Positions 1-64,000 of a stretch of 64,000 nt of DNA are shown here, in pieces; positions within the stretch are counted from its first letter, which is position 1; each line of letters starts with the position of its first letter. Source of the DNA: Candidatus Avelusimicrobium intestinipullorum (GTDB lineage Bacteria > Elusimicrobiota > Elusimicrobia > Elusimicrobiales > Elusimicrobiaceae). Under the pieces are notes generated by a model. The model did not search any database, was not told where the DNA came from, and saw only the letters and a program-made list of their open reading frames with translations. The DNA lies in the NCBI GenBank assembly GCA_944324635.1, contig CALUXC010000004.1, positions 1-64,000 of the forward strand, written 5' to 3'. The translations under genes and the position numbers were made by a program.

Positions 1-2
1 AG

Positions 3-62
3 CCCCGCCGTCCAAACAGCCGCCTGGACAAGGTGCGCTATATGTTTCAGAAGATAATGTAA
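3..62 (+). other. Possible C-terminal end of a gene entering from the left
   Basis: In one plus-strand frame the first bases read as a short tail ending in RLDKVRYMFQKIM and a TAA stop at 60-62. A second plus frame stays open to about 173, but it runs through the terminator hairpin at 134-161. Too little is present to name a product, and the frame choice is a guess. The remaining bases before the hairpin show no gene. Confidence 0.25.
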
Positions 63-133
63 CGTCTTGCGCAATGCGCCGCTTTCCGCCACGGCCAGCG
101 ACTTCTTTTCCTGCTCCGTGTCTCTTACGCAAT

Positions 134-161
134 AAAAAAGGCCGCTTAAAGCGGCCCTTTT
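134..161 (-). terminator. Intrinsic terminator of the three-pilin operon
   Basis: The hairpin GGCCGC-TTAAA-GCGGCC (140-156) has six T on the minus strand (134-139) and four T on the plus strand. It lies just downstream of the pilin stop at 178, so it probably ends the minus-strand pilin transcript. It may also act on a gene entering from the left. Confidence 0.7.
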
Positions 162-177
162 GATATTACTTAATAGT

Positions 178-708
178 TTAGCGGCACCAACCGGCGCTAG
201 AAGAATCCAACCCGTACAAGTCACACGTGCCGCCGGAAGAACCGTTGTTGCACAGGAAGTTATCACGGCTGGAATTGGTTTCCAATTCACCCAAATACAA
301 GAAGTTCACGCCCGCATTGTCCCCTTTGCGGCGCACGGCGCAAACGGCATTTACCACTTTGGCCGCAGAACCGGGTACCGTACCCGTAGGCAAGAGGGTG
401 TATTTGAAATCCTTCGTATAGATGGTGTCTCCGGCGCAGCGGGAAAGCTTGGCACCCGTAGTGGCATTCACGCAAGGGATGGAAACATCCAAACTTTCAA
501 ACCCAAAAGCACCGTTGGAGTAATTATCGCGGTCCATGCTGTCCAAGGTGCGAAGTTTCGCTTCCAGGATTTTTTTCATCAGAGTGCGAGCCTCGGCCAT
601 GCGGGATTTTTCCACCGTTTTGTCATACATCGGCACGGCCATGGTTACCAACAGGGTTACAATCATCACCGCCACCAAAATTTCCACCAACGTAAAACCT
701 TTTTTCAT
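178..708 (-). CDS. Type IV pilin-like protein (pilin 1)
   Basis: The 176-residue product begins with a basic leader and the class III signal MKKGFTLVEIL. Prepilin peptidase should cut after Gly, with Phe as first mature residue and Glu5 conserved. A hydrophobic helix follows, then the typical MYDKTVEKSRMAEA helix continuation. The globular part has several Cys (C-N-N-G, GGTCDLYGLD, GWCR at the end), suggesting a disulfide-bonded D-region. An upstream in-frame GTG gives a two-residue longer ORF. I chose ATG at 708 because AAGGAG lies six bases before it. It is the last gene of a run of three pilins, 9 bp after the next. Whether it is a major pilin, a minor pilin or a T2SS pseudopilin cannot be told. 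Confidence 0.88.
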   Translation of the reverse strand: MKKGFTLVEILVAVMIVTLLVTMAVPMYDKTVEKSRMAEARTLMKKILEAKLRTLDSMDRDNYSNGAFGFESLDVSIPCVNATTGAKLSRCAGDTIYTKDFKYTLLPTGTVPGSAAKVVNAVCAVRRKGDNAGVNFLYLGELETNSSRDNFLCNNGSSGGTCDLYGLDSSSAGWCR

Positions 709-717
709 ACTCACTCC

Positions 718-1221
718 TTAAAAAGTCACTCCGCTTAGCGTATCCAAGCCAAAGATATCGCACGCGTCCGTATCACCGGTCGGATTTTGGCAATACAACT
801 GCTGATCTTCGCGGCTAAATATAATAAGCGTCCCTTTATACGGCGTAGTCGTTTTTTCGGCCACAATATACGCATTGCCGCCGGCATACACTAACGGTTT
901 ATAAGTAAACCGCTGGCATTTAAGCTCAGTTGGCGTAGGCAAAGAACAGCCGGAAGGCAGGTTGTCCTTATCAAACATATCCATGCGCGCAAAAGAATAG
1001 TTCGTGGCACCTTTGCGGCTGACCAAATCCGCATACGAACGGTATCCAAATTCACCGGCCAGTCTTTCGCTGGAATCGTAAATGACGCGCAGCATGGCCT
1101 GCGATTCCGATACGCGGGCTTTTTCCACCACTTTTCTATATTGGGGCAACGCCACGCCGGACAAAATGGCCACAATCAGCACTACAGCCAACAACTCAAT
1201 TAACGTAAAACCTTTTTTCAT
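718..1221 (-). CDS. Type IV pilin-like protein (pilin 2)
   Basis: The 167-residue product has an N-terminus MKKGFTLIELLAVVLIVAIL followed by the ALPQYRKVVEKARVSE segment of type IV pilins: a prepilin-peptidase site after Gly, Glu5 and one long hydrophobic helix. The rest is a globular head with an LYCQN...DACDIFGLD stretch, close in pattern to pilin 1 (CDLYGLD), so the two are paralogues that diverged in the head. It would be inserted in the inner membrane and assembled into a pilus or pseudopilus. It is middle gene of the minus-strand trio; spacing to pilin 1 is 9 bp and to pilin 3 is 26 bp. Confidence 0.9.
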   Translation of the reverse strand: MKKGFTLIELLAVVLIVAILSGVALPQYRKVVEKARVSESQAMLRVIYDSSERLAGEFGYRSYADLVSRKGATNYSFARMDMFDKDNLPSGCSLPTPTELKCQRFTYKPLVYAGGNAYIVAEKTTTPYKGTLIIFSREDQQLYCQNPTGDTDACDIFGLDTLSGVTF

Positions 1222-1247
1222 ATCATGCCTCTACTTTATTATCCAGC

Positions 1248-1733
1248 TCAACCGTGAGAAATTGAACAAGTTGCGGAAGGCAAATTCAAACGGCTGCAAG
1301 CATCTTGAACTGTCCCCGGGCAGCAGGTAATATTCCCGCCTTTATAAAACAGCCGCGTTCCCTTGTAAGTCCCTTTCAAAAATGTAGCAGACACCCAAAG
1401 ATCCGTAGTAGAACACACCACCCCCGCGCAGCTGTCAGCCAAAGAGTAGGAAAAATTTTCCGTCAACATTTTGGTATCTCCGTCTTTCTTTCCTTTCATA
1501 TCAATATCCAATTTGGAAAAAGAAATGGGAGGCAGGGAAGAAGACGAAAAATTCCACCCGCGTTCCGTCATCAACCGTTCGCGCGCGTCAAAAATGGCAG
1601 GAAGCATTTGCAAAGCTTCGGCCACACGGGCGCGTTCCACACTGCGCCGATACTGCGGCAAAGCGATAGCGGTCAAAATAGCCATAATCAATACTACGGC
1701 CAACAATTCCACCAACGTAAACCCTTTTTTCAT
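1248..1733 (-). CDS. Type IV pilin-like protein (pilin 3)
   Basis: The 161-residue product starts MKKGFTLVELLAVVLIMAIL then ALPQYRRSVERARVAEA, a standard class III prepilin start with Glu5. The open frame runs 32 codons further upstream, but ATG at 1733 is preferred because GGAG lies nine bases before it and the pilin signal begins there. The head has Cys-rich segments (SCAGVVCST, ITCCPG, DACSRLNL, ATC), different in sequence from its two neighbours. As first gene of the trio it probably carries the promoter upstream at about 1740-1850, divergent from guaC. Function as major or minor pilin is not resolvable. Confidence 0.9.
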   Translation of the reverse strand: MKKGFTLVELLAVVLIMAILTAIALPQYRRSVERARVAEALQMLPAIFDARERLMTERGWNFSSSSLPPISFSKLDIDMKGKKDGDTKMLTENFSYSLADSCAGVVCSTTDLWVSATFLKGTYKGTRLFYKGGNITCCPGTVQDACSRLNLPSATCSISHG

Positions 1734-1904
1734 AAGGACTCCATTAATTAAAAGTATAAGTTTTTGTGTCTTTTTTACAATAGTCATTATAGCTAAAAAA
1801 GTGTTTCCCTGCAAAAGCTTCCGCCCCACAAGAAGCAGGTAAATTTTGTATTATATAAGACGGTTTGGCCGCCCGCAGTGCCGGGCAGCCCCAGGGAGAA
1901 ATTT

Positions 1905-3008
1905 ATGAGAATTTACGACGATATTCAGTTGGATTACTGCGACGTGCTGCTGCGCCCCAAACGCTCCACGCTGGCTTCCCGCTCGGAAGTAATCGTGGAA
2001 CGCGAATACACTTTTAAGTGGTGCCCCCGCACCCTCAAAGGCACCGGCATCGTTGCGGCCAACATGGCCACCACCGGCACTTTTGAAATTGCCCGCGAAA
2101 TGCAAAAACTGCACCTGATGAGCGCCTTGCACAAGCACTACAGCGCCCAGGAATTGATTTCTTTCTTAAAAGAAAACGCCAAAGAATTCGGCGGGAATGA
2201 TTTGATTTTCGTCAGCTCCGGCGTGTCGGACGCGGACTTTGAAAAACTCAAACAGGTAATGGCCGAAAAACTGGTTTCCAACATCTGTGTGGACGTTGCC
2301 AACGGTTATTCTCCCTATCTCATTAATTATATCCGCAAAGTACGCAAAGAATGGCCCGAAGCTTTAATCATGGCCGGCAACGTGGTAACCGGCGATATGT
2401 GCGAAGACTTGATCCTCAACGGGGCCGATATTGTGAAAGTGGGCATTGGGCCCGGTTCCGTGTGCACCACGCGCAAGTTGACCGGGGTCGGACGCCCGCA
2501 ATTTTCCACCGTCATTGAATGTGCCGACGCGGCACACGGCGTAGGCGGCATGATTTGTGCCGACGGCGGCTGCACCGTGCCGGGCGACGTTTGCAAAAGC
2601 TTGTGCGCCGGGGCGGACTTTGTGATGTTGGGCGGCATGCTGGCCGGCCACACCGAAAGCGGCGGCGACATGTGCACCAAATCCTTCCAAACGGGCGAAG
2701 TGCAAATGATTGACGATAAAAACTGCGCCATGCGCATTGTAGAAAAGCAATACAAAAAGTTCTACGGCATGAGCTCCGAATACGCCCAGGAAAAACACTA
2801 CGGCGGCATGAAAAAATACCGTGCCAGCGAAGGCAAAGTGGTGGAAATTCCCTTCCGCGGGCCCATTGAGCACACGCTGTTGGCCATTTTGGGCGGCATT
2901 CGCAGCTGCATGACCTATATCGGGGCCAAACGCTTAAAAGACATGCCCAAATGCGCCACCTTCTACCGCGTAAACCGCCAGCTTAATACCATTTTCGGAA
3001 ACGAATAA
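1905..3008 (+). CDS. guaC: GMP reductase
   Basis: The 367-residue product is an IMPDH/GMPR TIM barrel without CBS domains, the size of GMP reductase. It converts GMP to IMP and ammonia with NADPH in purine salvage, in the cytoplasm. Seen in the sequence: N-terminal DDIQLDYCDVLLRP, AANMATTGTF, the catalytic loop GIGPGSVCTTR with the nucleophilic Cys, CADGGCTVPGDVCKSL and the GRxxMLGGMLAGH-like phosphate loop. The C-terminus has FRGPIEHTLLAILGGIRSCMTYIGA. The frame opens nine codons earlier, but ATG at 1905 is preceded by GGGAG at good spacing. It is monocistronic, ended by a strong hairpin. IMP dehydrogenase is unlikely given the missing CBS pair. Confidence 0.93.
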   Translation: MRIYDDIQLDYCDVLLRPKRSTLASRSEVIVEREYTFKWCPRTLKGTGIVAANMATTGTFEIAREMQKLHLMSALHKHYSAQELISFLKENAKEFGGNDLIFVSSGVSDADFEKLKQVMAEKLVSNICVDVANGYSPYLINYIRKVRKEWPEALIMAGNVVTGDMCEDLILNGADIVKVGIGPGSVCTTRKLTGVGRPQFSTVIECADAAHGVGGMICADGGCTVPGDVCKSLCAGADFVMLGGMLAGHTESGGDMCTKSFQTGEVQMIDDKNCAMRIVEKQYKKFYGMSSEYAQEKHYGGMKKYRASEGKVVEIPFRGPIEHTLLAILGGIRSCMTYIGAKRLKDMPKCATFYRVNRQLNTIFGNE

Positions 3009-3028
3009 ACGCTTCCCGGTTTGCTAAC

Positions 3029-3059
3029 GCCGCGCCGCGTAAAACGGCGCGGCTTTTTT
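3029..3059 (+). terminator. Intrinsic terminator after guaC
   Basis: A nine-base-pair GC stem, GCCGCGCCG / CGGCGCGGC (3029-3037 and 3045-3053), is followed by six T at 3054-3059, 21 bases after the guaC stop. Confidence 0.9.
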
Positions 3060-3213
3060 GTGCCAATGCCAGGCAAAGAACTAATCCTTTTTTGGCCTTG
3101 AGCTACTGCGGCTAAACAGCCATACTGTAACTATACCGGGGCAATTGGACCCGCCTGACAAACGGGCACATACTCCCGCAAAGTTTTCTTTCCCCCAGCC
3201 GACATGTTGGCGC

Positions 3214-3240
3214 TCCCCCGCTTTTTGGCGGGGGACTTTT
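3214..3240. terminator. Terminator-like hairpin upstream of the FKBP gene
   Basis: The stem TCCCCCGC / GCGGGGGA (3214-3221, 3228-3235) with a T5 loop is followed by a T-rich tract on the plus strand. It stands alone in the 280-bp gap between guaC and the FKBP gene. It could be a leader attenuator of the FKBP gene or a remnant of a lost gene. Nothing else is recognisable in that gap. Confidence 0.5.
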
Positions 3241-3339
3241 CTTTTTCCCCCCGCGCATGATTTTCGGCAGGAAACGGCAAAAAACTGTTACAATATATCA
3301 AACACTCGCGCAGGACGCCTGCGGCAAAAGGAGAAAACA

Positions 3340-3756
3340 ATGATTAAAGAAGGTTCCAAAGTCAAATTTGACTATACCCTCACGGTGGACGGCAAAGTGG
3401 CCGACACTTCCGCAGGACGCGGCCCGCTGGAATACGTACACGGTGCGGGACACATCATTCCGGGCTTGGAAGAAGAATTGACCGGCATGAAAGTGGGTGA
3501 CAAAAAGACCGTCAAAGTAGCCCCCGAAAAAGGTTACGGCAAAGTATTGCCCGAAGCCATTCGTCGCGTGCCGAAAGAAGCTATCGGCGGAGCGGAAAAC
3601 CTCAAAGTAGGCGATATGGTGGGCGCCAGCAACGAAGGGCACACCTTCCGCGCCGTGGTGAAAGAAATCACCGACAAAGAAGTCGTGTTGGATTTCAACC
3701 ACCCGCTCGCCGGCAAAGAACTCACCTTTGACGTGGAAATTAAAGAAATCAACTAA
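3340..3756 (+). CDS. SlyD-like FKBP-type peptidyl-prolyl isomerase
   Basis: The 138-residue product has the FKBP fold interrupted by an insert-in-flap chaperone domain, as in SlyD. The FKBP part is visible at residues 1-65 (VKFDYTLTVDGKVADTS, PLEYVHGAGHIIPGLEEELTGMKVGD, PEKGYG), the insert at about 70-120, and the last FKBP strand ends LTFDVEIKEIN. It should be a cytoplasmic proline isomerase and folding helper. It lacks the His/Cys-rich metal-binding tail of E. coli SlyD. ATG at 3340 is chosen because AAAAGGAG lies eight bases upstream; the frame itself opens earlier through the hairpin at 3214. It is a single-gene unit with its own terminator. Confidence 0.9.
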   Translation: MIKEGSKVKFDYTLTVDGKVADTSAGRGPLEYVHGAGHIIPGLEEELTGMKVGDKKTVKVAPEKGYGKVLPEAIRRVPKEAIGGAENLKVGDMVGASNEGHTFRAVVKEITDKEVVLDFNHPLAGKELTFDVEIKEIN

Positions 3757-3775
3757 TTTTTCCCGCTTTGGAAGA

Positions 3776-3802
3776 CCCCGCCCGTTTGGGCGGGGTTTTT
3801 TT
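3776..3802 (+). terminator. Intrinsic terminator after the FKBP gene
   Basis: CCCCGCCC-GTTT-GGGCGGGG (3776-3795) followed by seven T, 19 bases past the stop. Confidence 0.92.
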
Positions 3803-3861
3803 ATGCTTGGGCCCAAGGCGGATTCGGTTCGCGCGTATATAGAAAGCGAGGGAAAATTTGC

Positions 3862-3873
3862 TATCATATGTAT
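3862..3873 (+). promoter_or_regulatory. Likely -10 box of a leaderless kdsA transcript
   Basis: TATCAT at 3862-3867 lies six bases before the ATG at 3874, and no Shine-Dalgarno is present. A start of transcription about seven bases past the box would fall on that ATG. The -35 region is not convincing. Confidence 0.5.
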
Positions 3874-4701
3874 ATGCAAAAAATCATCAAAATCGGCAAT
3901 TATAAAATTTCCAATAAACTGCCCCTTGCGTTTATGGCGGGCACGTGCGTGATTGAAAGCGAAAAGCATTATATCGACACGGCCAAAAAGCTTAAAACCA
4001 TTCTGGGCAAAACGAAACACCCTTTTATCTTAAAAGCTTCCTTTGACAAAGCCAACCGCACCTCGGTAGACGCTTACCGCGGCCCGGGCCTGGCCAAAGG
4101 ATTGGACATTTTGGCCAAAGCCAAAGAAATAACCGGTCTGCCCCTGGTGGTGGACGTCCACGAGCCCTGGCAAGCCGAAGAAGCGGCCCAGGTAGCCGAT
4201 ATTTTGCAAATTCCCGCCTTTCTGTGCCGCCAGACCGACTTGGTGCTGGCCTGCGCCGATACGGGCCGCGCCGTAAACGTAAAGAAAGGTCAATTTTTGG
4301 CGCCCGGTGCCATGGAACAGGTGATTAAAAAAATTGAATCGCGCGGCAATCATAACATTTTGCTTACGGAACGCGGAGCCAGCTTTGGCTACGGCGATTT
4401 GGTAGTGGATATGCGCTCGCTGGAAATCATGAAGCAGTTTGGATATCCGGTCATTTTTGACGCGACGCACTCCGTCCAAAAGCCGGGTGCTTTGGGCTGT
4501 GCCACCGGCGGAAACCGCAAGCTGGCCCCGGTGTTGGCCAAAGCCGCCACCGCGCTTGGCATTGCGGGCGTATTTTTTGAAGCGCACCCGGATCCCGACC
4601 ATGCCCTTTCCGACGGGCCCAACTCGCTGGATTTAGATATGGCCGCCAAAATGGCACGCGAATTGTGCGCCATTGACCAAGTGGTTAAAAAATTCAAATA
4701 A
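3874..4701 (+). CDS. kdsA: 2-dehydro-3-deoxyphosphooctonate aldolase (KDO-8-P synthase)
   Basis: The 275-residue product condenses phosphoenolpyruvate with arabinose-5-phosphate to KDO-8-phosphate, the first committed step of KDO synthesis for LPS. Family signatures are visible: FMAGTCVIES, KASFDKANRTS, GLPLVVDVHEPWQ, LCRQTDLVLACA, NVKKGQFLAPGAM, LTERGASFGYGDLVVDMRS, FDATHSVQKPG and EAHPDPDHALSDGPNS. The full-length match to the family is good. Two ATGs compete (3868, 3874); I prefer 3874 because the -10-like TATCAT ends at 3867, implying a leaderless message. It heads an operon with the arabinose-5-P isomerase that makes its substrate and the Lpt transport genes; the next start overlaps its stop by one base. 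Confidence 0.95.
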   Translation: MQKIIKIGNYKISNKLPLAFMAGTCVIESEKHYIDTAKKLKTILGKTKHPFILKASFDKANRTSVDAYRGPGLAKGLDILAKAKEITGLPLVVDVHEPWQAEEAAQVADILQIPAFLCRQTDLVLACADTGRAVNVKKGQFLAPGAMEQVIKKIESRGNHNILLTERGASFGYGDLVVDMRSLEIMKQFGYPVIFDATHSVQKPGALGCATGGNRKLAPVLAKAATALGIAGVFFEAHPDPDHALSDGPNSLDLDMAAKMARELCAIDQVVKKFK

Positions 4702-4883
4702 TGACTCAGCGCCCCGTCTGGAAACCTTCTCTTTTGTGGCACGCCAAGCTGTTTGGCGCGCTGTTGGTTTTCTGTACGGCGGCTTATTTTACGCTGGCCT
4801 ACGTGGCGGACAAACTGCCCGCCCCGTACCAAAAGCGCAGCCCCGCGCCCGAAGCGACACCGTGGCTGAACACGAACAGGTAA
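4701..4883 (+). CDS. Small membrane protein between kdsA and kdsD
   Basis: The 60-residue product has a basic N-terminus and one hydrophobic segment at about residues 17-35 (FGALLVFCTAAYFTLAYVA), followed by a Pro-rich tail. Its ATG overlaps the kdsA stop (TAATG) and its stop lies five bases before kdsD, so it is very probably translated as part of the LPS operon. I do not recognise a family. The position would fit an accessory inner-membrane protein of KDO/LPS assembly, but that is only context. Confidence 0.7.
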   Translation: MTQRPVWKPSLLWHAKLFGALLVFCTAAYFTLAYVADKLPAPYQKRSPAPEATPWLNTNR

Positions 4884-4887
4884 TCAT

Positions 4888-5889
4888 ATGAGCACAGAAA
4901 CTTTTTCTCCCGCCGCCATTAAAAAAATTGCACGCCGCGTGCTGGAAGTGGAGCACGAAGCGCTGGAACTGAGCAAAAAAAGCATTGACGAAAACTTTTT
5001 GAAAGCCGTGGACGTTATTGCCAAAACCAAAGGCCGCGTCGTGGTGCTGGGCATTGGCAAGAGCGGTATTATCGGCCGGAAAATATCGGCTACCCTAGCC
5101 TCTACGGGCACGCCGTCTTTCTTTGTGCACCCGGTGGAAGCCTTGCACGGCGATTTGGGCATGATTACCCCCGGCGACGTTATTTTAGCCATCTCTTTTT
5201 CGGGCCAGACCGAAGAAATCAACAAAATTCTCCCCTCGCTGGAACGCCGCAAGCTCACCGTCATTTCCATGACGGGGCACGACAAATCCAAATTGGCCCT
5301 TATGTCGGACATTCACATCACCATTCACATAGAGCGCGAAGCCTGCCCCTACAACCTGGCGCCTACGGCTTCCACCACTGCCACGCTGGCCGTGGGGGAC
5401 GCGCTGGCGATTTGTCTGATGAAAATCAAACATTTTGAAAAGCGGGATTTTGCCGTTTTCCACCCCGGCGGTTCGCTGGGCAAACTGCTTACCCAACAGG
5501 TAAAAGACGTCATGCGCAAAGGCAAAAACAACCCCACCGTGCGCGAAAGCGCCTCGGTAAAGGACGCGCTTTTGGTAATGACGCAAACGGGTGCGGCCGG
5601 AGCTACCAGCATTGTGGACGAAAAAGGCCGCCTGCTCGGGTATTTTACGGACGGTGACCTGCGCCGTATCCTGCAAAAAGGGACCGACGTGTTAAACAAA
5701 AACATCACCGAAGTGATGACCCGCAACCCGTATCATATTTTGGACACGCTTCCCGCCATAGAAGCCGCCAAAATGATTCACGCCACGCACGTGGACAACC
5801 TGCCCGTGCTGGACAAATCCGGCAAAGTGGTGGGAATTATAGACGAAAAAGATTTGATAGAATTTTTGGCATTATTGGATAAAAAATGA
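4888..5889 (+). CDS. kdsD: Arabinose-5-phosphate isomerase
   Basis: The 333-residue product isomerises ribulose-5-phosphate to arabinose-5-phosphate, the KdsA co-substrate. An N-terminal SIS domain (about 35-180) shows VLGIGKSGIIGRKISATLASTGTPS, HPVEALHGDLGMI and AISFSGQTEE. It is followed by AVFHPGGSLGK and two CBS domains (about 205-330; VKDVMRKG..., ITEVMTRNPYHI...), the full KdsD/KpsF architecture. RBS is weak (ACAGG). The stop overlaps the lptC ATG (ATGA), so the two are translationally coupled. It lies directly beside kdsA's operon partner; no kdsC phosphatase gene follows, unlike in E. coli. Confidence 0.94.
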   Translation: MSTETFSPAAIKKIARRVLEVEHEALELSKKSIDENFLKAVDVIAKTKGRVVVLGIGKSGIIGRKISATLASTGTPSFFVHPVEALHGDLGMITPGDVILAISFSGQTEEINKILPSLERRKLTVISMTGHDKSKLALMSDIHITIHIEREACPYNLAPTASTTATLAVGDALAICLMKIKHFEKRDFAVFHPGGSLGKLLTQQVKDVMRKGKNNPTVRESASVKDALLVMTQTGAAGATSIVDEKGRLLGYFTDGDLRRILQKGTDVLNKNITEVMTRNPYHILDTLPAIEAAKMIHATHVDNLPVLDKSGKVVGIIDEKDLIEFLALLDKK

Positions 5890-6422
5890 GAAAAACTCTT
5901 CTTCTTTTGGCCGCCTTAAGCTTGGCCGCCTGCGACACCAGCAAAGAATTCTCGCCCGACGAGAACGCCGGCATGCAGCTGGCCAAAAAAGTGGCTATCT
6001 TTGAATCCAAAAGCAACCAGAAAACCTGGATTTTGCGTTCCGAAGCGGTGGACTTTTCCCAACTGCAAACCGCCACGCTGAAAAACCCCGATTTGCTGTT
6101 AAAAGAAAACGGGAAAGACAGCGCCGCCGTAACGGGCCGCACGGGTACGTTTGATTATCCTTCCAAGCTGGTTTCCATAGAAGGCAATGCCAAGCTGCAG
6201 TCTTTTACCGAAGATTTAACCATTACCACGGATAAAATTTTTTACGATGTGGATAAAGACCGCATCTGGTCCGACGAGAAAACCGTCATCACCCGCGGCG
6301 GCGCCAAGGTGACGGCTAAAGGCGGCGTAGAAACGGACTCCAAACTTTCCAAAATAGAACTCAAAAAACAAACCACCCGCCTGCCGACGGACGCCCAGGA
6401 ACTGAAGAGCAAAACTTTATGA
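5886..6422 (+). CDS. lptC: LptC-like LPS export protein, predicted lipoprotein
   Basis: The 178-residue product starts MRKTLLLLAALSLAAC, a short signal peptide with lipobox LAAC, so it should be a lipid-anchored periplasmic protein rather than a TM-anchored LptC. The body is a beta-rich LptC/OstA-type repeat region (SNQKTWILRSEAVDFSQ, LKNPDLLLKENGKDSA, GRTGTFDYPSKLVSIEGNAKL, TDKIFYDVDKDRIWSDEKTVITR). The assignment rests on this pattern and on position between kdsD and the lptA/lptB genes. It would pass LPS from the inner-membrane ABC transporter towards LptA. Its start overlaps kdsD and its stop overlaps the next gene, both as ATGA. Confidence 0.85.
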   Translation: MRKTLLLLAALSLAACDTSKEFSPDENAGMQLAKKVAIFESKSNQKTWILRSEAVDFSQLQTATLKNPDLLLKENGKDSAAVTGRTGTFDYPSKLVSIEGNAKLQSFTEDLTITTDKIFYDVDKDRIWSDEKTVITRGGAKVTAKGGVETDSKLSKIELKKQTTRLPTDAQELKSKTL

Positions 6423-7318
6423 AAAAATCATTCTTCCTTTTGACCCTGACAGCGGCCGTGTTTACGTTAAGCGGCTGCCGTACCGTGCGCATAGAAGGGC
6501 CCGAAATCAAAGTGCCCGCCGCCAAGCCGCGCCTGCAGCAGGCTAAACAGTCGCTCAAAGACAAGAAAAACGCCGCCACCGCCATTCCCCCCGTATTGGG
6601 AGGCTTGGTATCCAGCGACAGTTGGGTCATTTACAAAGACAAACAGCAGGAAGAATTCAAAGGCAACGTTTCGTACGATAACGGCATCTACTCTTTCCGT
6701 GCCGATTATGCCCTTTCGGAACGCGCCTACAACCGTTTTTCGGCCAAGGGCAACGTACACGTAAAACAGGCCGAACCGGGGGCTCCCGTCTATGAAGCCT
6801 TTGCGGACACGGCCCGTTACAATTATCAAACCAAGAAAGGCACCCTTTCCGCCGCCAAGAATAAAACTTTACGCCTGATATACAAAGAAGGCAAACAACT
6901 GCCCGTGACGGCTTATGCCAAAAAAGCCTCTTTTGATTTGCAGGAAGGGCTGTTTGTGCTGGAAGGAAACGTACGGGTGGAACGTCCCGCGCCGGAAGGG
7001 AAACAAATCCTCCGCGCACAAAAAGCCACCTATCGCCAATTTCAAAATCATCTGACGGTGGAAGGCGGGGCGGAAGTGTCGGACCCGCTTCGCACCCTGC
7101 AGGCGGACACCATTGTGTATGACGGCAACAAAAACTATTCGTATGCCTACGGTTCGCGCCCGCTGTTAAGCGGCCAAAGCGAGCAAGGCACATTTGCTAT
7201 AATAGCGGATAAGGTGCAGGCCGACAACGAAGGCGACACCGTGCTGTTGGACGGGAAAGTGCAGGGCTGGCTGGTTTCCCCCCAGATAAACGACGCGGCC
7301 GTCAACGAAAAATTTTAG
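6419..7318 (+). CDS. LptA/OstA-like LPS transport protein, predicted lipoprotein
   Basis: The 299-residue product has signal MKKSFFLLTLTAAVFTLSGC with lipobox LSGC. It then has repeated OstA-type beta segments (YKDKQQEEFKGNVSYDNGIYSFRADYA, FSAKGNVHV, LQEGLFVLEGNVRVERP, AQKATYRQFQNHLTVEGGAEV, ADTIVYDGNKN, IIADKVQADNEGDTVLLDGKV). Such jellyroll repeats form the periplasmic LPS bridge. It is longer than E. coli LptA (185 residues) and is predicted to be lipid-anchored, where LptA is soluble. It could be an LptA, or an LptA-C hybrid role shared with the preceding gene. ATGA overlap upstream; 11 bases to lptB. Confidence 0.82.
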   Translation: MKKSFFLLTLTAAVFTLSGCRTVRIEGPEIKVPAAKPRLQQAKQSLKDKKNAATAIPPVLGGLVSSDSWVIYKDKQQEEFKGNVSYDNGIYSFRADYALSERAYNRFSAKGNVHVKQAEPGAPVYEAFADTARYNYQTKKGTLSAAKNKTLRLIYKEGKQLPVTAYAKKASFDLQEGLFVLEGNVRVERPAPEGKQILRAQKATYRQFQNHLTVEGGAEVSDPLRTLQADTIVYDGNKNYSYAYGSRPLLSGQSEQGTFAIIADKVQADNEGDTVLLDGKVQGWLVSPQINDAAVNEKF

Positions 7319-7329
7319 AGGTTTTAGAT

Positions 7330-8049
7330 ATGCAACTTCGCAGCGAACAAATCGTAAAAGTATATAAAGACCGCATGGTCGTAAAAGGGGTAGATATTCA
7401 CGTAAAATCCGGCGAAATTGTAGGGCTGTTGGGCCCCAACGGCGCCGGCAAAACGACTTCGTTTTATATGATGGTGGGCTTTATCAGCCCCACCAAAGGC
7501 CGCGTATTTATTGACGGGGACGACGTCACCCAGCTGCCCATGTACGAACGCGCCCGCCACGGCCTGGGATATCTGGCCCAGGAACCCACCATTTTCAAGG
7601 GCCTTACCGTGGAAGAAAACCTGCTTGCCGTATTGGAACGTATTTTGGACGATAAGCAAGAACAAAAACGCCGCGTGGACGCCTTGTTGAACGAATTTGG
7701 GCTGACGAAACTGGCCAAGCAAAAAGCCTGGACGCTTTCCGGCGGCGAAAAACGCCGTATGGAAATTGCCCGCTGCATGATCAGCAACCCCAAAATTATT
7801 TTGCTGGACGAACCTTTCGTGGGTATTGACCCGATTACCGTGTCCGACCTGCGGCATATGATTTTTAAGTTAAAAGACAAAGGCATCGGCGTTTTGATTA
7901 CCGACCACAACGTGCGCGAAACGCTGCCCCTTACCGAGCGGGCCTACCTGATTTACGACGGGAAAATCCTCGTAGAGGGCGACCAAAACACCCTGCTCAA
8001 CGACCCCAATGCAAGACGTCTTTACCTGGGCGAAGATTTCAAGATGTGA
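7330..8049 (+). CDS. lptB: LPS export ABC transporter ATPase LptB
   Basis: The 239-residue product is a single ABC ATPase domain with Walker A GPNGAGKTT, Q-loop region YLAQEPTIFKGLTVEENLLAVLE (LptB-like), signature LSGGEKRR, Walker B KIILLDEP and the switch His in ITDHNVRETL. The C-terminus LVEGDQNTLLNDPNARRLYLGEDFKM is typical of LptB. It energises extraction of LPS from the inner membrane together with LptF/LptG, which are not in this window. AGAGG lies eleven bases before the ATG. The stop overlaps the following gene. Confidence 0.95.
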   Translation: MQLRSEQIVKVYKDRMVVKGVDIHVKSGEIVGLLGPNGAGKTTSFYMMVGFISPTKGRVFIDGDDVTQLPMYERARHGLGYLAQEPTIFKGLTVEENLLAVLERILDDKQEQKRRVDALLNEFGLTKLAKQKAWTLSGGEKRRMEIARCMISNPKIILLDEPFVGIDPITVSDLRHMIFKLKDKGIGVLITDHNVRETLPLTERAYLIYDGKILVEGDQNTLLNDPNARRLYLGEDFKM

Positions 8050-8882
8050 GGCTCGCCGTGAGCGATTTGTTTGATAAAACCGCCGAAGAGCTGAAAAGCA
8101 CCTTCGACAAGAATTTCTTTCAAAAAGCCAAATTTATTCCCTCCGCCAAAAAGACGGTGGCCATTTTTTGCGCCTTAAAAGATTTCCTGTTCCAATATCC
8201 GCTGGAGTCGGGGCGGGAAACTACGTTCACCTTGGAAAGCCTGGCCGCGCGGCTGGAAGAGCAAATCAAAAATTCGTTGTGCTTTATGTGCAAAGAAAAA
8301 GCGGTTTGCACCCACTGCGAAGCAGAAGCCAAGCAAATTACGCAAGATTTCATTTTGGCCCTGCCCGATATCCAGCGCCTCATTATCAGCGACGTAAACG
8401 CCGCCTACGAAGGCGACCCCGCCGCCATCAGCCCTGTGGAACCCCTGCTGTGCTACCCGGGCGTAACGGCCGTTACGCTGCAGCGCATGGCGCATTTTTT
8501 GCATGAGCGGGGCGTGCGGCTTATTCCGCGTATCGTTACCGAATATGCACACAATTTAACCGGTATAGACATTCACCCCGGTGCCGCCATCGGGCCCGGC
8601 TTCTTTATTGATCACGGGACGGGCGTGGTGATTGGGGAAACGTGCGTCATTGGGGCCAACGTCAAGCTCTACCAGGGCGTTACGCTGGGGGCAAAAAGCT
8701 TTCCGCTGGACGAACACGGGAACCCCGTCAAAGGCATTAAGCGCCACCCGAATATTGAAGACGATGTGATTATCTATGCCGAAACCACCGTGCTGGGCAA
8801 TATCACCATCGGCAAAGGCAGCATCATCGGGGCCAACAAATGGATTACCCAAGATGTCCCCCCTCACAGCAAAATAAACTAA
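8046..8882 (+). CDS. cysE: Serine O-acetyltransferase with an N-terminal four-Cys motif
   Basis: The 278-residue product transfers acetyl from acetyl-CoA to serine, first step of cysteine synthesis. The C-terminal half is a left-handed beta-helix of hexapeptide repeats (GIDIHPGAAIGPGFFIDHGTGVVIGETCVIGANVKLYQGVTLGA) with catalytic His residues in FFIDHGTG and IKRHPNIEDDV. The N-terminal helical domain resembles the longer EpsC/SAT type. It carries an unusual C-x2-C-x5-C-x2-C cluster (SLCFMCKEKAVCTHCEAEA, about residues 78-90), which could bind metal. The start is uncertain: GTG at 8046 overlaps lptB's stop, and GTG at 8058 is an alternative. It is the last gene of the LPS operon, with a terminator behind it. 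Confidence 0.88.
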   Translation: MRLAVSDLFDKTAEELKSTFDKNFFQKAKFIPSAKKTVAIFCALKDFLFQYPLESGRETTFTLESLAARLEEQIKNSLCFMCKEKAVCTHCEAEAKQITQDFILALPDIQRLIISDVNAAYEGDPAAISPVEPLLCYPGVTAVTLQRMAHFLHERGVRLIPRIVTEYAHNLTGIDIHPGAAIGPGFFIDHGTGVVIGETCVIGANVKLYQGVTLGAKSFPLDEHGNPVKGIKRHPNIEDDVIIYAETTVLGNITIGKGSIIGANKWITQDVPPHSKIN

Positions 8883-8892
8883 GCCGTTTTAA

Positions 8893-9010
8893 CAAAAAAA
8901 TCCCGAGCTCATCAGCTCGGGATTTTTATTTATTCAAGCACGTTTTTATCAGGTAATCGTATATAGTTATTACTTCGGGAACCCCATTTTTAATCGGGCA
9001 AGCACACATA
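8893..9010. repeat. Partial third copy of the duplicated unit (3' end)
   Basis: This stretch matches 10524-10641 with one evident substitution (A/G near 8972): hairpin, spacer and the last codons plus stop of a tail ending CLPD. Beyond about 9010 the two diverge while remaining alignable as protein. It marks the downstream end of the tandem duplication. Confidence 0.85.
8894..8927. terminator. Bidirectional terminator, copy 1 of 3
   Basis: TCCCGAGCT-CATC-AGCTCGGGA (8901-8922) has seven T on the minus side and five T on the plus side. It ends the cysE operon on the plus strand and the orphan tail region on the minus strand. The same hairpin and flanks recur at 10532 and 11794. Confidence 0.9.
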
Positions 9011-9303
9011 AGCCACACAACCCATTGTATATTTAGCTCCTAACGATATACCCCCATAAGTAGTATGGTAATACGCCAATGTATTGGACTCCGATGAAGA
9101 ACAAAAAACAACTTGTTTCCAAATAAAAGACCCGGCGTCTGCGTAGAGAGCTTTTCTGGTTTGGTTATGGTGCACAAACACATTTCTCAAGGGGCAAATG
9201 AGCCCGTCAGGAAACTTAACGTAAACGCAAAACCAATCAAACCATAGCGATGTTATACCAAAAAGACGAGGAAAGAAACCGTTAAAAATATCCCGGTCGT
9301 TTA
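8990..9303 (-). pseudogene. Orphan C-terminal tail of the variable secreted protein
   Basis: The frame is open for about 109 codons from just after the stop of the 9330-10382 gene, but has no ATG until near its end. It ends LGAKYTMGCVAYVCLPD, aligning with the last 40 residues of the 10621-11643 product: C-S-x-S, L-x-YYH-x-x-Y-x-G, SLGA-x-x-TMGCVAYVCLPD. It lacks signal peptide, conserved N-terminal region and RBS, and lies behind the terminator of the preceding gene, so it should not be expressed as such. It looks like an old tail displaced when the gene acquired a new 3' end. A silent donor cassette is possible. A 66-codon ORF from TTG at 9190 exists within it. Confidence 0.7.
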
Positions 9304-9314
9304 TGACCGGGATA
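9284..9314 (-). terminator. Terminator private to variable-tail gene A
   Basis: TATCCCGGTC-GTTTAT-GACCGGGATA (9289-9314) with five T on the minus strand. It differs from the TCCCGAGCT hairpins that end the duplicated unit, so gene A's tail came with, or gained, its own terminator. Confidence 0.85.
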
Positions 9315-9329
9315 TAATATCATCCAGCC

Positions 9330-10382
9330 TTATTCCGTCAAACTCCGGCATTGATAAATATAACATCCACTTCCATACGGTGATACACAATAGGAGCCAT
9401 ACAATCCCGAAGATTGCGGCCAATCGCAGGACTCGTTAAGCCCATATCCTCTGTTGCAATAAGAAGAGGAAGCACGTTGGCAATAAGATTTATTTGAGCT
9501 TTTTGTAAATGATCCTAAACTAGTGTACACGGCACCAGTACACGGGCCCCAATTGCCCCAACTGCATGTATATTGGTTCCAACTGCGCGTCCGTTTGCCG
9601 GAGACGGTTACCGGCCCTATACGAGTAGAAGGAGAATCGCTTTGAGAAGCGTAGGTGTAATAAGCCTTAAAAGAGCACTTTTCTTCTTGTGTTGTCACAG
9701 AAGGGGATCCACCGCTACAAGTGCTCCACGTTCCAGTTACCCACTCCCCGGTAGAAGTATCACAGGTAACACTGCGTGTCTGCGTACCACACCCATTACA
9801 CTTTTGACTGGTAGCCGGTTTAGAAGAGGGGTCGCAGCCAACATTTTTAGCTTCTCCACACACCAAAAAAACTTCTTCTTTATCTTTCAATTTTAATTTT
9901 TGCCAAGATACTTGAGGCGCGTTTGGCGCGCCCGTAGCGGCACAGCTGGGAAAATCATTTTTGATTCTAGACGGAAACAGCTTTAGAATATCCACAGTCA
10001 TTTGATTTGTTTCCAAACTATATCCATTATTAAGAGTCCCTATACGAAGATCTTCCAAAAAATTGATTTCAGCCAAACCGCTTCCACTTCCGAGGGATAC
10101 TTGATTGCTAACAACAGCAGTTGCCGAATTCAGTTCCAAACGCCCTCTTTCTAAAAATCCATTTGTTACTTGTAATGGTTTTAAGCCGGCGGCCCCACTT
10201 TCAGAACACCCCAAATTCATTTCACATGTACTGGTTAACCCAACATCTAACTGTTTATTAACATTAATTTTGCTATATGCCACATACGGCACTGGAAAAT
10301 AAGTAACCATGGTGATTTTATTTTCTGCCTGGATAGCAATAGAAGAAAAAAGCAAAAAACACATCATCATATATTTTTTCAT
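9330..10382 (-). CDS. Secreted protein with conserved N-terminus and variable Cys-rich tail (gene A)
   Basis: The 350-residue product has signal peptide MKKYMMMCFLLFSSIAIQA, then residues 20-190 identical to gene B (TMVTYFPVPYVAYSKINVNKQLDV..., LFPSRIKNDFPSC, LKDKEEVFLVCGEAKNVGCDPSSKPAT). From about 191 it differs: CNGCGTQTRSVTCDTSTG then two W-x-x-C stretches (GTWSTCSGG, WGNWGPCTG) that recall thrombospondin type-1 repeats, and a Cys/Tyr-rich end. I recognise no family for the constant part. It is probably exported and disulfide-bonded; surface display is inference. AAAGGAG lies before the ATG. The promoter has a T10 tract. It ends with its own hairpin, behind which an older tail remains. 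Confidence 0.85.
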   Translation of the reverse strand: MKKYMMMCFLLFSSIAIQAENKITMVTYFPVPYVAYSKINVNKQLDVGLTSTCEMNLGCSESGAAGLKPLQVTNGFLERGRLELNSATAVVSNQVSLGSGSGLAEINFLEDLRIGTLNNGYSLETNQMTVDILKLFPSRIKNDFPSCAATGAPNAPQVSWQKLKLKDKEEVFLVCGEAKNVGCDPSSKPATSQKCNGCGTQTRSVTCDTSTGEWVTGTWSTCSGGSPSVTTQEEKCSFKAYYTYASQSDSPSTRIGPVTVSGKRTRSWNQYTCSWGNWGPCTGAVYTSLGSFTKSSNKSYCQRASSSYCNRGYGLNESCDWPQSSGLYGSYCVSPYGSGCYIYQCRSLTE

Positions 10383-10467
10383 AAATACTCCTTTTTGCTT
10401 TCAAAACCTTTCGGATAGACAAAACAACGGATAACACTGGAAACATCGCTCTCGGAAGGCAATTCAA

Positions 10468-10493
10468 AATTTATCAAAAAAAAAACGAGTCAA
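10468..10493 (-). promoter_or_regulatory. Promoter of gene A with T10 tract in the spacer
   Basis: On the minus strand, TTGACT (10493-10488) and the -10-like TAAATT (10473-10468) are 14 bases apart. Ten of the spacer bases are a T run (plus-strand A at 10476-10485). Spacing is short of the usual 16-18. The -10 assignment is by eye. Confidence 0.5.
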
Positions 10494-10523
10494 GTCTCCC
10501 GTCTTTTTCTCCCTTTTATAAAC

Positions 10524-10558
10524 AAAAAAAATCCCGAGCTCATCAGCTCGGGATTTTT
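10524..10558. terminator. Bidirectional terminator, copy 2 of 3
   Basis: TCCCGAGCT-CATC-AGCTCGGGA (10532-10553) with eight T on the minus strand and five on the plus. It ends gene B and stands directly before gene A's promoter. Confidence 0.9.
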
Positions 10559-10620
10559 ATTTATTCAAGCACGTTTTTATCAGGTAATCGTATATAGTTA
10601 TTGCTTCGGGAACCCCATTT

Positions 10621-11643
10621 TTAATCGGGCAAGCACACATACGCTACACAGCCCATAGTATGCAAGGCTCCCAAAGAAAACCCATTATACACAGCATGAT
10701 AATAAAACAATTGTCCATATTGAGAAGCACTGCACGCACCGCTCTTAACCGTGCTGGTGGTACCGATAGGGCCACTCCACGAGCTTCTAGCCGCCTGTAC
10801 CACTTCATTGCAGCTATTACCCGAATTAAAGGGACCTTCCGGTCCAACCACACTGCCATAGAACATAGGACAGAAAAAAGAAGAGCCGGAAGAAGAACCC
10901 GGATCAAAAACGCAGTCCATGGCAGCATCTCTCTGCCAAGAATAAGTGGCGCACAAAGACGCATCCGACACGCTGCAATTTCCCCAAGAAATCTGCCACT
11001 TTCCCGTACTTGTATTACAGCTTACACTTGCTTGCTGAGTACCACAACCGTTACACACCCTAGGAGACGGCGTGGCCGGTTTAGAAGAGGGGTCGCAACC
11101 AACATTTTTAGCTTCTCCACACACCAAAAAAACTTCTTCTTTATCTTTCAATTTTAATTTTTGCCAAGATACTTGAGGCGCGTTTGGCGCGCCCGTAGCG
11201 GCACAGCTGGGAAAATCATTTTTGATTCTAGACGGAAACAGCTTTAGAATATCCACAGTCATTTGATTTGTTTCCAAACTATATCCATTATTAAGAGTCC
11301 CTATACGAAGATCTTCCAAAAAATTGATTTCAGCCAAACCGCTTCCACTTCCGAGGGATACTTGATTGCTAACAACAGCAGTTGCCGAATTCAGTTCCAA
11401 ACGCCCTCTTTCTAAAAATCCATTTGTTACTTGTAATGGTTTTAAGCCGGCGGCCCCACTTTCAGAACACCCCAAATTCATTTCACATGTACTGGTTAAC
11501 CCAACATCTAACTGTTTATTAACATTAATTTTGCTATATGCCACATACGGCACTGGAAAATAAGTAACCATGGTGATTTTATTTTCTGCCTGGATAGCAA
11601 TAGAAGAAAAAAGCAAAAAACACATCATCATATATTTTTTCAT
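10621..11643 (-). CDS. Secreted protein with conserved N-terminus and variable Cys-rich tail (gene B)
   Basis: The 340-residue product has the same signal peptide and first ~190 residues as gene A, identical by eye. The tail diverges after PSSKPAT: CNGCGTQQASVSCNTSTGKWQISWGNCS keeps the C-G-C-G-T-Q / T-S-T-G-x-W frame. The rest (CATYSWQRDAAMDCVFDPGSSSG..., CNEVVQAARSSW, QLFYYHAVYNGFSLGALHTMGCVAYVCLPD) is unlike A and resembles the orphan tail at 8990-9303. It is probably secreted and disulfide-rich; role unknown. Same RBS as A. Promoter with T12 tract and a better 16-bp spacer, so this copy may be the more active one. Confidence 0.85.
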   Translation of the reverse strand: MKKYMMMCFLLFSSIAIQAENKITMVTYFPVPYVAYSKINVNKQLDVGLTSTCEMNLGCSESGAAGLKPLQVTNGFLERGRLELNSATAVVSNQVSLGSGSGLAEINFLEDLRIGTLNNGYSLETNQMTVDILKLFPSRIKNDFPSCAATGAPNAPQVSWQKLKLKDKEEVFLVCGEAKNVGCDPSSKPATPSPRVCNGCGTQQASVSCNTSTGKWQISWGNCSVSDASLCATYSWQRDAAMDCVFDPGSSSGSSFFCPMFYGSVVGPEGPFNSGNSCNEVVQAARSSWSGPIGTTSTVKSGACSASQYGQLFYYHAVYNGFSLGALHTMGCVAYVCLPD

Positions 11644-11728
11644 AAATACTCCTTTTTGCTTTCAAAACCTTTCGGATAGACAAAACAACGGATAACACTG
11701 GAAACATCGCTCTCGGAAGGCAATTCAA

Positions 11729-11756
11729 AATTTATCAAAAAAAAAAAACGAGTCAA
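11729..11756 (-). promoter_or_regulatory. Promoter of gene B with T12 tract in the spacer
   Basis: On the minus strand, TTGACT (11756-11751) and TAAATT (11734-11729) are separated by 16 bases, including a T12 run (plus-strand A at 11737-11748). It is identical to gene A's promoter apart from the two extra T. Confidence 0.5.
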
Positions 11757-11786
11757 GTCTCCCGTCTTTTTCTCCCTTTTATAAAC

Positions 11787-11820
11787 AAAAAAATCCCGAG
11801 CTCATCAGCTCGGGATTTTT
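11787..11820. terminator. Bidirectional terminator, copy 3 of 3
   Basis: TCCCGAGCT-CATC-AGCTCGGGA (11794-11815), seven T on the minus strand and five on the plus. It ends the TPR-gene operon; this is probably the parental copy. Confidence 0.9.
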
Positions 11821-11841
11821 ATTTATTCAAACACGTTTTTA

Positions 11842-12936
11842 TCAGGTGTAGCTTTCCAAATACGTGTGCAGGCCTTCCGCACGCGCCTGGGAAACGCCCG
11901 CCTCGTAAAGTTCCTCGGCTTCCTGCGTTTGGCCCAGCGCATACAGCACCTGGGCCAAAGAAAGCTTGGTTAAAATTTGGCCGCGGGTTTCGTCGGAATT
12001 ATCAAACAGCACACGCGCTTCCTGCAAATCTTTCAACGCGGCGTCCATTTTATTTTTCCGTTTCAAAATGTCGGCACGGCCCCATTTCACAAAGCCCAAG
12101 TCCACCGTGTCGTTGATGGCGGAATAGAGTTTATCGGCCACGTTGTAGTGGCGGAGGGCTTCGTCATACTTCCCCTGCTGGCGAAGGCCGTTGGCCATGC
12201 CGCAGTTGGTGTAGGCTTTGCCAAAAAGGTCCTCGCTTTTGCGGAAGATTTTTTCGGCCAGTTTATAGTTTTTGACGCAGTCGTCAATCTTCCCGCAAAT
12301 GCGGCTGATACCGGCCAGCCCGCAGTAACCGTAGGCCAAGCTGATGTCATCGCCCGCTTTTTTGGCCAAAGAAATAGCTTTTTTGAATTGGGCAATCCCT
12401 TCCTGAAAATGACCCTGCAAGCGGAAGATGCCGCCTTTGGCCCAGTGGATAAAGCTCATTCCCGCGTAGTCTTTCAGCTGGGTATATGCGGCCAATACGG
12501 CGTCCAGCAAGTCCAGCGCTTCTTCCAGCCGGCCCCAGGCACGCAACGCCATGCCCATTTCCTGCATGGCACGCACCACAAACTCGTCGTATTCCAATTC
12601 CTGCGCCATATTCAGGGCGTCCTGCGCCAGTTCATACGCCGCGGCGGAATGCCCCAACGTGCGGTAGCAGGCCGCCATGGCCAACAGCACGTCCATGCGG
12701 GTTTCGGCTTCGTCGGCCAGCTGCAGGGCTTTGGCATAGCTTTTCAGCGCATCTTCAAACGAACCCAACTGGCGCTGGGCTTCGCCGGTCAAAAACCACG
12801 CCGCCGCGTCTTTGGTGCGGGCGGAAACCAGCTTTTCCAACGCTTCGGAAGGGCGGTTGGCTTCCAACAGTTCTTCCAGGGCGGCTAAATCCAATTTTAC
12901 GGCTCGTTTGACGGTTTTCTTTTTGTTTGCGGGCAT
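11842..12936 (-). CDS. Cytoplasmic tetratricopeptide-repeat protein
   Basis: The 364-residue product has a Lys-rich start (MPANKKKTVKRAV) and then about eight TPR-like helical pairs from residue 15 to the end (AAWFLTGEAQRQLGSFEDALKSYAKAL, YAGMSFIHWAKGGIFRLQGHFQEGIAQFKKAISLAKKAG, AYTNCGMANGLRQQGKYDEALRHYNVADKLY). There is no signal peptide or TM segment, so it is a cytoplasmic scaffold. Spacing between repeats (about 40) recalls LGN/Rapsyn-like TPRs. It is the last gene of a minus-strand unit with the receiver-domain gene 45 bp upstream, so a role as a partner of that regulator is possible but unproven. GGGAG lies eight bases before the ATG. Confidence 0.85.
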   Translation of the reverse strand: MPANKKKTVKRAVKLDLAALEELLEANRPSEALEKLVSARTKDAAAWFLTGEAQRQLGSFEDALKSYAKALQLADEAETRMDVLLAMAACYRTLGHSAAAYELAQDALNMAQELEYDEFVVRAMQEMGMALRAWGRLEEALDLLDAVLAAYTQLKDYAGMSFIHWAKGGIFRLQGHFQEGIAQFKKAISLAKKAGDDISLAYGYCGLAGISRICGKIDDCVKNYKLAEKIFRKSEDLFGKAYTNCGMANGLRQQGKYDEALRHYNVADKLYSAINDTVDLGFVKWGRADILKRKNKMDAALKDLQEARVLFDNSDETRGQILTKLSLAQVLYALGQTQEAEELYEAGVSQARAEGLHTYLESYT

Positions 12937-12980
12937 AGGTTCTCCCTTTCTGGTATCGCCCCGCCAAAAGGGGCGTTTGG

Positions 12981-13346
12981 TTACAGTTTTAATAATTTTT
13001 TAATTTCTTTTAGCGTATCGGCCAAATCGTACGGTTTGGGGATAAAATAATCGGCCCCGGCCTCGGTGGCGCGGTCGCGCGACTCCGGGTCCGACAGGGT
13101 GGACATCACCACCACCGGGATACGCCAGGTGGCGTTGTCTGTCTTTAACAGTCTGCACACCTCAAAACCGCTCAATTTGGGAAGCATTAAATCCAGCAAA
13201 ATCAAATCGGGCTTAATCTGTTTGGCGGCTTGCACGCCCGCCACGCCGTTTTCGGCCCAGTGGGCTTCAATGCCTTCCACTTTCAGCGCACCGATAAGCG
13301 CGGTTCCGAGTACTTTGGAATCTTCTATCAGCACCACTTTTTTCAT
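12981..13346 (-). CDS. Single-domain response regulator (CheY-like receiver)
   Basis: The 121-residue product is a receiver domain only: acidic pocket LIEDSK, phospho-acceptor Asp in LILLDLMLPKLSG, Thr/Ser switch in VVVMSTLSD and the conserved Lys in FIPKPYD. No output domain follows, so it acts through protein contacts or a phosphorelay. The frame continues 80 codons upstream inside the next gene's reverse frame; ATG at 13346 is chosen because GAGATTTAA precedes it and the domain starts there. It begins three bases after the upstream stop codon (13349), so the two are co-transcribed. No histidine kinase is in the window. Confidence 0.9.
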   Translation of the reverse strand: MKKVVLIEDSKVLGTALIGALKVEGIEAHWAENGVAGVQAAKQIKPDLILLDLMLPKLSGFEVCRLLKTDNATWRIPVVVMSTLSDPESRDRATEAGADYFIPKPYDLADTLKEIKKLLKL

Positions 13347-13348
13347 GG

Positions 13349-13864
13349 TTAAATCTCTTCGCAATGGTCTTTGTAAAGCAGGATAGCGTCGGCATATTCG
13401 CGGGCGTTGCGCATAATGGCGTTCACTTCGTCCTCTTCCAATTTGCGCACGATTTTGGCCGGCACCCCCATAACAAGCGACCCCGCAGGAATGTTCTTCC
13501 CCGCAGGGACCACCGCCCCCGCACCGATAATGCAGTTCGGGCCGATTTCGCTTTCCATCACTACGGCGTTCATGCCGATAAGGCAATTATCCCCAATCTG
13601 GCTGCCGTGCACCACCGCCCCATGCCCTACGCTCACGCCGCGGCCAATGCGGCAGGGCGCCCCGTAATTGACGTGGATGCAGGCGTTTTCCTGAATGTTG
13701 GAGTTGTCCCCCACCGAGATGGCGGCAATGTCCCCGCGCAGCACGGCGCAGGGCCAAACGGACACATTTTCCCCCAACGTCACTTCGCCGATTAATACGG
13801 CCGTTTTATGCACGTAACAGCTGGCGCGCACGCTGGGAACTTGTTCGTTAATGCGCTCTTTCAT
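13349..13864 (-). CDS. Gamma-carbonic-anhydrase-like hexapeptide protein
   Basis: The 171-residue product is a left-handed beta-helix of the YrdA/PaaY/CaiE group: VLIGEVTLGENVSVWPCAVLRGDIAAISVGDNSNIQENACIH, then GRGVSVGHGAVVHGSQIGDNCLIGMNAVVM and GSLVMGVPAKIVRKL. The three metal-binding His positions of gamma carbonic anhydrases appear present (NACIHV, VGHGAVVHG). A zinc or iron site is likely; physiological reaction unknown. Its start overlaps the YbhN-like gene's stop by ATGA, and the receiver gene follows at three bases. Confidence 0.88.
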   Translation of the reverse strand: MKERINEQVPSVRASCYVHKTAVLIGEVTLGENVSVWPCAVLRGDIAAISVGDNSNIQENACIHVNYGAPCRIGRGVSVGHGAVVHGSQIGDNCLIGMNAVVMESEIGPNCIIGAGAVVPAGKNIPAGSLVMGVPAKIVRKLEEDEVNAIMRNAREYADAILLYKDHCEEI

Positions 13865-14913
13865 TTGGCAGCTCCTTTGGGTAATTTATTTTTGCGGGAA
13901 GAAGAAGGCAAAGACAACTGCAGCCCCCAATAAATAAAAATGCTCACTATGCCGGGGATAATGTAATACACCACGCGGTAAATAAGCGTGGCCATGAGGG
14001 CGGAGTCCCAGTCTATACCCATTTGGGAATAAACGGCCGTCATGGCTAATTCCATCGCGCCCAGCCCCCCCGGAAGCAGCGGAATAAGCGTGGTGACCAT
14101 ACCCACGGCAAAACCCGCCACCAACACGCCCGCCGTAATGTGTATGCCCACGGCGCGGAAAGCAAAATAGAGCACCAAAATGGTGAACAGCCAGTCCGCA
14201 CAGACGTACACAATCGTCCAGGTGAGTTTCTTTTTCTTTTTATGGATTAAATCAATGCCTTCGTCCAGCTGGTCCATGAACGTATCGTACTTGCCTTTGG
14301 GAATCAGCGCACGGAATACGTGATAGAGCACTTTGTTGATAAGGCGGAAAGTTTTGCGCAGCCATTTGGAGCGCCATTCGTTGTTAAACAGGAAAGCCGT
14401 AATCACCACGCACACGGCGCACATGACTACGATAAGCAAAAAGTTTTTTAATATCTGCATGGTGGTGGCCGACGAATTAAACAACATCAGCACGGACCCC
14501 TGCAAAATAATCACCGCCAGCACGAAATACAACAATACCGTAATTACGATACTGGCCGTTACGCACATGCCAAAAGGTACGCGGCGGCGGTTTAGCAAAT
14601 GGGCTCTAAGGGCAAATCCGCTCACCCCCAGCGAAGACACCACATAGTTGACCGTGGTGGACACCAGCGCAATACCAATGGCCGCGCTCTTGCTCACGCG
14701 CCGCCCCATAATGCGCAGCACTTCATAGAGGCTCATGCCCATAGAAACGTAAATCAATGCGGAAGAAAGCAAAGACAAAAACAAATAGCGGGTACTGACG
14801 CCCTGCCAGATTTTAACAAAGCTGTCGCGCGTCTGATACACCATAAAAGCAATAATGCCGACGGACAACACGACACCCAAGGCATACAACAAAAATTTCA
14901 GCGGTTTTTTCAC
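13861..14913 (-). CDS. YbhN/AglD-type integral membrane protein (LPG-synthase-TM fold)
   Basis: The 350-residue product has about eight membrane helices from residue 6 on (FLLYALGVVLSVGIIAFMVY, YLFLSLLSSALIYVSMGMSL, AAIGIALVSTTVNYVVSSLGVSGFALRAHLLNRRRVPFG...). The VNYVVSSLGVSGFALRAHLL and LIPLLPGGLGAMELAM segments are typical of COG0392 proteins related to the membrane part of MprF. Such proteins are flippase-like or act near glycolipid synthesis; substrate unknown. The open frame starts at GTG 14973, but that region holds TATAAT (14949-14944). GTG at 14913 has GGAG five bases before it, so I prefer 14913. First gene of the operon. Confidence 0.85.
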   Translation of the reverse strand: MKKPLKFLLYALGVVLSVGIIAFMVYQTRDSFVKIWQGVSTRYLFLSLLSSALIYVSMGMSLYEVLRIMGRRVSKSAAIGIALVSTTVNYVVSSLGVSGFALRAHLLNRRRVPFGMCVTASIVITVLLYFVLAVIILQGSVLMLFNSSATTMQILKNFLLIVVMCAVCVVITAFLFNNEWRSKWLRKTFRLINKVLYHVFRALIPKGKYDTFMDQLDEGIDLIHKKKKKLTWTIVYVCADWLFTILVLYFAFRAVGIHITAGVLVAGFAVGMVTTLIPLLPGGLGAMELAMTAVYSQMGIDWDSALMATLIYRVVYYIIPGIVSIFIYWGLQLSLPSSSRKNKLPKGAAK

Positions 14914-15034
14914 ACGCGCGCTCCGGGATAAAAGTATGAATAAATTATATAATTTATTTAAGGGAAAAGACACCCGATTTGGACCGTTTTTCCCGCCTGA
15001 TTCCCGTTTTTTTAATTAGAAAGGATTTCCGTTT

Positions 15035-17956
15035 ATGAAAAGCATCAAAGTAATCGGCGCAAAAGGCCACAACTTAAAGAACGTTACGGTAGAACTGCCC
15101 AAGGACAAAATGGTAGTGGTTACCGGGCTTTCGGGCTCCGGCAAGAGCTCGCTGGCGTTTGACACCATTTACGCCGAAGGCCAGCGCCGCTATGTAGAAA
15201 GCATGTCCGCCTATGCCAGGCAGTTTTTGGAGCTGATGGAAAAGCCCGACGTGGAACACATAGAAGGCCTTTCCCCCGCCATTTCCATTGAACAGCGTAC
15301 CCCCTCCAAAAACCCGCGCTCCACGGTGGCCACGGTGACCGAAATCTACGACTACCTGCGCTTGCTGTTTGCGCGCGTGGGGCATCGGTTTTGCCCGCAA
15401 TGCGGGAGGGAAGTCCAATCCTGGAGCGTGCAGGGAATTGCGCAGGATATCTTAAAAAAATTCAACGAAAAAACGGTCTATATTTTGTCCCCCGTGGTGC
15501 GGGGCCGCGCCGGCACGTACGAAGAACTGTTTGCCAAATTCAAAAAAGACGGTTACGTAAAAGCCCGCGTAAACGGGACGGTGCTGTCGCTGGAGAACAC
15601 GCCTTCGCTGGAACGCTACAAAAAGCACACCATTGAACTGGTGACGGACGAAATTTTTGTGGAAGAATTTGACCGCGAACGCCTGGTGGAAAGCTTGGAA
15701 GCCGCGTTAAAATACGCCAAGGGCCTGGTGCACGTGCTGGAAGCCGAGGGCGACAAACCGCGCGAATTTACCTACAGCGAAGAAAACGCCTGCGCCCACT
15801 GCGGGATTGGGTTTTCGGAATTGGAACCGCGTCTGTTTTCGTTCAACTCCCCCTACGGCGCCTGCCCGGACTGCAACGGCCTGGGGCTTAAAATAGAAGT
15901 GGACGAGGACCTCGTCGTCCCGGATCCGACGCTATCCATCAACGAAGGCGCCATCGCCGCGTGGGATAACCCCGTCACCACCCGCACCCACCGCTGGAAA
16001 AACTCCTGGAGCGGGTACTATTACGATATTCTCAAACAAGTTTGCCGTCAAAATCACATCAACATGAACACTCCCTGGAACAAACTTTCCAAAGCACAGC
16101 GCGATTTGCTGCTCTACGGTACGGGAGGAGCCAGTTACACGTCGCTCATATCGGGCGGCGAGCAAGATTTTGAAGGCGTGATTACCAACCTAAAACGCCG
16201 CTACCAGGAAAGCGAAAGCGATTTTGTGAAAGAAGAAGTGTACACCCGCTTTATGCGCGAGGTCACCTGCCCCACCTGCCAGGGCAAACGCCTCAAACCC
16301 GAAGCCCTGGCCGTGCGCGTGGACGGAAAGACCATTCACGACATTGTGGCCATGCAGGTATCGGCCGCCAAGGCGTTTTTTGAACAAATTCATTTATCCG
16401 ATAAAGAAAAAATCATCGCCAAAGACGTGCTGAAAGAAATCCGCGCGCGCTTGGAATTTCTAAATAGCGTGGGCCTTTCGTACCTGACGTTGGAACGCAA
16501 AAGCCAAACCCTCTCGGGCGGCGAAGCGCAGCGTATTCACCTGGCCACGCAAATTGGCTCCGGCCTCACAGGCGTGCTATACGTGCTGGACGAGCCCACC
16601 ATCGGCCTCCACTCGCGCGATAACGACCGCCTGATTGAAACGCTTAAAAACCTGCGCGATTTGGACAACACCCTCATCATCGTAGAGCACGACAAAGACA
16701 CAATCCTTGCCTCCGACTATGTGGTGGAACTCGGCCCCGCCGCGGGCGAAAACGGCGGTCAAATTGTAGCGGCGGAACCGACGGCGGATTTCTTGCGGGA
16801 CGAAAAATCCCTCACCGCCTCGTACCTAAACGGCCGCCGCATGATTTTGCCTCGCGAAGAACTGCGCAAAGGAAACGGAAAGTATTTGGAAATTTTAGGC
16901 GCCAAACAATTCAACCTAAAAAATATAGACGTCAAATTCCCCCTCGGCAAATTTATTTGCGTAACGGGGGTGTCGGGCTCGGGCAAGAGCACGCTTATTC
17001 ATCAAATCTTGTACAAAGCCCTCGCCCAAAAGTTTTACGGCGCCAAAGATGCACCCGGCAAACACAAAGCCATTAAAGGGCTGGAAAACATTGATAAAGT
17101 CATCATCGTGGACCAAAGCCCCATCGGCAAAACGCCCCGCTCCAACCCCGCCACCTACACGGGCGTATTTTCGCACATTCGCGACCTGTTTGCCGAAATG
17201 CCCGAAGCCAAACGCCGCGGCTACAAACCGGGTCGCTTTTCCTTTAACGTAAAGGGCGGCAGATGCGAAAAATGCCAAGGCGACGGTATTTTGAAAATTC
17301 AAATGCAATTTTTGCCCGACATTTACGTAAAATGCGAAGAATGCGACGGCAAACGCTTCAACGAAGATACCCTGCAGGTGAAATTCAAAGGCAAAAACAT
17401 TGCCGAAGTGCTGGACATGAGCGTATCGCAGGCGTTGGAATTTTTTGACAGCATTCCCAAAATAAAACGCTACTTAAAAACCTTAAACGACGTAGGGTTG
17501 GGCTACATTAAGCTCGGTCAGTCCGCCACCACGCTTTCTGGCGGGGAAGCACAGCGCGTTAAACTGGCGGATGAACTGTCCCGCAAAGGCACGGGCAAAA
17601 CGCTGTATATTTTGGACGAGCCCACCACCGGGCTTCACTTTGCAGACATTGATAAACTGCTGCATGTGCTGCACGGCCTGGCGGACAAAGGCAATACCGT
17701 GCTTATCATTGAGCACAATTTGGACGTTATCAAAACGGCCGACTGGCTCATTGACCTGGGCCCCGAAGGCGGCGACAAAGGTGGCCAAATCGTGGTGACC
17801 GGTACGCCGCGCCAAGTGGCCGCGTGCGACAAGTCCTACACGGGCAAATACCTCAAGCCCGAGCTGGACGCCGTGGATAAATTCCTGGCCGAACACCCGG
17901 ACCAAAAGCTCCACGCCCCCAAAGCGGCCCCCGTCAAGAAAACCGCCAAGAAATAA
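15035..17956 (+). CDS. uvrA: Excinuclease ABC subunit A
   Basis: The 973-residue product is damage recognition ATPase of nucleotide excision repair. Two ABC modules are visible: Walker [13 protein letters not shown] (about 31-42) and [11 protein letters not shown] (about 647), with signatures LSGGEAQRI and [12 protein letters not shown] and Walker B segments [13 protein letters not shown] and [13 protein letters not shown]. Zinc-binding Cys pairs are present (FCPQCG, CAHCG...[12 protein letters not shown]...CEEC). The C-terminus has a short Lys/Ala/Pro-rich tail. AAAGGA lies about nine bases before the ATG. Length and motifs are typical. It is a single gene with a strong terminator. Confidence 0.98.
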
Positions 17957-17971
17957 TTGTTCCCTTACAAA

Positions 17972-17999
17972 AACGGCCCCCGTCCAAACGGGGGCCGTT
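17972..17999. terminator. Bidirectional terminator between uvrA and the convergent pilin
   Basis: AACGGCCCCCGT-CCAA-ACGGGGGCCGTT. A T-rich plus flank (TCGTTCTTTT) and a minus flank TTTTGTAAGG lie on either side. It separates uvrA from the pilin whose true stop should lie to its right. Confidence 0.88.
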
Positions 18000-18023
18000 C
18001 GTTCTTTTCCGGCAAATCCGCCG

Positions 18024-18529
18024 TTAAATACGGCAACAAATAAATTCCCCACAGTTAGTACCTGCCGGGTTACTCTGTTGGCACAGCCATTACTCCAGGA
18101 CTTGCAAATAGACCATGCGGTGGAGTTTGTCGTTTCGGATTTTAGTTTGCAGTACAAATAATGATCGTTGGTGCTGTAGACGATATTCATATAGTTTTTT
18201 TCGGTATTCGCGCGGCCTTCCCAGTTGCCCACGATATCGCCCGAACCGCCCACCGTATAGCGGAACTTGCCCGCCAGGGCAGATAGCGGGCTGCCCGCCA
18301 CCTGAGTGCCGACGTTAACGTCCAAATCCGAAATGGCCGTAGGCAGCGCTCCGCCGCTGGCCAGCTTGAACACTTCTAATGCCTCACCCAATTTTTTGGT
18401 ATTGGTCATCGCTTCGGACCAGCGGCTTTTTTCCACCGCTTTTTCATACTGAGGAAGCGCCACCGAAGATAAAATACCAATAATCAATACCACTACCAGT
18501 AATTCTATTAACGTGAAACCTTTTTTCAT
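18024..18529 (-). pseudogene. Type IV pilin-like gene with an apparent 3' frameshift
   Basis: The start is canonical: ATG 18529 with AAGGAG upstream, MKKGFTLIELLVVVLIIGIL, then ALPQYEKAVEKSRWSEA and a head ending TAWSICKSWSNG. After that (about 18087) the frame runs on through the terminator hairpin and more than 480 bases into antisense uvrA, which is not credible. Another frame reads LCQQSNPAGTNCGEFICCRI and stops at 18024-18026, before the hairpin, with the Cys-rich end expected of this family. A one-base indel near 18087 explains both. It could be a true mutation, phase variation or a sequence error. If restored, the product would be about 168 residues. Confidence 0.7.
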
Positions 18530-18619
18530 TCGTTTTCTCCTTGCCTGCACACGCAGGCTAAAGCCAGTGTAATAGAAAAACAAAAAATTTTCAACTTTCA
18601 CCCTTTGTTTGTAAATTTC

Positions 18620-18631
18620 TATAATAAATAT
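18620..18631 (+). promoter_or_regulatory. Likely -10 box of a leaderless ybaK transcript
   Basis: TATAAT (18620-18625) lies six bases before the ATG at 18632. No Shine-Dalgarno is present. A -35-like TTTCAC is at 18596-18601. Confidence 0.55.
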
Positions 18632-19111
18632 ATGAAAACCAAAGTCCACAAAACAAACGCCGCCCGTCATTTGGACGACCTGCATATCCCCTACGAACTC
18701 ATCCCGTACGAAGTGGACGAAGAGAACCTAAGCGCCGTTCACGTGGCGCAAACCCTGGGGCAAAATATAGACCAGGTGTACAAAACATTGGTTCTTCGCG
18801 GCGACAAAACGGGTTTTTTCGTGTGCGTCATTCCCGGCGGAGCGGAGCTGGACATGAAAGCCGCCGCCCGCGCCAGCGGCAACAAGTCCTGCGAAATGCT
18901 GCACGTGAAAGAATTGGTGCCCGTTACGGGCTACATGCGCGGCGGTTGCAGCCCTTTGGGCATGAAAAAGCACTTCCCCACATTTATTCATGAAGACTGT
19001 ATTTTGTGGGATTACATTTTTGTCAGTGCCGGGCTGCGCGGACTGCAAATCAAAATCAACCCCAACGACCTCTTAAAAGCCGCCCAAGCCAAAGACGTAA
19101 AACTCTGCTAA
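18632..19111 (+). CDS. ybaK: YbaK/EbsC-family aminoacyl-tRNA deacylase
   Basis: The 159-residue product should hydrolyse mischarged Cys-tRNA(Pro), a translation quality-control step. Family features seen: KVHKTNAARHLDDLHIPYELIPYEV at the N-terminus, VYKTLVLRGDKTGFFVCVIPG with the catalytic Lys, ELDMKAAARASGNKSCEMLHVKELVPVTGYMRGGCSPLG, and VSAGLRGLQIKINPNDLLKAA. The frame is open nine codons earlier, but the TATAAT six bases before ATG 18632 makes a leaderless start there likely. It is a single gene before the RDD protein, 71 bp away. Confidence 0.92.
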   Translation: MKTKVHKTNAARHLDDLHIPYELIPYEVDEENLSAVHVAQTLGQNIDQVYKTLVLRGDKTGFFVCVIPGGAELDMKAAARASGNKSCEMLHVKELVPVTGYMRGGCSPLGMKKHFPTFIHEDCILWDYIFVSAGLRGLQIKINPNDLLKAAQAKDVKLC

Positions 19112-19182
19112 CATTCCCCTCCCTTGAGAAAAACGCCTAAACGCCTATACTATAAGTAAGCTCTCTACAGCGGAGGTGGCGT

Positions 19183-20010
19183 ATGTACGCAAGCGTATGG
19201 AAACGTTTTTTTGCTTTTCTAATTGACGCGGCGGTGTTTGCCGTCCTGTTTTGGGTGCTGGCCCAGCTGATGGACAACGCCTCCGTTTCGCTGATACTGC
19301 TGGTAATAATTTGGCTGTATTATGCCTTATTGGAAAGCTCCCCCCTGCAGGCCAGTTTAGGGAAAATTATTGTGGGCATCAAAGTGGTGGACCGGCGCGG
19401 CCGGCGCCTTACTTTCTGGCAGGCCACGGAACGTATTTTTTCTAAATTGGTTACCAACGTTACGTTTTATTTCGGCTTCTTTATTGCCGCGTTTGACAAG
19501 AAAAAACGCACCCTGCACGACCGTATCAGCCACAGCGCCGTCATTTCCAAACGAGCCGAATTTGACCCCGAAGCCTACGAAGAGGAAGAAGAAACTTCTT
19601 TCACCTTCATCACCGTAGTATCCGTGTTGCTGGCGCTGGTGTTTGTGGCCCTGATGGTGCTGGCCGTGGCACTGCCGCAATATCAGCGCACGGAACGGCA
19701 TATTCAGTTATCCCGCGTGCTCACCGCGCTGGACTACGCCGCCCGCAAACAATTAAAAGACTCCCAAAAACCCCTGGCCGACCCGCGCGTGTGGCTAAGC
19801 AAATATAGAAACTGCGAAAAAATCAGCCCAGACAAACTATCCTGCGCCGGGTTTGAACTTCTGTTGGAACCGGGCGGCGTAAAAGCCAATGTGCGCAACC
19901 ATGCGATGGATATCCTCTATACGCTGGACTATCCGTTTGACGGCGGACCCGTGGTTTGTACCCCGCTTACCAAACAAGGGGAGGAAATTTGCTCCACCCT
20001 CAATAATTAA
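19183..20010 (+). CDS. RDD membrane protein fused to a pilin-like segment
   Basis: The 275-residue product has an N-terminal RDD domain (residues 1-125) with WKRFFAFLIDAAVF, two TM helices (about 10-48), LQASLGKIIVGIKVVDRRGRRLTFWQA and DRISHS. After an acidic linker (EAYEEEEE) a third hydrophobic helix (141-163) runs into VALPQYQRTERHIQLSRVLTALDYAARKQ. That pattern is the hydrophobic helix-LPQY-amphipathic helix of the pilins in this window. A Cys-containing C-terminal domain (NCEKISPDKLSCAGFEL, VVCTPLTKQGEEICS) resembles pilin heads. No prepilin cleavage motif precedes the helix, so it should stay membrane-bound. Function unknown. GGAGGT precedes the ATG, with TATACT at about 19147. Confidence 0.85.
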   Translation: MYASVWKRFFAFLIDAAVFAVLFWVLAQLMDNASVSLILLVIIWLYYALLESSPLQASLGKIIVGIKVVDRRGRRLTFWQATERIFSKLVTNVTFYFGFFIAAFDKKKRTLHDRISHSAVISKRAEFDPEAYEEEEETSFTFITVVSVLLALVFVALMVLAVALPQYQRTERHIQLSRVLTALDYAARKQLKDSQKPLADPRVWLSKYRNCEKISPDKLSCAGFELLLEPGGVKANVRNHAMDILYTLDYPFDGGPVVCTPLTKQGEEICSTLNN

Positions 20011-20015
20011 ATAAA

Positions 20016-20043
20016 AACCCCGCTTTGCAAAGCGGGGTTTTTT
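20016..20043 (+). terminator. Terminator after the RDD-pilin gene
   Basis: ACCCCGCTTT-GC-AAAGCGGGGT (20017-20038) followed by T runs to 20043; A-rich on the other side. Confidence 0.9.
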
Positions 20044-20101
20044 CTTGCCAACAAACCGATTTTGTAGAGAGTCTCCCTCCTGCCCTGCCCGCCAAATTTG
20101 T

Positions 20102-20114
20102 TATCATTACATAT
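20102..20114 (+). promoter_or_regulatory. Likely -10 box of a leaderless transcript
   Basis: TATCAT (20102-20107) lies seven bases before the ATG at 20115 and no Shine-Dalgarno is seen. Confidence 0.5.
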
Positions 20115-22436
20115 ATGTCCGCCAAAAGAAACCATTCTGCCCGCAAAAAAACCGCCGCCCAGCCGGCCGCCGTATCGGCCGTTTGCGCGGCCCCACAGCC
20201 TGTTTCTTCCCAGCCGGCCGCAGCGTTCTTGCGCAAAGCGCTCACCTGGGTAACGGGGTGGGCCTGCCTGTTGGTAAGTATTTCGTTTTTTACCGCCACT
20301 TATGACACGGCCCAAGTAAAGCTGACACTTCTTCACTGTGCTACGGTAGTTTTGTTATCTCTTTGGGCCTCCCTTAAACTGACGGAACGCAAAAATCCCT
20401 TTACGCGGGAAAACCTTCCCTTTTTGCTGCCGCTACTTGCGTATTTGGGGTGGAATATTTTTTCCTTTTGCTTTTTACCCTATAAAATGGAAGCCGCCGA
20501 AGAATTTGTGCGGTTAATCATGTATGGCTTGATTACCCTGATGATTGCCTGCGAGTTTCGCCAACAGGACGTCAAAACCGTCACCAAGTTTATTTTGGCC
20601 GCGGCGTGGATTTCGTTTGCCTATGCGCTCTTGCAAATTATAGACGGGTTCTTCCCGGGGGCTGATTTTATGCCGTGGAGAGGCTTCTTTATGAAGCGGG
20701 TGTTTTCCACGCATGCCAACCCCAATTTCTTTGGCGCTTTTGTGATTTTTGCTTCCTGCCTGGCGGGCGCGCAATACCTGCTGACGCGTAAAAAGAGCCT
20801 GCTCGTATTGCTGGCGGCGGGACTGGCGGGGCTGTTCTTTACCGAAAGTAAAGGCGCCTGGCTGGCCTATGCGGCGGCCCTGGTGTGCTTTGCGGGGATA
20901 TATACCAACTTTTTTATGCAAGGCGCGGCAAAAAAACATTTGCGCAAAATTAACCTGGCCGCTCTGGGCATATTGTTGCTGGCTTTGGTAGGGGCGGGGC
21001 TGTATGGGGCCAAGCGTTTTCAGTCCGTCAGCTTCCGTGCGTTTACGTGGCTGTCCACCCTGGAAATGGTGCAGGACGCTCCCGTCATGGGTACCGGGCC
21101 GGGCAGCTTCAAAATCATTTATCCGGCCTACCGCCGCCCGCAAATTTTTTATATAGAAAACTCCCACAACACCGAAACCCAACACGCCGAAAACGAATAC
21201 CTGGAACAATGGGCCACCGTCGGCACGGTAGGGGTGGCAATTTTCCTGTGGCTGATTGTGTTTGTATTTATCTGCGCGGTGCGTAACCTAAAAGAGCCGC
21301 TTGCAAACCCGCAAGATACGGCGATAAAAGAACGGAACTTGTATTTGCTGGGATACGCCAGCGCCTTCTTTGGCCTGATGACGCACGCATGTGTGGACAT
21401 CAGTATCCGCTTTGCTTCCAGCGGCCTGTTTTTTGCGGTGTTTTGCGGCGTTATTCTGGCCTTAAGCAAAGGACCCCAGGCGGATAATTCCCCGGCCGAA
21501 CAAACGCCCGCTCCCAGCTGGCTGCTGTGGAGCGTGCGCACCCTGCTGGCGGTAGTGCTGATTGGCGGAGGGTGGTGGATTTGCAGTCAATTTTCCAAAA
21601 TCATAGGCGCTCTTCGCACCGTCACGCTGGGAGAAACCTTATTGATTGCCGTTTCGTGGGCGGTGTTGTTATTCTGCCTGGTGGGTACGATGTTTATTTA
21701 CTTAAAAAGCGCCTTGTTAAATAAGCGCGTATGGCCGGGGCTGATTATGGCCTTATCGGTACCGGTGCTGTGCTATTTTTACGGTTTTTTCCAAGCCAAC
21801 CACTATTATAGCTTGGGCGTAAGGCTGGTAAGCAACGGAAACCCCGAAGGAGCCCTGGGCTATTTTACCAAAGCCATTGACTTAAATCCGTTTTTGACAG
21901 AATACCGCCAGTTCCGTGCCAACACGCTTGCCAGCGTGCTGAATTTGACGGAGTCTTTTTCTCCCACGCGCGGGGATAAGGACGAACCGTCCAACGACTA
22001 CGAACGCGCCATGCGGGATTATGCCATCGTCTTAAAACGGGCCCCGAATCATGCCATGCTGCACCAAAACATCGGTCAGCTGTACTACAAAATGGCCGTT
22101 CAACAAGCCAAAAGCGCCGGGCAAGCCTCTACCGCGGCCCAATATCAGGAGCTCAGCGCGCGCTCCCGCGAGAATATGGCTCAAGCCAAAAAAGCGTTTG
22201 AACGCTCGCTGAAATTGGACCCGGTAAACGAATCCACTTATTTGTTTTTAACCAGCATCGCCCTAATGGAGCGTAACCCGGACCAAGCCCAAGCCTGGAT
22301 AGACGCGTACCGCAAAGGCCCGCAAGGCGTAACGGAAAACGAATTTTTGGAAAAACACCGCACCAATCCGCGCTTTGACGTGCCCCAACAGCAAGTTCAC
22401 GCGTTGCGGGCCACCGTCGGGAAACGGGCCTCGTAA
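20115..22436 (+). CDS. O-antigen ligase/PglL-like membrane protein with C-terminal TPRs
   Basis: The 773-residue product has an Ala/Pro-rich cytoplasmic start, then about eleven TM helices (from residue 45) with a large periplasmic loop containing MGTGPGSFKIIYPAYRRPQ and HNTETQHAENEYLEQWATVGTVG, the Wzy_C region of O-antigen ligases and pilin O-oligosaccharyltransferases. Two further TMs lead into TPR-like repeats (about 570-770; NGNPEGALGYFTKAIDLNPF, MLHQNIGQLYYKMAVQQAK, AKKAFERSLKLDPVNESTYLF). It could join O-antigen to lipid A or glycosylate pilins; the many pilins nearby make the second plausible. The frame opens earlier, but 20115 fits the leaderless promoter and lies past the preceding terminator. 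Confidence 0.85.
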   Translation: MSAKRNHSARKKTAAQPAAVSAVCAAPQPVSSQPAAAFLRKALTWVTGWACLLVSISFFTATYDTAQVKLTLLHCATVVLLSLWASLKLTERKNPFTRENLPFLLPLLAYLGWNIFSFCFLPYKMEAAEEFVRLIMYGLITLMIACEFRQQDVKTVTKFILAAAWISFAYALLQIIDGFFPGADFMPWRGFFMKRVFSTHANPNFFGAFVIFASCLAGAQYLLTRKKSLLVLLAAGLAGLFFTESKGAWLAYAAALVCFAGIYTNFFMQGAAKKHLRKINLAALGILLLALVGAGLYGAKRFQSVSFRAFTWLSTLEMVQDAPVMGTGPGSFKIIYPAYRRPQIFYIENSHNTETQHAENEYLEQWATVGTVGVAIFLWLIVFVFICAVRNLKEPLANPQDTAIKERNLYLLGYASAFFGLMTHACVDISIRFASSGLFFAVFCGVILALSKGPQADNSPAEQTPAPSWLLWSVRTLLAVVLIGGGWWICSQFSKIIGALRTVTLGETLLIAVSWAVLLFCLVGTMFIYLKSALLNKRVWPGLIMALSVPVLCYFYGFFQANHYYSLGVRLVSNGNPEGALGYFTKAIDLNPFLTEYRQFRANTLASVLNLTESFSPTRGDKDEPSNDYERAMRDYAIVLKRAPNHAMLHQNIGQLYYKMAVQQAKSAGQASTAAQYQELSARSRENMAQAKKAFERSLKLDPVNESTYLFLTSIALMERNPDQAQAWIDAYRKGPQGVTENEFLEKHRTNPRFDVPQQQVHALRATVGKRAS

Positions 22437-22502
22437 AACAAGACTGGTGCAAAAGATTTAATTTTTTTGTAGAATATATCTACAACGAATAAACGTTTTC
22501 CC

Positions 22503-22574
22503 GCCAAGATAGCTCAGCTGGTAGAGCAACCGCTTCGTAAGCGGTAGGTCGGGGGTTCGATCCCCCCTCTTGGC
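22503..22574 (+). tRNA. tRNA-Thr (anticodon CGT)
   Basis: Cloverleaf by eye: acceptor GCCAAGA/TCTTGGC, D arm with AGCTCAGCTGGTAGAGC, anticodon stem CCGCT/AGCGG with loop TTCGTAA giving anticodon CGT, and T arm GGGGG-TTCGATC-CCCCC. The CCA end is not encoded. A terminator follows. Confidence 0.95.
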
Positions 22575-22584
22575 TTTTATTTAT

Positions 22585-22607
22585 GCCCTCCTTCGGAGGG
22601 CTTTTTT
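22585..22607 (+). terminator. Terminator after tRNA-Thr
   Basis: GCCCTCC-TTC-GGAGGGC followed by six T (22602-22607). Confidence 0.9.
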
Positions 22608-22972
22608 ACGCCCCAAAAAGCCCGTTTCATTTATTTCCCCCGACGATAAAAGCACTACAAACCACGTGAAAGCAAAAATACGCTAAAACAAGTGCCTCCA
22701 ACAGTCAGCACGCTCCCCCAAACGAAAATACCCGCTCCGCCACACCCCATAATCCTATGCGGCCAAATCGACCTAGTCCGCTGGGCCCATAAACGCAAAT
22801 GCCACGCTCAAGTTTCTCCCCCGCTCCATAAAAACATACACAAGTGTATTTGCCTAATGGAAACAAAGAGAAAAGTAACGGAAAGATATCGTATATCGGT
22901 TGCGCCTGTTTTTGCTATTTTTGCTATACTAAGAAATGTAGAGATGCGATTTTAATTAAAAGGGAGATAACT
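22608..22972. other. Intergenic region between tRNA-Thr and the pilin
   Basis: No credible gene is seen in these 365 bases; the short ORFs have low-complexity, Pro-rich translations. A small palindrome ATACAC-AA-GTGTAT lies near 22840. A likely pilin promoter is TATACT (22925-22930) with TTGCGC 19 bases before it. No copy of the tRNA 3' end was noticed at the far end of the phage region. Confidence 0.6.
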
Positions 22973-23473
22973 ATGAACAAAGGTTTTACGTTAATTGAAC
23001 TGTTGGTCGTAGTGCTGATTATCGGCATTTTGTCCGCCGTGGCACTGCCCCAATACACCACGGCCGTGGAAAAAGCCCGCGCCACCGAAGCGCTCACCCT
23101 GATGAGCTCCATTCGCTACGCGGCCGAAAGATACCAGCTGCAAAAAGACGCCTGGCCGACGGCCAACAACTTTGCGGTATTGGACATTGAAGTACCCAAA
23201 GTACCGGGCAGCTCTTCCCAGTATGGCGGCAAGAACTTTGTGATGACCATGGGCCCCAGCGGCAGAAGCTTTGTAATCGTGGCCAACCGCAGCAACATCA
23301 ACAAAGGCAAATACGCCTTGAAAACGGTGTTGACCGTGGGAACGGACGGAACTATTTCCGCCAAACGCTTCTGCGGCACGAACACGGCTATTTCCACTGT
23401 CTACACCGCTCCTACCGGCGATGCGGAAAAATTCTGCAGCGCTATCACCAGCGGCCACAACGATAATTTCTAA
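22973..23473 (+). CDS. Type IV pilin-like protein
   Basis: The 166-residue product starts MNKGFTLIELLVVVLIIGIL then AVALPQYTTAVEKARATEALTLMSSIRYAAERYQ, a canonical class III pilin N-terminus with Glu5. The head is a beta-rich domain with two Cys near the end (RFCGTNTA and KFCSAI), suggesting one disulfide. ATG 22973 has AGGGAG at good spacing; the frame upstream is open by chance. It stands alone between the tRNA and the phage cassette, with its own promoter and terminator, the arrangement of a major pilin gene. That ranking is inference. Confidence 0.9.
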   Translation: MNKGFTLIELLVVVLIIGILSAVALPQYTTAVEKARATEALTLMSSIRYAAERYQLQKDAWPTANNFAVLDIEVPKVPGSSSQYGGKNFVMTMGPSGRSFVIVANRSNINKGKYALKTVLTVGTDGTISAKRFCGTNTAISTVYTAPTGDAEKFCSAITSGHNDNF

Positions 23474-23490
23474 CACACCAAAAACCAAAA

Positions 23491-23520
23491 CCCCGGAGAG
23501 AATCCTCTCCGGGGTTTTTT
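23491..23520. terminator. Bidirectional terminator between pilin and phage lysis genes
   Basis: CCCCGGAGAG-AATC-CTCTCCGGGG (23491-23514) with six T on the plus strand and TTTTGGTTTTT on the minus strand. The stop codon of the outer spanin (23519-23521) lies in its flank. It is the left boundary of the phage cassette. Confidence 0.92.
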
Positions 23521-23731
23521 ATGGCAGTTTTAACCGCCCGCACGCGGCTTCCAGCGTGGCCACGGCGCGGAGGTTACGGCTGTTTAGCATACGCAAGGAC
23601 TCGTCGCTCAAGTCAAAGCGTATTTGACACAACACCGCTTTATTTTTTATCGGGGCCGACGTGCAAGAGCTCAACCAAATCATCATCGGTAATAGCGTCC
23701 ACACGGGCCATAATTTGTGCCATTTCTTCAC
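23519..23731 (-). CDS. Outer spanin lipoprotein (Rz1-like), overlapping the inner spanin
   Basis: The 70-residue product begins at GTG 23731 (GGAGG nine bases upstream), with signal VKKWHKLWPVWTLLPMMIWLSSC whose lipobox LSSC would give a lipoprotein with a mature part of about 47 residues. It starts inside the inner-spanin gene in another frame (92-bp overlap). This is the usual nested Rz/Rz1 layout. Together the pair would fuse or disrupt the outer membrane at the last step of lysis. There is no sequence-level match I can claim; the call rests on lipobox, size, overlap and position after endolysin. Confidence 0.72.
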   Translation of the reverse strand: MKKWHKLWPVWTLLPMMIWLSSCTSAPIKNKAVLCQIRFDLSDESLRMLNSRNLRAVATLEAACGRLKLP

Positions 23732-23849
23732 GTTCTTGCGCCTCCCGCTTCCATTGCTTGGCCCGCTCCCGCTCTTTTGCCACACGTGCCGAAAGCAGGC
23801 ACAGCAAACACACCACGCTGCCCCCCAGCAGGCAAACGGCCGCCCACAT
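23640..23849 (-). CDS. Inner spanin (Rz-like)
   Basis: The 69-residue product has one N-terminal TM helix (AAVCLLGGSVVCLLCLLSA) followed by a charged coiled-coil stretch (AKERERAKQWKREAQEREEMAQIMARV), the form of a type II inner-membrane spanin. It is shorter than lambda Rz. Its ATG overlaps the preceding stop as TAATG. The downstream lipoprotein gene is nested in its 3' part. It should span the periplasm to the outer spanin during lysis. Confidence 0.72.
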   Translation of the reverse strand: MWAAVCLLGGSVVCLLCLLSARVAKERERAKQWKREAQEREEMAQIMARVDAITDDDLVELLHVGPDKK

Positions 23850-24037
23850 TATTTGCCTTTCCCGATAAGGGAGCCGTCCGGGTTGCACAAAGACAGCGCC
23901 GCCAAGACTTTTAATACCTGAGCCCAAACGCCGTCGTCTTTCTGCGTAGCAGTTAATTTCACGACCGCAGTTACAATCAAAATAACCGCACCGATAATAC
24001 TAAGTACGTCATTCCAGTTGTTTTCAATCCATTCCAT
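23849..24037 (-). CDS. Small single-TM phage protein, holin candidate
   Basis: The 62-residue product MEWIENNWNDVLSIIGAVIL... has one hydrophobic helix (about 12-32) and a second weaker apolar stretch (VWAQVLKVLAALSL). AAAGGAG lies six bases before ATG 24037. Position between endolysin and spanins in a coupled lysis operon suggests a holin or holin-like pore, but no family is recognised. The stop overlaps the spanin start. Confidence 0.65.
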   Translation of the reverse strand: MEWIENNWNDVLSIIGAVILIVTAVVKLTATQKDDGVWAQVLKVLAALSLCNPDGSLIGKGK

Positions 24038-24077
24038 ATATTCTCCTTTGGGGCTATTCCCCTCCGCATGCGCACGG

Positions 24078-24476
24078 CTACATGCGCACGGTTTCTTTGA
24101 TTTCAATGTGCGGAAAGTCTTTTAAGGTATTCCACTCTCCGCCCCATTCAAATTCGCTTTCAATTTCCCCGCGCTCACGCATGAGGCGGGCAAGCGCATC
24201 AAAGCGGTGCCACATCTCGCGAAAGCGCGCCAAGTTGCGCCAGTCTACGGGATACGGGGCCAGATCCACCGCATGGCTGGGCATGCGGTTGTGCGGGCTT
24301 TGCGGGTAGATTAAACGGCTGGAGCCGCGTTGGAAAGCTTTGTTTTGCTCGTCCTTGGAGCGGTGCCCGCATAGGACGGCAAAATCGTACTGTTTGATAA
24401 GCTCGCGGCAGACGGCTATCAAGCCCGGGTGGCAGGTGTTTAAGCGGGCCAGGCTTTGCTCACTCAATACAGGCAT
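24078..24476 (-). CDS. Endolysin, M15-family L-alanyl-D-glutamate/D-Ala-D-Ala peptidase
   Basis: The 132-residue product is of the T5-endolysin/VanY-like type. Motifs: VLCGHRSKDEQNKAFQRGSSR, the metal-binding S-x-H-x(6)-D in PSHAVDLAPYP, and the WGGEWNTLKDFPHIE end with the Zn-binding His. It should cleave peptidoglycan peptides at lysis. No signal peptide, so a holin is needed for release. The frame extends 69 codons upstream but ATG 24476 has GGGAGG and overlaps the previous stop (TAATG). Confidence 0.92.
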   Translation of the reverse strand: MPVLSEQSLARLNTCHPGLIAVCRELIKQYDFAVLCGHRSKDEQNKAFQRGSSRLIYPQSPHNRMPSHAVDLAPYPVDWRNLARFREMWHRFDALARLMRERGEIESEFEWGGEWNTLKDFPHIEIKETVRM

Positions 24477-24706
24477 TAAGGGTTCCTCCCGTGAAAATTC
24501 AAAATATGCGTTTTGATGGTTTTCACATCGTCTAGAATAATGTCTATTTTCACCGTGCTCTCGGCCAGTTTGCGGTCGTGCTCGCGCACGCGCTCTTCCA
24601 GTTTGTCCACCCGCGGCGGCAGGCCGTACATGGTAAAACACCAAAACAAAACGGCACACCCTACGCCAATTAAGTAAATCCAATGGTGGATTTTTTCCGT
24701 GTTCAT
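24476..24706 (-). CDS. Small phage membrane protein with TM helix and coiled coil
   Basis: The 76-residue product has one TM helix (HHWIYLIGVGCAVLFWCFTMYGL) and a charged helix (PRVDKLEERVREHDRKLAESTVKIDIILDDVKTIKTHILNF). The layout resembles XhlA-type or holin-accessory proteins of lysis cassettes. It directly precedes the endolysin, whose ATG overlaps its stop. Holin, antiholin or accessory role cannot be chosen. Confidence 0.68.
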   Translation of the reverse strand: MNTEKIHHWIYLIGVGCAVLFWCFTMYGLPPRVDKLEERVREHDRKLAESTVKIDIILDDVKTIKTHILNFHGRNP

Positions 24707-24710
24707 GGCG

Positions 24711-24998
24711 CTACTCCCGCAACACGGCGGCAAGCGTTTCCAGGTCCCTAGCTTGGGATTTTACGTATTCGCTGGCACCCGAATTTTCCGCCAGGACTAG
24801 TTCCCGCACGGCACGCGTAAGCCCTGTTTGGGCTTCCTTCATTTGCACTTGTTCCTGGACCGAGGGTTCCGCATCGGCCGGATTTTTTACAATCCGATAG
24901 GTGCTATTTTGCTCTTCCATGTGCGCGCCGTTTTGATTGCACCAAATAGCGGCTTGTGTGTAATTTTCATTTGTTATGATTTGTCCCATTTCAAACAT
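24711..24998 (-). CDS. Phage protein of unknown function after the tail fibre
   Basis: The 95-residue product is soluble and mostly helical in its second half (VQEQVQMKEAQTGLTRAVRELVLAENSGASEYVKSQARDLETLAAVLRE), with an N-terminal MFEMGQIITNENYTQAAIWCNQNGAHM that resembles short proteins following tail fibre genes, often fibre-assembly or fibre-tip partners. ATG 24998 is chosen from AAGGAG upstream; it starts two bases after the fibre stop, so translation is coupled. No family is claimed. Confidence 0.7.
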   Translation of the reverse strand: MFEMGQIITNENYTQAAIWCNQNGAHMEEQNSTYRIVKNPADAEPSVQEQVQMKEAQTGLTRAVRELVLAENSGASEYVKSQARDLETLAAVLRE

Positions 24999-25000
24999 AA

Positions 25001-26497
25001 TTAAGCTCCTTGTCCGCAAGCATACCAAGAAACGGGGTCGGCTCTTCTTTCTGTAATATACGAAGAGTTTGCATTAAACCCCGTGGTGCCTTGTTTTTGC
25101 AAAGTAACGGTATTGCCGCCAATACTATTGGGATTAATACGGGTACCCAAAAGGCAATACTTATCGTTGGCAAACGGTTTTAGAAAAGAAACCGGCACCG
25201 TACCGGAAAGCGAAGTAGTCACTTCCCCGCCTTGCTCCAGCCACCCGTTTTTATAAAGGCGATACCAACTGCCATTTCCATCTGCAAACTGTTCCACCAC
25301 GTAATCCATGGCGGCTGGCATCATGGCATTGATTGTGGGTTGGGTAGCACGGGAAGCGTTGCTTAAATCCGTATTTAGTTTTCCGCTTAATGCATTTGTA
25401 AACTCGGCCGCCTGCGCGGTAGACGCCGGGACCGCACTGTTATAGGCGCATACCCAAGCAAATAAAGTGGTATAGCCCGAGGTTCCGTCGGGAGAGTCAA
25501 GCAAGTTATTTTTGGATTGGCTAATGCCGCTGTCGGAAGTGGCGTTTTTTACGTAATTAGCCAGCTTGGGCAGCCGTAAAGACCCTGCCGTTTCGTCCGC
25601 CACGTAAAACGGGCATTCCCCATAAGCGGCCACAGCTTCGTCGTACTGTTGCTTGGTTTTGCACAGTTCGGGGTGAGATTTTACCCAGGCATAAAACTCG
25701 GGGTACAGCGTTTGGGCGTTTTGGTAAAATTCACCCGTCCACAAGGGAAGAGAGCCCGGATTGTCGGCCGCGGCTTTGCTTTGCGAAAAATACACCTCGC
25801 CTATGCACTTGCCGATGGAATGCTGGGCGTAATAGCGGGCTTGTTCGGCCTGTTCCCGGGCGATGTCGGCCTGGACTTGGGCCTGGGAACAAATCTCATT
25901 GCCTTGCGTCTGCAGGCGGGAAGAAACGTCCGCAAGGGCTTGGTCTATGTCTTCCAGAGCGCCTTGAGCGGTTTGGCTGGCCGTGTCGGCACTTTGCTGG
26001 GCTTGGCGCGAGGCTTCCGCCGCCTGGGAAGAAGCCAAAAGAGCTTCTTGCTTGGCGTCTAAAATATTTTTGAGGAAATTTTCCGTTTCCAAATTGCTTT
26101 CCTGTGAAGAAACGGGATACTTGATACTGCGGTCCACTTTCTCGCTTAATTCCTGCACCAGCATGGTCAGCTTATCATACCCTTGCTCCAGCACTTCCGC
26201 GTCCAGCTCGCCTTGGCGGAGCAAATCAATATCCTGCGTAAGAGGCGTTTTGCGAAGCACGGTCAGTTTCCACCCTTCGGCCAGCGGCGCTTTGCCGCTT
26301 TGCTCGGTAGGATACGTAAGCGTGTGGGATAACAGGTCCACGGAAAAATCGGAAAAGAGTTCTTCTTCCACGCCTTGCGGAGAGGTGAGATAGACGGCCA
26401 AATCGTCCGCCGATATAAGCGGGAAGTCCACGTCCCAGCGGCGGGCGGAGCCGTTGCCCTGATAAATACGTTTGGTAATTTGCATTGAAACGGTCAT
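25001..26497 (-). CDS. T7-type tail fibre protein
   Basis: In this 498-residue product, residues 1-135 match the pattern of the T7 gp17 N-terminal domain that docks fibres to the tail (ITKRIYQGNGSARRWDVDFP, WKLTVLRKTPLTQDIDLLRQGELDAEVLEQGYDKLTMLVQELSEKVDR). A coiled coil of Ala/Gln-rich heptads follows (150-225). The C-terminal part has WYRLYKNGWLEQGGEV, a motif common in distal domains of podovirus and myovirus fibres, with Gly/Ser-rich beta strands to the end. It determines receptor binding. AGGAG lies before the ATG; 8 bp from the previous gene. Confidence 0.88.
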   Translation of the reverse strand: MTVSMQITKRIYQGNGSARRWDVDFPLISADDLAVYLTSPQGVEEELFSDFSVDLLSHTLTYPTEQSGKAPLAEGWKLTVLRKTPLTQDIDLLRQGELDAEVLEQGYDKLTMLVQELSEKVDRSIKYPVSSQESNLETENFLKNILDAKQEALLASSQAAEASRQAQQSADTASQTAQGALEDIDQALADVSSRLQTQGNEICSQAQVQADIAREQAEQARYYAQHSIGKCIGEVYFSQSKAAADNPGSLPLWTGEFYQNAQTLYPEFYAWVKSHPELCKTKQQYDEAVAAYGECPFYVADETAGSLRLPKLANYVKNATSDSGISQSKNNLLDSPDGTSGYTTLFAWVCAYNSAVPASTAQAAEFTNALSGKLNTDLSNASRATQPTINAMMPAAMDYVVEQFADGNGSWYRLYKNGWLEQGGEVTTSLSGTVPVSFLKPFANDKYCLLGTRINPNSIGGNTVTLQKQGTTGFNANSSYITERRADPVSWYACGQGA

Positions 26498-26505
26498 ATA
26501 TTCTC

Positions 26506-27906
26506 CTAAAACTCAAACAGCGCTTTTACACGCCGCCAGGCGGCCAGACGCTCGTCCATCCCGCCGGAAACAGAAAGCACAGCATATTTGGCCTCTTGGG
26601 CTTGCGGTTCGGCTAAGCCTTTTTTCTTCCCCCACAGATCTATCCCGTGGCAAAGCAAGCGGTCCTCTGTTTCGTTTTTGCCGGCCGCCCGTTCATGGCG
26701 TAGGGCCTGCAGCAAATAATAATCTTGCGTTGAGAGCTGCCCTTTTTGAAGGGCGTTGGAAATTTCTTTTTCCGAAGACGAAAAATACAACTTGTTAAAT
26801 TTTTCAGGGTCAGATACAGAGCCTCCTTCCCGCCGGGCCAGTTCCGCTTCCTCCCCGCTTAGCACATGCTGCGCGTTTAATAAGCGCATTTTTTCCGCTT
26901 CTTCCGCTTTACACATCTGGCGGTAGAAAGACGCCTGTTGTTGGTGAAGCTCCGCTTCGGCCTGCTTAAACAGGGTTTGAGAAGTGCGGCATACGTCTTG
27001 CCTAAGGGCTTTATTTTGAATGTTGGCTGTTTGTTTGTCCACCCACTGGGCACACGCCTGGGGAGAACCGTCCGTTTCCCCGCGGGCCCGGTTCCACAAC
27101 TGCCGCGCATACAAATCCGCCGCCGCAAAACGCACCTTTTGTGCACATTCTTCCCGCTCGGCGGGATTCATCGTTTGGCCATACTTTTCCAGCACCTGCG
27201 CGGCCGTTTGTTCGTTGCCGCAGGAAAGCGAATAACGCACGCATTGGGCCGCCGTTTGCGCCCGCAGAGAAGCGGTTTGTTTGCGTGCGGTTTCGCTGTC
27301 CGCCCCGTTATCCTGCAACCGCTTTTCAAACGGGGGAACCTGGGCAGACAAATACTCCTCCAGCACATCAGCCGACGGAGCCAACGCCCCTACACCCCGC
27401 ACAAGCGTTTCTTCCGCCTGCAAACGGGCGAGGTTTTCCTCTTGAGCTTGGCGTTGTTCGTCCGCCTGCGCGGCGGCGCGAAACATCATGTAATCGCGCA
27501 CGGCGGGCGTTTGGGCAGGCTCGGCTTGCAAACGGGACAAAGCGAAGTCGTCCAAATCTTCCGTTTTCACTCTTTCGCCGCCGGCGGCCAAACGGCCTAC
27601 GCGTTCCGCCAGTTCGCTTCGCAGGGCCAAGTCGGTTTCTGCTTGCGGCGAAGCGGCAAATAACGCTGCCTGCCCGGAGGCAGAACCCTTTTGCTTGGAA
27701 GAAGCCACCGCGGTTTTAGCGGTTTGTTTTGCCTTTTTCTTTGGGACGGCAGGCGTCATATACTTCATCACCGCGCGGGCCGCCGTTACGCCTTCCTGCA
27801 AAGCGTTTTCGTAAGCCTGCGGCAAGCGCCGCGGCCCCTGTGCCTGCACCTGCACCCCGGGAGCCTGGTAACGCTCCTGACGGCGGTATGTGGGAATGAT
27901 AGGCAT
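26506..27906 (-). CDS. Putative internal virion (ejection) protein
   Basis: The 466-residue product is soluble, Ala/Gln/Glu-rich and helical almost throughout. A basic linker (VPKKKAKQTAKTA) follows a short Pro-rich start. No enzymatic motif was found; no lytic transglycosylase signature as in T7 gp16. Position between the gp14-like protein and the tail fibre, and the helical composition, match the gp15-type internal proteins of podoviruses that are injected with DNA. It is shorter than gp15 of T7 (about 750 residues). Call rests mainly on gene order. Confidence 0.65.
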   Translation of the reverse strand: MPIIPTYRRQERYQAPGVQVQAQGPRRLPQAYENALQEGVTAARAVMKYMTPAVPKKKAKQTAKTAVASSKQKGSASGQAALFAASPQAETDLALRSELAERVGRLAAGGERVKTEDLDDFALSRLQAEPAQTPAVRDYMMFRAAAQADEQRQAQEENLARLQAEETLVRGVGALAPSADVLEEYLSAQVPPFEKRLQDNGADSETARKQTASLRAQTAAQCVRYSLSCGNEQTAAQVLEKYGQTMNPAEREECAQKVRFAAADLYARQLWNRARGETDGSPQACAQWVDKQTANIQNKALRQDVCRTSQTLFKQAEAELHQQQASFYRQMCKAEEAEKMRLLNAQHVLSGEEAELARREGGSVSDPEKFNKLYFSSSEKEISNALQKGQLSTQDYYLLQALRHERAAGKNETEDRLLCHGIDLWGKKKGLAEPQAQEAKYAVLSVSGGMDERLAAWRRVKALFEF

Positions 27907-27914
27907 AAGTCCTC

Positions 27915-28400
27915 CTAGTTAAACAAACTTAAAATGTTACTGCCCAGTTTCCAAAATGAACCGCGGTTTTTGGCCGCGCTTCGGTACTGGGAAGCCGTCT
28001 GGCTTAAAGCGTAAATACGCTCGGCGGCGGATACTTTATTTTCGTACAGAGAGTCCTGCAGCGACTGGCGCAAACTGCGCTGGTCCATCAACGCATTAAA
28101 TTGGCTGCTCTGCATCAAATTTTGCACCGTAGCGGAGCGGGACGTCAGCCCCGATGCGGCAAGCGCTGTTTTTTGTTCGGCCGCAGTTTGACGGTAATTT
28201 TCATACAGTTCCCTGCCGCGTTCGGCCGCGGATTTGAACAAATAAGTGGCCTGCCTGTCGGCGGCGGCAGACGCATATTGAGCCTGTCGGTCCGCGTCGC
28301 GCGCCAAAGCGTTGTAATAGTCCATCTCGCTTTTGCGGTCTCCCAACAGGGAAGCGGCACTGGATACAAACTCGCCGCCTTTTTTAACAATTCCTCCCAT
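27915..28400 (-). CDS. Putative internal virion protein (gp14-like)
   Basis: The 161-residue product has N-terminal GGEFVSSAASLLGDRKSEMDYYNALARDADRQAQYASAAADRQATYLFKSA, a long Ala/Gln helix, followed by QSSQFNALMDQRSLRQSLQDSLYENK. This is the typical look of podovirus internal virion protein B (T7 gp14 type), which forms a pore component in the outer membrane during DNA ejection. Its start overlaps the gp13-like gene by 17 bases; 8 bp to the next gene. Confidence 0.75.
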   Translation of the reverse strand: MGGIVKKGGEFVSSAASLLGDRKSEMDYYNALARDADRQAQYASAAADRQATYLFKSAAERGRELYENYRQTAAEQKTALAASGLTSRSATVQNLMQSSQFNALMDQRSLRQSLQDSLYENKVSAAERIYALSQTASQYRSAAKNRGSFWKLGSNILSLFN

Positions 28401-28884
28401 ATTCCTTCCTCCTAAATGTGAAACGTAAAAATTTAACTCCGCCGGCGGTTACAAAAGAGCCGTCAAACACGCCCCCCAAGCGCTCCACAAACCGCCTGGC
28501 CGCCAGGTAACGCTCGTCCACAAAGTTGTATAGTTCCTCGTATTCGTTTAACGCGTTTTTCAGCAGCCTCCTCGCCGCGCGAAAAAACGACTTGGGTATT
28601 TGTTCCACAGATTTGCCCGTCAGCAGCCACACACAGGCCCGCCGACCCAGCCACACTTCCGGCGCCAGGCCAAACAATGCGGCCGGGTGATTTTTATATT
28701 GCAAAAAGACACACTTTACAGAAACCCGGTAAAACGACTCCAGCAGTTTTCGCACGTCCGCCCCGCCGCAGGAAGCAGCCAATTCTTCCCGGTCCAGGCG
28801 GCGCATTTCAGCCGCTAAAAGTGCACAGTCGGCCAAACGAGCGCTGCGTAGAACCAAATTATTTTGCTGGTACAGAATGTCCAT
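28384..28884 (-). CDS. gp13-like internal virion protein with GNAT-like fold
   Basis: The 166-residue product resembles T7 gp13-type proteins, which have an acetyltransferase-like fold: FGLAPEVWLGRRACVWLLTGKSVEQIPKSFFRAARRLLKNALNEYEELYNFVDERYLAARRFVERLGGVF. The pattern 'W-L-L-T', '...P..F...' and a C-terminal R-F-V-E-R-L-G-G-x-F is common in this group. It likely acts in virion assembly. It lies first in the internal-virion block and is divergent from the plus-strand gene at 28929. The -10-like TATAAT of that gene is at 28891. Confidence 0.75.
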   Translation of the reverse strand: MDILYQQNNLVLRSARLADCALLAAEMRRLDREELAASCGGADVRKLLESFYRVSVKCVFLQYKNHPAALFGLAPEVWLGRRACVWLLTGKSVEQIPKSFFRAARRLLKNALNEYEELYNFVDERYLAARRFVERLGGVFDGSFVTAGGVKFLRFTFRRKEYGRNC

Positions 28885-28928
28885 AAAAACTATAATGAAT
28901 AGGTGAATTTTTATAAAAGGAGTAAAAA

Positions 28929-29723
28929 ATGACCATACTGATCATCTTAGCCCTCTTGGGCGTTGTGGCTGTTTATGCGGTATTTTTCCTGCTGTTTAAG
29001 CTGGTATGGATCTTGATGAAAAAAGATACCAACAAATGGCCTCTTATTTGGGCGGGCGTAAGCACCGTTTTGTTTGGCATTGTACTGGGCGGTGCCGCCG
29101 CTTGGGGTGTGTACAAAGTGGTATCGCCGTTTCGCGGCATGATTGAACGCTATTCGGCCAATCCCGAACCCGTATACGGCCAGCATGTCTATACGGACCC
29201 GATCTACCGTTTCCAATTGACGGCTTTGAACGGAATGGATTTTTCGGAATGGGTGGAATTTGACGATCTAGACGCCAAGATAGGCATGGATATGAACACC
29301 TTCAAAAAGGTCCCGTCCGCCGAAGAAAAACAAGCCATTGATGCGGCGTTTACTGGAGCCATTTTGCTGCGCCAGGACGAAGTAGACGAGGGCCACCTCT
29401 TGCAATCCTTGAGGGAAGCCTTAATATCCGCCGAAAACAGCCGGAAAAGTCTGGAAATTCTTTCGCAGGAAGACTTTACCGTGGACGGTTATCCGGCCAT
29501 GCTTGTAACCGCCAGAGCCCGCTCTAACAGCGGCAAACAAATGTTTCTTGCGATGTCTGCAATTGCGGATTCCTATCAGCAGGTTTTCTATGTGATTGCA
29601 TTCTCGGCAGACACGCCGGAAGCGTCCGCCAATGCCCTGCAACTGGCCCGCAGCCTGCAGCTGGAAAACGGCAGTCCCTTGCCTGCGCCCGCAACCGAAG
29701 CACCCGCGCCCGAAGGGAAATAA
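28929..29723 (+). CDS. Two-TM membrane protein, plus-strand cargo gene in the phage cassette
   Basis: The 264-residue product has two TM helices (about 2-28 and 38-64), then a soluble domain with no family I recognise (YRFQLTALNGMDFSEWVEFDDLD, FTVDGYPAMLVTARARSNSGKQMFLAMSAIADSYQQVFYVIAFSADTPEAS, a fold reminiscent of lipid/PsbP-like or DcrB-like domains). The end is Pro/Ala-rich. It is the only large plus-strand gene within the cassette, with its own AAAGGAG, TATAAT (28891-28896) and terminator, that is, a moron. It may act in the host envelope, for instance superinfection exclusion, but this is conjecture. Confidence 0.78.
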   Translation: MTILIILALLGVVAVYAVFFLLFKLVWILMKKDTNKWPLIWAGVSTVLFGIVLGGAAAWGVYKVVSPFRGMIERYSANPEPVYGQHVYTDPIYRFQLTALNGMDFSEWVEFDDLDAKIGMDMNTFKKVPSAEEKQAIDAAFTGAILLRQDEVDEGHLLQSLREALISAENSRKSLEILSQEDFTVDGYPAMLVTARARSNSGKQMFLAMSAIADSYQQVFYVIAFSADTPEASANALQLARSLQLENGSPLPAPATEAPAPEGK

Positions 29724-29738
29724 ATACTTGTCTTTGCA

Positions 29739-29770
29739 GGGGCTTCCCCAAAAGGGAAGCCCCTTTTTTT
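29739..29770 (+). terminator. Terminator of the plus-strand cargo gene
   Basis: GGGGCTTCCC-CAAAA-GGGAAGCCCC (29739-29763) followed by seven T. Confidence 0.92.
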
Positions 29771-29783
29771 GTTTGGGAATGCG

Positions 29784-32393
29784 CTAGGCTATGCGGCTGA
29801 TAAAAGCCAATAGCGTAACGGGAAGGGGTTCCGTCTGTTTGAAAATAATAGACGGTACCAGCGAATGTGTGCCGGAGAGGGCCAGCACATAATCTTCCGT
29901 TTTAAGCGCAATGGGCGTGTTGAAATTTTCGGTACTGCGCTGAATAATTTCGTCCATACGTTGGGCATCGGTCCCCACTTTGCCGCCGCGGCTGTCTAGC
30001 ATTTTGACGGTTACGGACACCAGCCTGCGTTTGCGGTCCTGTGCGGTGCCGTCGGCCCGTTCAAAGGCGGCCGGAAGCGTTTCCAACTCGGCCTCATAGG
30101 TTAGCCCCGCATGCACGCAGTTCATGGGCCTGGGAAGCACGATTTTGCCGTCTTTTACCACCAGCCCGTCCAAAGGGCTTCCGTCGGCCAATACCCCCAC
30201 TTCTCTTCCTTCCAAATGTTCCAGGCCCGTCAGTTCCGAAAAAGCGGTTTCGCTTTTTAACGATACGGCCGCGTCCAAAAACAGCTGGTCTTGCGGTTCC
30301 TTGCTGGAAAGACGCTGTACCTGGCGTTCTATAAAGTATTTCCCGTCGCGCTCCACGGCAAACCAAATTTCGTCATACCCGCGGTTGGGAATGGTGCAAA
30401 TGCTCACGTAGCGGCCTTGCGTGTCGTGATGAGTCCACGCACAGATATTTTGTTCGGCCAAATACGTCAGCACCGCCAAGGTGCCGTCGTCCAATACGCA
30501 CCAAATCAGGTTGTCGGGCTCCTGCTGGTAACAAACTTCCCGTATTTCCCGATTAAAAAACAGGTGCTTGGCGTACAAAGTCAGGTCGTTGCCCGTATAG
30601 GAAGCGGTGTTGTAGTCGTAGAAGAAATCCCGCAGCACACCGCCGCGCGCCTGCACGTAAAGGGCTTTATTGCCCACCATCACCGGGGCCGTGCGGCTGG
30701 CGCCGCGTTCGCTTTGTTGTTGGATTTGAATGTTGGTAGGCGTCAGAGCCCCGCTGCAGCTAATGGTCCATTCGCTTCCGGCGGTAAAAACCAATAGTTT
30801 ATTGGACACCGCCACCGAATGAATGGAATTTAGTTTCTTGCCGGATAAGTTGACGCTAATGGAATCGGAATCTTCCACGCTGGAGCGGGCATGGCCAAAG
30901 TTGGCATATTCCCCCGTTTTGGAAAACCACACCGTCTGCGCTTCGGCCTGCGTGCCGGCCAGGCCCAGGCGGTCCTGATAGAAAAACACACAGGCGGGAT
31001 ATCCCGCCGCCGGGCTAAATGAACCTTCCGCCCATTCGCTGGTCCACTCGTCAGAGCCGAACCCACGCTCCAGCTGAGCCACCACTTGGCGCGCGCTGAT
31101 AAAATCGCTCACCACCAAAATGCCTTCCTGTCTAAACGGCTCGGCCTGCAGTTCAAAGCCGGCCTCACCCGAAATTTGCTTTGCCGTCAAGCGTATGTAA
31201 TACATTTGGGCATTATCTTCCAGCTGGCCAAAAGTATTTAGGTTGTCGTCCCCCGTTTCGCGCGAGAATACTTTTACGGTTTCCCACGTTTCCCCCAAAT
31301 CGGCCGACATTTCCACCTCCACCCGTCCCGTCCATTCCCCGGTAGTGCGCAGTTTCCAGTCCCCGCCGCTCTTAATAGAGGCGGAGCTATCCTCATACCC
31401 CAGCGTGCCGGATACAAACTGACTGGGCACTTTGTGCGTAATGGCAAACCGCCCCGTTACGTGGGTGGGCTTAAAACAGTCAAAATCGCTTTCCAGCAAA
31501 TACTTATTTTCGCCCTGTTCAATGGTTTGGCCTTTGTTGGAGCCGCCGCTGAGGGCCTGCGTGACGGTAAGCACAGGCGGGCGGAAAAGCCCGTCGTGAT
31601 AGGCTATTACAAACTCTTTTCCGTTGCAGTCCCCGCCGGTATCCTGCGGGGATTCTATTTTCACCAGTCCGCCCAAATTGTACGCCTTAAACCCCCGTGC
31701 GCCAAAATCTTTGTTAAACTCCGCCACCAGGGCTGCCACGTCCAACCCAAAGTTCGGGCCGATGAAAAACAGCTCCCCGTCAAAATACGAAAATACCACC
31801 CAGTTGGGATACGAAATCGGCTGAAAAGACAGCGTAGCCTTCACCCCTTCGGACACTTGCGTATCCCGGTACTGCACGGCACGCATTTTTTTGGATGCAT
31901 CGGTATTACTTAGCATAAACGGACCGTACTTAATCGGCACATCGGCAAATTCAAAGGCGCCGCTTTCCACCCGTTTTAACTGTTTAGGCGGATATTGGGG
32001 GTGGGTAAAAAAGAGGGTTTGGTCGTATTGGGTATAATTCAGGTAGCGCACGTCGTAGGATTGATAGGGGGTAGCCAGCTCGTAAGGGGTTCCCTCGGGG
32101 GTACAAATTTGGCCGCCCGCGGAATATACGCGCAAATAGCGTTCCCCCAGCTCCAACACGTAGGATTCATCTTCCCCCAATACAAACGGGATAATGCGGC
32201 AGGGCTTGTCCCCGTATTTGGCCTCTCCCATAAACAGAGTGCCCTGGCGGTTGGAAGCACCTCCCTGGGGGTGGACGTAAAAGTTACGGGCCGTTTTAAG
32301 CCAGGAGCCATAAGCCGCACTATCCACCCGCCCATGCAAAGAAGGGCTGATTTCCCCGCCGGAAAAAGACGGCTGTAAATGATGAATAGGCAT
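29784..32393 (-). CDS. Tail tubular protein B-like (podovirus tail nozzle)
   Basis: The 869-residue product has the family N-terminus: LQPSFSGGEISPSLHGRVDSAAYGSWLKTARNFYVHPQGGASNRQGTLF, then YVLELGERYLRVYS and DVRYLNYTQYDQTLFFTHPQYPPKQL, and the later RLGLAGTQAEAQTVWFSKTGEYANF and CYQQEPDNLIWCVLDDGTLAVLTYLAEQNICAWTHHDTQG. These are characteristic of podovirus tail-nozzle or gp12-type proteins, including BPP-1-like phages. It forms the distal tail tube. Its start overlaps tail tubular A's stop by one base. RBS within the upstream gene (CACCTCGG...). Confidence 0.85.
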   Translation of the reverse strand: MPIHHLQPSFSGGEISPSLHGRVDSAAYGSWLKTARNFYVHPQGGASNRQGTLFMGEAKYGDKPCRIIPFVLGEDESYVLELGERYLRVYSAGGQICTPEGTPYELATPYQSYDVRYLNYTQYDQTLFFTHPQYPPKQLKRVESGAFEFADVPIKYGPFMLSNTDASKKMRAVQYRDTQVSEGVKATLSFQPISYPNWVVFSYFDGELFFIGPNFGLDVAALVAEFNKDFGARGFKAYNLGGLVKIESPQDTGGDCNGKEFVIAYHDGLFRPPVLTVTQALSGGSNKGQTIEQGENKYLLESDFDCFKPTHVTGRFAITHKVPSQFVSGTLGYEDSSASIKSGGDWKLRTTGEWTGRVEVEMSADLGETWETVKVFSRETGDDNLNTFGQLEDNAQMYYIRLTAKQISGEAGFELQAEPFRQEGILVVSDFISARQVVAQLERGFGSDEWTSEWAEGSFSPAAGYPACVFFYQDRLGLAGTQAEAQTVWFSKTGEYANFGHARSSVEDSDSISVNLSGKKLNSIHSVAVSNKLLVFTAGSEWTISCSGALTPTNIQIQQQSERGASRTAPVMVGNKALYVQARGGVLRDFFYDYNTASYTGNDLTLYAKHLFFNREIREVCYQQEPDNLIWCVLDDGTLAVLTYLAEQNICAWTHHDTQGRYVSICTIPNRGYDEIWFAVERDGKYFIERQVQRLSSKEPQDQLFLDAAVSLKSETAFSELTGLEHLEGREVGVLADGSPLDGLVVKDGKIVLPRPMNCVHAGLTYEAELETLPAAFERADGTAQDRKRRLVSVTVKMLDSRGGKVGTDAQRMDEIIQRSTENFNTPIALKTEDYVLALSGTHSLVPSIIFKQTEPLPVTLLAFISRIA

Positions 32394-32971
32394 TAGCGCA
32401 CCTCGGTAAAAGCATCGTTTTGGGCCGCACGCGAGAAATTTTCCGTCATATTGCTGCGGCGGGCTTCGTCCAGGCTGAGGGTATACTTCTGCAACAGCTG
32501 AGAAGCCAAAGAGGAATCCCCCGTCAAGGCTACGGCCAAATCACAGGCCAGGGCCAGCGAAAAGGACTTTACAAAGGCCGGGTCAAACAGGTTTTCGTCC
32601 AAAATACGGCGGGTATATTCCGCATAGGCCTGGGAAGAGGTCGTTCCCAGCACACGGCAGTGCAGGTCCGTACGGAAAAATTCCCTAAATTTAAGCGACT
32701 TCCGGCCGCTGTTTGGGTCAAATACGCGCCGCACAAACAAGGCTTCAGCGGGGTATTTGTACAGGAACTTTCCATGCACCTCCTCTATCAGCACCAGGGG
32801 TTCTTCCGCACCGGCAAAAGCCCAATTATGCGTTCTAAGCACTTCATCGCGCACCGGCTCGTAAAACAAATTTAAGCGGCGTGCTTTTTCATCATCTTGA
32901 TCCAAAGACGATATAGGAGCCTGGCCCAGTTGTGCCAAAGCTAAATTGCAAACCGTAATTTTGGATATCAT
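32393..32971 (-). CDS. Tail tubular protein A-like (head-tail adaptor)
   Basis: The 192-residue product has ICNLALAQLGQ-type N-terminus (TVCNLALAQLGQAPISSLDQDDEKARRLNLFYEPVRDEVLRTHNWAFA), which is the signature of podovirus tail tubular A/gp11-like and P22 gp4-like adaptors. It joins portal to the tail nozzle. The longest ORF starts at 32977, but GGAG directly abuts that ATG; the second ATG (32971) has correct spacing, so I use it. It follows a 680-bp AT-rich gap and is probably the first gene of the tail transcript. Confidence 0.88.
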   Translation of the reverse strand: MISKITVCNLALAQLGQAPISSLDQDDEKARRLNLFYEPVRDEVLRTHNWAFAGAEEPLVLIEEVHGKFLYKYPAEALFVRRVFDPNSGRKSLKFREFFRTDLHCRVLGTTSSQAYAEYTRRILDENLFDPAFVKSFSLALACDLAVALTGDSSLASQLLQKYTLSLDEARRSNMTENFSRAAQNDAFTEVR

Positions 32972-32977
32972 TTTCAT

Positions 32978-33657
32978 CTCCTATTTTGTTTTTACTTAAA
33001 TTTTAATGATTTTTATTTTTGTATATATTTTTACACAAGTAATTAAATGCAAAATTGCATTTAATTTTGTTGTAGAGAAGAGTAGCTTTATAAACACATT
33101 TTTATATCGTTTTTTATTTTTACTTATTTTTTAAGTATTTATTTTTTTAAGTTTATTTTTATAGTTTTCAAAATCAGCATTTTTTCAATTCTTTTATTTA
33201 TTCAAAATTAAATGTGTTTATAAAAATACTTATTTTTTAATGATTTTTATTTTTATATATATTTTTGTGTTTATTTATAAAAACGATTTAGAGCTTTTTG
33301 AACACATACAAAAATATGGGAAATGTTTCTTCTCTGGGGTGATAGAAGAGAGGCTTTTACCTACAAAAATCGCCCTAAATGCCAGCTAATTCCAAATAAA
33401 ACTACATTTGAACAGAATTTCAGCCAATGAGAACGCAAATAATGGCTATTTTAGCCCTATTTTCGCCAAAATCCCTTTTGTTTTCGTTTTTTAATGGCCA
33501 GTGGTGCTCTTGCCTATCAGATAAGCTAAATAACAGGGCAGGCTTTTATAAAAATCAGAAAATCGTGTTCCTTTTTGGAACCCCGGGCCACAGGGCTGAA
33601 TAACTGCAGCCCGGGGTGTTGCGCAGCATGAAGCTGCCTATCCCATGGACCAAAGTC
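32978..33657. other. AT-rich non-coding gap in the phage cassette with palindromes
   Basis: No gene is seen in 680 bases. About 32990-33290 is extremely AT-rich. It holds a near-perfect palindrome ATTAAATGCAA-AA-TTGCATTTAAT at about 33042-33065 and a 15-base inverted repeat TTTATAAACACATTT / AAATGTGTTTATAAA at about 33087 and 33207. A repeated TTTTAATGATTTTTATTTTT occurs at about 33000 and 33236. The 33580-33650 end carries GC-rich hairpins (ACCCCGGGC/GCCCGGGGT, GCAGC/GCTGC, TTCC/GGAA on the minus strand). It could be an origin, a regulatory region or a structured RNA behind the cement gene. Confidence 0.6.
33580..33645 (-). other. Cluster of GC hairpins downstream of the cement gene
   Basis: On the minus strand, three hairpins follow the cement-protein stop within 80 bases: GCAGC-TTCAT-GCTGC, then ACCCCGGGC with GCCCGGGGT (20-base loop that can itself pair GGGCTG/CAGCCC), then TTCC-AAAAA-GGAA. 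There is no clear T-tract, so it is not a plain terminator; a processed or structured RNA is possible. Confidence 0.4.
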
Positions 33658-34041
33658 CTATTTCATATCTACTGCATCAGTTAAGAAGCAGGACAGTTTG
33701 CCGGCCGATCCGGAACCTTGCACCGTATAATAAGCGCGCAAGAAGCGTTTGGCCCCGTTGGGCACTACCAGCGCAAACAACGTTTTCGCGCCCGTTAAGT
33801 CTGCCGCTTCAAAGCTCACGCGCATCAGTTCTTCCGCGGCAGAGAACTCGGCGGAATTATCCGTTTGAAGAGATACTTCCAACTGAGTCACCCCTTCAAA
33901 GGCTTCCTCCAAGCGGCCCACCGCAAACAAGGCCCCCGGCACGGCATTTCCGGCCGCGCCCAGGTCTATTACGTTATCGGAAGCGGCCGAGGCCGTAACG
34001 GCCTGTTTGTCGGACATCATTGCATTTTGATCAAGTAACAT
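33658..34041 (-). CDS. Bbp16-like capsid cement protein
   Basis: The 127-residue product has the N-terminus MLLDQNAMMSDKQAVTASAASDNVIDLGAAG and the central VSLQTDNSAEFSAAEELMRVSFEAADLTGAKTLFALVVP...RFLRAYYTVQGSGSAGKLSCFL, which follow the Bordetella phage BPP-1 Bbp16 family (cement protein stabilising the capsid). It comes right after the major capsid gene (8 bp), as in that phage group. AGGAG lies before the ATG. Recognition is from memory of the family's pattern. Confidence 0.82.
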   Translation of the reverse strand: MLLDQNAMMSDKQAVTASAASDNVIDLGAAGNAVPGALFAVGRLEEAFEGVTQLEVSLQTDNSAEFSAAEELMRVSFEAADLTGAKTLFALVVPNGAKRFLRAYYTVQGSGSAGKLSCFLTDAVDMK

Positions 34042-34049
34042 GCTCCCTC

Positions 34050-35027
34050 CTATTTCACTACGTCTTCGGTGTCGGTGATGGCGTCGCAGATATGCACGGG
34101 GATTTCGTTAAACGTCATCAGCGGGCGGGACGTGATTTGATCCGGCGTGTACTGCACATTGGTGCGGTTGCTGGTCAGCTTTCTAAGTGCCGCCTTTACG
34201 GTGCGGTTCATATACCACACGGGTTTGCCCATAGACAGGCTTTGAATGCGTTCTTCCAATTCGCACATTTGGTCAATCAGGTCCGAAGGGACGTTTTTGA
34301 CGTCAATGTTGCAAATGCGTCCGGCGTAGCGCCAGTCCTGCACCGCCAGCCCCAGTTTCCATTCAAAATACTCTTTGTAGGCGGGGTATTCGTTGCCGTC
34401 GGCGTCTATATGGTTCACCAAGCCATGGTCCACGCGCTGGATACCGGCTTTGGAACCTTTGGGGAAGAAGGTGAATACTTTGTCCGTATCCCACACCACC
34501 AGGTAGATGGAGGAGTTTTGCCCTTCCGTTTCGCCCCCCGCATTGATGACGTTGCGGGAGCTTTCCGCCCCGTCCAATTCACAGTAGCGCGCGGCCAAAC
34601 CGGTAAAGCGTTCCGGGTTTTTGCCCACATTGCCGTAAATCAAGTTGGAAGCCATAGTGTTGGACATACCCGCAATAATCGCGCGGGACTGCCCCGTGCG
34701 CACCGCTTCTACATGGCCGCCTTTTTCGGCCACCAGCTTGTCCACCACGGAATAGGCCGACAAGGTGCCATAACTTTCCACCACCACTTTCGTCGTGGCT
34801 TTGGCCGGTTCAATGCCTTGGTAAGCGCGGCGCCAGGTGCCTTCCGGAATACCGGTGCGCACGGCGTATTCGTGCCCGCTGTCCAAAGAGCTTTCGGTCA
34901 CCAGTGCATCGGCAATGATGTCATTGGACTGGCTTAATACTTCGGCGATGGCCAGTTCCTGGCCGGAAGGGTCAAACTGTTTGGCGTAATCCACCAAGCT
35001 GTAATGTTTGTCAGCAATAATTGCCAT
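34050..35027 (-). CDS. Major capsid protein
   Basis: The 325-residue product lies between scaffold and cement genes and has features of podovirus HK97-fold capsids: VLSQSNDIIADALVTESSLDSGHEYAVRTGIPEGTWRRAYQGI near the N-terminus, NTMASNLIYGNVGKNPERFTGLAARY, SIYLVVWDTDKVFTFFPKGSKAGI and GKPVWYMNRTVKAALRK. Such sequences are common in BPP-1/P22-like major capsid genes. It would assemble the icosahedral head. AGGAG lies seven bases before ATG; 11 bp after the scaffold gene. Confidence 0.88.
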   Translation of the reverse strand: MAIIADKHYSLVDYAKQFDPSGQELAIAEVLSQSNDIIADALVTESSLDSGHEYAVRTGIPEGTWRRAYQGIEPAKATTKVVVESYGTLSAYSVVDKLVAEKGGHVEAVRTGQSRAIIAGMSNTMASNLIYGNVGKNPERFTGLAARYCELDGAESSRNVINAGGETEGQNSSIYLVVWDTDKVFTFFPKGSKAGIQRVDHGLVNHIDADGNEYPAYKEYFEWKLGLAVQDWRYAGRICNIDVKNVPSDLIDQMCELEERIQSLSMGKPVWYMNRTVKAALRKLTSNRTNVQYTPDQITSRPLMTFNEIPVHICDAITDTEDVVK

Positions 35028-35038
35028 TGAATTCTCCT

Positions 35039-35644
35039 TTAATTATTTTTGCCGTACAACGCCTCGGCGAAGGTTTTATCCTGCGGGGCGGATGGTTTGC
35101 CGCCGGGTAGGACATCTTCGCTGATACTTTTTCCAATCTCGTTAAAGGTACGGACGATAACGGGATGGTTCCCCAGCCCCGTAGCTTCCAACAATTCGCG
35201 CAGCTGCGGGCCGCCAAAAGCGTCCGCGGCGCGCACGGCCAGCGCCACGGCCTGCTCACACTCCGCCCCATAAAGGGCGCGGGTCTGTTCGGCCCAGCGT
35301 TCCAAGGTTTGGCGTTTTTCCTCTTCACCGTGTGCCGCCTTGCTGCGGGCGAAACGGGTTTCTAGGTCCAACAGCTGCTGTGCCTGCTCGGGCGAAAGAC
35401 CCAATTGCCGCGAAAGGGTTTTGAATTCGTCCAAAGCCCCTTCGGGGAAGGAGAGATCTTCGGGGCAGGTCAAGTTGGCGTAAAGCTCCGGGTCTGTGGT
35501 AAGGTCCGTCTGCGGGGCGGGTTGGTCCGGGGCGGGTTCTTCCCGGCCCGTTGCGGCCGCTTCGGCCGCAGGCCGCGCAGACGGGGCGTTCAAATCGGTT
35601 TCTTCTTGCGGCGCGGACAACGCCGCAGTTTCGGTTGGGTTCAT
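35039..35644 (-). CDS. Scaffolding protein
   Basis: The 201-residue product has a Pro/Ala-rich acidic N-terminus, a helical middle (FKTLSRQLGLSPEQAQQLLDLETRFARSKAA, RWAEQTRALYGAECEQAVALAVRAADAFGGPQLRELLEATGLGNHPVIVRTFNEIGKSI) and a short basic end (TFAEALYGKNN). The LxxTGLGNHPxxVRxFxxxGK string is typical of phage capsid-assembly scaffolds. Position just before the capsid gene agrees. It overlaps the Bbp19-like gene stop by four bases (ATGA). Confidence 0.85.
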   Translation of the reverse strand: MNPTETAALSAPQEETDLNAPSARPAAEAAATGREEPAPDQPAPQTDLTTDPELYANLTCPEDLSFPEGALDEFKTLSRQLGLSPEQAQQLLDLETRFARSKAAHGEEEKRQTLERWAEQTRALYGAECEQAVALAVRAADAFGGPQLRELLEATGLGNHPVIVRTFNEIGKSISEDVLPGGKPSAPQDKTFAEALYGKNN

Positions 35645-35946
35645 GCGTTTATCTCCTCGCTTAAGCGGTTAATTTCGTTTTGTTCGGATTGTACTTGCGA
35701 CAGGTATTCCCCCCTCATTTGGGCATAAGCGGCCGGCGCGGCGGCTTCAATTTCCGCCAGTAAAAAAAGCCCGATGCTCTGTTGCCCGCAATGAAAGGCT
35801 GTGGCGTACGGATCGCCTGGCACAAAGCCGTGCTGGCGGATTTGTGCCGCCTGCAAAACCCGCCACAACAAGCGGCGGCCTTGTACGGTTTTCAAGACGG
35901 CCTGCAAATCGCAGGCGTTGCGTTTTTGTAACTGTTTTTCGTTCAT
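35641..35946 (-). CDS. Bbp19-like phage protein
   Basis: The 101-residue product has DLQAVLKTVQGRRLLWRVLQAAQIRQHGFVPGDPYATAFHCGQQSIGLFLLAEIEAAAPAAYAQM, the pattern of the Bbp19 family found between portal and scaffold genes of BPP-1-like podoviruses (G-R-R-L-L-W-R, C/E-G-Q-Q-S-I-G-L-F-L-L-A-E-I). Function unknown; probably assembly. It is preceded by a 193-bp gap with hairpins and coupled to scaffold by ATGA. Confidence 0.78.
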   Translation of the reverse strand: MNEKQLQKRNACDLQAVLKTVQGRRLLWRVLQAAQIRQHGFVPGDPYATAFHCGQQSIGLFLLAEIEAAAPAAYAQMRGEYLSQVQSEQNEINRLSEEINA

Positions 35947-36139
35947 AGAGAGGTTGGAAAGAAAGCCCTTTCCCGGCGCGGGCTTTCTTCCCCGTCCGCG
36001 CAGCGCTCGCTTATGTTAGGCGCCTGCGGCGGAACCTTTGAAAAGGAACGGAGCTGCGCCGCGCCGGGCGGCGCAACAGCCGCACTGTGCCGGGGCCGTA
36101 CCGCTTATGTAGACGCGCCCCGCCGCACAGATTTTGCTT
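35947..36139. other. GC-rich hairpin region between portal and Bbp19-like genes
   Basis: This contains no gene. On the minus strand a 9-bp stem AGAAAGCCC / GGGCTTTCT (about 35962-35990) stands some 16 bases before the Bbp19-like ATG. A GC-rich TGCGCCG / CGGCGCA hairpin lies near 36070. No T-tract follows, so mRNA processing or attenuation between portal and the capsid genes is one reading. Confidence 0.45.
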
Positions 36140-37720
36140 TTACTTGTCCGGATTGGGTTCGGCGGCGGAAGCGGCCGCCAATTGCTGCGCCTGGCGGCGA
36201 GCAGAACGGATTTCTTCGGTTTCGCGTGCCCCGCGCAACAGCGCCGGAGCTACGCCCAAGGTATTTAAGCCTTCTTCCAAAGCGCGGTCGTAATCCACGC
36301 GGTCCAACACTTCCGGATTGCTGGCCGCCAGCGAAGCGGCATAGTTTAACCCCTGCACCAGGGCTGCCAACCCGGCGGCTTTTTGCGCCTGAGCAATCAT
36401 GGAAACATATTCCACCTTCATTTCCAGCCCCTCAATGCTGGGCGGAGCAGGAGGCAACAGCCCTTGGCGAAACAACAGATTAAACGCGCGGTCAATCAGC
36501 GGGTCTAAAAGTTCATTTTTTAGCCGCTCCAACACCGGCCCCAGCACAAGCAGTTTTTCCTGGTGACGTTCAGCCACTTCGGCGGCGGTCATGTTGGAAT
36601 AATTTTGTGCTGAAAGCATCAAAAATACGTCTGCAAAGAATTGGGCGCGTATCGTTTCGCGCACGCTTTGGATAGAAGCCTCCAGCGATTTCAAATCCGG
36701 CTGCACCTGGTAGGCCGGTTTGACGGCGGCGTCCGTCGTGCCGTTATAGCGGGTAATGCCGCCCGGGAGCAAATTCACTTCCCCCTGCACATTGGCGGAC
36801 ACCATCATGGGAGGATTGGTACTTTTATCCAAAGCCACCAGTTTGGTTTTCTGCATTTTCTGAAGCATTTTTACGTCGCCCAAGCACTTCCACCCCGGGC
36901 CGCGGCCGTAGGCATCGGCGGCGTTTTTCACTTCCCAGCGGGCGGCAATGACGGGAAATTCGCGATATCCGCTTTCCCGCAGCAAGGTACCGTTTTCCGT
37001 TAAGTATACGGACGAATAAGGCATGTGGGCATAGTCTTGTTTGGCGGGATCTGCCGACGGATTGGGCACAATCAGATGAATAATTTTGTGCCAACTGAAA
37101 GAACGGTTATCCTCACATTCGCGGCGCACGGCGGGCGGAAGTTTTCCCTCGCCAAAAAATTCTTTCATTTGCCCAGCCGTCATAAAGAACTCCCGCCCAA
37201 AGCGGTCCACGCGCCCGGCCGCATCGGTTCCCAGGCAGTATTCGCCAATGGTAAACGGACGGCAGCGAATGCCTTTTTGCGGGTCTTCTTCCAGCAGAAA
37301 CGCCGCCGTGCCAAAGACGGAAATTTCCTGATAAAACCCATGCAGTACGCTGTAAACGTTGCTTTTGGCAAACACGTCTTCCAAACGTTTTTTGATTTCA
37401 AATACCCATTCCCGCGCGCCGGGCAAATTCATCAGTTCTTCGGGAGCCAGGGTTAAATCAAACCAACTGCGCGAAGGACTGGTCAGCCCGCTCATCATGC
37501 CGGCGCACAGCACTTCCACCGCCAGGCACGGGTCAGAATCCAACAGGGTTTTATGGTCTATGCGGCGGCCTTGATTGGGGGGTTGTCCGTCAAAAAAGCC
37601 GCGGGTAGGCGCCAAGTAGGCGCACAGCTCCTTCCAGACGGCCGTCCACGAGGCGCTCTCGCGTTTGAGCTCGTCATAAAGGCGCAAATAATCGGTTTTC
37701 GGTTTGGTATTATTTTTCAT
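36140..37720 (-). CDS. Portal protein (podovirus head-tail connector)
   Basis: The 526-residue product has the family patterns LYDELKRESASWTAVWKELCAYLAPTRG, GMMSGLTSPSRSWFDLTL, VYSVLHGFYQEISVFGTAAFLLEED, ARWEVKNAADAYGRGPGWKCLGDVKMLQKMQKTKLVALDKSTNPPMM, PGGITRYNG and QNYSNMTAAEVAERHQEKLLVLGPVLERLKNELLDPLIDRAFNLLFRQG. These match the head-to-tail connecting proteins of podoviruses. Twelve copies form the DNA entry/exit ring. No clear RBS precedes ATG 37720. It is the first gene after promoter 38156-38185. Confidence 0.93.
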   Translation of the reverse strand: MKNNTKPKTDYLRLYDELKRESASWTAVWKELCAYLAPTRGFFDGQPPNQGRRIDHKTLLDSDPCLAVEVLCAGMMSGLTSPSRSWFDLTLAPEELMNLPGAREWVFEIKKRLEDVFAKSNVYSVLHGFYQEISVFGTAAFLLEEDPQKGIRCRPFTIGEYCLGTDAAGRVDRFGREFFMTAGQMKEFFGEGKLPPAVRRECEDNRSFSWHKIIHLIVPNPSADPAKQDYAHMPYSSVYLTENGTLLRESGYREFPVIAARWEVKNAADAYGRGPGWKCLGDVKMLQKMQKTKLVALDKSTNPPMMVSANVQGEVNLLPGGITRYNGTTDAAVKPAYQVQPDLKSLEASIQSVRETIRAQFFADVFLMLSAQNYSNMTAAEVAERHQEKLLVLGPVLERLKNELLDPLIDRAFNLLFRQGLLPPAPPSIEGLEMKVEYVSMIAQAQKAAGLAALVQGLNYAASLAASNPEVLDRVDYDRALEEGLNTLGVAPALLRGARETEEIRSARRQAQQLAAASAAEPNPDK

Positions 37721-37815
37721 AGGGTGGGTTTAGCGGCAGGACGCTTGGTTTGTGCGCAAAGTGTGCGCACGCGGCAGAAATTTACTAATATAGAAGAGAG
37801 AAGGAGGAATACAGA

Positions 37816-37995
37816 ATGATTTCTATTATTACAATTTTAATTTTTGTAGTGCTTTTGGCCGTGCCGGGGTTTTACATCATTACGCGTAAAATTTTCCCGA
37901 AAGGAAGCAAAAAATCGGCCATGTGGGTTTCCGTATTGCTTACGGTACTGCTGGTAGCTATTTTGGCTTTTGTAACGGCGGCTACGCCGGTGTAA
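37816..37995 (+). CDS. Small two-TM protein divergent from the portal gene
   Basis: The 59-residue product begins ATG 37816 behind a strong AGAAGGAGG. It consists of two hydrophobic helices (IITILIFVVLLAVPGFYII and MWVSVLLTVLLVAILAFVTAA) joined by a basic loop (TRKIFPKGSKKSA), the form of a small holin or pinholin. A terminator follows. It is on the opposite strand to the virion genes, so it may instead be a host-directed cargo gene. No family recognised. Confidence 0.72.
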   Translation: MISIITILIFVVLLAVPGFYIITRKIFPKGSKKSAMWVSVLLTVLLVAILAFVTAATPV

Positions 37996-38019
37996 TAAAG
38001 GGCTGATTTGCCTAATAAT

Positions 38020-38046
38020 ACCCGTCCGACAAGGGCGGGTTTTTTA
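38020..38046 (+). terminator. Terminator after the small two-TM gene
   Basis: ACCCGTCC-GACAA-GGGCGGGT (38020-38040) then six T (38041-38046; stem imperfect). Confidence 0.7.
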
Positions 38047-38155
38047 TTTGCAAAAAACCTCTTTTGGGCATAAAAAAGCCACGCTTTTACAATTCAAATA
38101 CAACTTGCTAGAAAAATTAAGGCAGGTACTGCGGTAGGATTACTTTTATTTCTTT

Positions 38156-38185
38156 ATTATAGCATAAAAAAATGCTGTTTGTCAA
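38156..38185 (-). promoter_or_regulatory. Strong sigma-70-type promoter for portal and capsid genes
   Basis: On the minus strand TTGACA (38185-38180) and TATAAT (38161-38156) are both consensus, with an 18-bp spacer. The spacer holds AGCAT-TTTTTT-ATGCT, an inverted repeat. It points to the portal gene at 37720 through the antisense of the 37816 gene. The -35 and following AAACA match the terS promoter at 46791. The rest of the gap 38047-38293 shows no gene. Confidence 0.75.
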
Positions 38186-38293
38186 GAAATTTTTTACAAA
38201 AAGGAATTTTTGTCACAATTATCGTCAATAAAATTCAGGTAAAATATGATTGCCGTAAGCCGTATAAGTTTATGGCAGGGAAAGAAACGCCGT

Positions 38294-39409
38294 TTAGTTT
38301 TGCGGATGCAGAATGACCGCCATATCCGCCCCAATAATTTTTTTGTAGCGGGTGGGCTTCTTCCAGCTTTCTATCAGCTTAGCTTTTGGAGAAGCATTGA
38401 AAGCCTTCAGGATTTCTTCGCTTTCATTCATATAGCGAAAAAGCGGATTATTAAGCGGCAAAAACTCGGTGGAAGTAAACAAAGCCAAAAAGGATTTTTC
38501 CCCTAAAAGAGCAGGCAAATTAGAGTCGCGGTGATAGCCCAAATGCCCATATCCCGCATACACCACAATAAGCGCTTCCGGATCGGCCGCGCGCAAAGCG
38601 CGCAGCGTTTTGGCCCAAGCGCGGTTGCGGAAGCGAATGCCTTCAAACGAAACGACAAAGTCCTCAAACATTTCTTCCGTCGGGTAACGGTTGGACAGAC
38701 GAATAATTTCATTTATAATGCCCATTTCTTCTTCCAACCCCACCACGGGTATGCCATGCTTTGCCGCGGCATACAACACGCGGGAAGTGCGGCGGGATGT
38801 TCCCTCCAACAGGTAGGCAATTTCTTTGGGGTCCGTGATGGCATTTTTCAGCGAAAAGGGTCTATTTTCATACGCGGGCAAAAATTCCGTGGCCAAATAA
38901 ATGCGGCGGTTGGGGTAGAGTTTAGGAAGCTGCGATAACAGGGAAGCCACTTCCTCCGCTACGCCCGGGATATCGTGCACCTCGCCCAAATAGAGCATTT
39001 GCAAATCTTTCGGCAAATACGCCGCATAAGGAATTTTACCCTTGGTAACGCGTGCCTGTAACTGGTCGGCAATTTTGGAAGCGTTTTCATGAAACTGGGC
39101 ATAATCGTTTAAGAATTTCCGCAGGGACTTAAAAATCCGCGCATTGTTTCGGGCGGAAACGGCAGGCAAAAAAATACTCGGATTAAGCTGCATATCCATG
39201 TAGGCCACATTTACGTCAAATTCATGCACCCGCTGCACGGAGGGCGGCAGTTTAATGTGTTTGTTGCCCAAATTCAAACCGGCCGAACGAGAAGCAGGAG
39301 CTTTTTTGGCCGCCGACGACAAAATAGGCTTAAGATTCTTGTACGGCTGAGCATACCCAACGGAAGCAATCACACACGCCAATACGGCACATATCCACAT
39401 TTTTTTCAT
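38294..39409 (-). CDS. Secreted ChaN/Tiki-superfamily protein (paralogue 5)
   Basis: The 371-residue product has signal peptide MKKMWICAVLACVIASVGYAQ. The mature part holds the family core: LQMLYLGEVHDIPGVAEEVASLLSQLPKLYPNRRIYLATEFLPA, VVGLEEE and ALIVVYAGYGHLGY, the pattern of haem-binding-uptake ChaN-like and EreA/Tiki proteins (G-E-x-H, T-E-F-L, Y-A-G-x-x-H). It is the most divergent and shortest of five tandem paralogues. Predicted periplasmic or secreted. 17 bp after the preceding paralogue. Substrate unknown; peptidase, haem binding or toxin-like activity are alternatives in this superfamily. Confidence 0.8.
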   Translation of the reverse strand: MKKMWICAVLACVIASVGYAQPYKNLKPILSSAAKKAPASRSAGLNLGNKHIKLPPSVQRVHEFDVNVAYMDMQLNPSIFLPAVSARNNARIFKSLRKFLNDYAQFHENASKIADQLQARVTKGKIPYAAYLPKDLQMLYLGEVHDIPGVAEEVASLLSQLPKLYPNRRIYLATEFLPAYENRPFSLKNAITDPKEIAYLLEGTSRRTSRVLYAAAKHGIPVVGLEEEMGIINEIIRLSNRYPTEEMFEDFVVSFEGIRFRNRAWAKTLRALRAADPEALIVVYAGYGHLGYHRDSNLPALLGEKSFLALFTSTEFLPLNNPLFRYMNESEEILKAFNASPKAKLIESWKKPTRYKKIIGADMAVILHPQN

Positions 39410-39426
39410 AGGAGCGGCCCTCCTGC

Positions 39427-40767
39427 TTAAATATCAAAAGTTTTACCAACGGCTACGGAATAGTTAAAGCCCGTTTGCTTTCCAAGCAGCCGTGCGGAAT
39501 TTCCAATCCAATATACCAACTGGGTGCCCGCCGGCTGAAAAAGCGGGGCGTTTTTTCCCCACACGGGATAAACCGTGTTGAACGGGGAATTGGTATCGGG
39601 GTGCAGTTCCACTACCGCCGGGGATTGTGAAGAAAAAAACTTGGGCAGAGAAAAAGGGGTCACCCACGACGTATGCCCCATTCCCGCATACACCACAAAA
39701 AGGGCGTCCGGGTCTGTCCGTCTGATTTCCGCCATTTTATGTTCCATAATGCGGGCCCAGCTTTTGTTGCGCGCCAACAGTGCCGCCATGGAAACAAATT
39801 CGCCCGGGGCATCTTTTTCAAACAAATCTTTTTGTCTGTAATCTTCCAACGGATACACTTCTACGCCGGATTTAAGCATACACCAAAAAGTAAAAGGTGC
39901 ATAATCCACATCGCCGGTGTGAGTCATGCTCAGCGGGGCCAGCTCTGTTTCCCCGCCGCGCCTATAGTAAGAAACTACGTCCGCGTTTGTGTCTGCTTTT
40001 CCCTGCGGAATCGGCAAAAACTCCGTAAACACCACAACGCGGCGGTTGGGATTGTCTATTTTTATCCTGCGCATTAACGATGAAACGAAATCCTGCACAT
40101 TTTCCGAATAATGCACTTCCCCCAGCATCACCAAATTGTACTGAGCCAGCTCCCGTGCCAAAAAGGCTACCGGGCGATTGCCCGTATAATAGGCCAAGTC
40201 GTTGCGGCCCTGCTCGGGATATTGCCGAAGCCAGTCTATTTTCTCGGCCAGTGTTTGGCTGAAAAGCAATAATTGTTTATTCCCGTTTATGGAAAGCTGT
40301 GTGGGATATTGCGTAGGCATAAATACGGATCTAAGCAAAGGAACGTTTGCGGCAGAACCAAACAGATCTTTCCACAGCTGAAGCACTTGGTCATACGTCA
40401 TCTTTGCCTGGCGGGCCAAATACATTTCGTATTCGGACGGTACCGGAACGGAAGGGACAATCTTTTTCCCAAAAAAGCGGTTTAAGAAATTGGAAAAATT
40501 CTTTTGGGAAGAATTTTTGGCTTTGGCGGATTTTGATTTACTGGAAAATAACGACTGCACTTGTGCCGCCTGAGTAGCCGCCTGCAAGCCAGCCCCCGCA
40601 CCAGGCGCGGAAACAGCCGCATTTTTGGGCAATAATATTTTGGGGGCATTTGTGTTTACAAGGGCTTTTGCACCCGCAACAGGAAGCGGTTTTTGCGCAC
40701 ACAGCGGTCCTGCGCCAAGAAGCGCACCCGCCAACATCAAACAAATGGTCGCCGCATTTTTATTCAT
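39427..40767 (-). CDS. Secreted ChaN/Tiki-superfamily protein (paralogue 4)
   Basis: The 446-residue product has signal MNKNAATICLMLAGALLGAGPLCAQ, a basic Ser/Lys region (QSLFSSKSKSAKAKNSSQKNF), then the conserved core YNLVMLGEVHYSENVQDFVSSLMRR, VVVFTEFLPIPQG, VEVYPLEDYRQ, MEHKMAEIRRTDPDALFVVYAGMGHTSWVTPFSLPKFF. The C-terminal part (WGKNAPLFQPAGTQLVYWIGN...TGFNYSVAVG) also recurs in paralogues 2 and 3. Its ATG overlaps the previous stop (TGATG), so translation is coupled. Predicted envelope or secreted; role unknown. Confidence 0.82.
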   Translation of the reverse strand: MNKNAATICLMLAGALLGAGPLCAQKPLPVAGAKALVNTNAPKILLPKNAAVSAPGAGAGLQAATQAAQVQSLFSSKSKSAKAKNSSQKNFSNFLNRFFGKKIVPSVPVPSEYEMYLARQAKMTYDQVLQLWKDLFGSAANVPLLRSVFMPTQYPTQLSINGNKQLLLFSQTLAEKIDWLRQYPEQGRNDLAYYTGNRPVAFLARELAQYNLVMLGEVHYSENVQDFVSSLMRRIKIDNPNRRVVVFTEFLPIPQGKADTNADVVSYYRRGGETELAPLSMTHTGDVDYAPFTFWCMLKSGVEVYPLEDYRQKDLFEKDAPGEFVSMAALLARNKSWARIMEHKMAEIRRTDPDALFVVYAGMGHTSWVTPFSLPKFFSSQSPAVVELHPDTNSPFNTVYPVWGKNAPLFQPAGTQLVYWIGNSARLLGKQTGFNYSVAVGKTFDI

Positions 40768-42110
40768 CAGTCCATCACCGCCTCGTCAGCCGGCACAACC
40801 AACATATAATCAAATCCCGTATATTGCCCCAGTTTGTGTGCTTCCTCTCCCTTCCAGTAGTGCAGGCTGGGTTCAAAGCGGACGTTAAAAAACGGCCAGT
40901 CCTGGTCCCACAGCGTGTACAGGGCGTTTAAGTCGGAAGGGAACGTCATGGTCAGCTCCACCACGGCCGGATTTTCAGGCGCAAAAAACTTGGGTATGGA
41001 ATAGGGAATCAACCACGAGGTATGCGCCATGCCCGCATACACGACAAACAAAGCGTCCGGATCCGTTTTGCGGATTTCGGCCATTTTGCTTTCCATCACG
41101 CGGGCCCAGGTTTTGTTCCGCAGGGAAAGAGCCAGCAAGCTGGTTTCCGCTTGATACAGCGGGCCTTGTTCCCGGTGAGCGATTTCCATAATGGTTTTGT
41201 CTTCCAGCGGATACACTTCAAAATTACTGCCTAACAACAACGAAAACAGCGGCCGGGCATAGTCAATTTTATTGTAATCGGCGGGATTATCCTTGCGCAG
41301 GCTTACCAGCGGTTCGGAATTTACGCGGCGGTAATAGGTGGCCAGGGAAGCATCTTTGGCAACAGGTTTTTTAGGCAAATCCAAAAACTCGGTAAACACC
41401 ACTATGCGGCGGGAAGGATTTTGTCTTTTAAGTTCTACCAACAACTCCCCTACGGCCAGCTGCACTTCGTCCAAATAGTGGCTTTCGCCCAGTACAATCA
41501 TTTTTTCGTTGGCCAACTGTTTTGCCAAAACCCGTACGGCACCGGCGCCATACACATCAACCATGTTATTAAGCCCTTGCGCCGGGAATTGTTCCAGCCA
41601 TTTCATCTTTTCAAAAAAATGCTTCATGGACGTTAACGCCATTTTGTTATTTTTAACGGCAAACGTCGTGGGCAGCTCCATCGGTTTATACAAGTTCCCC
41701 ACCAACCAGTGATTTAAGTAAAGGCCATTTTCGTTTTGCACGCGGACAAATTCATCTATAAGCGCCTGATTTTGCCGTTCTATTTCGGAATTTACGTTTT
41801 TGGGGTAATGCTTTTGCAGCCACGCTTCCAGCCCGTAGCTAAGGCCGGAAGAAGGCACGAGCGAAACCGCATGCTGGTTCTGGGCAGAACGCAGGGCATT
41901 GTGTACGGGAGCCGTTTTGCTGGCAAGCTGTTTGGCAAATGCCGCGGCAGACGGTGCCAGCGCCGCCTTGGCGGCGTTTTTCCCGGCAGCTTCCGCCACG
42001 CCTGCCCGGCTGACGGCACGCACCGCAGGGACCAGCTGCCTCTGGGCACACACGGAAACGGGTAAAATAAACAAAGCTCCCAAAACAAAAGCGGCAATAC
42101 GTGTTGTCAT
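40767..42110 (-). CDS. Secreted ChaN/Tiki-superfamily protein (paralogue 3)
   Basis: The 447-residue product has signal peptide MTTRIAAFVLGALFILPVSVCAQ, then a long N-terminal helical region and the core MIVLGESHYLDEVQLAVGELL, IVVFTEFLDLPKKP, FEVYPLEDKTIM, MESKMAEIRKTDPDALFVVYAGMAHTSWLIPYSIPKFF. The G-E-x-H here reads GESH. The end LWDQDWPFFNVRFEPSLHYWKG...TGFDYMLVVPAD matches the ends of paralogues 2 and 4. Translationally coupled to paralogue 4. Family-level call only; activity not predictable. Confidence 0.82.
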   Translation of the reverse strand: MTTRIAAFVLGALFILPVSVCAQRQLVPAVRAVSRAGVAEAAGKNAAKAALAPSAAAFAKQLASKTAPVHNALRSAQNQHAVSLVPSSGLSYGLEAWLQKHYPKNVNSEIERQNQALIDEFVRVQNENGLYLNHWLVGNLYKPMELPTTFAVKNNKMALTSMKHFFEKMKWLEQFPAQGLNNMVDVYGAGAVRVLAKQLANEKMIVLGESHYLDEVQLAVGELLVELKRQNPSRRIVVFTEFLDLPKKPVAKDASLATYYRRVNSEPLVSLRKDNPADYNKIDYARPLFSLLLGSNFEVYPLEDKTIMEIAHREQGPLYQAETSLLALSLRNKTWARVMESKMAEIRKTDPDALFVVYAGMAHTSWLIPYSIPKFFAPENPAVVELTMTFPSDLNALYTLWDQDWPFFNVRFEPSLHYWKGEEAHKLGQYTGFDYMLVVPADEAVMD

Positions 42111-42121
42111 AATCGTTCTCC

Positions 42122-43471
42122 TTACTGAGCAGGCACCACAAGCGCATAGTCAAAGCCGGTTTGTTTTCCAAACAGCTCTGCAGAATTACCTTTCCAATAG
42201 TACAAGGTGGGCGTCGTGTGTTTGGCAAACACAGGCGCGTCCGCCCCCCAAACGGGGTAAAGCGTATTAAAGCGGAACATACGGCCGGGGGTTATTTCCA
42301 CCACAGCGGGGCTTTCATCGGCAAAAAATTTAGGCAAGGCATAAGGCATCAGCCAGGAAGTATGCCCTTGCCCCGCATACACTACAAACAGCGCATCGGG
42401 GTCGGTCTGGCGGATTTCGGCCATTTTGGCTCGTATCAAACGCGCCCACAGCCGGTCGCGCAAGATGACCGACAGCAAAGCAGGCTTTCCGAAATGTTCT
42501 TCTTGCCACAACATTTTTTGTTGCCTAAAATCTTCCAGCGGATAAATTTCTATTTGCTTTTTTAATAAGCTTTCAAACAATCCGCGCGCATACGGCACCC
42601 GCAGGGTAACTTCCGTTTCAAGCAATTTGCGCGGCGCGTCCGAAATAGGGCGGTAATATCCCTCGGCGGTGCTGCCAATGCCAGCGTCCACCCGCAGGCC
42701 GATAAACTCGGTAAACAGCACAATACGGCGGTTGGGGTTTTGGCGTTTTAATTCGTCCATCAGGGCGTCTACCGTATGGAACACTTCTTCAAAATAGTGA
42801 AACTCTCCCAACATAATCAAGTTTTCATTGGATAAGCGCTGTGCCAAATGCTCCACCACGTCGGCAGACAGGGCCGCCCCCAACTCATTTTTGCCTTGGC
42901 TGGGCAACGCATTAAGCCAAGCCACTTTTTCAAAAAATTTACGCAGGAAGAACAGAATTGTTTTGTTGTTGCGCAAGGCAAACTCGGAAGAGATTTTCAT
43001 GGGAGTAAACACTTCATGCAATTTCCAATGTCCCATAAAATGTTTATTTTGGCGCAAGATGAGCGAAATTTCATTTTGCACACTCATCATTTCCTTTTCC
43101 AAGCGGCGGGTATATTGCCAAGAAAAGACCATTTTGGACATTCTCTGCTCCAAATCTTTAAGCCATTCCGGCTCCCAGGACTCGCCTTGAAAAGAAGGTC
43201 CTTTTTTGTTATTCTTTCGCTGGTCCTGCACATATTTTTGAGGCAGCAGATATTCCGGCAAGAAAGAAGACAAATTATTCCCTCTTGCCTGGCGCAGGCT
43301 GATAGTGGCCGAATGTGCTTGCTGCTGGGCAGGAAAGCGCGCCATAGTGGCAGAGGCCTGCCCCTGTGATAAGGCGCGCACGGCAGGCAGCAAGGCCCGA
43401 TGGTGCTGGGCCTGGGCCGGCACCGCCGCCAATACTGCTGCTGCACATATCACAATACGCCAATTCATCAA
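42122..43471 (-). CDS. Secreted ChaN/Tiki-superfamily protein (paralogue 2)
   Basis: The 449-residue product has signal MMNWRIVICAAAVLAAVPAQAQ (either Met may start). The helical middle is followed by LIMLGEFHYFEEVFHTVDALM, IVLFTEFIGLR, IEIYPLEDFRQ, IRAKMAEIRQTDPDALFVVYAGQGHTSWLMPYALPKFF and the common end PTLYYWKGNSAELFGKQTGFDYALVVPAQ. Eleven bases separate it from paralogue 3. Clearly the same duplicated family; divergence is strongest before residue 200, so the core and C-terminal module are under constraint. Confidence 0.82.
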   Translation of the reverse strand: MMNWRIVICAAAVLAAVPAQAQHHRALLPAVRALSQGQASATMARFPAQQQAHSATISLRQARGNNLSSFLPEYLLPQKYVQDQRKNNKKGPSFQGESWEPEWLKDLEQRMSKMVFSWQYTRRLEKEMMSVQNEISLILRQNKHFMGHWKLHEVFTPMKISSEFALRNNKTILFFLRKFFEKVAWLNALPSQGKNELGAALSADVVEHLAQRLSNENLIMLGEFHYFEEVFHTVDALMDELKRQNPNRRIVLFTEFIGLRVDAGIGSTAEGYYRPISDAPRKLLETEVTLRVPYARGLFESLLKKQIEIYPLEDFRQQKMLWQEEHFGKPALLSVILRDRLWARLIRAKMAEIRQTDPDALFVVYAGQGHTSWLMPYALPKFFADESPAVVEITPGRMFRFNTLYPVWGADAPVFAKHTTPTLYYWKGNSAELFGKQTGFDYALVVPAQ

Positions 43472-43480
43472 GCGCTCCTT

Positions 43481-44761
43481 CTATTTTTGATCCACGGGCA
43501 CCGTGGCTTTATCCTCTAACGGAAACACCACTTGCGCGTCAAATCCCATTACTTTGGAAAAGTTTTTCCCGTCTTTCCAGCTAAACAGATAAGGCCCCGG
43601 CAGCTCCGCCGCTACGGACGGATCTTTGCCGAGCAAAAAGCCTAAAAAGCCGTGTTGGTATCCGTCCTGCATTTCCACCACAAAGGGGGTTTTGTCTTTC
43701 AAGTTGGCGGACAGGGATTCCGCTACGTTTTTGTTCACGTGTGCGTTCCCCGCATACACAAAAAACACGGCATCCGGATATTTCTTTTTCGTCGCGTCCA
43801 TCACATAACGCACCAGGTTTTCCCAGTATTTATTGCGCACGACCATTCCACGGAAAGAAGTGTTTGCTTCCACCAATCCCAGTCCGCTTACCTGCGGCAT
43901 TTTTTGATATACAAACTCTATATCTTCCAATCCGTAAATATCCATATCCAACCGCTTGCCCAAGGCATATACTTCGTTGGAAAATTCGGGATTTTTTTCA
44001 AAAAAATCTTTTGGTATAGCCTGCCCCGGTTTCCAAAACTGCGGGTGACGGCTGGGTAAAAATTCGGACAAAAGCACCATCTTCCGCCCCGGGTGCAAGG
44101 CGCGGTATTCTTCCAAGAGTCTCGCCGTCTGTAAGCGATGAGTTTCGCGGTTATGCACTTCCCCCAGCATCACCAGGCGGGCCGAGGCCGGGATAGCCGC
44201 CGTCACCATATGAGGGCGGTCCATTTCGGTAATTTTTAAGGAAGAAAGGATTTCGTCCCGATGGGTTTGAATAAATTCCATCTGCTTCTTAAAAGTGGGA
44301 ATCAAACGAAGAATCCACTCGTTGTTTTCCGCGGCAAACTGGGTATTCGTCGTTAAAAAAGGATAAGACGTAAAAAACAGTTTAGCTTGGCTGGGCGTTA
44401 ACTCTTGCGCGCCAAGCAACAACGCCTGCAAACGCAGCCGGGCGGGTGCGTTGCTTTTGGCAAAAGCTTCCAAATCCGCCAGATTACGAATGGTGCCTTG
44501 GCTGGCACGGTACAAGTGGAGGGTTCTATTTACGGTGGCGGAAAGTTGATCCAATTTTTTCACGTCCACTACTTTCGGCGGCACGTAGGACAAAGGGCCC
44601 GACACTTTGGGCACTTTCACGGGGGCCAGCGTACGTTTTCCCAACACACGGGCGACATTGGCCGCGCCATTCCCACACGCGCTTGCGGCGGGAATCAGCT
44701 GTTTTTGAGCCCACAGCGGCATTGCCGTTAACAACAATAAAACCCATGCGTATTTTTTCAT
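43481..44761 (-). CDS. Secreted ChaN/Tiki-superfamily protein (paralogue 1)
   Basis: The 426-residue product has signal MKKYAWVLLLLTAMPLWAQ. The core reads ARLVMLGEVHNRETHRLQTARLLEEYRALHPGRKMVLLSEFLPSRHP, DIYGLEDIEFV and KKYPDAVFFVYAGNAHVNKNVAESL. It has the family landmarks but SEFLP in place of TEFLP and a different C-terminus. ATG 44761 is chosen over the ORF's first Met (12 codons up) because the signal peptide starts there and AGAGAGG precedes it. It lies about 100 bp downstream of terL; TATAGT at about 44783-44778 may be an own promoter. Confidence 0.8.
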   Translation of the reverse strand: MKKYAWVLLLLTAMPLWAQKQLIPAASACGNGAANVARVLGKRTLAPVKVPKVSGPLSYVPPKVVDVKKLDQLSATVNRTLHLYRASQGTIRNLADLEAFAKSNAPARLRLQALLLGAQELTPSQAKLFFTSYPFLTTNTQFAAENNEWILRLIPTFKKQMEFIQTHRDEILSSLKITEMDRPHMVTAAIPASARLVMLGEVHNRETHRLQTARLLEEYRALHPGRKMVLLSEFLPSRHPQFWKPGQAIPKDFFEKNPEFSNEVYALGKRLDMDIYGLEDIEFVYQKMPQVSGLGLVEANTSFRGMVVRNKYWENLVRYVMDATKKKYPDAVFFVYAGNAHVNKNVAESLSANLKDKTPFVVEMQDGYQHGFLGFLLGKDPSVAAELPGPYLFSWKDGKNFSKVMGFDAQVVFPLEDKATVPVDQK

Positions 44762-44860
44762 CACAAACCTCTCTGTAATACTATAGCGTTTTGCCACAGA
44801 AAAAAACAGAGCCGTTAGACCTATACAGAAATCCTTGAAAGGCCCATATTTTTTTAGGTC

Positions 44861-46183
44861 CTATAGTACGTCGTAATCGCTGTTGGCAAACTCCCGCGAA
44901 GTGGTACCAGCCCGCCCGCGGACGGGAGCCGCAAACGTAAGTGCCAGCGCGTCGGCGGTGTCGGGGCTTTTTCCGCAGCGCTCTTTAATCTTTTCTTTAG
45001 GCTCAAGCCGCAGCCGCCCGGCCGCGTCAAAATCGTAACACACCTGGCACAAATCGGCTTTCAATTCCCCACAGTCGGGCAAGGCTCCGCCCGCTTTAAT
45101 CCACGCGGCCATTTCCCCCCACATTTCCGCACGTTTATTGGCATACTGTGCCGGGCGGCTAGGCGCAGAGCCGAACGGAATTTCCGTCACGCTAAACCCC
45201 AGCTGCCGCAGGCGGTCTATCACGCCCCCGCCGCACCCCGCGTCCACAAACACGGCATCGGGGCGAAAGCTTTCCATCTGGCGCGCCACTCGCTCGGCCA
45301 AGGTCATATTGTCTACATGCCGAAACACCAACGGAGAAAACGCCTGCAAGCCCTGACGCATAAAAATAACACTTCGGTCGTTGCCAAAGCGAGCCGGATC
45401 CACCCCCATTATTTTGGGTGCAAAACGCAGCTCCGCCGGCGAATAGTGACGCGCACAGGCTTGCACTACGCCGTCTATGGGGATAAGGATATTTTCGGCC
45501 GACGCGGTAAAATCGCACAAGTATTCCTGGCGGAAAATATTATCCGGCGTTTCTTTGCGAAGCCGCTCCAACTCCCCGCTTGAAATCACCCCGGACTCAT
45601 CTGCCCGAAACACCCCCACCCACCACACGCCCGGTTCGCTTTGGGCGGCCTTTTGCGCACGGTTAAAAAGTTCAAAAAAAGCGTTTTGCCCCTTAGGAGT
45701 GCCCATAAATACGGCCCACCCTTCGCGCGAGAGGAGCATGGGCCGGATAATTTCGGTAAACACATCCGGCTTGATTTGGGCGTACTCGTCTAACACCACG
45801 CCGTCTGCATACGTACCGCGAAGCGCGTCGGGGTTATCGGCACCGCACACCCAGATTCTCGCGCCGTTTGGCAGGCGCAGGCACAGTTCCGCTTCATTGG
45901 CGTTTACTCCAGGCAAAGGCGCGGAAAAGCGCTTCAAATAATCCCAGGCAATCATTTTGGCCTGTTTCAAAAAAGGGGCCAAATAAAAATACCGCGGGTG
46001 CGGAAGCGTGTTTTGGAGGGCTTGCTTTAACAAATGATTCACCGCACAAACCGTTTTGCCCAGCTGACGGTGGGTGACCAACACGCAAAAGCGGTGCATT
46101 TCCAACTGCGGGTGAATTTGACGCTGGACCGCGCGCGGGCGATAGGGGATAGTGACCAAAAGGTCGGAAACGTTTTTCTTCAT
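44861..46183 (-). CDS. terL: Terminase large subunit
   Basis: The 440-residue product has an N-terminal ATPase: YRPRAVQRQIHPQLEMHRFCVLVTHRQLGKTVCAVNHLL with Walker A HRQLGKT, and Walker B DGVVLDEYAQ followed by the motif III MGTPKGQNAFFELF. The C-terminal nuclease shows MGVDPARFGNDRSVIFMRQG, VFVDAGCGGGVIDRLRQLG and DTADALALTF with the acidic metal-binding residues. It packages DNA into the procapsid and cuts it. ATG 46183 overlaps the terS stop (ATGA); the longer ORF upstream is inside terS. It is complete by length and motifs, so packaging should be functional. Confidence 0.94.
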   Translation of the reverse strand: MKKNVSDLLVTIPYRPRAVQRQIHPQLEMHRFCVLVTHRQLGKTVCAVNHLLKQALQNTLPHPRYFYLAPFLKQAKMIAWDYLKRFSAPLPGVNANEAELCLRLPNGARIWVCGADNPDALRGTYADGVVLDEYAQIKPDVFTEIIRPMLLSREGWAVFMGTPKGQNAFFELFNRAQKAAQSEPGVWWVGVFRADESGVISSGELERLRKETPDNIFRQEYLCDFTASAENILIPIDGVVQACARHYSPAELRFAPKIMGVDPARFGNDRSVIFMRQGLQAFSPLVFRHVDNMTLAERVARQMESFRPDAVFVDAGCGGGVIDRLRQLGFSVTEIPFGSAPSRPAQYANKRAEMWGEMAAWIKAGGALPDCGELKADLCQVCYDFDAAGRLRLEPKEKIKERCGKSPDTADALALTFAAPVRGRAGTTSREFANSDYDVL

Positions 46184-46611
46184 TTTTCGCTCTCCCAGCG
46201 CACCACCAGCGGGGCTTGGGCGGAAGCGTCTTCTTTTCCGTCCTTCCAGCCCAGTAAATTTTTGGCGGTAAACATGGCAAAAGAGGCGGAATAGTTTCCT
46301 CTTAGGCTGTTTTGAATCAAAATATTCCCTTGCAAATCGCGCGCTTTTAAGGCGGCCTGGCGGAAAGCGGGATGTTTTTCTTCCCACTCGGCCAATACCT
46401 TGCACGTAGTGCCCAGCATTTTGGCAAAGGCGGCAAAAGTGGGCAACTCGGCGGCCGTTTCCACCAAGGAAACGGACCCGTCGCGTTTGGTTACTTCGGT
46501 AACGGTAAAAGGAGGCACGTCAAAAAACAAAAGCAGTTTCTCGCAAAATTCAGGACGGTAACGCAGCGGCTTGGCGGCTTTTTCCGCCCCCGCATGAGGT
46601 TTGGCAGGCAT
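46180..46611 (-). CDS. terS: Terminase small subunit
   Basis: The 143-residue product has PRYRPEFCEKLLLFF (DNA-binding helices likely) and TFAAFAKMLGTTCKVLAEWEEKHPAFRQAALKARDLQGNILIQNSLRGNYSASFAMFTAKNLLGWKDGKED, the common terS pattern with W-x-x-x-H-P-x-F and a C-terminal N-L-x-G-W-x-D. It recognises the packaging site. ATG 46611 has GGAG seven bases before it; the open frame upstream has no RBS. It is the first gene of the cassette. Confidence 0.88.
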   Translation of the reverse strand: MPAKPHAGAEKAAKPLRYRPEFCEKLLLFFDVPPFTVTEVTKRDGSVSLVETAAELPTFAAFAKMLGTTCKVLAEWEEKHPAFRQAALKARDLQGNILIQNSLRGNYSASFAMFTAKNLLGWKDGKEDASAQAPLVVRWESEK

Positions 46612-46762
46612 AAATAAACTCCGTAAAATAAGGCAGGCAAATAAGCGGCACCACCCCCAAAAACGGGGCGGTACAAAACCGGAAAGTAAAAAGGAAAAAA
46701 GTGGGGCGAACGCCCGAGATAAAAAAATTACAAACCGCAGGATGCGTTTTATAATATATTTT

Positions 46763-46791
46763 ATTATATCAAAAAATAATTTGTTTGTCAA
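46763..46791 (-). promoter_or_regulatory. Consensus sigma-70-type promoter for terS-terL
   Basis: On the minus strand TTGACA (46791-46786) and TATAAT (46768-46763) with a 17-bp AT-rich spacer, about 150 bp before terS. TTGACAAACA is shared with the promoter at 38185. Right boundary of the phage cassette. Confidence 0.8.
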
Positions 46792-46823
46792 TCTTTTCCA
46801 AGCATGCTCAAGTATTTTGGCAC

Positions 46824-46850
46824 AAAAAAAGGCCCTCCTGTTGGAGGGCC
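46824..46850 (-). terminator. Terminator of the MATE gene
   Basis: GGCCCTCC-TGTT-GGAGGGCC (46831-46850) with seven T on the minus strand (46824-46830). Confidence 0.92.
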
Positions 46851-46872
46851 TTTTGAAAGCAGGCGTGTGGGC

Positions 46873-48240
46873 TTAGGCGCCCGTTACATTAAACCGTTTC
46901 CACCGTCCGGACAGGAAACGCCCCAGCATGACTACGGCCGTAATCGCGGCGTAAAAAGTCAGCCAGCTCCATACCCAAAATACGGACAGCTGCAGCTTAT
47001 ACACAATAAACCACGTCCCGGGGATTAACAACCCCCACGCGCATATCACCATTACCATCATGTAAAACTTCGTATCGCCCGCCCCACGTATGGCTTCGCC
47101 AAAAATCAAATACGTAGCGTCAAACAATACAAAGAAACTCACCAGCTTCATAAGCGGATAGGTTTTTTGCGTAATCAAAGCCGCATCGGGCGAAGACGCC
47201 GGGATAAACAGCCCCACAAAAAACGGCGCAAAAAAGAAGAAGGCAAAGCCCACCGCCCCCGCATAGGAATATCCTATTTTGCAGGCGTTTTTGATTACTT
47301 TTACGCTCAAGTCGGGGCGTTTTAAGCCTTGGTATTTGCTGACCAAAATTTGAATGCCGATACCCAGGCCCAAAATCACCGTAAACACGACCGGCTGCAT
47401 GGACATGACCACATTGCTTGCCTGAAGGGAAAGCGTATCAATGTTGCCAATCATAAACGTAAAAAGCGTGAATGACAAAATATCCATCAAGAACCCAAAT
47501 CCGTTCGGCAGGCCGAAGCGAAGCAGGCGGGAAAACACGGGCTTATAAAATCCGGCCAGGCGTTTTATTTTGAATTCTTTGCGCACTTTTCCGGCAAAAA
47601 TCAGCGTGCCGAAAATCAGCGTAATGGAAGCACTGCCGATAATGGTGGCCCAGGCGGCCCCTTCTATACCCATAGCCGGGAAGCCAAGCTTGCCGAAAAT
47701 CATGATATAGTCCAACGCAATGTTGACGATATTGCCCACTACGGCCGCCCACATGGGAATTTGGGTCTGCCCGCGGCCACTAAAAAAGCTGGCCAAGGCA
47801 TTGTTAATCACGGCCAGGCCGCCAAAAATGTTCAAAATAGCGAAGTATTTGATTTCCAATACACGCACCGGGGCATCATGCCCAAACGCGTTAATAACGG
47901 CAAAACCGGCAGGCGTCAGCCCGGCCAGCACCAGCGAAGAAAGCACCGCCAAAAAAATACCCTGCCACAGCGAAACGGTGACAGAGGCATATTTCCTCTT
48001 GGCGTAATACTGGGAAATAAAAACGCTTGTGTAGCTGGCCAGCCCCATAAACATAGCCGCAAACGTCATTGCCAGCACCCCTGCCGGCACGCACGCCGCC
48101 AGCGCTTCGTGCGAATACCACGCCAAAAACATACGATCCACAAATTGCATGACCACCTGCGCGGCCATCGTTACAATCAGCGGATACGACAAAAACCACA
48201 GCTCGCTAAGAGATGCCTGCGGATAGGCTTTTTTCGTCAT
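46873..48240 (-). CDS. MATE-family multidrug/Na+ or H+ antiporter
   Basis: The 455-residue product has twelve TM helices in two MATE repeats. Segments such as LWFLSYPLIVTMAAQVVMQFVDRMFLAWYSHEALAACVPAGVLAMT, ASFFSGRGQTQIPMWAAVVGNIVNIALDYIMIFGKLGFPAMGIEGAAWAT and FGEAIRGAGDTKFYMMVMVICAW are diagnostic. It exports cationic drugs or metabolites; substrate unknown. The ORF begins 14 codons earlier inside the hairpin ATGCC-AAAAA-GGCAT; ATG 48240 is preferred (MTKKAYPQ), though its GGAG is 12 bases away. Single gene. Confidence 0.93.
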   Translation of the reverse strand: MTKKAYPQASLSELWFLSYPLIVTMAAQVVMQFVDRMFLAWYSHEALAACVPAGVLAMTFAAMFMGLASYTSVFISQYYAKRKYASVTVSLWQGIFLAVLSSLVLAGLTPAGFAVINAFGHDAPVRVLEIKYFAILNIFGGLAVINNALASFFSGRGQTQIPMWAAVVGNIVNIALDYIMIFGKLGFPAMGIEGAAWATIIGSASITLIFGTLIFAGKVRKEFKIKRLAGFYKPVFSRLLRFGLPNGFGFLMDILSFTLFTFMIGNIDTLSLQASNVVMSMQPVVFTVILGLGIGIQILVSKYQGLKRPDLSVKVIKNACKIGYSYAGAVGFAFFFFAPFFVGLFIPASSPDAALITQKTYPLMKLVSFFVLFDATYLIFGEAIRGAGDTKFYMMVMVICAWGLLIPGTWFIVYKLQLSVFWVWSWLTFYAAITAVVMLGRFLSGRWKRFNVTGA

Positions 48241-48282
48241 TTCTACCAAACACTCCTTCCAACTAAAATGCCAAAAAGGCAT

Positions 48283-48313
48283 AAAAAAGCCCCGAACCGT
48301 AAGGCTCAGGGCT
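48283..48313 (-). terminator. Terminator of the cold-shock gene
   Basis: AGCCCTGAGCC-TTAC-GGTTCGGGGCT on the minus strand (stem with two wobble pairs) followed by six T. Confidence 0.88.
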
Positions 48314-48333
48314 TTCTAAAAGTCTTTCAAAAA

Positions 48334-48537
48334 TTACAGTTTGACGACTTTCACGGCCTTGGGGCCTTTTTCGGATTCCACGACTTCGAATTCCACTTCT
48401 TGACCTTCGGCCAAGGTTTTGAAACCGTCGCCCTGGATTTCCTGATAGTGAACAAAGAGATCTTTAGAACCGTCTTCGGGGGTCACGAAACCGTAACCTT
48501 TCTGGTCATTAAACCACTTAACTTTTCCTTTAGGCAT
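48334..48537 (-). CDS. Cold-shock protein (CspA family)
   Basis: The 67-residue product is a single cold-shock domain: [21 protein letters not shown] (RNP1 KGYGFV) and [10 protein letters not shown] (RNP2 LFVHY), ending [10 protein letters not shown]. It binds single-stranded RNA and DNA and melts mRNA structures. A leader of about 70 bases with an inverted repeat (AAGTACTT) and GGAAG before the ATG is typical of csp genes. Confidence 0.96.
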
Positions 48538-48673
48538 TTTACTAGTTACTTCCTTTTATAATTTATCAAGTACTTAAACTTAATAAGTACCTACAATTAT
48601 TATACTATAAATCAGAAAAAATGACACAAAGTTTTGAAAAAAATAATTTTGAAGCGGACCGAAGCAAAAGGGG

Positions 48674-48685
48674 TATAATTATTTT
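48674..48685 (+). promoter_or_regulatory. Likely -10 box of a leaderless ftcD transcript
   Basis: TATAAT (48674-48679) lies six bases before the ATG at 48686, without a Shine-Dalgarno. TTGAAG at 48649-48654 is a possible -35 with a long 19-bp spacer. Confidence 0.55.
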
Positions 48686-49654
48686 ATGAAAATTATGGAA
48701 GCCGTGCCAAATGTGTCCGAGGGGATTCGCTCGGACGTTATCGCAAAAATCGCTCACGCCGCGCAAACCGCTTCGCCCCACGCGAAGCTGCTGCATGTGG
48801 ACAGCAACCCCGACGCAAACCGCACGGTCCTCACGTTAGCGGGCACGCCGCAGGGCGTGTACAAAGCATCGTTTGAAATACTCAAGCAAGCGGCCCGGCT
48901 GATAGACATGCGCATTCAAAAAGGGGCCCACCCGCGCCTGGGCGCTACGGACGTTTGCCCGTTTATTCCCGTGCGCGATATGACCCTGGCAGAAGCCGCC
49001 GAGCAAGCCCGCCTGCTAGGGCAAAAAGCCGCGCAAGAACTGAGCATACCCATTTACTTTTACGAAGCAAACGCTTCCGAACCCGAGCGGCGCAACCTGG
49101 CTTTTTTACGCCGAGGCGAATACGAAAGCCTCCCGCATAAATTGCAAGAACTCCCCCCCGACTTGGGCCCTCGCACGTTTTCGGATTCGGTGGCACACAC
49201 GGGAGCCAGCGTGATAGGAGCACGAAATTTTTTAATTGCGTTTAACGTTTCTCTCAACACGCAAGACGTCCGCGCCGCCAAAGAAATTGCCGCCCTACTG
49301 CGCGAGAAAAACGGCGGTCTGCCCGCCGTAAAAGCCATTGGCTGGCTGATGCCCGGTTACCACTCGGCACAAGTTTCATTTAATCTGACGGATTATCATA
49401 TCACCGGCTTAGCGACCGTTTTTGAAGCCTGCAAGCAGCAGGCCAAGAAACGCGGCTTAGAAGTGACGGGAAGCGAATTAATAGGATTGGCGCCCGAAGA
49501 AGCCTTCTTGCAAGCGGGGCGTTTTTATGCCCCTCAACAGGAAGAAACCACGGAACTTATTCATATTGCCGCCATGCAACTGGGCTTAAACAAAATCCGC
49601 CCGTTTCATAAACGCGAGCGGATTTTAGAATACCGATTGGCAGACGTCTTATAA
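48686..49654 (+). CDS. ftcD: Glutamate formimidoyltransferase
   Basis: The 322-residue product transfers the formimino group of formiminoglutamate to tetrahydrofolate at the end of histidine breakdown. Family pattern: MEAVPNVSEGIRSDVIAKI, LLHVDSNPDANRTVLTLAG, RLIDMRIQKGAHPRLGATDVCPFIPVRDMTL, YFYEANASEPERRNLAFLRRGEYE, LIAFNVSLNTQDVRAAKEIA and AIGWLMPGYHSAQVSFNLTDY. There is no cyclodeaminase domain, as usual in bacteria of this type. No hut genes are in the window. The 3' end overlaps rsmA's 3' end by six bases (convergent). An alternative ATG lies three codons in. Confidence 0.94.
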   Translation: MKIMEAVPNVSEGIRSDVIAKIAHAAQTASPHAKLLHVDSNPDANRTVLTLAGTPQGVYKASFEILKQAARLIDMRIQKGAHPRLGATDVCPFIPVRDMTLAEAAEQARLLGQKAAQELSIPIYFYEANASEPERRNLAFLRRGEYESLPHKLQELPPDLGPRTFSDSVAHTGASVIGARNFLIAFNVSLNTQDVRAAKEIAALLREKNGGLPAVKAIGWLMPGYHSAQVSFNLTDYHITGLATVFEACKQQAKKRGLEVTGSELIGLAPEEAFLQAGRFYAPQQEETTELIHIAAMQLGLNKIRPFHKRERILEYRLADVL

Positions 49655-50416
49655 CAGCGAAAAAAGCTTGGCGTAAACGGCCGGCTCCACTTGTTCCGCC
49701 CGTACGGACGGGAGCAATTTGCAAGCTTCCATCGCGCGGGTTATTTTTTCTTTTTCATACCCGCACAAGATCCACGAGTTAAACAAGGTTTTGCGCCGAT
49801 GTAAAAAAGCCGCATTCACGATTTTCTTAAACCGTGCCCATTCTTGGGCAGGCACGCTCCACTCCGCACGGCGTTCAAACGCCAGCACCATGCTTTCCAC
49901 TTTAGGCGGCGGGTTAAAGCAGCCTCTTCCCACTTTGCAAATCGGGTTAATATGCGCGCGCAGCTGGCTGAAAACGGAAAGCGGACCGTAAAATTCTTCT
50001 CCCGCGCGGGCACGTATGCGCTGGGCCTGTTCTTTTTGAAACATAAACACCGCCGAGCGAAACAGCGGGAAAGCAAGTACTTTATCCAAAATATCGGCCG
50101 CATCAATATAGGGCAAATTGCTCACCACCGTCAGCGGCTTGTGAGCCAAGGAAGATAAATCCGTCTTTAGAAAGTTTTCTTGCACCACCCTCACGCCCGC
50201 TTCCGCCGGTATGTGTTTGTGTAAATAGGCCACCATTTCGGGGTCTATTTCCACCACGGCAAAATTTTTCTCCCCCCGTTCAATTAACCGCTGCGTCAGG
50301 GCTCCTTTCCCGGGGCCGATTTCCATCAAACATTCCGCCCTCAGCAAAAGGGCCGCGTCCACAATTTGGTTGATGACGCTTTCGTTTATCAAAAAATGCT
50401 GTCCGTATTTTTGCAT
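49649..50416 (-). CDS. rsmA: 16S rRNA A1518/A1519 dimethyltransferase
   Basis: The 255-residue product has SAM-binding motif I EIGPGKGALTQRL, acidic motif II VVEIDPEM, catalytic motif IV NLPY in VVSNLPYIDAADIL, and the C-terminal NPPPKVESMVLAFERR and AFLHRRKTLFNSW of KsgA proteins. It dimethylates two adenines in helix 45 during 30S maturation. It starts three bases after the upstream TPR gene's stop, so is co-transcribed. Length is normal for the family. No SD is clear (GGACT). Confidence 0.95.
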   Translation of the reverse strand: MQKYGQHFLINESVINQIVDAALLLRAECLMEIGPGKGALTQRLIERGEKNFAVVEIDPEMVAYLHKHIPAEAGVRVVQENFLKTDLSSLAHKPLTVVSNLPYIDAADILDKVLAFPLFRSAVFMFQKEQAQRIRARAGEEFYGPLSVFSQLRAHINPICKVGRGCFNPPPKVESMVLAFERRAEWSVPAQEWARFKKIVNAAFLHRRKTLFNSWILCGYEKEKITRAMEACKLLPSVRAEQVEPAVYAKLFSLL

Positions 50417-50419
50417 AAA

Positions 50420-52114
50420 TTAGTCCGCCAGTATTTTCAAATTGCGGGCCGCCGTTTTATTTTTGGGATCTGCGGCGAGGGCTTGTTCGTAATACGTTTT
50501 GGCTTGAGGGTCGTCCCCCGCCACGACGGAAGCCGTCCCCAGCCCCAGCAAAGCCAGCGGGTCCTGGCTATCGGCACGGTTGGCCTGCATAAACGCTTCC
50601 GCGGCGGCAGTGGCATTTCCGCGCGCCAGCGCGGCCAATCCCATTAGCAAAGAACAGGTGTTGCCAGCCGGGCACTTGTTTACATAGGTTTGCAGTTCTT
50701 CTTCGGCATCGTCCACAAACATCAGCCATGTTCTGCCCATCACCCACAGCCCCATATCATTCCCCACGATGCGCGGGTCATATACGGCTTTGGGCGCGGC
50801 GGTCATATTTTGCGTAAGCGCCGCAGGGGAAGAATAATCGGGCGTACGGCCCTGCAAAGACATATTGATATTGTAATCCGCCCCCGCTTGTGCAATCGTT
50901 TGCTCCAGGCCCGAAATAAATTGTTCTATTTGCTGTTGGCGTTCGTCCGCGCTGGCCTCCGGCAAGGAGAACATTCGCTTAAACGCGCGGGAGGCAGATG
51001 CGTCCGCCAGCTCGCCAGACGCCCGGAAATGTTGGTAGGCCTGTTCAAACGAAGTGCCTTTTTTGGAAGGGGTTTGCGTGGGTTTTGCCACGGGGTTGTA
51101 CTCCAGCGACACTTCCACATCAATCGGCTTGGAAGGCGATACTTTCTGCAAGCTTTCCTTAAACTGTTCAATTTGTTTTCTAAACGCTTCCGCCCCGCGT
51201 CCGCTGGCGCGGTACACGGCGTTTAGGGCTAGACCCTCTGCCTTAAAGCGCGTAATGGAAAAAGCTTCCTCCAACACTTCGCGTGCTTTCCGGGTGTCCC
51301 CTTGGCGCATTAACAAAAAAGCATATCTCAGGCGCGCCACATAATCGCCCGGCTTGGTGCGTACGGCTTTTTTGTAATATTTTAAGGCTTCTTTGGGACG
51401 GTTTAACTTCTCGTACAAAGCGCCCAAGCTAAGCTGTGCGTCTTCGTAATACGGGAACAGGCGCAAGGCTTTTTTGAAAGATTCTTCGGCCTGTTCGTCG
51501 CGTCCCATCGCTTCGTAAAGCGTCCCCAGCTGATAATGGTACAACGGCTCGCGCGGAGCCAGCTCCACCGCGCGGCGGAAATGCTCCAAGGCTTTTTCCA
51601 ATTTTAGCTGCACAGCGTAAGTGGAACCCAGGTTCATATGCGTATCGGCTTTCAGCGAGTCCAACTCGTTGGCCTTCAAAAAGTATTCTTGCGCCTGGGC
51701 CACATTGCCCTTCCAGCCGCTGGCAATGCCCAACAGCTGGTATGCCATGGCATTCTTCGGGTCTAGGCGGAGGGCTTCTTTGTATTCGCTTTCGGCGGCG
51801 TCCACTTGTCCGGCCCAGTACAAAGAGGCCCCCAGCAACAAATAAGGCAAAGGATCTTTGGAATTTTTAATAACGGCTTTAGCAAAACTGTTGGAAGCTT
51901 CTTTATAGCGGGCCTGCGCCATTTCCCCCATGCCGCGGCGCATATCGGTGACGGACTGCTCCAGCATAATCCGGTCCCAAACCGTTTGGGAATAGTCGGT
52001 TTTCAGCTCTTCTTTACGCAGAGAAAACGGGAAAAAGGCCGCCGCGTCCTGCGCCGCGCCCAGCCAGCATATTCCCGCCAAAACCACTATCCATAAAATC
52101 TTCAAACAAGACAT
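50420..52114 (-). CDS. Secreted tetratricopeptide-repeat protein
   Basis: The 564-residue product has a signal peptide MSCLKILWIVVLAGICWLGAAQDAAA (not a clear lipobox), then about nine TPR motifs from 60 to 330 (DPLPYLLLGASLYWAGQVDAAESEYKEALRLDPKN, ADTHMNLGSTYAVQLKLEKALEHFRRAVELAPREPLY...). A less ordered middle follows, and a final TPR-like pair near 500-560. Predicted periplasmic scaffold. ATG 52114 has TATCAT six bases before it and no SD, so a leaderless transcript is likely. It lies directly upstream of rsmA, and downstream of a terminator that closes the large envelope cluster. Confidence 0.85.
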   Translation of the reverse strand: MSCLKILWIVVLAGICWLGAAQDAAAFFPFSLRKEELKTDYSQTVWDRIMLEQSVTDMRRGMGEMAQARYKEASNSFAKAVIKNSKDPLPYLLLGASLYWAGQVDAAESEYKEALRLDPKNAMAYQLLGIASGWKGNVAQAQEYFLKANELDSLKADTHMNLGSTYAVQLKLEKALEHFRRAVELAPREPLYHYQLGTLYEAMGRDEQAEESFKKALRLFPYYEDAQLSLGALYEKLNRPKEALKYYKKAVRTKPGDYVARLRYAFLLMRQGDTRKAREVLEEAFSITRFKAEGLALNAVYRASGRGAEAFRKQIEQFKESLQKVSPSKPIDVEVSLEYNPVAKPTQTPSKKGTSFEQAYQHFRASGELADASASRAFKRMFSLPEASADERQQQIEQFISGLEQTIAQAGADYNINMSLQGRTPDYSSPAALTQNMTAAPKAVYDPRIVGNDMGLWVMGRTWLMFVDDAEEELQTYVNKCPAGNTCSLLMGLAALARGNATAAAEAFMQANRADSQDPLALLGLGTASVVAGDDPQAKTYYEQALAADPKNKTAARNLKILAD

Positions 52115-52126
52115 ATGTATATGATA
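52115..52126 (-). promoter_or_regulatory. Likely -10 box of a leaderless TPR-gene transcript
   Basis: On the minus strand TATCAT, then six bases, then the ATG at 52114; no Shine-Dalgarno. Confidence 0.5.
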
Positions 52127-52185
52127 TAAAAAACGGAAAAGCGGGCAAAGGCGTTCTTTGGATTACTAAAACCCGTTTTATAGGC

Positions 52186-52217
52186 AAAAAAATCCCCGGG
52201 AGGAAACCCTCCCGGGG
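52186..52217 (-). terminator. Terminator of the large envelope-protein gene
   Basis: CCCCGGGAGG-AAAC-CCTCCCGGGG (52194-52217) with an A and seven T on the minus strand. Confidence 0.93.
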
Positions 52218-52235
52218 AAAACTTACAAACTATCT

Positions 52236-55200
52236 TTATTCAACCGTGTATCCCACTTCTTCGCCAGCTACCGCTCCGCCGGCAGGATTGGGAATAGCGG
52301 AAGTTCTGAAGCTTCTTCCACACGGGCGAGTATTGCCGTTACTGGGCTTGGCGTTTTTGCCGTTAATACACACCGCACCGATGTATTCCAACGCTTCAGA
52401 CACCGGCATATTGCCTTGCAGACCGCAAGAGGTATCCGCTTCGTTAAAGATGTTGGCATAACTGATGTTGAAAGCATTGCGGTTCACATCATCAATCGTA
52501 CCATTCACTTTTTTACCGCCTTCGCCGGTTTTTTCCGCCGCTTTCAGCTCCGCATCGGAAGCCGTATCCTGGCGGACAAAACCTACCGCTTTGGCTAACG
52601 AACGCAACGGATAGGTGCTCGCATCAAACCCATTTCTGGCCCAGCCGCCTTTAGTAAGTTCGTTCAAGTAAGAATCGCGGCCGGTTGATCCGGCGAATTG
52701 GTCTTTCAAATCGCCGTTGGTTCTTTGGCTCCAGTTATAGCGGCCGTAATGATACGGGCGCACAGACGGGATGGCACTATAGAGGGCTTTCCCATCGGGG
52801 CCAAACGCCTGCCCACAGCCCACAAAGCGTTTATCCGCAATAATACGACCCGTAGAGTCAAACGTTAACGGAGCCGGATAATAAGACGAGTCCGGGCCCG
52901 TATAAGCCACAAACGCACCGAAAGTGTTTCTCCACACTTCTCTGTTTTTAATCATTTGCGGGTCATACGAGTTAAAAGCAATCGTCTTACCCAACGCACA
53001 CACAACATTGAGCGGCACTTGCGCATTCGGATTGCGCGTATAGGCAATGGTCATGGCGTCCACCAGCTGCGGCACGCTTACCGCGCCATTGTGCACAAAT
53101 TCTGTGCGAGCGGTGGTAAACGCTTCACTACCGTTAGTATCGGCAATCACGCTGTCAATATAAGCCTTCGTTTCTTGCTGGTTGAACATTAACGCCGCAC
53201 CTTGCCCAGATTTACGCGTGCTGCCTACAGCCGTGCAGTTTTTGGTACCCAATGCGTTGGCATAAGGCATTTGACCGCCTTTTCCGAATACCGTCAGTTC
53301 CGGCATTTTAAGCAAGCTGGCACGTTCCGTAGAGAAGCGGTCGGAAATACCTTTTTTGCCGTTCATGACGTTAGCCAATTCCAGCACCGTCTTGCCAGGT
53401 TCCGGAGCAGGTTCCGGTTCCGGTTCCGGAGCAGGTTCCGGTTCGGTTTCTACATCTACGGGGAAGCCAATCGGCTCAGATCCGTCATAGTACAAACAAG
53501 TCACTTCGCTTACCACCGAGCCGGGGAAGTCCTGGCCCAATACGCCCGTGACTTTACCGTCTTCACCGACAGATTTAATATTGCCATGGTTGCAACCGCC
53601 TTTGTTGATGGAAGATCCATCTACGTCCAGCGAATTGCACTGTCTGATTTGCCACGTAATCACTACCCGCTGATTGTCTTGTTTCATCTTGGCAATTTCA
53701 GCCGAGGTGGCTACGATCTGGTAATCATCACCTTTTCCGGGCAAATCACCCCGTTCGGTACCCAAACTATTGGTAACGAAACCGGCATTGGTGATTTCGT
53801 TGCTCCACGCACCTTTGAACGAACGAATATCTTTGTGCGGGATAAAGAACCACTGCCCTTTAGCACTGTCAATCGGAGACGTAATGGCATTGGGCTGGGT
53901 GTTGTCTTTCCCTTGCAGCGTATAAGAAATCAAGAAGCGGTTCTTCATCGCATTATACGCCGCGGCACCAGACATACCGTTAGTAAAGCTCAAGTGAGCA
54001 AACGGGAAACCTTTAGATTGTTGGCCTTTCTGAGATATATTCGCCAAGTAATCGCAGCTCACACGCACTAACGGATACGGGCAGCGCGCACCAGTTACCC
54101 AATCTTTGCCCTGTTTCGCACCTTTGGTAGAAACGGACAGGTTTTCTTTCGCACCCACGGACACCGCATCGCGAATGGCACCGCCTTCACGCAACACGGC
54201 CAAAAAGTCGTTGTACGTGGGCAAATCGCCGCCGTCCACCAACGCAACCATTTTCTTTACCTTATCCACATCGTTAGCTTGTTCGTTGATAGCCTGCACA
54301 CAATCGCCCCGCACGGGGAATTTATACTTTTTGCACTGCGCAATAGCTTCATCATACGTTTTGGCGGTGAACACGGTCTTGCCTTTGTTCGTGCCCCAAT
54401 AGCCTTTGTAAGAGAAGCCACTCGTCGTAGCAGTGGGCAGTTTTTTCTTGTCAATCTTTTTGTCTTTAATAGCCACGCTTTCAATAAACAGCGGCACAAA
54501 GTTCGCGCGGTCGGACACGGCCGTAATATTGCTGTTAAATTTCGGACCGTTTCCAATGTAACCCACTACCAATTTGCTCTTCTGTTCATCCGGAGGCAAA
54601 TTGTAGTATTCATTCAGCTTATCCGTAGGAATACCCACAACATAGTGGAGTACCTTCCAGCCGTCTTTGGTGCTAGAGAAGTTGGCCGTATAGATGCCGT
54701 CTTTGGCAAAAGTATTGCAGTCACCCGCTTCAGCAAAGGTTCCTTTGTTTTTACCAAAGAGTTTGCTCCACCAGCTGCCAAACGCAGCGCCCAAGCCATT
54801 GCTCAAGCAGTCCACACGCTGGGCAATCGGCCCCAAAGTAACGGAGTTTTTATTGCCGCCGCTCCACGGATCTTTCTGCCCTTCAGAACCGGTATATTGC
54901 ATCAAGGCATAGCAACCGCCTTTGGTCATTTTTTTACCGTATTCCTGACATTTAGAGCAGTTATCCCAATCTTCCTGCGTCATTTTTCCGCATTTATCTT
55001 CATTACCGGCACCGGCCGCGGCACCAAACATCTTGCCCATGGACCAATCATCCGTGCCCGTAATCAAGCAGGAGAACACGCCGCTTAACAGGCCCTGCAA
55101 GAGTTTGTCTTTCCACTTAATCCAGTCCCATTTGCGGTTAAAGTCCGCTTCCCATTCCATCTGGGCGCGGCGCTTCATCATATCCCACCACCAGGGTTCT

Positions 55201-56117
55201 TTGCCGTTAAACGCAAAGCGGCGTTCCAATTTGCCGGTACCGCCGCCGGGGCCAAAAGAACCGCCGGTCAACCCGCCAATTTTGCCGGGTTCAATGGGTT
55301 TCATCTGCGCATCCATCAACGCCTGCATGGCGTTGGCTTTGGACATAGCGTCTTTAGAGCGTCTGGCTTCAGCCGCGGCACCTTGACCGAAATAGCTGCG
55401 GCTCGGTTTTCCGGCCGCTTGCAGCGGCTGCAGAGAAACCGGTTTCGGGCTATTTTTCGGGCCTTCGGCCGATACTTTTTTAGCAGCGCTCTTCAAGCCG
55501 CCGCCCCACATGCCTACACCCAATTTTCCGCCGCCGCGGCTGGTTAAACCGGCCGAAGCTAACGGATTAATTTTGGTTGCCGCACGGCGGAAAGCCGCCC
55601 GCGTGGCAGGGGCCGCACTTCTCTTGTAGATATTGGTATTATTTTCTTCTACAGAAGTATCGGTATAAGAAGAATTATCTTCCAACCCGCTGCGATCATC
55701 AAAATTATCCATAGGATAATCGCCGCCGGATTCTTCTTCCGAATTAAAACCTTTAATCAGGCTCAGCGGATCACGCCCGGCGAGTTGGGCAATTTGTCCT
55801 TCCGGATCCCCGGTAACCGTATCAAAGCCGTACCGTTCGGGATCGAATATGGATTCCTCGCTTCCGGGGGTGACCATAGGTTCTTCATTTACCTGGCCGC
55901 TGTACTTATACAAGAACGGCAACAGTAAAAGTGCCACCAAGGCCGCAATGAAGAACGGCGCATCCCTTTTCGTTCTCTCAAAGAGAGTCTTTTTGGGCTT
56001 GCCGTCGCTCCCGATTTTGGAGGAAATACGATTAGCAAAAGACTTAAAAGCAGCGGGCTTGCTGTTTTTAATCTTATCGCTAAAGGTAAAACTATCCTTC
56101 TTTTTTTCCTCTGGCAT
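52236..56117 (-). CDS. Giant membrane-anchored envelope protein (unknown)
   Basis: The 1293-residue product has a basic cytoplasmic N-terminus (1-52), one TM helix (about 53-70, FFIAALVALLLLPFLY), then a large exported domain. An Ala/Gly-rich section (180-310) contains AAAEARRSKDAMSKANAMQALMDAQ...GGLTGGSFGPGGG, resembling a motif in its upstream neighbours. Cys residues are numerous from 365 on (DKCGKM, CSKCQEYGKKM, GGCYAL), so disulfides are likely. An acidic Pro-Glu repeat linker (about 889-908) separates two halves. No family is recognised. It is the last gene of the cluster, after a 212-bp leader with its own promoter; terminator behind. Confidence 0.8.
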   Translation of the reverse strand: MPEEKKKDSFTFSDKIKNSKPAAFKSFANRISSKIGSDGKPKKTLFERTKRDAPFFIAALVALLLLPFLYKYSGQVNEEPMVTPGSEESIFDPERYGFDTVTGDPEGQIAQLAGRDPLSLIKGFNSEEESGGDYPMDNFDDRSGLEDNSSYTDTSVEENNTNIYKRSAAPATRAAFRRAATKINPLASAGLTSRGGGKLGVGMWGGGLKSAAKKVSAEGPKNSPKPVSLQPLQAAGKPSRSYFGQGAAAEARRSKDAMSKANAMQALMDAQMKPIEPGKIGGLTGGSFGPGGGTGKLERRFAFNGKEPWWWDMMKRRAQMEWEADFNRKWDWIKWKDKLLQGLLSGVFSCLITGTDDWSMGKMFGAAAGAGNEDKCGKMTQEDWDNCSKCQEYGKKMTKGGCYALMQYTGSEGQKDPWSGGNKNSVTLGPIAQRVDCLSNGLGAAFGSWWSKLFGKNKGTFAEAGDCNTFAKDGIYTANFSSTKDGWKVLHYVVGIPTDKLNEYYNLPPDEQKSKLVVGYIGNGPKFNSNITAVSDRANFVPLFIESVAIKDKKIDKKKLPTATTSGFSYKGYWGTNKGKTVFTAKTYDEAIAQCKKYKFPVRGDCVQAINEQANDVDKVKKMVALVDGGDLPTYNDFLAVLREGGAIRDAVSVGAKENLSVSTKGAKQGKDWVTGARCPYPLVRVSCDYLANISQKGQQSKGFPFAHLSFTNGMSGAAAYNAMKNRFLISYTLQGKDNTQPNAITSPIDSAKGQWFFIPHKDIRSFKGAWSNEITNAGFVTNSLGTERGDLPGKGDDYQIVATSAEIAKMKQDNQRVVITWQIRQCNSLDVDGSSINKGGCNHGNIKSVGEDGKVTGVLGQDFPGSVVSEVTCLYYDGSEPIGFPVDVETEPEPAPEPEPEPAPEPGKTVLELANVMNGKKGISDRFSTERASLLKMPELTVFGKGGQMPYANALGTKNCTAVGSTRKSGQGAALMFNQQETKAYIDSVIADTNGSEAFTTARTEFVHNGAVSVPQLVDAMTIAYTRNPNAQVPLNVVCALGKTIAFNSYDPQMIKNREVWRNTFGAFVAYTGPDSSYYPAPLTFDSTGRIIADKRFVGCGQAFGPDGKALYSAIPSVRPYHYGRYNWSQRTNGDLKDQFAGSTGRDSYLNELTKGGWARNGFDASTYPLRSLAKAVGFVRQDTASDAELKAAEKTGEGGKKVNGTIDDVNRNAFNISYANIFNEADTSCGLQGNMPVSEALEYIGAVCINGKNAKPSNGNTRPCGRSFRTSAIPNPAGGAVAGEEVGYTVE

Positions 56118-56329
56118 AAAAGCCTCCTATTAAAATAAAACTGCTCGGTTTGGCTCCCGAAGGAGCGCGGGGAAAAATTTTTTACGTCGGAGAAATTTTC
56201 CCGTTTACCTCTTTTCTATAATAAAGAAATTCGTTGTTCAGAGATGGTCCCCCACTCCGTAACAACTTTCTTTATCACGCACTTCCTTACTTCTATTATA
56301 CAATTAAATCCGGCTTTTTCAAGGGGGAT
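56118..56329 (-). other. Leader region of the giant envelope gene with hairpin
   Basis: About 170 bases lie between the expected transcription start and the ATG. It holds GCTCC-TTCG-GGAGC (about 56145-56165) and an A/T-rich stretch before AGGAGG. No gene is present. Leader-based control is possible. Confidence 0.45.
56295..56322 (-). promoter_or_regulatory. Promoter of the giant envelope gene
   Basis: On the minus strand TTGAAA (56322-56317), 16-bp spacer, TATAAT (56300-56295). It lies partly just after the stop of the preceding gene at 56330. Confidence 0.65.
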
Positions 56330-57850
56330 TTAATAGAATTTTGTCGCACCCCAATCCGTTTCGGGAAAGAAATCTCCCGCGTTGGGATCCACCGGCTGCC
56401 CGTTCACCTGTACGTTAAACGTACCGCTTACTAATTTGGACACTCCTTCTTCGGAGCAACCCTTGTCACGGCAGTCTCCTTCGTCATAATCGGCTGCGGC
56501 TTTGATTTCGCCCAAACAAGCCTGCTGTTCTTCGGGCGTAGTCAACGCGGCGCATTTTTCTTTTTCGGCGGCGCAATAAGCGGCATACTGATCATAACGA
56601 CCCTGCAAATTGTTGGTGGTACAAGTTCCTTCGCGGCCGGCTTTGATGGCCACCCCGCAAAAAGTACCTAAATCGTCATACGCCCGTTTTACCTGCTCGC
56701 ACTGATTGCGAAGAACGGCCAAGCGGTTGGAAAAATCACCGTTTACATCGTCACAAGTTTTAGGAAAAGAGCTAGCCAGCACATTGATACCGTCCTTTGC
56801 GGCTTGCAATTGGTTGGTCAGCGTTTCCCCGGAAGTACTTTGGGCGCGTTCACACTCTTTTTCGTTTTCCAAGCGAATTTTAATGTTATCCACGTCGGAA
56901 ACGACATCGTCCGGACTAATACCGATACCCGAAAAACCGGAAGAATCAAACACTTTTTTAGGCATTTCCGCCCCGTCAAAACCGGCCGTAGCCAAGGTTT
57001 TCTTCAGCACCACATTGGGCGTACGGCGGGCACTCATACCCGTCAGCCAGGCATAATACATATCCCGCTGGGCCTTGTGATTGCCAATATCCGTAATCGG
57101 GTTTAACTGGGAAAGCATGCCCCCCGTCTGCAGGCTTTTGGCAATGTTCTGCAGGCCGGAATCGGAACGGGTAGCCTTATCCACCAAGCTGCCCAGCCAG
57201 TCCATATCTCCCGAGCCGGAAATATGCGGATTGGCGATTTTTTTAAGGGAATTGGTAGAATCAAAACCGTCTTTCGGATCACGCGCTAAAGTAGAAGCGT
57301 CTTCCCCAAAATACACTTCCCCACGCTTAGCTTCATTGGCCTGGGTTTTGGCCGCATTTCCGGTAATACGCGCGGCGGAAGGATCGGTGTTTTCCCCCAA
57401 AGTGTGGTAGGAACCCGATATTAAATCGCCCTTTTTCCCTTGTTTATAAAGAGAGGCGTTCACCGCCCGCAAATTAATGAGGCTGGAATCTTTTTCCGCG
57501 GTCATGCGTTTATGAGCCGAAGCAAAACCTCCGTCGTTTCCAAAAACGCTCTTTTCGTTGGGATCCGGCAATTCACCGCGTACAATTTTGGAATGTTCAT
57601 TCCACGTAAGCAAGGCTTTCAAAAAAGAGATATCTTCCGTTTCGTCCGGCGTATACCCCATCGCCCAGGCAATATTACGCAAAAACGGGATTTTTCCAAC
57701 AGGCACAACCCCCGTTAACAGCAACAGAAAAAAGAACAAAACAAACACCGCCCACGCTTTTTTAGAGTGGGCCAAACGTTTCAATTCCTCCCATAAAAGG
57801 ACCAGCGGTTTTTGTTCTTCCTGCTGGGGTTGTTCGTTTTGTTCTTTCAT
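56330..57850 (-). CDS. Membrane-anchored envelope protein (unknown)
   Basis: The 506-residue product has a Gln/Glu-rich start, a TM helix at about 33-52 (AWAVFVLFFFLLLLTGVVPVG), then an exported domain. The middle is Ser/Lys/Gly-rich; the last 160 residues hold about ten Cys (KECERAQ, KTCDDV, RNQCEQV, GTFCGV, AAYCAAEKEKCAAL, GDCRDKGCSEEG), a likely disulfide-rich domain. The N-terminal arrangement matches the other large proteins of the cluster. No family is recognised. 57 bp after the upstream gene. Role inferred only from co-occurrence with pseudopilin and paralogous membrane proteins. Confidence 0.8.
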   Translation of the reverse strand: MKEQNEQPQQEEQKPLVLLWEELKRLAHSKKAWAVFVLFFFLLLLTGVVPVGKIPFLRNIAWAMGYTPDETEDISFLKALLTWNEHSKIVRGELPDPNEKSVFGNDGGFASAHKRMTAEKDSSLINLRAVNASLYKQGKKGDLISGSYHTLGENTDPSAARITGNAAKTQANEAKRGEVYFGEDASTLARDPKDGFDSTNSLKKIANPHISGSGDMDWLGSLVDKATRSDSGLQNIAKSLQTGGMLSQLNPITDIGNHKAQRDMYYAWLTGMSARRTPNVVLKKTLATAGFDGAEMPKKVFDSSGFSGIGISPDDVVSDVDNIKIRLENEKECERAQSTSGETLTNQLQAAKDGINVLASSFPKTCDDVNGDFSNRLAVLRNQCEQVKRAYDDLGTFCGVAIKAGREGTCTTNNLQGRYDQYAAYCAAEKEKCAALTTPEEQQACLGEIKAAADYDEGDCRDKGCSEEGVSKLVSGTFNVQVNGQPVDPNAGDFFPETDWGATKFY

Positions 57851-57907
57851 CTTTTTTACCCAAACGCGCGGGAGGAGCGCATCAAGCGTTCCTCCCGCAA
57901 CGTTAAA

Positions 57908-59431
57908 TTATTTTTTGGACTGCGAGGCCGACGCGTCGCTTTCCATACCTTTTTGCAACAAGGTGGAACCACCCTGCGTAAGCGTCATCATGCCCAAGCC
58001 TTTAACAGAGCCCATAGCCTTTTTCATAAAAGCGCCTTGGGCCACTTTATCGCCAGCCACACCCACTTTCATGGCAGACTTACCAGCCCACGCCAAGGCA
58101 GTAATAGCGCCCAACGATAAGAGGTAAGACATGACAGGCATAAAGTTGCCATTGTAATGGGATTGATAGTGGATACCAAAGCCCAAAACCGTCGCCGCAT
58201 AAGCCATGGCTACGCCAAGCACCACCCAACCCCAGGCAACCATAGCCGCACCGGCGGCTGCCGTCACAGGAACTTTTGCCAACATCTTACCTTTGGAAAT
58301 CAAGTGATAACCCGCCGTAATAGCAGCTATCGTAACCGCTACCAACGCAATCATCATCCACATCAAGCGGCTGCGTGCTTTATCCTGCTCTTCGGCAAAA
58401 TCATCTTCCTCTTGTTGCCAGTTACCTATGGCATTTAATTTTTGATTGGCCGCATTTTCAAAATCAGCCGAACCGGTGGTTCCCACGTCCACGCCGCCTT
58501 CCACACTCATACCGCCCGAATTGCGGGAGCTGGCCAAGAAAGCACGGGATCCTTCGTTTGCCGCGCGGTTGCGGTTCGCGGCCGCATCGGCAGAACGTTT
58601 GGAAATATCTTTTAAGTCGTTCTTTTCTCTAAACGAACGAGTAGCACGGGAATTGGTGGAATTTCTGCCTCCCGCCATAAAACCGGAACCGGAGCGGCTT
58701 AATCCCATAGCCGAAACGGCATTGCTGCCGCTGGGCATGGCCCCGGAAAGCTTATAGCCTTCCCCGGAAGAAGACCCGCCGGAAAAAGTTCCGCTTGCAC
58801 CGGAGGCACGCGTGACAGACGCACCGGAGGACGACCCTCCAATCGCACCGGCCGCTGCATTAAAAGCATTGCCGGACGCCCGCGCCATAGAAGCAGGAGC
58901 CAAAGACGCCCGCTGCGCCGGAGCTGCGCCAGAGGCATTTCCTCCGGCCGCCGCCGATACAGCCCCCGTATTTACGCCAGGCACATTAGCGGCAGGGGTA
59001 GACGCCGAGCCAAGAGGTCCATTCAAAACGGCTTTATTGGCCCCCATACCCAAGCCGTCCGTAGCGGAGGTTTCCGCCGCCGATCCGAACGAAACATTTT
59101 GAATGTTGGCCACATTATCCAGCCCAAAGTTATTGGCCGAACCGGAATTACCCTCCAGTGCGGCACGTTCTTCGGGGGTGGCCACTTGGTTCAAAGAGTC
59201 TTTAATATTAATAGAAGTCAAAAGGCCGTCTTTACGCTGTAATCCAGCATAGGAAGAAGAATTGGTAATACCAGACAGCGAGCGAATAGGCGGCTGTTTG
59301 CTGGCGAAAGTACTGTCCGTTTGGTAGGCGCCATAAATCAGCATCATGCTTGCCCCGCCAATTGCCGCCAGCTGGGGAATACCCATTACGAGTTTACCTG
59401 ATATATCCTTTAATTTCTTAAACAAGTTCAT
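57908..59431 (-). CDS. Multi-TM Gly/Ser-rich envelope protein, paralogue of 59736-61277
   Basis: The 507-residue product has an N-terminal TM (about 17-37), a long Gly/Ala/Ser-rich linker (80-260) and a central motif SKRSADAAANRNRAANEGSRAFLASSRNSGGMSVEGGVDV. Then come a charged helix and three or four TM helices (about 350-470; MWMMIALVAVTIAAITAGY, AGAAMVAWGWVVLGVAMAYAATVLGF, MSYLLSLGAITALAWAG) and a C-terminal tail. Shares GLGMGANRA-like and NRAANEGSRAFLAS-type segments with the 59736 product. No known family. 57 bp upstream of the next gene; 14 bp after the small coiled-coil gene. Confidence 0.8.
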   Translation of the reverse strand: MNLFKKLKDISGKLVMGIPQLAAIGGASMMLIYGAYQTDSTFASKQPPIRSLSGITNSSSYAGLQRKDGLLTSINIKDSLNQVATPEERAALEGNSGSANNFGLDNVANIQNVSFGSAAETSATDGLGMGANKAVLNGPLGSASTPAANVPGVNTGAVSAAAGGNASGAAPAQRASLAPASMARASGNAFNAAAGAIGGSSSGASVTRASGASGTFSGGSSSGEGYKLSGAMPSGSNAVSAMGLSRSGSGFMAGGRNSTNSRATRSFREKNDLKDISKRSADAAANRNRAANEGSRAFLASSRNSGGMSVEGGVDVGTTGSADFENAANQKLNAIGNWQQEEDDFAEEQDKARSRLMWMMIALVAVTIAAITAGYHLISKGKMLAKVPVTAAAGAAMVAWGWVVLGVAMAYAATVLGFGIHYQSHYNGNFMPVMSYLLSLGAITALAWAGKSAMKVGVAGDKVAQGAFMKKAMGSVKGLGMMTLTQGGSTLLQKGMESDASASQSKK

Positions 59432-59445
59432 AAGTTTTCTCCCTG

Positions 59446-59727
59446 CTACTTAAATGCGTCCACCGCGTTCTGCACGCCGGACTGCACGGCCTGCCGTTCC
59501 ATGGCGGCACGGCGGTAACTTGCTTCTCTGCGCAAACGTTCTTCCTCTTGTTGTTTCCGTTGGCGCAGCTGCAGGATTTCCTGCTCGGTTGCCTGCATGC
59601 GCGAGTGAAAATAGAAAATTCCAGCCACCCACACCGCAAACACCAGTGCCACCACCAAACGGGATAAAATCACCAATTTGCGCGATACCCGAATCGGAGC
59701 GTTATTATTTGTTTTTTGTTCAGCCAT
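59446..59727 (-). CDS. Small TM/coiled-coil protein of the envelope cluster
   Basis: The 93-residue product has a basic N-terminus (RVSRKLVILSR), one TM (LVVALVFAVWVAGIFYF) and a charged coiled coil rich in Gln/Arg/Glu (ATEQEILQLRQRKQQEEERLRREASYRRAAMERQ). It resembles FtsL/DivIC-type bitopic proteins in form only. It lies 14 bp from 57908-59431 and eight bp from 59736-61277, between the two paralogues, so it is probably a partner of both. Confidence 0.75.
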   Translation of the reverse strand: MAEQKTNNNAPIRVSRKLVILSRLVVALVFAVWVAGIFYFHSRMQATEQEILQLRQRKQQEEERLRREASYRRAAMERQAVQSGVQNAVDAFK

Positions 59728-59735
59728 ATGTGCTC

Positions 59736-61277
59736 CTAATCGTTATTTTTATTATCCAAAAGTTCCACGTCATCAAGCGTAGCGTCTTTCGTACCGGACG
59801 TAGCCCACCACGCAGCACCGGCACCCAACCCGGCAGCGCCGCCGCCCAAGAGTAACTGAGCCCAAGTGGCCCACTTAACGGCAAAACCAACACCCGGTAT
59901 GAAAGCGGCTCCAATCCCGGCGGTCAAAATACCGGCAATCGTCATACCCCACGTGGACAAAGACGACCCGCCATAGGTGTTGGCATATTTTGCACTAATA
60001 GACAACAACGTAATGACCGGGGCCAACGCAACAGCCGCAATGGCAGCGGCCAAAGCATAACCCACCCCGAAAAACCAACCGGAAGAAGCAATGGCTATCG
60101 GGATAGACACCATAGCCGCTAAGGCCACGGGAATGGCAATCCACATCCAGGTGCGGATATTATCTCTGGCGCGTTTGCGCTGGAGTGCTTCTTCGTCCAG
60201 GTTACCCGTAGCATAGGACTGAATCCCACGCAATTGGGACTCGGTAGCCGCTTCAAAATCTTTAGATCCCTGTCCCTGCCCGGTGGTTACGTTATCACCC
60301 ACCACCGTCATACCGCCAGAAATCTTGGTACTAGCCAAAAACGCGCGGGACCCTTCGTTGGCGGCACGGTTTTTGTTTTTAGCCGCGTCCACCGAGCGTT
60401 TGCGAATAAATTCCAAATCTTTCCCTTCGCGGGAAGTGCGGGCATTTCCTAAAGAGGTATCCCGTCCGTCAGCTAACAATTCGTTTTGCCCAAAATTGGA
60501 ACGCGCCCGCAAGCGAGCACCTTCCTGAATGGAGGAAATTTGATTGCGGAAATTTTTCGCCACCTGATCCGGGCTTTGCACAGCGCCCGCCCCAGCAGCC
60601 CCTTTAGCGCCTTTGCCGCTATCCTGCACCACAAAGGAGGAGTTAAAAGCGTTTCCGCCACCGCCGCTTAAACCTCTCGTAGCGGCAGAAGAACCCCAAT
60701 CGCGGTTGGCACTGGCTAAGACGCCCGCACCGCCTTGCTGAGGCTGGCCGTTTGCCGCCGCCGCAGCTTGCTGTTGGGCCTGAGCCTGGGCTCTGCTAAT
60801 CGCGTCCGTTACGCCGGATAAAGATTGCTGGGCCAAGGCCATCGGATTATTTTTCAATTCTTCCTCATTAGCACGGTTTGCCCCCATGCCCAAGCCTTCC
60901 GTTCCGCCCATTTGATACGCCTGCGGATTGGAAGGAGCGGGCTCGGACAGAACGACAGAATCGTCGTATTCTTCCGCCCGTTTTTGGGCCAAAGTCATCT
61001 TTTCCGTCATTTCAATGGCTTTGGACGGAGTCGCCATAAAGGCGGACTGCACTTCCCCATTGGCCCCATAAGAACCGCCGGAAGCACCGGCCACATACAC
61101 CACTTCGCCGGGATTATATTGGCCGCCCAGGTTAAAAGAAGTGTTATCTGTGGGCGCGTCCAAATACTGAAAAGCGGCAACACCCGCTACGCCGACAACG
61201 GCCGACAGCCCCACCGCCTGTGCCGCGGAAAGGGCAATCTTGCCGCTTTGGCTCGTCAGCCACTTAAAGATATTCAT
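59736..61277 (-). CDS. Multi-TM Gly/Ala/Gln-rich envelope protein, paralogue of 57908-59431
   Basis: The 513-residue product has an N-terminal TM (about 15-35, LSAAQAVGLSAVVGVAGVAAFQYL), a Gln/Ala/Gly-rich linker, and then FIRKRSVDAAKNKNRAANEGSRAFLASTKISGGMTVVGDNV. That segment matches the 57908 product almost residue for residue for NRAANEGSRAFLAS and GGM-x-V. A charged helix and several TM segments (TWMWIAIPVALAAMVSIPIAI, GYALAAAIAAVALAPVITLLS, LLLGGGAAGLGAGAAWW) follow. Function unknown. GGAGG lies before the ATG; 51 bp from the upstream gene. Confidence 0.8.
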   Translation of the reverse strand: MNIFKWLTSQSGKIALSAAQAVGLSAVVGVAGVAAFQYLDAPTDNTSFNLGGQYNPGEVVYVAGASGGSYGANGEVQSAFMATPSKAIEMTEKMTLAQKRAEEYDDSVVLSEPAPSNPQAYQMGGTEGLGMGANRANEEELKNNPMALAQQSLSGVTDAISRAQAQAQQQAAAAANGQPQQGGAGVLASANRDWGSSAATRGLSGGGGNAFNSSFVVQDSGKGAKGAAGAGAVQSPDQVAKNFRNQISSIQEGARLRARSNFGQNELLADGRDTSLGNARTSREGKDLEFIRKRSVDAAKNKNRAANEGSRAFLASTKISGGMTVVGDNVTTGQGQGSKDFEAATESQLRGIQSYATGNLDEEALQRKRARDNIRTWMWIAIPVALAAMVSIPIAIASSGWFFGVGYALAAAIAAVALAPVITLLSISAKYANTYGGSSLSTWGMTIAGILTAGIGAAFIPGVGFAVKWATWAQLLLGGGAAGLGAGAAWWATSGTKDATLDDVELLDNKNND

Positions 61278-61328
61278 AAATTCCTCCTAATTCCTGCAAC
61301 ACGCTATATGCTTTAAATGTATAATTTT

Positions 61329-62993
61329 CTACTTTTTCTTCTTTTTGGCCCCTTCCAAACATGTGCGAGGCGCAGCATGATTTTTACATCCTGCCACAAT
61401 AGATTGGTCATACTTGTCGCTATCGCCATAGTCACTTCCATAAGAAGACCACCAGTTATCCCCGCCAGAAGACTTCTTACCGGAAGAATACTCCGGTACT
61501 TCAATTTTGTTATTGCCGGAACGCTGATGCGCATTAAAGGCGGTACTATAGATTTCTTTGCGCTCTTTGGCATAGGCCGTATCAGACAACGAACCTTTCC
61601 GATTACCGCGCAATTCTTTACTAAAATCTTTACGCATGTCCTGTTCCCAATCTTTCGTATCTTCCTGAAAAGCAGCGTATTTATCTTTGTCAATGGTAAC
61701 GACAGCTTCTTCTTGCACGCCCAAAGCCAACAGTTCCGTATCATCAGTCTGCTGGCTGGAAGTCGTTTGATAGTTGGCTTCAGGTCTGGAGTATTTAGCC
61801 GTCAGGTCCGCATTAGAGCCGGCCAACCCTTTTTTATAGTTTGCATAATCATCAAACAGGGGGCCGGTAGAACCCGCCATATCATCAGCCGTACGGCCGG
61901 TGATTTTCAAATACAATTCTTGATCTTCAGGAGACAAACTGTTCCAATCGCTAGACAAAATACGCTCAGACGTAGTGTTATCAAAATCTCTTCCCGCTTT
62001 ACGGCCGCTAAACGCTCCTTGCAAAGAATCAATACCTTGGTTAAGCAAGTTCCCCATCGCCTGCAGCCCCATATCAATCATGCCGCTCCACAATTGCTCA
62101 CGCAAGCGGTCTTCCATCGTTTCGCGGAAATCATCTTCCAAATCATCTTTGGCGTCCTTTCCGTCCTTTGCGGCATCGGCTACGGCTTTATCCAAATTGC
62201 TTAAATCCGCCGTAGAAACAGGGGCGTTCGTATCCAACCCCAACCCGCCGCTTTTGCTTAAATCCACTCCGCCTTCTGTAAAGGCTTCACTCCCCTGCAC
62301 ATGGCCGCCCATCAAAGCTCTCTTGGCGTTGGCACCTTTGGAGTCTTTCAATCCGGCCGCGGCACGGCTGGCTTGCGCAAATTGCGACAAGGCCCGGCGC
62401 GCATCTTGATTTTTCAGCTGCACGGGCATTTCGCTTCCCTTTTCCTGGCTCTTATACGGCGAAAAGTCCCCACGCGGGGCACCCCAGGAAGTACTCACTC
62501 CGCTGCCGGAAGCACGGTTAATACTGGCACTATTTAATTGGCCCACCTGGGTCGGGGCAGACGTTCCGCCGCCGCCAGAATAGCCCCCGCCGGAATAACC
62601 GCTGCCGGACGAATACGAACCGCCCATATCGGTGGAAGCGTTCTCCGTGGCCGCTTCTTCGGCGGCCTCTTCGGCCGCTTCAGCGTCAGCCTCTTGGCGG
62701 GCTTCTTTTTCTGCGGCGGAATACAGCATGGTAGAATTGTTCCCCTGCATATCGGGGTATTTGGCCGCCAGCAAATATTCTTCCGCTTCGTCATTCAAAA
62801 ACGGCATTTGAGCCAAATCGTATCCGCGGGTATTAAAATTGTCAAACGAAGCCTCGTCCGCATCGCCCATAAAAGAGGCAAGCGTCAGCAAAGCCACAAA
62901 CGCGACGATAACAATCGCCCCCCAAGTATAGGCCTGTTTTTTATCCATTTTGTTAATCTTTTGGAATACATTTCCAGGTTTTAATTTGAACAT
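61329..62993 (-). CDS. Membrane-anchored Gly/Ser-rich envelope protein, first gene of the cluster operon
   Basis: The 554-residue product has an N-terminal TM (about 22-42, TWGAIVIVAFVALLTLASFMG), an acidic Ala/Glu-rich segment, a Ser/Gly/Tyr-rich stretch (GGSYSSGSGYSGGGYSGGGG) and a region with KNQDARRALSQFAQASRAAAG...NAKRALMGGHVQGSEAFTEGGVDLSKSGG. This is distantly like the motif in the two multi-TM proteins. The remainder is charged and helical; a short C-terminal GCKNHAAPRTCLEGA has two Cys. Unknown family. Promoter at 63088-63116. Confidence 0.8.
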   Translation of the reverse strand: MFKLKPGNVFQKINKMDKKQAYTWGAIVIVAFVALLTLASFMGDADEASFDNFNTRGYDLAQMPFLNDEAEEYLLAAKYPDMQGNNSTMLYSAAEKEARQEADAEAAEEAAEEAATENASTDMGGSYSSGSGYSGGGYSGGGGTSAPTQVGQLNSASINRASGSGVSTSWGAPRGDFSPYKSQEKGSEMPVQLKNQDARRALSQFAQASRAAAGLKDSKGANAKRALMGGHVQGSEAFTEGGVDLSKSGGLGLDTNAPVSTADLSNLDKAVADAAKDGKDAKDDLEDDFRETMEDRLREQLWSGMIDMGLQAMGNLLNQGIDSLQGAFSGRKAGRDFDNTTSERILSSDWNSLSPEDQELYLKITGRTADDMAGSTGPLFDDYANYKKGLAGSNADLTAKYSRPEANYQTTSSQQTDDTELLALGVQEEAVVTIDKDKYAAFQEDTKDWEQDMRKDFSKELRGNRKGSLSDTAYAKERKEIYSTAFNAHQRSGNNKIEVPEYSSGKKSSGGDNWWSSYGSDYGDSDKYDQSIVAGCKNHAAPRTCLEGAKKKKK

Positions 62994-63087
62994 AAAAAAC
63001 CCCTTTATATAATAATAAAAACTACTCTTGTTGACCCGTACCCCCCGGTACGCTCAAACACAGAGTTATCCTCGTTCACTACTAGTT

Positions 63088-63116
63088 AGTATAGGTAGAA
63101 AAGACCCCTTTGTCAA
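63088..63116 (-). promoter_or_regulatory. Sigma-70-type promoter of the envelope operon
   Basis: On the minus strand TTGACA (63116-63111), 17-bp spacer, TATACT (63093-63088), about 95 bp before the 61329-62993 start codon. The -35 lies in the loop of the hairpin AGACCCC/GGGGTCT (63102-63134). A palindrome CGTACC-CCCC-GGTACG (about 63045-63060) in the leader may be an operator. Confidence 0.7.
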
Positions 63117-63134
63117 GGTGCTTTGGAGGGGTCT
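63102..63134 (-). terminator. Possible weak terminator after the TadE-like gene
   Basis: AGACCCC / GGGGTCT with a 19-base loop overlaps the TadE stop codon and is followed by four T on the minus strand. The loop also contains the -35 of the next promoter, so it could separate or couple the two units. Confidence 0.45.
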
Positions 63135-63678
63135 ATCTCCCTTCCGGACGCTGATACGGCGCAGGGCGTTCGTTATGCCCCACATACTTGATAATTTCTA
63201 CTTCGCCGCCCGTTTCGCACAAAAAGGCATAGCCTTTTAAGCACTTGGCGTCCCGGTCGCACACTTGGTCCTTGTTGTAATTGCACAAAAAGCGAATCCG
63301 CGGCGGACGGGTGCGTGCCGTCAGCACTACTTTGGTCCAAGTACCGGAGGTCTCAATATCCATTTTGAGTTCGTTTAAGCTCAAAAATTTGCGCATACCG
63401 GGGTTATCAAACCCTAAATAGCTTTCCACCTTGCGCTGGATATCTTTTTTCAAGAAGCGGCGGTCCCACGTATTGGCATAATAGTCCGTTTCGTGGGACT
63501 GAAGCTGAAAGCGGCGTGCCGCATAAAAACCGGCAATTTCCATTTTTTGGCTTAAAATCAGCAACCCGAAAATTTTGATAATAAACAGAATAAAAATAAC
63601 AAAAAGCGGGAACAGCAGCACGACTTCCGTGGTCGCCTGGCCTTTGCGGGAACGAAGAAAAAGATGTTTATTCATCAT
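63133..63678 (-). CDS. TadE-like pseudopilin
   Basis: The 181-residue product begins MMNKHLFLRSRKGQATTEVVLLFPLFVIFILFIIKIFGLLILSQKMEIAGFYAARR. This has the TadE/TadG form: basic leader, G-Q-A/S-T-x-E, hydrophobic helix with F-P and a downstream R-R. The rest is soluble with several Cys near the end (FLCNYNKDQVCDRDAKCLKG, LCETGGEVEIIKYVGHN). Prepilin-type processing before Q-A-T would leave a Glu5. It may be a minor subunit of a Tad-type system. ATG 63678 overlaps the upstream gene's stop (TAATG). Confidence 0.8.
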   Translation of the reverse strand: MMNKHLFLRSRKGQATTEVVLLFPLFVIFILFIIKIFGLLILSQKMEIAGFYAARRFQLQSHETDYYANTWDRRFLKKDIQRKVESYLGFDNPGMRKFLSLNELKMDIETSGTWTKVVLTARTRPPRIRFLCNYNKDQVCDRDAKCLKGYAFLCETGGEVEIIKYVGHNERPAPYQRPEGR

Positions 63679-64000
63679 TACGGGTCCAACGTGACGGTGT
63701 ATTTCGGCAACGGATTGGGCCACACGCAGTTATTACTGTTGCGCGGGCAGGACAATATGGCCGTGTTACGCACGTACGGTTTATATTTTTGTTCCAAATT
63801 GATATTAAAATGGTTGCGCGGCAATTTGAAAGGCTGCTTAAGCACTACGCCGCGGCCCAGCGTGCGCAGTTTATTGCGGGAGCTGGAATCCAAAAAGGCA
63901 AACTGGAACAACTTGGTTTTGATAATTTCCGACATGGGCAAGTCCAAGTTAATGGCGCCGCCGTGTTCCCCGCTTAAACCGGAATCAGACGCATAGAAAC
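63678..64000 (-). CDS. Incomplete gene upstream of the TadE-like gene (C-terminal part)
   Basis: The frame is open from the window's right edge to a stop at 63678, giving about 106 residues: GLSGEHGGAINLDLPMSEIIKTKLFQFAFLDSSSRNKLRTLGRGVVLKQPFKLPRNHFNINLEQKYKPY...ending KYTVTLDP. It has no TM segment in this part. Stop overlaps TadE's start, so it belongs to the same transcript. Its N-terminus lies outside the window and no family is recognised; a TadE/TadG-type partner is possible. Confidence 0.7.
   Translation of the reverse strand, partial: FYASDSGLSGEHGGAINLDLPMSEIIKTKLFQFAFLDSSSRNKLRTLGRGVVLKQPFKLPRNHFNINLEQKYKPYVRNTAILSCPRNSNNCVWPNPLPKYTVTLDP

What the first reader, a model, noticed from the sequence alone, without database searches (positions are those of the whole stretch)
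8893..11847. Tandem secreted-protein genes with a frozen N-terminus and swapped C-terminal tails
Two adjacent genes (9330-10382, 10621-11643) share promoter, RBS, signal peptide and about 190 codons almost base for base, yet have unrelated lengths and sequences in the last ~150 residues, both Cys-rich. Non-coding flanks are equally identical, so the sharing is recent or maintained by gene conversion. The tails alone have changed. That is the pattern of a recombination-driven antigenic or adhesin variation locus, or of tail exchange as in polymorphic toxins. I know of no named system with this constant domain.
Basis: partly seen in the sequence, partly recalled or inferred. Interest (0 to 1): 0.88.

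Follow-up and report, generated by a model that had tools for sequence, protein, structure and literature searches.

The report
Shared-head, swapped-tail secreted protein family
Gut bacteria of the Elusimicrobium group carry a family of secreted proteins scattered around the genome whose front half is kept nearly identical from copy to copy while the disulfide-rich back half is exchanged; this looks like a toolkit of interchangeable surface binding tips, and neither domain databases nor our literature search held a description of it.

Summary
Two minus-strand genes (10621-11643, 9330-10382) share 191 identical N-terminal residues; the first 528 coding nt have no difference, and the upstream region is nearly identical. 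They then switch to different Cys-rich tails and rejoin in a shared 3' end. Downstream of gene 1 lies a remnant of a displaced tail of gene 2's type. The constant domain occurs in 63 of 66 genomes of the genus and in sister genera; no Pfam or NCBIfam model covers it. In a closed single-contig genome, five copies at three loci are about 93-99.6% identical over about 510 nt and have different tails.

Both window tails exist in another species on that species' own constant domain. Constant domains cluster mostly by genome, not by locus or tail, so they are homogenised by recombination. Tails are old, evolve as slowly as the head, and move between loci.

The promoter matches one found before type IV prepilin genes, and tails almost always have an even cysteine count. 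Best reading: exported, pilin-co-expressed surface proteins, probably adhesins, with exchangeable tips. It works like a shufflon or the H. pylori bab genes but belongs to neither.

The parts
10621..11643 (-). Gene 2: secreted protein of 340 aa = constant head + T2 tail
   Evidence: T2 tail relatives in G080 (54% aa) and G061 (55% over 91 aa)
9330..10382 (-). Gene 1: secreted protein of 350 aa = constant head + T1 tail
   Evidence: T1 tail relatives in G080 (73% aa) and G083 (57%)
11116..11643 (-). Constant domain of gene 2 (signal peptide, MVTYFPVPYVAYS motif, ends at FLVCG)
   Evidence: 528 nt identical to gene 1; alignment A1
9855..10382 (-). Constant domain of gene 1
10624..11115 (-). Variable tail T2 (12 Cys)
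9333..9854 (-). Variable tail T1 (14 Cys)
9693..9812 (-). CNGCGTQTRxVTCDTSTGxW...W..C module of gene 1, thrombospondin-1-like, shared with prepilin-like proteins
   Evidence: tandem array of the module scores E=0.0009 to TSP1_ADAMTS, below the curated cut-off
10954..11070 (-). The same type of Cys module in gene 2
8993..9319 (-). Displaced tail remnant: open frame without a start, last 37 codons homologous to T2 tails
   Evidence: 76% to G080 T2, 68% to gene 2; only 14 of 2000 shuffles give so long an open frame
9288..9315 (-). Hairpin (terminator-like) between gene 1's stop and the remnant, absent from gene 2's unit
   Evidence: sequence
11070..11847 (-). Near-identical block, copy 1 (terminator, promoter, RBS, constant domain)
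9809..10585 (-). Near-identical block, copy 2
11731..11756 (-). Promoter-like motif TTGACTCG-T12-GATAAA of gene 2
10470..10493 (-). Promoter-like motif TTGACTCG-T10-GATAAA of gene 1
11789..11820 (.). Bidirectional terminator copy next to the TPR gene
10527..10558 (.). Bidirectional terminator copy between the two genes
8896..8927 (.). Bidirectional terminator copy next to cysE
11842..12936 (-). TPR-repeat gene; conserved upstream neighbour ('home' locus) in many species
8046..8882 (+). cysE-like gene; far border of the insert (71 bp from the TPR gene in the empty site of G029)

Best explanation
A lineage-specific, multi-locus family of exported modular proteins in Elusimicrobiaceae. Each protein has a constant head (signal peptide plus a ~155-residue domain with the motif MVTYFPVPYVAYS) and, usually, one exchangeable disulfide-rich tail of about 85-480 residues. 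Homologous recombination between dispersed copies keeps the heads nearly identical within a genome. Because homology stops at the head/tail boundary, the same process swaps tails between loci without a site-specific recombinase. The promoter is of a class also found in front of type IV prepilin genes, so the proteins are probably made together with the pilus/secretion apparatus. The head would dock the protein to a common export or surface structure, and the tail would be the binding tip (adhesin-like). Shown: the family, head homogenisation, the sharp boundary, different tails at orthologous loci, a displaced tail remnant, and the promoter link. Inferred: surface or pilus location, disulfide bonding, binding role. 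My separate confidences: recombination pattern about 0.9; exported or surface-displayed about 0.75; adhesin/binding tip about 0.5.
For: Family in 63 of 66 genus genomes; weaker relatives in sister genera and families; no Pfam or NCBIfam family. Within-genome head identity with different tails: 84-93% among most of G061's copies, about 93-94% in G080, 93-97% in G068's three-gene array; about 93-99.6% for five genes at three loci of closed genome G117. Of 33 within-genome pairs at >=84% nt identity, 27 lose similarity within -1 to +21 nt of the head's end. Head tree: copies at different loci cluster by genome with support 1.0 in G061 (7 copies) and 0.998 in G080 (3); G068's tandem copies 1.0. 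Heads of G000 and G061 are 67-68% identical at two shared loci, while the two G061 heads are 84% alike. Both window tails occur in G080 on G080's own head. Home locus beside the TPR gene in seven species: no detectable tail similarity except one close pair (G012/G014), one shared 45-residue module (G061/G028) and one 10-residue match; the same tail types lie at other loci elsewhere (G000 locus A = G061 home locus, 46% over 207 aa; G065 home = G081 locus A, 45% over 184 aa). Displaced tail remnant after gene 1; empty site in G029. Contig ends fall inside heads far more often than expected (7 of 9 in G061, P=8e-7; 4 of 4 in G021, P=3e-9), as near-identical dispersed repeats would cause. Promoter motif T10-GATAMA occurs 8 times in the own genome, reversed control 0: twice at these genes, six times just upstream of prepilin genes. 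Tails 8.0% Cys against 2.4% in heads; 45 tails with even and 4 with odd Cys count.
Against: No strain-level or population data: only one genome per species was available, so the rate of tail exchange within a species is unknown. In the own genome the other three loci are only about 64-68% identical to the window pair at nt level, so homogenisation there is strong only within the tandem pair. Genome-wise clustering holds for 9 of 13 multi-copy genomes, with weak support in two (G000 0.60, G081 0.40). Ten of 71 copies lack a tail. AlphaFold gave a low-confidence head (pLDDT <50 over most of it) and no structural match, so export partner, fold and ligand are unknown.
Confidence: 0.62

Rival explanations
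1. Plain recent tandem duplication of one gene, followed by one tail replacement; nothing systematic and no ongoing exchange.
For: The two genes are adjacent, with identical heads, promoters and terminators, and a tail remnant is visible.
Against: Both tails are found in G080 on its own head copies. The same pattern occurs independently in G061, G068, G021, G080 and closed genome G117. Orthologous loci carry different tails across seven species.
Confidence: 0.15
2. Antigenic or phase variation: one expressed site fed by silent tail cassettes under immune or phage selection.
For: Tail exchange at fixed junctions; a displaced tail remnant; a homopolymer T tract of 12 versus 10 in the two promoters.
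Against: The copies are full genes with their own promoters at many loci. Homologous tails evolve under purifying selection (pN 0.22-0.33, pS about 0.75). Where the promoter motif has a T run of at least 9, its length is 12 or 10, never 9, 11 or 13, which argues for a conserved spacer rather than slippage. No cassette archive was seen.
Confidence: 0.15
3. Polymorphic toxins with a constant delivery domain and swapped toxic C-termini.
For: Constant N-terminus, variable C-terminus and an orphan tail downstream resemble the CdiA/Rhs arrangement (PMC3150448).
Against: No immunity-gene-sized ORF of its own between the tails and the next unit; no toxin, PHROG or PADLOC match. Tails are 8% Cys with even counts, as expected of folded extracellular domains.
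Confidence: 0.04
4. Assembly artefact: chimeric or falsely duplicated contig.
For: Long exact repeats are error-prone, and in many genomes contigs break inside the head.
Against: Each tail has an orthologue attached to a head in another species; the same architecture appears in a closed single-contig genome and a two-contig genome.
Confidence: 0.03

Closest known systems
Shufflon-controlled PilV minor pilins (plasmids R64, TP114; PMC9045228)
   Same: Constant N-terminus with variable C-terminal tails that act as adhesins on a type IV pilus; here too a promoter class shared with prepilin genes.
   Different: No prepilin N-methylation motif in the head, no clustered invertible cassettes, and no recombinase gene next to the copies. 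Variation comes from dispersed full genes and homologous recombination.
Helicobacter pylori Bab outer-membrane adhesins (PMC4552749)
   Same: Few loci, paralogues with near-identical ends and a divergent binding region, gene conversion between loci, paralogue identity not fixed to a locus.
   Different: Unrelated proteins. Here homology covers promoter and head, the tail is the C-terminus, the family is larger, and no Hop homology is found.
CdiA/Rhs polymorphic toxins (PMC3150448)
   Same: Constant head, exchangeable C-terminus, orphan displaced tail.
   Different: No toxin domain, no immunity gene, no two-partner or T6SS delivery part.
Cys-rich prepilin-like proteins of the same genomes (own genome C5:90593, C2:63022, C1:10897)
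   Same: They share the CNGCGTQxRxVxC linker module, long Cys-rich variable tails, and a constant N-terminal part.
   Different: They begin with a type IV pilin N-terminus (Pfam N_methyl); the two compared heads are only 76% identical at nt level in the own genome.

Membership tests
Shufflon/PilV | Type IV prepilin N-terminus on the constant part | tested here: not met
   No N_methyl match for the two window proteins or the 25 heads; an ordinary signal peptide is seen instead
Shufflon/PilV | Dedicated tyrosine recombinase (rci) next to the locus | tested here: not met
   Three Phage_integrase matches in the own genome, none beside a copy of the family; the nearest is about 8 kb away on C3
Shufflon/PilV | Constant N-terminus and several alternative C-termini | tested here: met
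Shufflon/PilV | Located on a type IV pilus | tested here: inconclusive
   Promoter motif shared with prepilin genes; no localisation data
H. pylori bab-type paralogous adhesins | Gene conversion between paralogues at several loci | tested here: met
   Clustering by genome across shared loci
H. pylori bab-type paralogous adhesins | Hop outer-membrane protein homology | tested here: not met
   No Pfam or NCBIfam match
Polymorphic toxins (CdiA/Rhs) | Immunity gene next to the variable tail | tested here: not met
   No such ORF between the genes
Polymorphic toxins (CdiA/Rhs) | Toxin domain in the tail | tested here: not met
   only described toxins can be recognised
Thrombospondin type 1 repeat proteins | TSP1 domain match in the Cys module | tested here: inconclusive
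   A tandem array of the module scores E=0.0009 to TSP1_ADAMTS, below the curated cut-off
Any solved structure | Fold match for head or tail | tested here: inconclusive
   Low-confidence models, no significant match; weak sequence hit of T2 to LECT2, E=0.0098

The most novel reading that the evidence does not exclude
A recombinase-free 'dispersed shufflon': a whole bacterial family keeps a genome-wide set of interchangeable surface tips by domain-limited concerted evolution. The docking head and its promoter are continuously homogenised, and the disulfide-rich tips move between chromosomal loci. A pilin-linked promoter class controls the set, and prepilin-like proteins draw on some of the same tip modules.
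Probability: 0.4. Interest if true: 0.78.

Novelty: new variant of a known kind. Interest (0 to 1): 0.62.

Why it matters
Elusimicrobiota are gut bacteria that are mostly uncultured, and their surface proteins are almost unknown. This family gives a concrete, testable candidate for how they bind hosts, particles or other microbes. It also shows homologous recombination alone keeping one domain uniform while letting another vary, which usually needs a dedicated recombinase or cassette archive. The near-identical heads break short-read assemblies at exactly these genes, so the tail repertoire of these bacteria is probably under-recorded in metagenome-assembled genomes.

Tried and rejected
Structure: AlphaFold2 with 35-row alignments for both proteins gave mean pLDDT 58 and 55, pTM 0.29. 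Only the hairpin at the head's end and the Cys module were fairly confident. The PDB fold search (gene 2 model) gave no meaningful match. The head may be an oligomeric fibre that a monomer model cannot show; that is a guess.

LECT2 (M23-like) similarity of tail T2: E=0.0098 by single-sequence search, not supported elsewhere; not used.

Phage origin: no relative in IMG/VR contigs, no PHROG match.

Phase variation by the poly-T tract: tempting (12 versus 10 T), but among motif instances with a T run of at least 9 the length is only ever 12 or 10, so it looks like a conserved spacer.

Integrase-driven shuffling: three integrase matches in the own genome, none adjacent to a copy.

Literature: searches on Elusimicrobium minutum and on gene conversion found nothing describing this family; the E. 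minutum genome paper is not in the library.
Full report
OBSERVATION. The two genes lie on the minus strand, between a TPR gene (11842-12936, minus) and a cysE-like gene (8046-8882, plus). In transcription order the arrangement is: TPR gene, terminator, gene 2 (head + tail T2), terminator, gene 1 (head + tail T1), hairpin, tail remnant, terminator, cysE. The head's 528 coding nt are identical in both genes; the enclosing block of 779 aligned columns has 5 substitutions and 3 gap columns. Proteins first differ at residue 192. Similarity then falls sharply, except for a Cys module within the first ~55 tail residues (62% identity), and returns in the last codons, 3'UTR and terminator.

TAIL REMNANT. 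After gene 1's stop comes a hairpin of its own, then a frame open for about 109 codons without a plausible start. Its last 37 codons are 76% identical to the T2 tail of relative G080 and 68% to gene 2's tail. It is followed by the same 3'UTR and terminator as gene 2. The simplest reading is that T1 displaced a T2-type tail, leaving its end behind.

EMPTY SITE. In relative G029 the TPR and cysE genes are about 71 bp apart with a single terminator between them. In the window each gene unit is bordered by copies of one terminator.

FAMILY. The own genome holds three further head loci at about 64-68% nt identity to the window pair; one is frame-broken inside the head and one inside the tail. In the genus 63 of 66 genomes have the head; more distant relatives occur in sister genera and a few other families of the phylum. 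No Pfam, NCBIfam, PHROG or PADLOC family covers it. Named records include UBA1436 and Candidatus Avelusimicrobium assemblies.

HEADS ARE HOMOGENISED WITHIN GENOMES. Genome G068 (two contigs) has three tandem copies with 93-97% identical heads; two of its tails share their first ~100 residues and the third is different. Genome G117 is a single 1,643,562-bp contig with five copies at three loci: about 93-99.6% identical over about 510 nt, tails different apart from short shared stretches. In G061 seven of nine copies end at a contig border inside the head, and in G021 four of four; by chance this has P of about 8e-7 and 3e-9. This is what near-identical dispersed repeats do to an assembly. In 27 of 33 within-genome pairs the similarity stops between 1 nt before and 21 nt after the end of the head. 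The head tree groups copies by genome in 9 of 13 multi-copy genomes, strongly in G061, G080, G068, G079, G003 and G001, weakly in G000 and G081. The tail-less copies at a SecDF-linked locus are an exception and group by locus.

TAILS ARE OLD AND MOVE. G080 carries a T1 tail (73% aa) and a T2 tail (54%) on its own heads, which are 66-67% identical to the window heads and about 94% nt-identical to each other. The T1 tail and its head diverged about equally between the species (pN 0.224 and 0.227, pS saturated), so the tail is under purifying selection. At the TPR-linked home locus seven species have tails without detectable similarity, except the close pair G012/G014, a 45-residue module shared by G061 and G028, and one marginal 10-residue match, while the TPR proteins themselves are 85-93% identical to the window's. 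Conversely, the T3 tail is at locus A in the own genome, at the home locus in G061 and at a third locus in G083; G065's home-locus tail matches G081's locus-A tail. Some close relatives keep the same tail at the same locus (G029/G080 at A; the own genome/G021 at C).

FUNCTION. The proteins begin with an ordinary signal peptide (sequence). Tails contain 8.0% Cys against 2.4% for heads, and 45 tails have an even count against 4 odd; this fits disulfide-bonded extracellular domains (inference). The CNGCGTQxRxVxC module also occurs in prepilin-like proteins with long Cys-rich tails, in up to about a dozen tandem copies, and resembles thrombospondin type 1 repeats weakly. The promoter motif TTGACTCG-T10/12-GATAMA is a second link: the own genome has eight T10-GATAMA sites, none in the reversed control; two precede the window genes and the other six lie shortly upstream of prepilin genes in the same orientation. 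The motif occurs in 46 of 66 genus genomes, up to about 64 sites, with zero control matches. The most likely role is therefore a pilin-co-expressed, exported surface protein with an exchangeable binding tip. Location and binding have not been shown.

COMPARISON. It works like shufflon PilV (PMC9045228: constant N-terminus, variable C-terminal adhesin tips) and like the H. pylori bab genes (PMC4552749: shared ends, divergent binding part, gene conversion among loci). It is a member of neither: there is no prepilin N-terminus, no adjacent recombinase and no Hop homology. Toxin systems are unlikely: no immunity gene and no toxin domain.

LIMITS. One genome per species was available, so exchange within a species was not seen. 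Structure prediction failed for the head. The name of G117 was not given by the tools; its length matches, from memory, that of Elusimicrobium minutum Pei191.

Noticed in passing
window 11731-11756 and 10470-10493; genus-wide: A promoter class TTGACTCG-T10/12-GATA(A/C)A lies in front of these genes and of prepilin genes; 46 of 66 genus genomes carry it, up to about 64 sites, with no match to the reversed control.
   Followed up: partly
own genome C5:90593-91048, C2:63022-63462, C1:10897-11330 (L225-L228); L211-L224: A second family with a constant type IV prepilin-like N-terminus and long variable Cys-rich tails shares the Cys linker module; in G070 two contigs both start inside this module with diverging tails after it.
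   Followed up: partly
L211 (G087 C1, 900 aa) and L212 (G025 C107, open frame 1617 aa): Prepilin-like or related proteins with many tandem TSP1-like Cys modules, unusual in bacteria.
   Followed up: no
L006 (own genome C3:10000-10670) and L003 (own genome C1:477730-478350): Two of the own genome's other head copies are interrupted by a frameshift, one in the head and one in the tail; error or pseudogene not decided.
   Followed up: partly
L124, L128, L132, L139: Tail-less copies of the head sit at a SecDF-linked locus in four species and evolve by locus rather than by genome.
   Followed up: partly
own genome, 41 places: The own genome holds some forty prepilin-like matches, a large number for 1.57 Mb.
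   Followed up: no
genomes lacking a cysE match (G004, G011, G015, G019, G022, G032): In several species without a detected cysE the head gene lies next to lptB, the gene before cysE in the window, which suggests the same old locus.
   Followed up: no

Follow-up and report, generated by a model that had tools for sequence, protein, structure and literature searches.

The window analysed here comprises the first 64 kb of contig C4, a contig of 174 kb, in a 1.57-Mb genome assembled in 9 contigs with a completeness of 92.6% (G000). Two genes which we take to be TPR-like and cysE-like, called so by recognition of their sequence without a family search, enclose on the minus strand the tandem genes B and A, followed by an orphan open frame (Table 1). 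No Rfam match to a known RNA was obtained at the locus. The stop codon of gene A occupies 9330–9332. The startless frame of about 109 codons that a preliminary description had placed directly behind this stop and the hairpin of A was confirmed: it is open for 109 codons (9319–8993, minus strand), is preceded by TGA and ends in a TAA at 8992–8990.

Table 1. Features of the interval between the cysE-like and TPR-like genes (positions in the window)
Feature	Position	Strand	Basis
cysE-like flanking gene, convergent	8046–8882	+	ORF; named by sequence recognition
61-bp repeat T3, between stub and cysE	8894–8954	.	Repeat comparison
3' segment common with gene B (10525–10641): last codons, 3'UTR, T repeat	8894–9010	-	One mismatch (8972)
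Stub: last 37 codons of a B-type tail, stop 8990–8992	8993–9103	-	Tail similarity, codon score, mismatch positions
Non-coding spacer, probably 3' flank that arrived with the A tail; open by chance	9104–9287	-	Codon score, homology negatives
Private terminator-like hairpin of gene A	9288–9315	-	-18.9 kcal/mol, z -3.96
Gene A, 350 aa: conserved front (to about 9811) and A-type tail	9330–10382	-	ORF
Shared 5' block of A: T2, upstream region, constant coding region	9811–10585	-	Near-identical DNA to 11071–11847
61-bp repeat T2, between B and A	10525–10585	.	Repeat comparison
Gene B, 340 aa: conserved front (to about 11072) and B-type tail	10621–11643	-	ORF
Shared 5' block of B, from TPR stop codon and T1	11071–11847	-	Near-identical DNA to 9811–10585
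61-bp repeat T1: TPR 3' end and two-way terminator hairpin	11787–11847	.	Repeat comparison, hairpin prediction
TPR-like flanking gene	11842–12936	-	ORF; named by sequence recognition

The fronts of A and B are nearly identical in DNA sequence over about 770 bp, from a 61-bp repeat through the constant coding region (mismatches at 9813 and 9837, with T-run indels upstream), and the tails diverge immediately past the residues SSKPA. The 61-bp sequence, which contains the TPR stop codon and a two-way terminator hairpin, is present in three copies, one each behind TPR, B and the end of the orphan. The ends of the orphan and of B are identical over 117 bp except for a single base. Since this 3' segment and the fronts are both near-identical, A and B lie within one duplicated unit that is delimited by the T repeats.

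A private terminator had been attributed to gene A, and a hairpin is indeed predicted there; only four U follow its predicted stem, however, and it is absent from the terminator list of the consensus scan, which makes it a plausible terminator but not a textbook one. The orphan frame begins within this hairpin and its 5' end is therefore without biological meaning. The spacer between the hairpin and the conserved end of the frame (184 bp) occurs once in the genome; it has no relative in 66 genomes of the genus and none in units A and B or in the TPR gene, and neither a trace of the front nor a T repeat was found in it.

The C-terminus of the orphan had been aligned with the tail of B. The motifs on which this was based (among them C-S-x-S, YYH and SLGA) are present and do align, but the similarity is confined to the last 37 codons: it begins sharply at orphan codon 73, with an abrupt boundary at 9103/9104, and amounts to 24/37 identical residues relative to gene B and 28/37 relative to the B-type tail of a related genome (G073). 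The first 72 codons matched the tails of A, B and the G073 homologue in no frame and have no relative among the 66 genomes of the genus; a frame-shifted B tail in this part was ruled out by the lack of similarity in three frames. On a codon score trained on related family genes, windows of true tails reach about +8 to +15 in the correct frame and fall below zero in the others; the last 37 codons scored +3.6, and the preceding 72 codons (scored on 9104–9319) behaved like off-frame sequence, at −14.3. About 7% of shuffled sequences were as open as the 72-codon stretch and 0.75% as open as all 109 codons. The whole frame as a tail was ruled out by homology and codon score; because tail homology and coding signal are restricted to the last 37 codons, what remains is a stub of a tail and unfit as a silent donor of a complete one.

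Stub and B differ at 43 of the 114 bases compared (8993–9106), with 21 mismatches at third, 13 at first and nine at second codon positions, and the excess at third positions suggests that much of this divergence arose while both were coding. Judged from these comparisons, the stub is most likely the end of a distinct, once-used B-type tail rather than a decayed copy of B. As in-frame starts the orphan offers only TTG/GTG codons in its interior and a single ATG at 9025, which lies 11 codons ahead of the stop; none that has a ribosome site, as judged by eye, yields more than 11 residues. The frame therefore lacks a credible start. A promoter-like match lies at 9341–9314; such matches occur at chance frequency (five found versus 6.8 expected). 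We infer that the stub is unexpressed, and it probably has no function of its own.

A and B belong to a genus-wide, previously undescribed family, the members of which consist of a signal peptide, about 190 conserved residues and Cys-rich tails of unrelated types. Relatives of the front were found in 60 of the 66 genomes of the genus, in a comparison that covers one genome per species, and in none of 24 genomes from other genera of the order. Neither A nor B matched Pfam (even at E 0.1), NCBIfam (at E 1) or the PDB, the tails matched no family, and the predicted structure of B (mean pLDDT 50.8) was too poor for a fold search. The fronts are 100% identical between A and B, 96–97% identical among three loci of G073 and 67% identical between the two genomes. 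Between these same genomes A-type tails are 74–75% and B-type tails 54% identical, with about 30–36% between types; gene B as a whole is 62% identical to its G073 homologue. Because similarity of the fronts goes with the genome and that of the tails with the tail type, tails and fronts have been reshuffled; within a genome the fronts evolve together, whereas each tail retains its type.

An allele fusing the constant region to the orphan tail had been named as the evidence that would prove displacement or switching. The constant region is joined to an A-type and to a B-type tail in intact genes on two separate contigs of G073, both of which break nine bases before the ATG of the family gene, and a third G073 locus has a different tail. 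No constant-region allele with the exact stub was found, the nearest being the B-type gene of G073 with its 28/37 identical residues at the end. In G029 TPR and cysE are 70 bp apart with a single hairpin and no family gene between them, i.e. the site is empty. A family gene lies directly behind TPR in G007, G012, G014, G028, G077 and on one G085 contig, which argues that the slot is an old one in which the tails have been changing. Across species (neighbourhoods L099–L118) TPR and cysE may be as close as 70 bp or separated by more than 20 kb of conserved genes in rearranged order, and the TPR end of this interval often holds a family gene.

The reading we favour, to which we would assign a probability of about 60%, is that an A tail recombined into the slot of the second gene copy, displacing a B-type tail and stranding its 3' end. 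The starting point would have been a two-copy tandem array of one family gene between TPR and cysE, each unit comprising a T repeat, upstream region, constant front, tail, 3'UTR and T repeat. Incoming DNA with the constant front, an A-type tail, its own hairpin and about 184 bp of flank would have entered the second copy by homologous recombination within the long shared front; its other end would have been joined illegitimately inside the resident B-type tail, 37 codons before the stop, which would have removed the greater part of the old tail and left its 3' end behind. What is observed directly are the homologies, the abrupt boundary at 9103/9104, the arrangement of the repeats, and fronts that are homogenised although their tails can be interchanged. 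The stub matches the ends of B-type tails and the match stops abruptly, both tail types are found intact on G073 fronts that are 96% alike, and an empty TPR–hairpin–cysE site exists. The order of these events and the one-sided illegitimate join are inferred; bacterial integration with homologous exchange at one end and an illegitimate join at the other is documented (PMC3240628). A donor with the A tail and the 184-bp flank was not found in the 66 genomes of the genus, and the illegitimate junction therefore cannot be read from both parents; for a second strain of the species a scan of genome contigs gave a chance match only, and viral contigs gave none. As the stub and B are far more different than their near-identical surroundings, at least one further tail exchange is needed. 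The earlier observation that an older 3' end survives as a relic downstream of a newer tail and hairpin is supported, since stub, 3'UTR and terminator match the end of B; it was right in outline and overstated in size, and its displaced-tail reading is likely.

The chief alternative, a possible though less likely origin of the same arrangement, is a deletion in a longer array. A third complete gene with a B-like tail would once have stood behind A, and a deletion from the 3' flank of A into this gene would have removed its upstream region, its front and most of its tail, the stub then being a relic that A did not displace. A single event of this kind gives the same junction, and arrays bounded by T repeats could expand or shrink by recombination between the repeats. 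More steps are required, however: a third unit, and an A unit closed by a hairpin and flank of foreign origin instead of a T repeat; moreover, between A and the stub the front and T repeat have left no trace. It is rather unlikely that the family is a working surface-variation system, in which gene conversion would keep the fronts alike so that tails swap between dispersed and tandem loci, the 61-bp repeats would let units expand and contract and the stub would be debris of a recent switch. Misjoining of the near-identical repeats of about 770 bp during assembly is still less probable: identical fronts do seem to break the assemblies of relatives (contigs of G073 and G085 stop there) and the source assembly has 9 contigs and a completeness of 92.6%, but the junction at 9103/9104 lies outside any repeat, the adjacent spacer is single-copy in the genome and the contig is long.

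That the orphan might be a silent donor cassette, as also proposed in the preliminary description, or a small gene, kept by selection for tail switching or expression, is hardly credible and is not upheld: its last 37 codons are coding-like, the 117-bp match to the end of B could pair and a promoter-like match is at hand, but about 120 of some 150 tail codons are missing, the 72-codon part has no coding signal, usable starts give at most 11 residues, promoter-like matches are at chance level and no second orphan tail was found behind about 35 family genes examined. Silent cassettes are complete promoterless donors flanked by homology, and only 37 tail codons are present here. Whole donor cassettes have reportedly been seen in the Neisseria TpsA and MafB families, unlike the stub at this locus. 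The locus resembles these families in having variable 3' ends on a constant gene (TpsA, PMC3848433; MafB, PMC4287609), a likeness of arrangement.

The proposed displacement of a resident tail by an A tail can be compared with C-terminal displacement in Rhs genes (Jackson et al., 2009, PMC2935791). In both, 3' tips that lack homology to one another are exchanged on a conserved 5' part, the fronts are near-identical within a locus or genome, and a startless old tip lies behind the current gene. Here one homogenised front carries unrelated tails at several loci (A and B alike in G000; three loci with three tails in G073), and the startless old tip downstream is a 37-codon fragment only. Unlike Rhs proteins, A and B are short secreted Cys-rich proteins without an Rhs core or toxin features, and no Rhs/YD-repeat core was recognised among the Pfam and NCBIfam models. 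The circle-insertion model for Rhs predicts a core fragment before the old tip (PMC2935791); no such fragment precedes the dissociated end here, and the old end is truncated, as is expected of one-sided illegitimate recombination. Rhs-type circle insertion was ruled out by the spacer without a front fragment. In Vibrio cholerae, where homology-facilitated illegitimate recombination has been proposed for displacement of T6SS effectors (Kirchberger et al., 2017, PMC5361080), a 3' portion of the earlier module likewise stays behind; orphan immunity genes are kept there, presumably because they are beneficial, whereas an immunity gene could not be recognised at this locus, where the remnant appears to be of no use. 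The toxin domain and following immunity gene of polymorphic toxins were not found either: the tails matched no family, A follows B, and the stub and cysE follow A.

The stub may be regarded as a small fossil of one recombination event; it drew attention to a genus-wide family of secreted Cys-rich proteins, and it reveals tail exchange in a bacterial family not described before. Fronts that evolve together while tails are exchanged would be expected where surface or secreted proteins face diversifying pressure, here outside the well-known toxin families.

Two more family genes of the source genome (C1:477781–478350, L003; C3:10000–10544, L005 and L006) are frameshifted, the break lying in the tail of one and in the front of the other, through decay, phase variation or base-calling errors. 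In G085 eight contigs (C4, C30, C34, C35, C36, C44, C50 and C83) carry family genes with differing tails, and that many of these are cut at contig ends within the front suggests many near-identical fronts. Other proteins (L008, L009, L126–L137; G000:C1:11493, G000:C5:90416) also contain the CNGCGTQTRSVTCDTSTG module found in the tails of A and B; in G066 and G025 a single frame holds many copies of it. At least some of these proteins have a type IV pilin-like N-terminus (N_methyl in L009), and the tails therefore cross protein classes. Within the window, three minus-strand pilin-like genes in a row (KKGFTLxELL; 178–1829) adjoin a GuaC-like gene, and this trio was found again in relatives.
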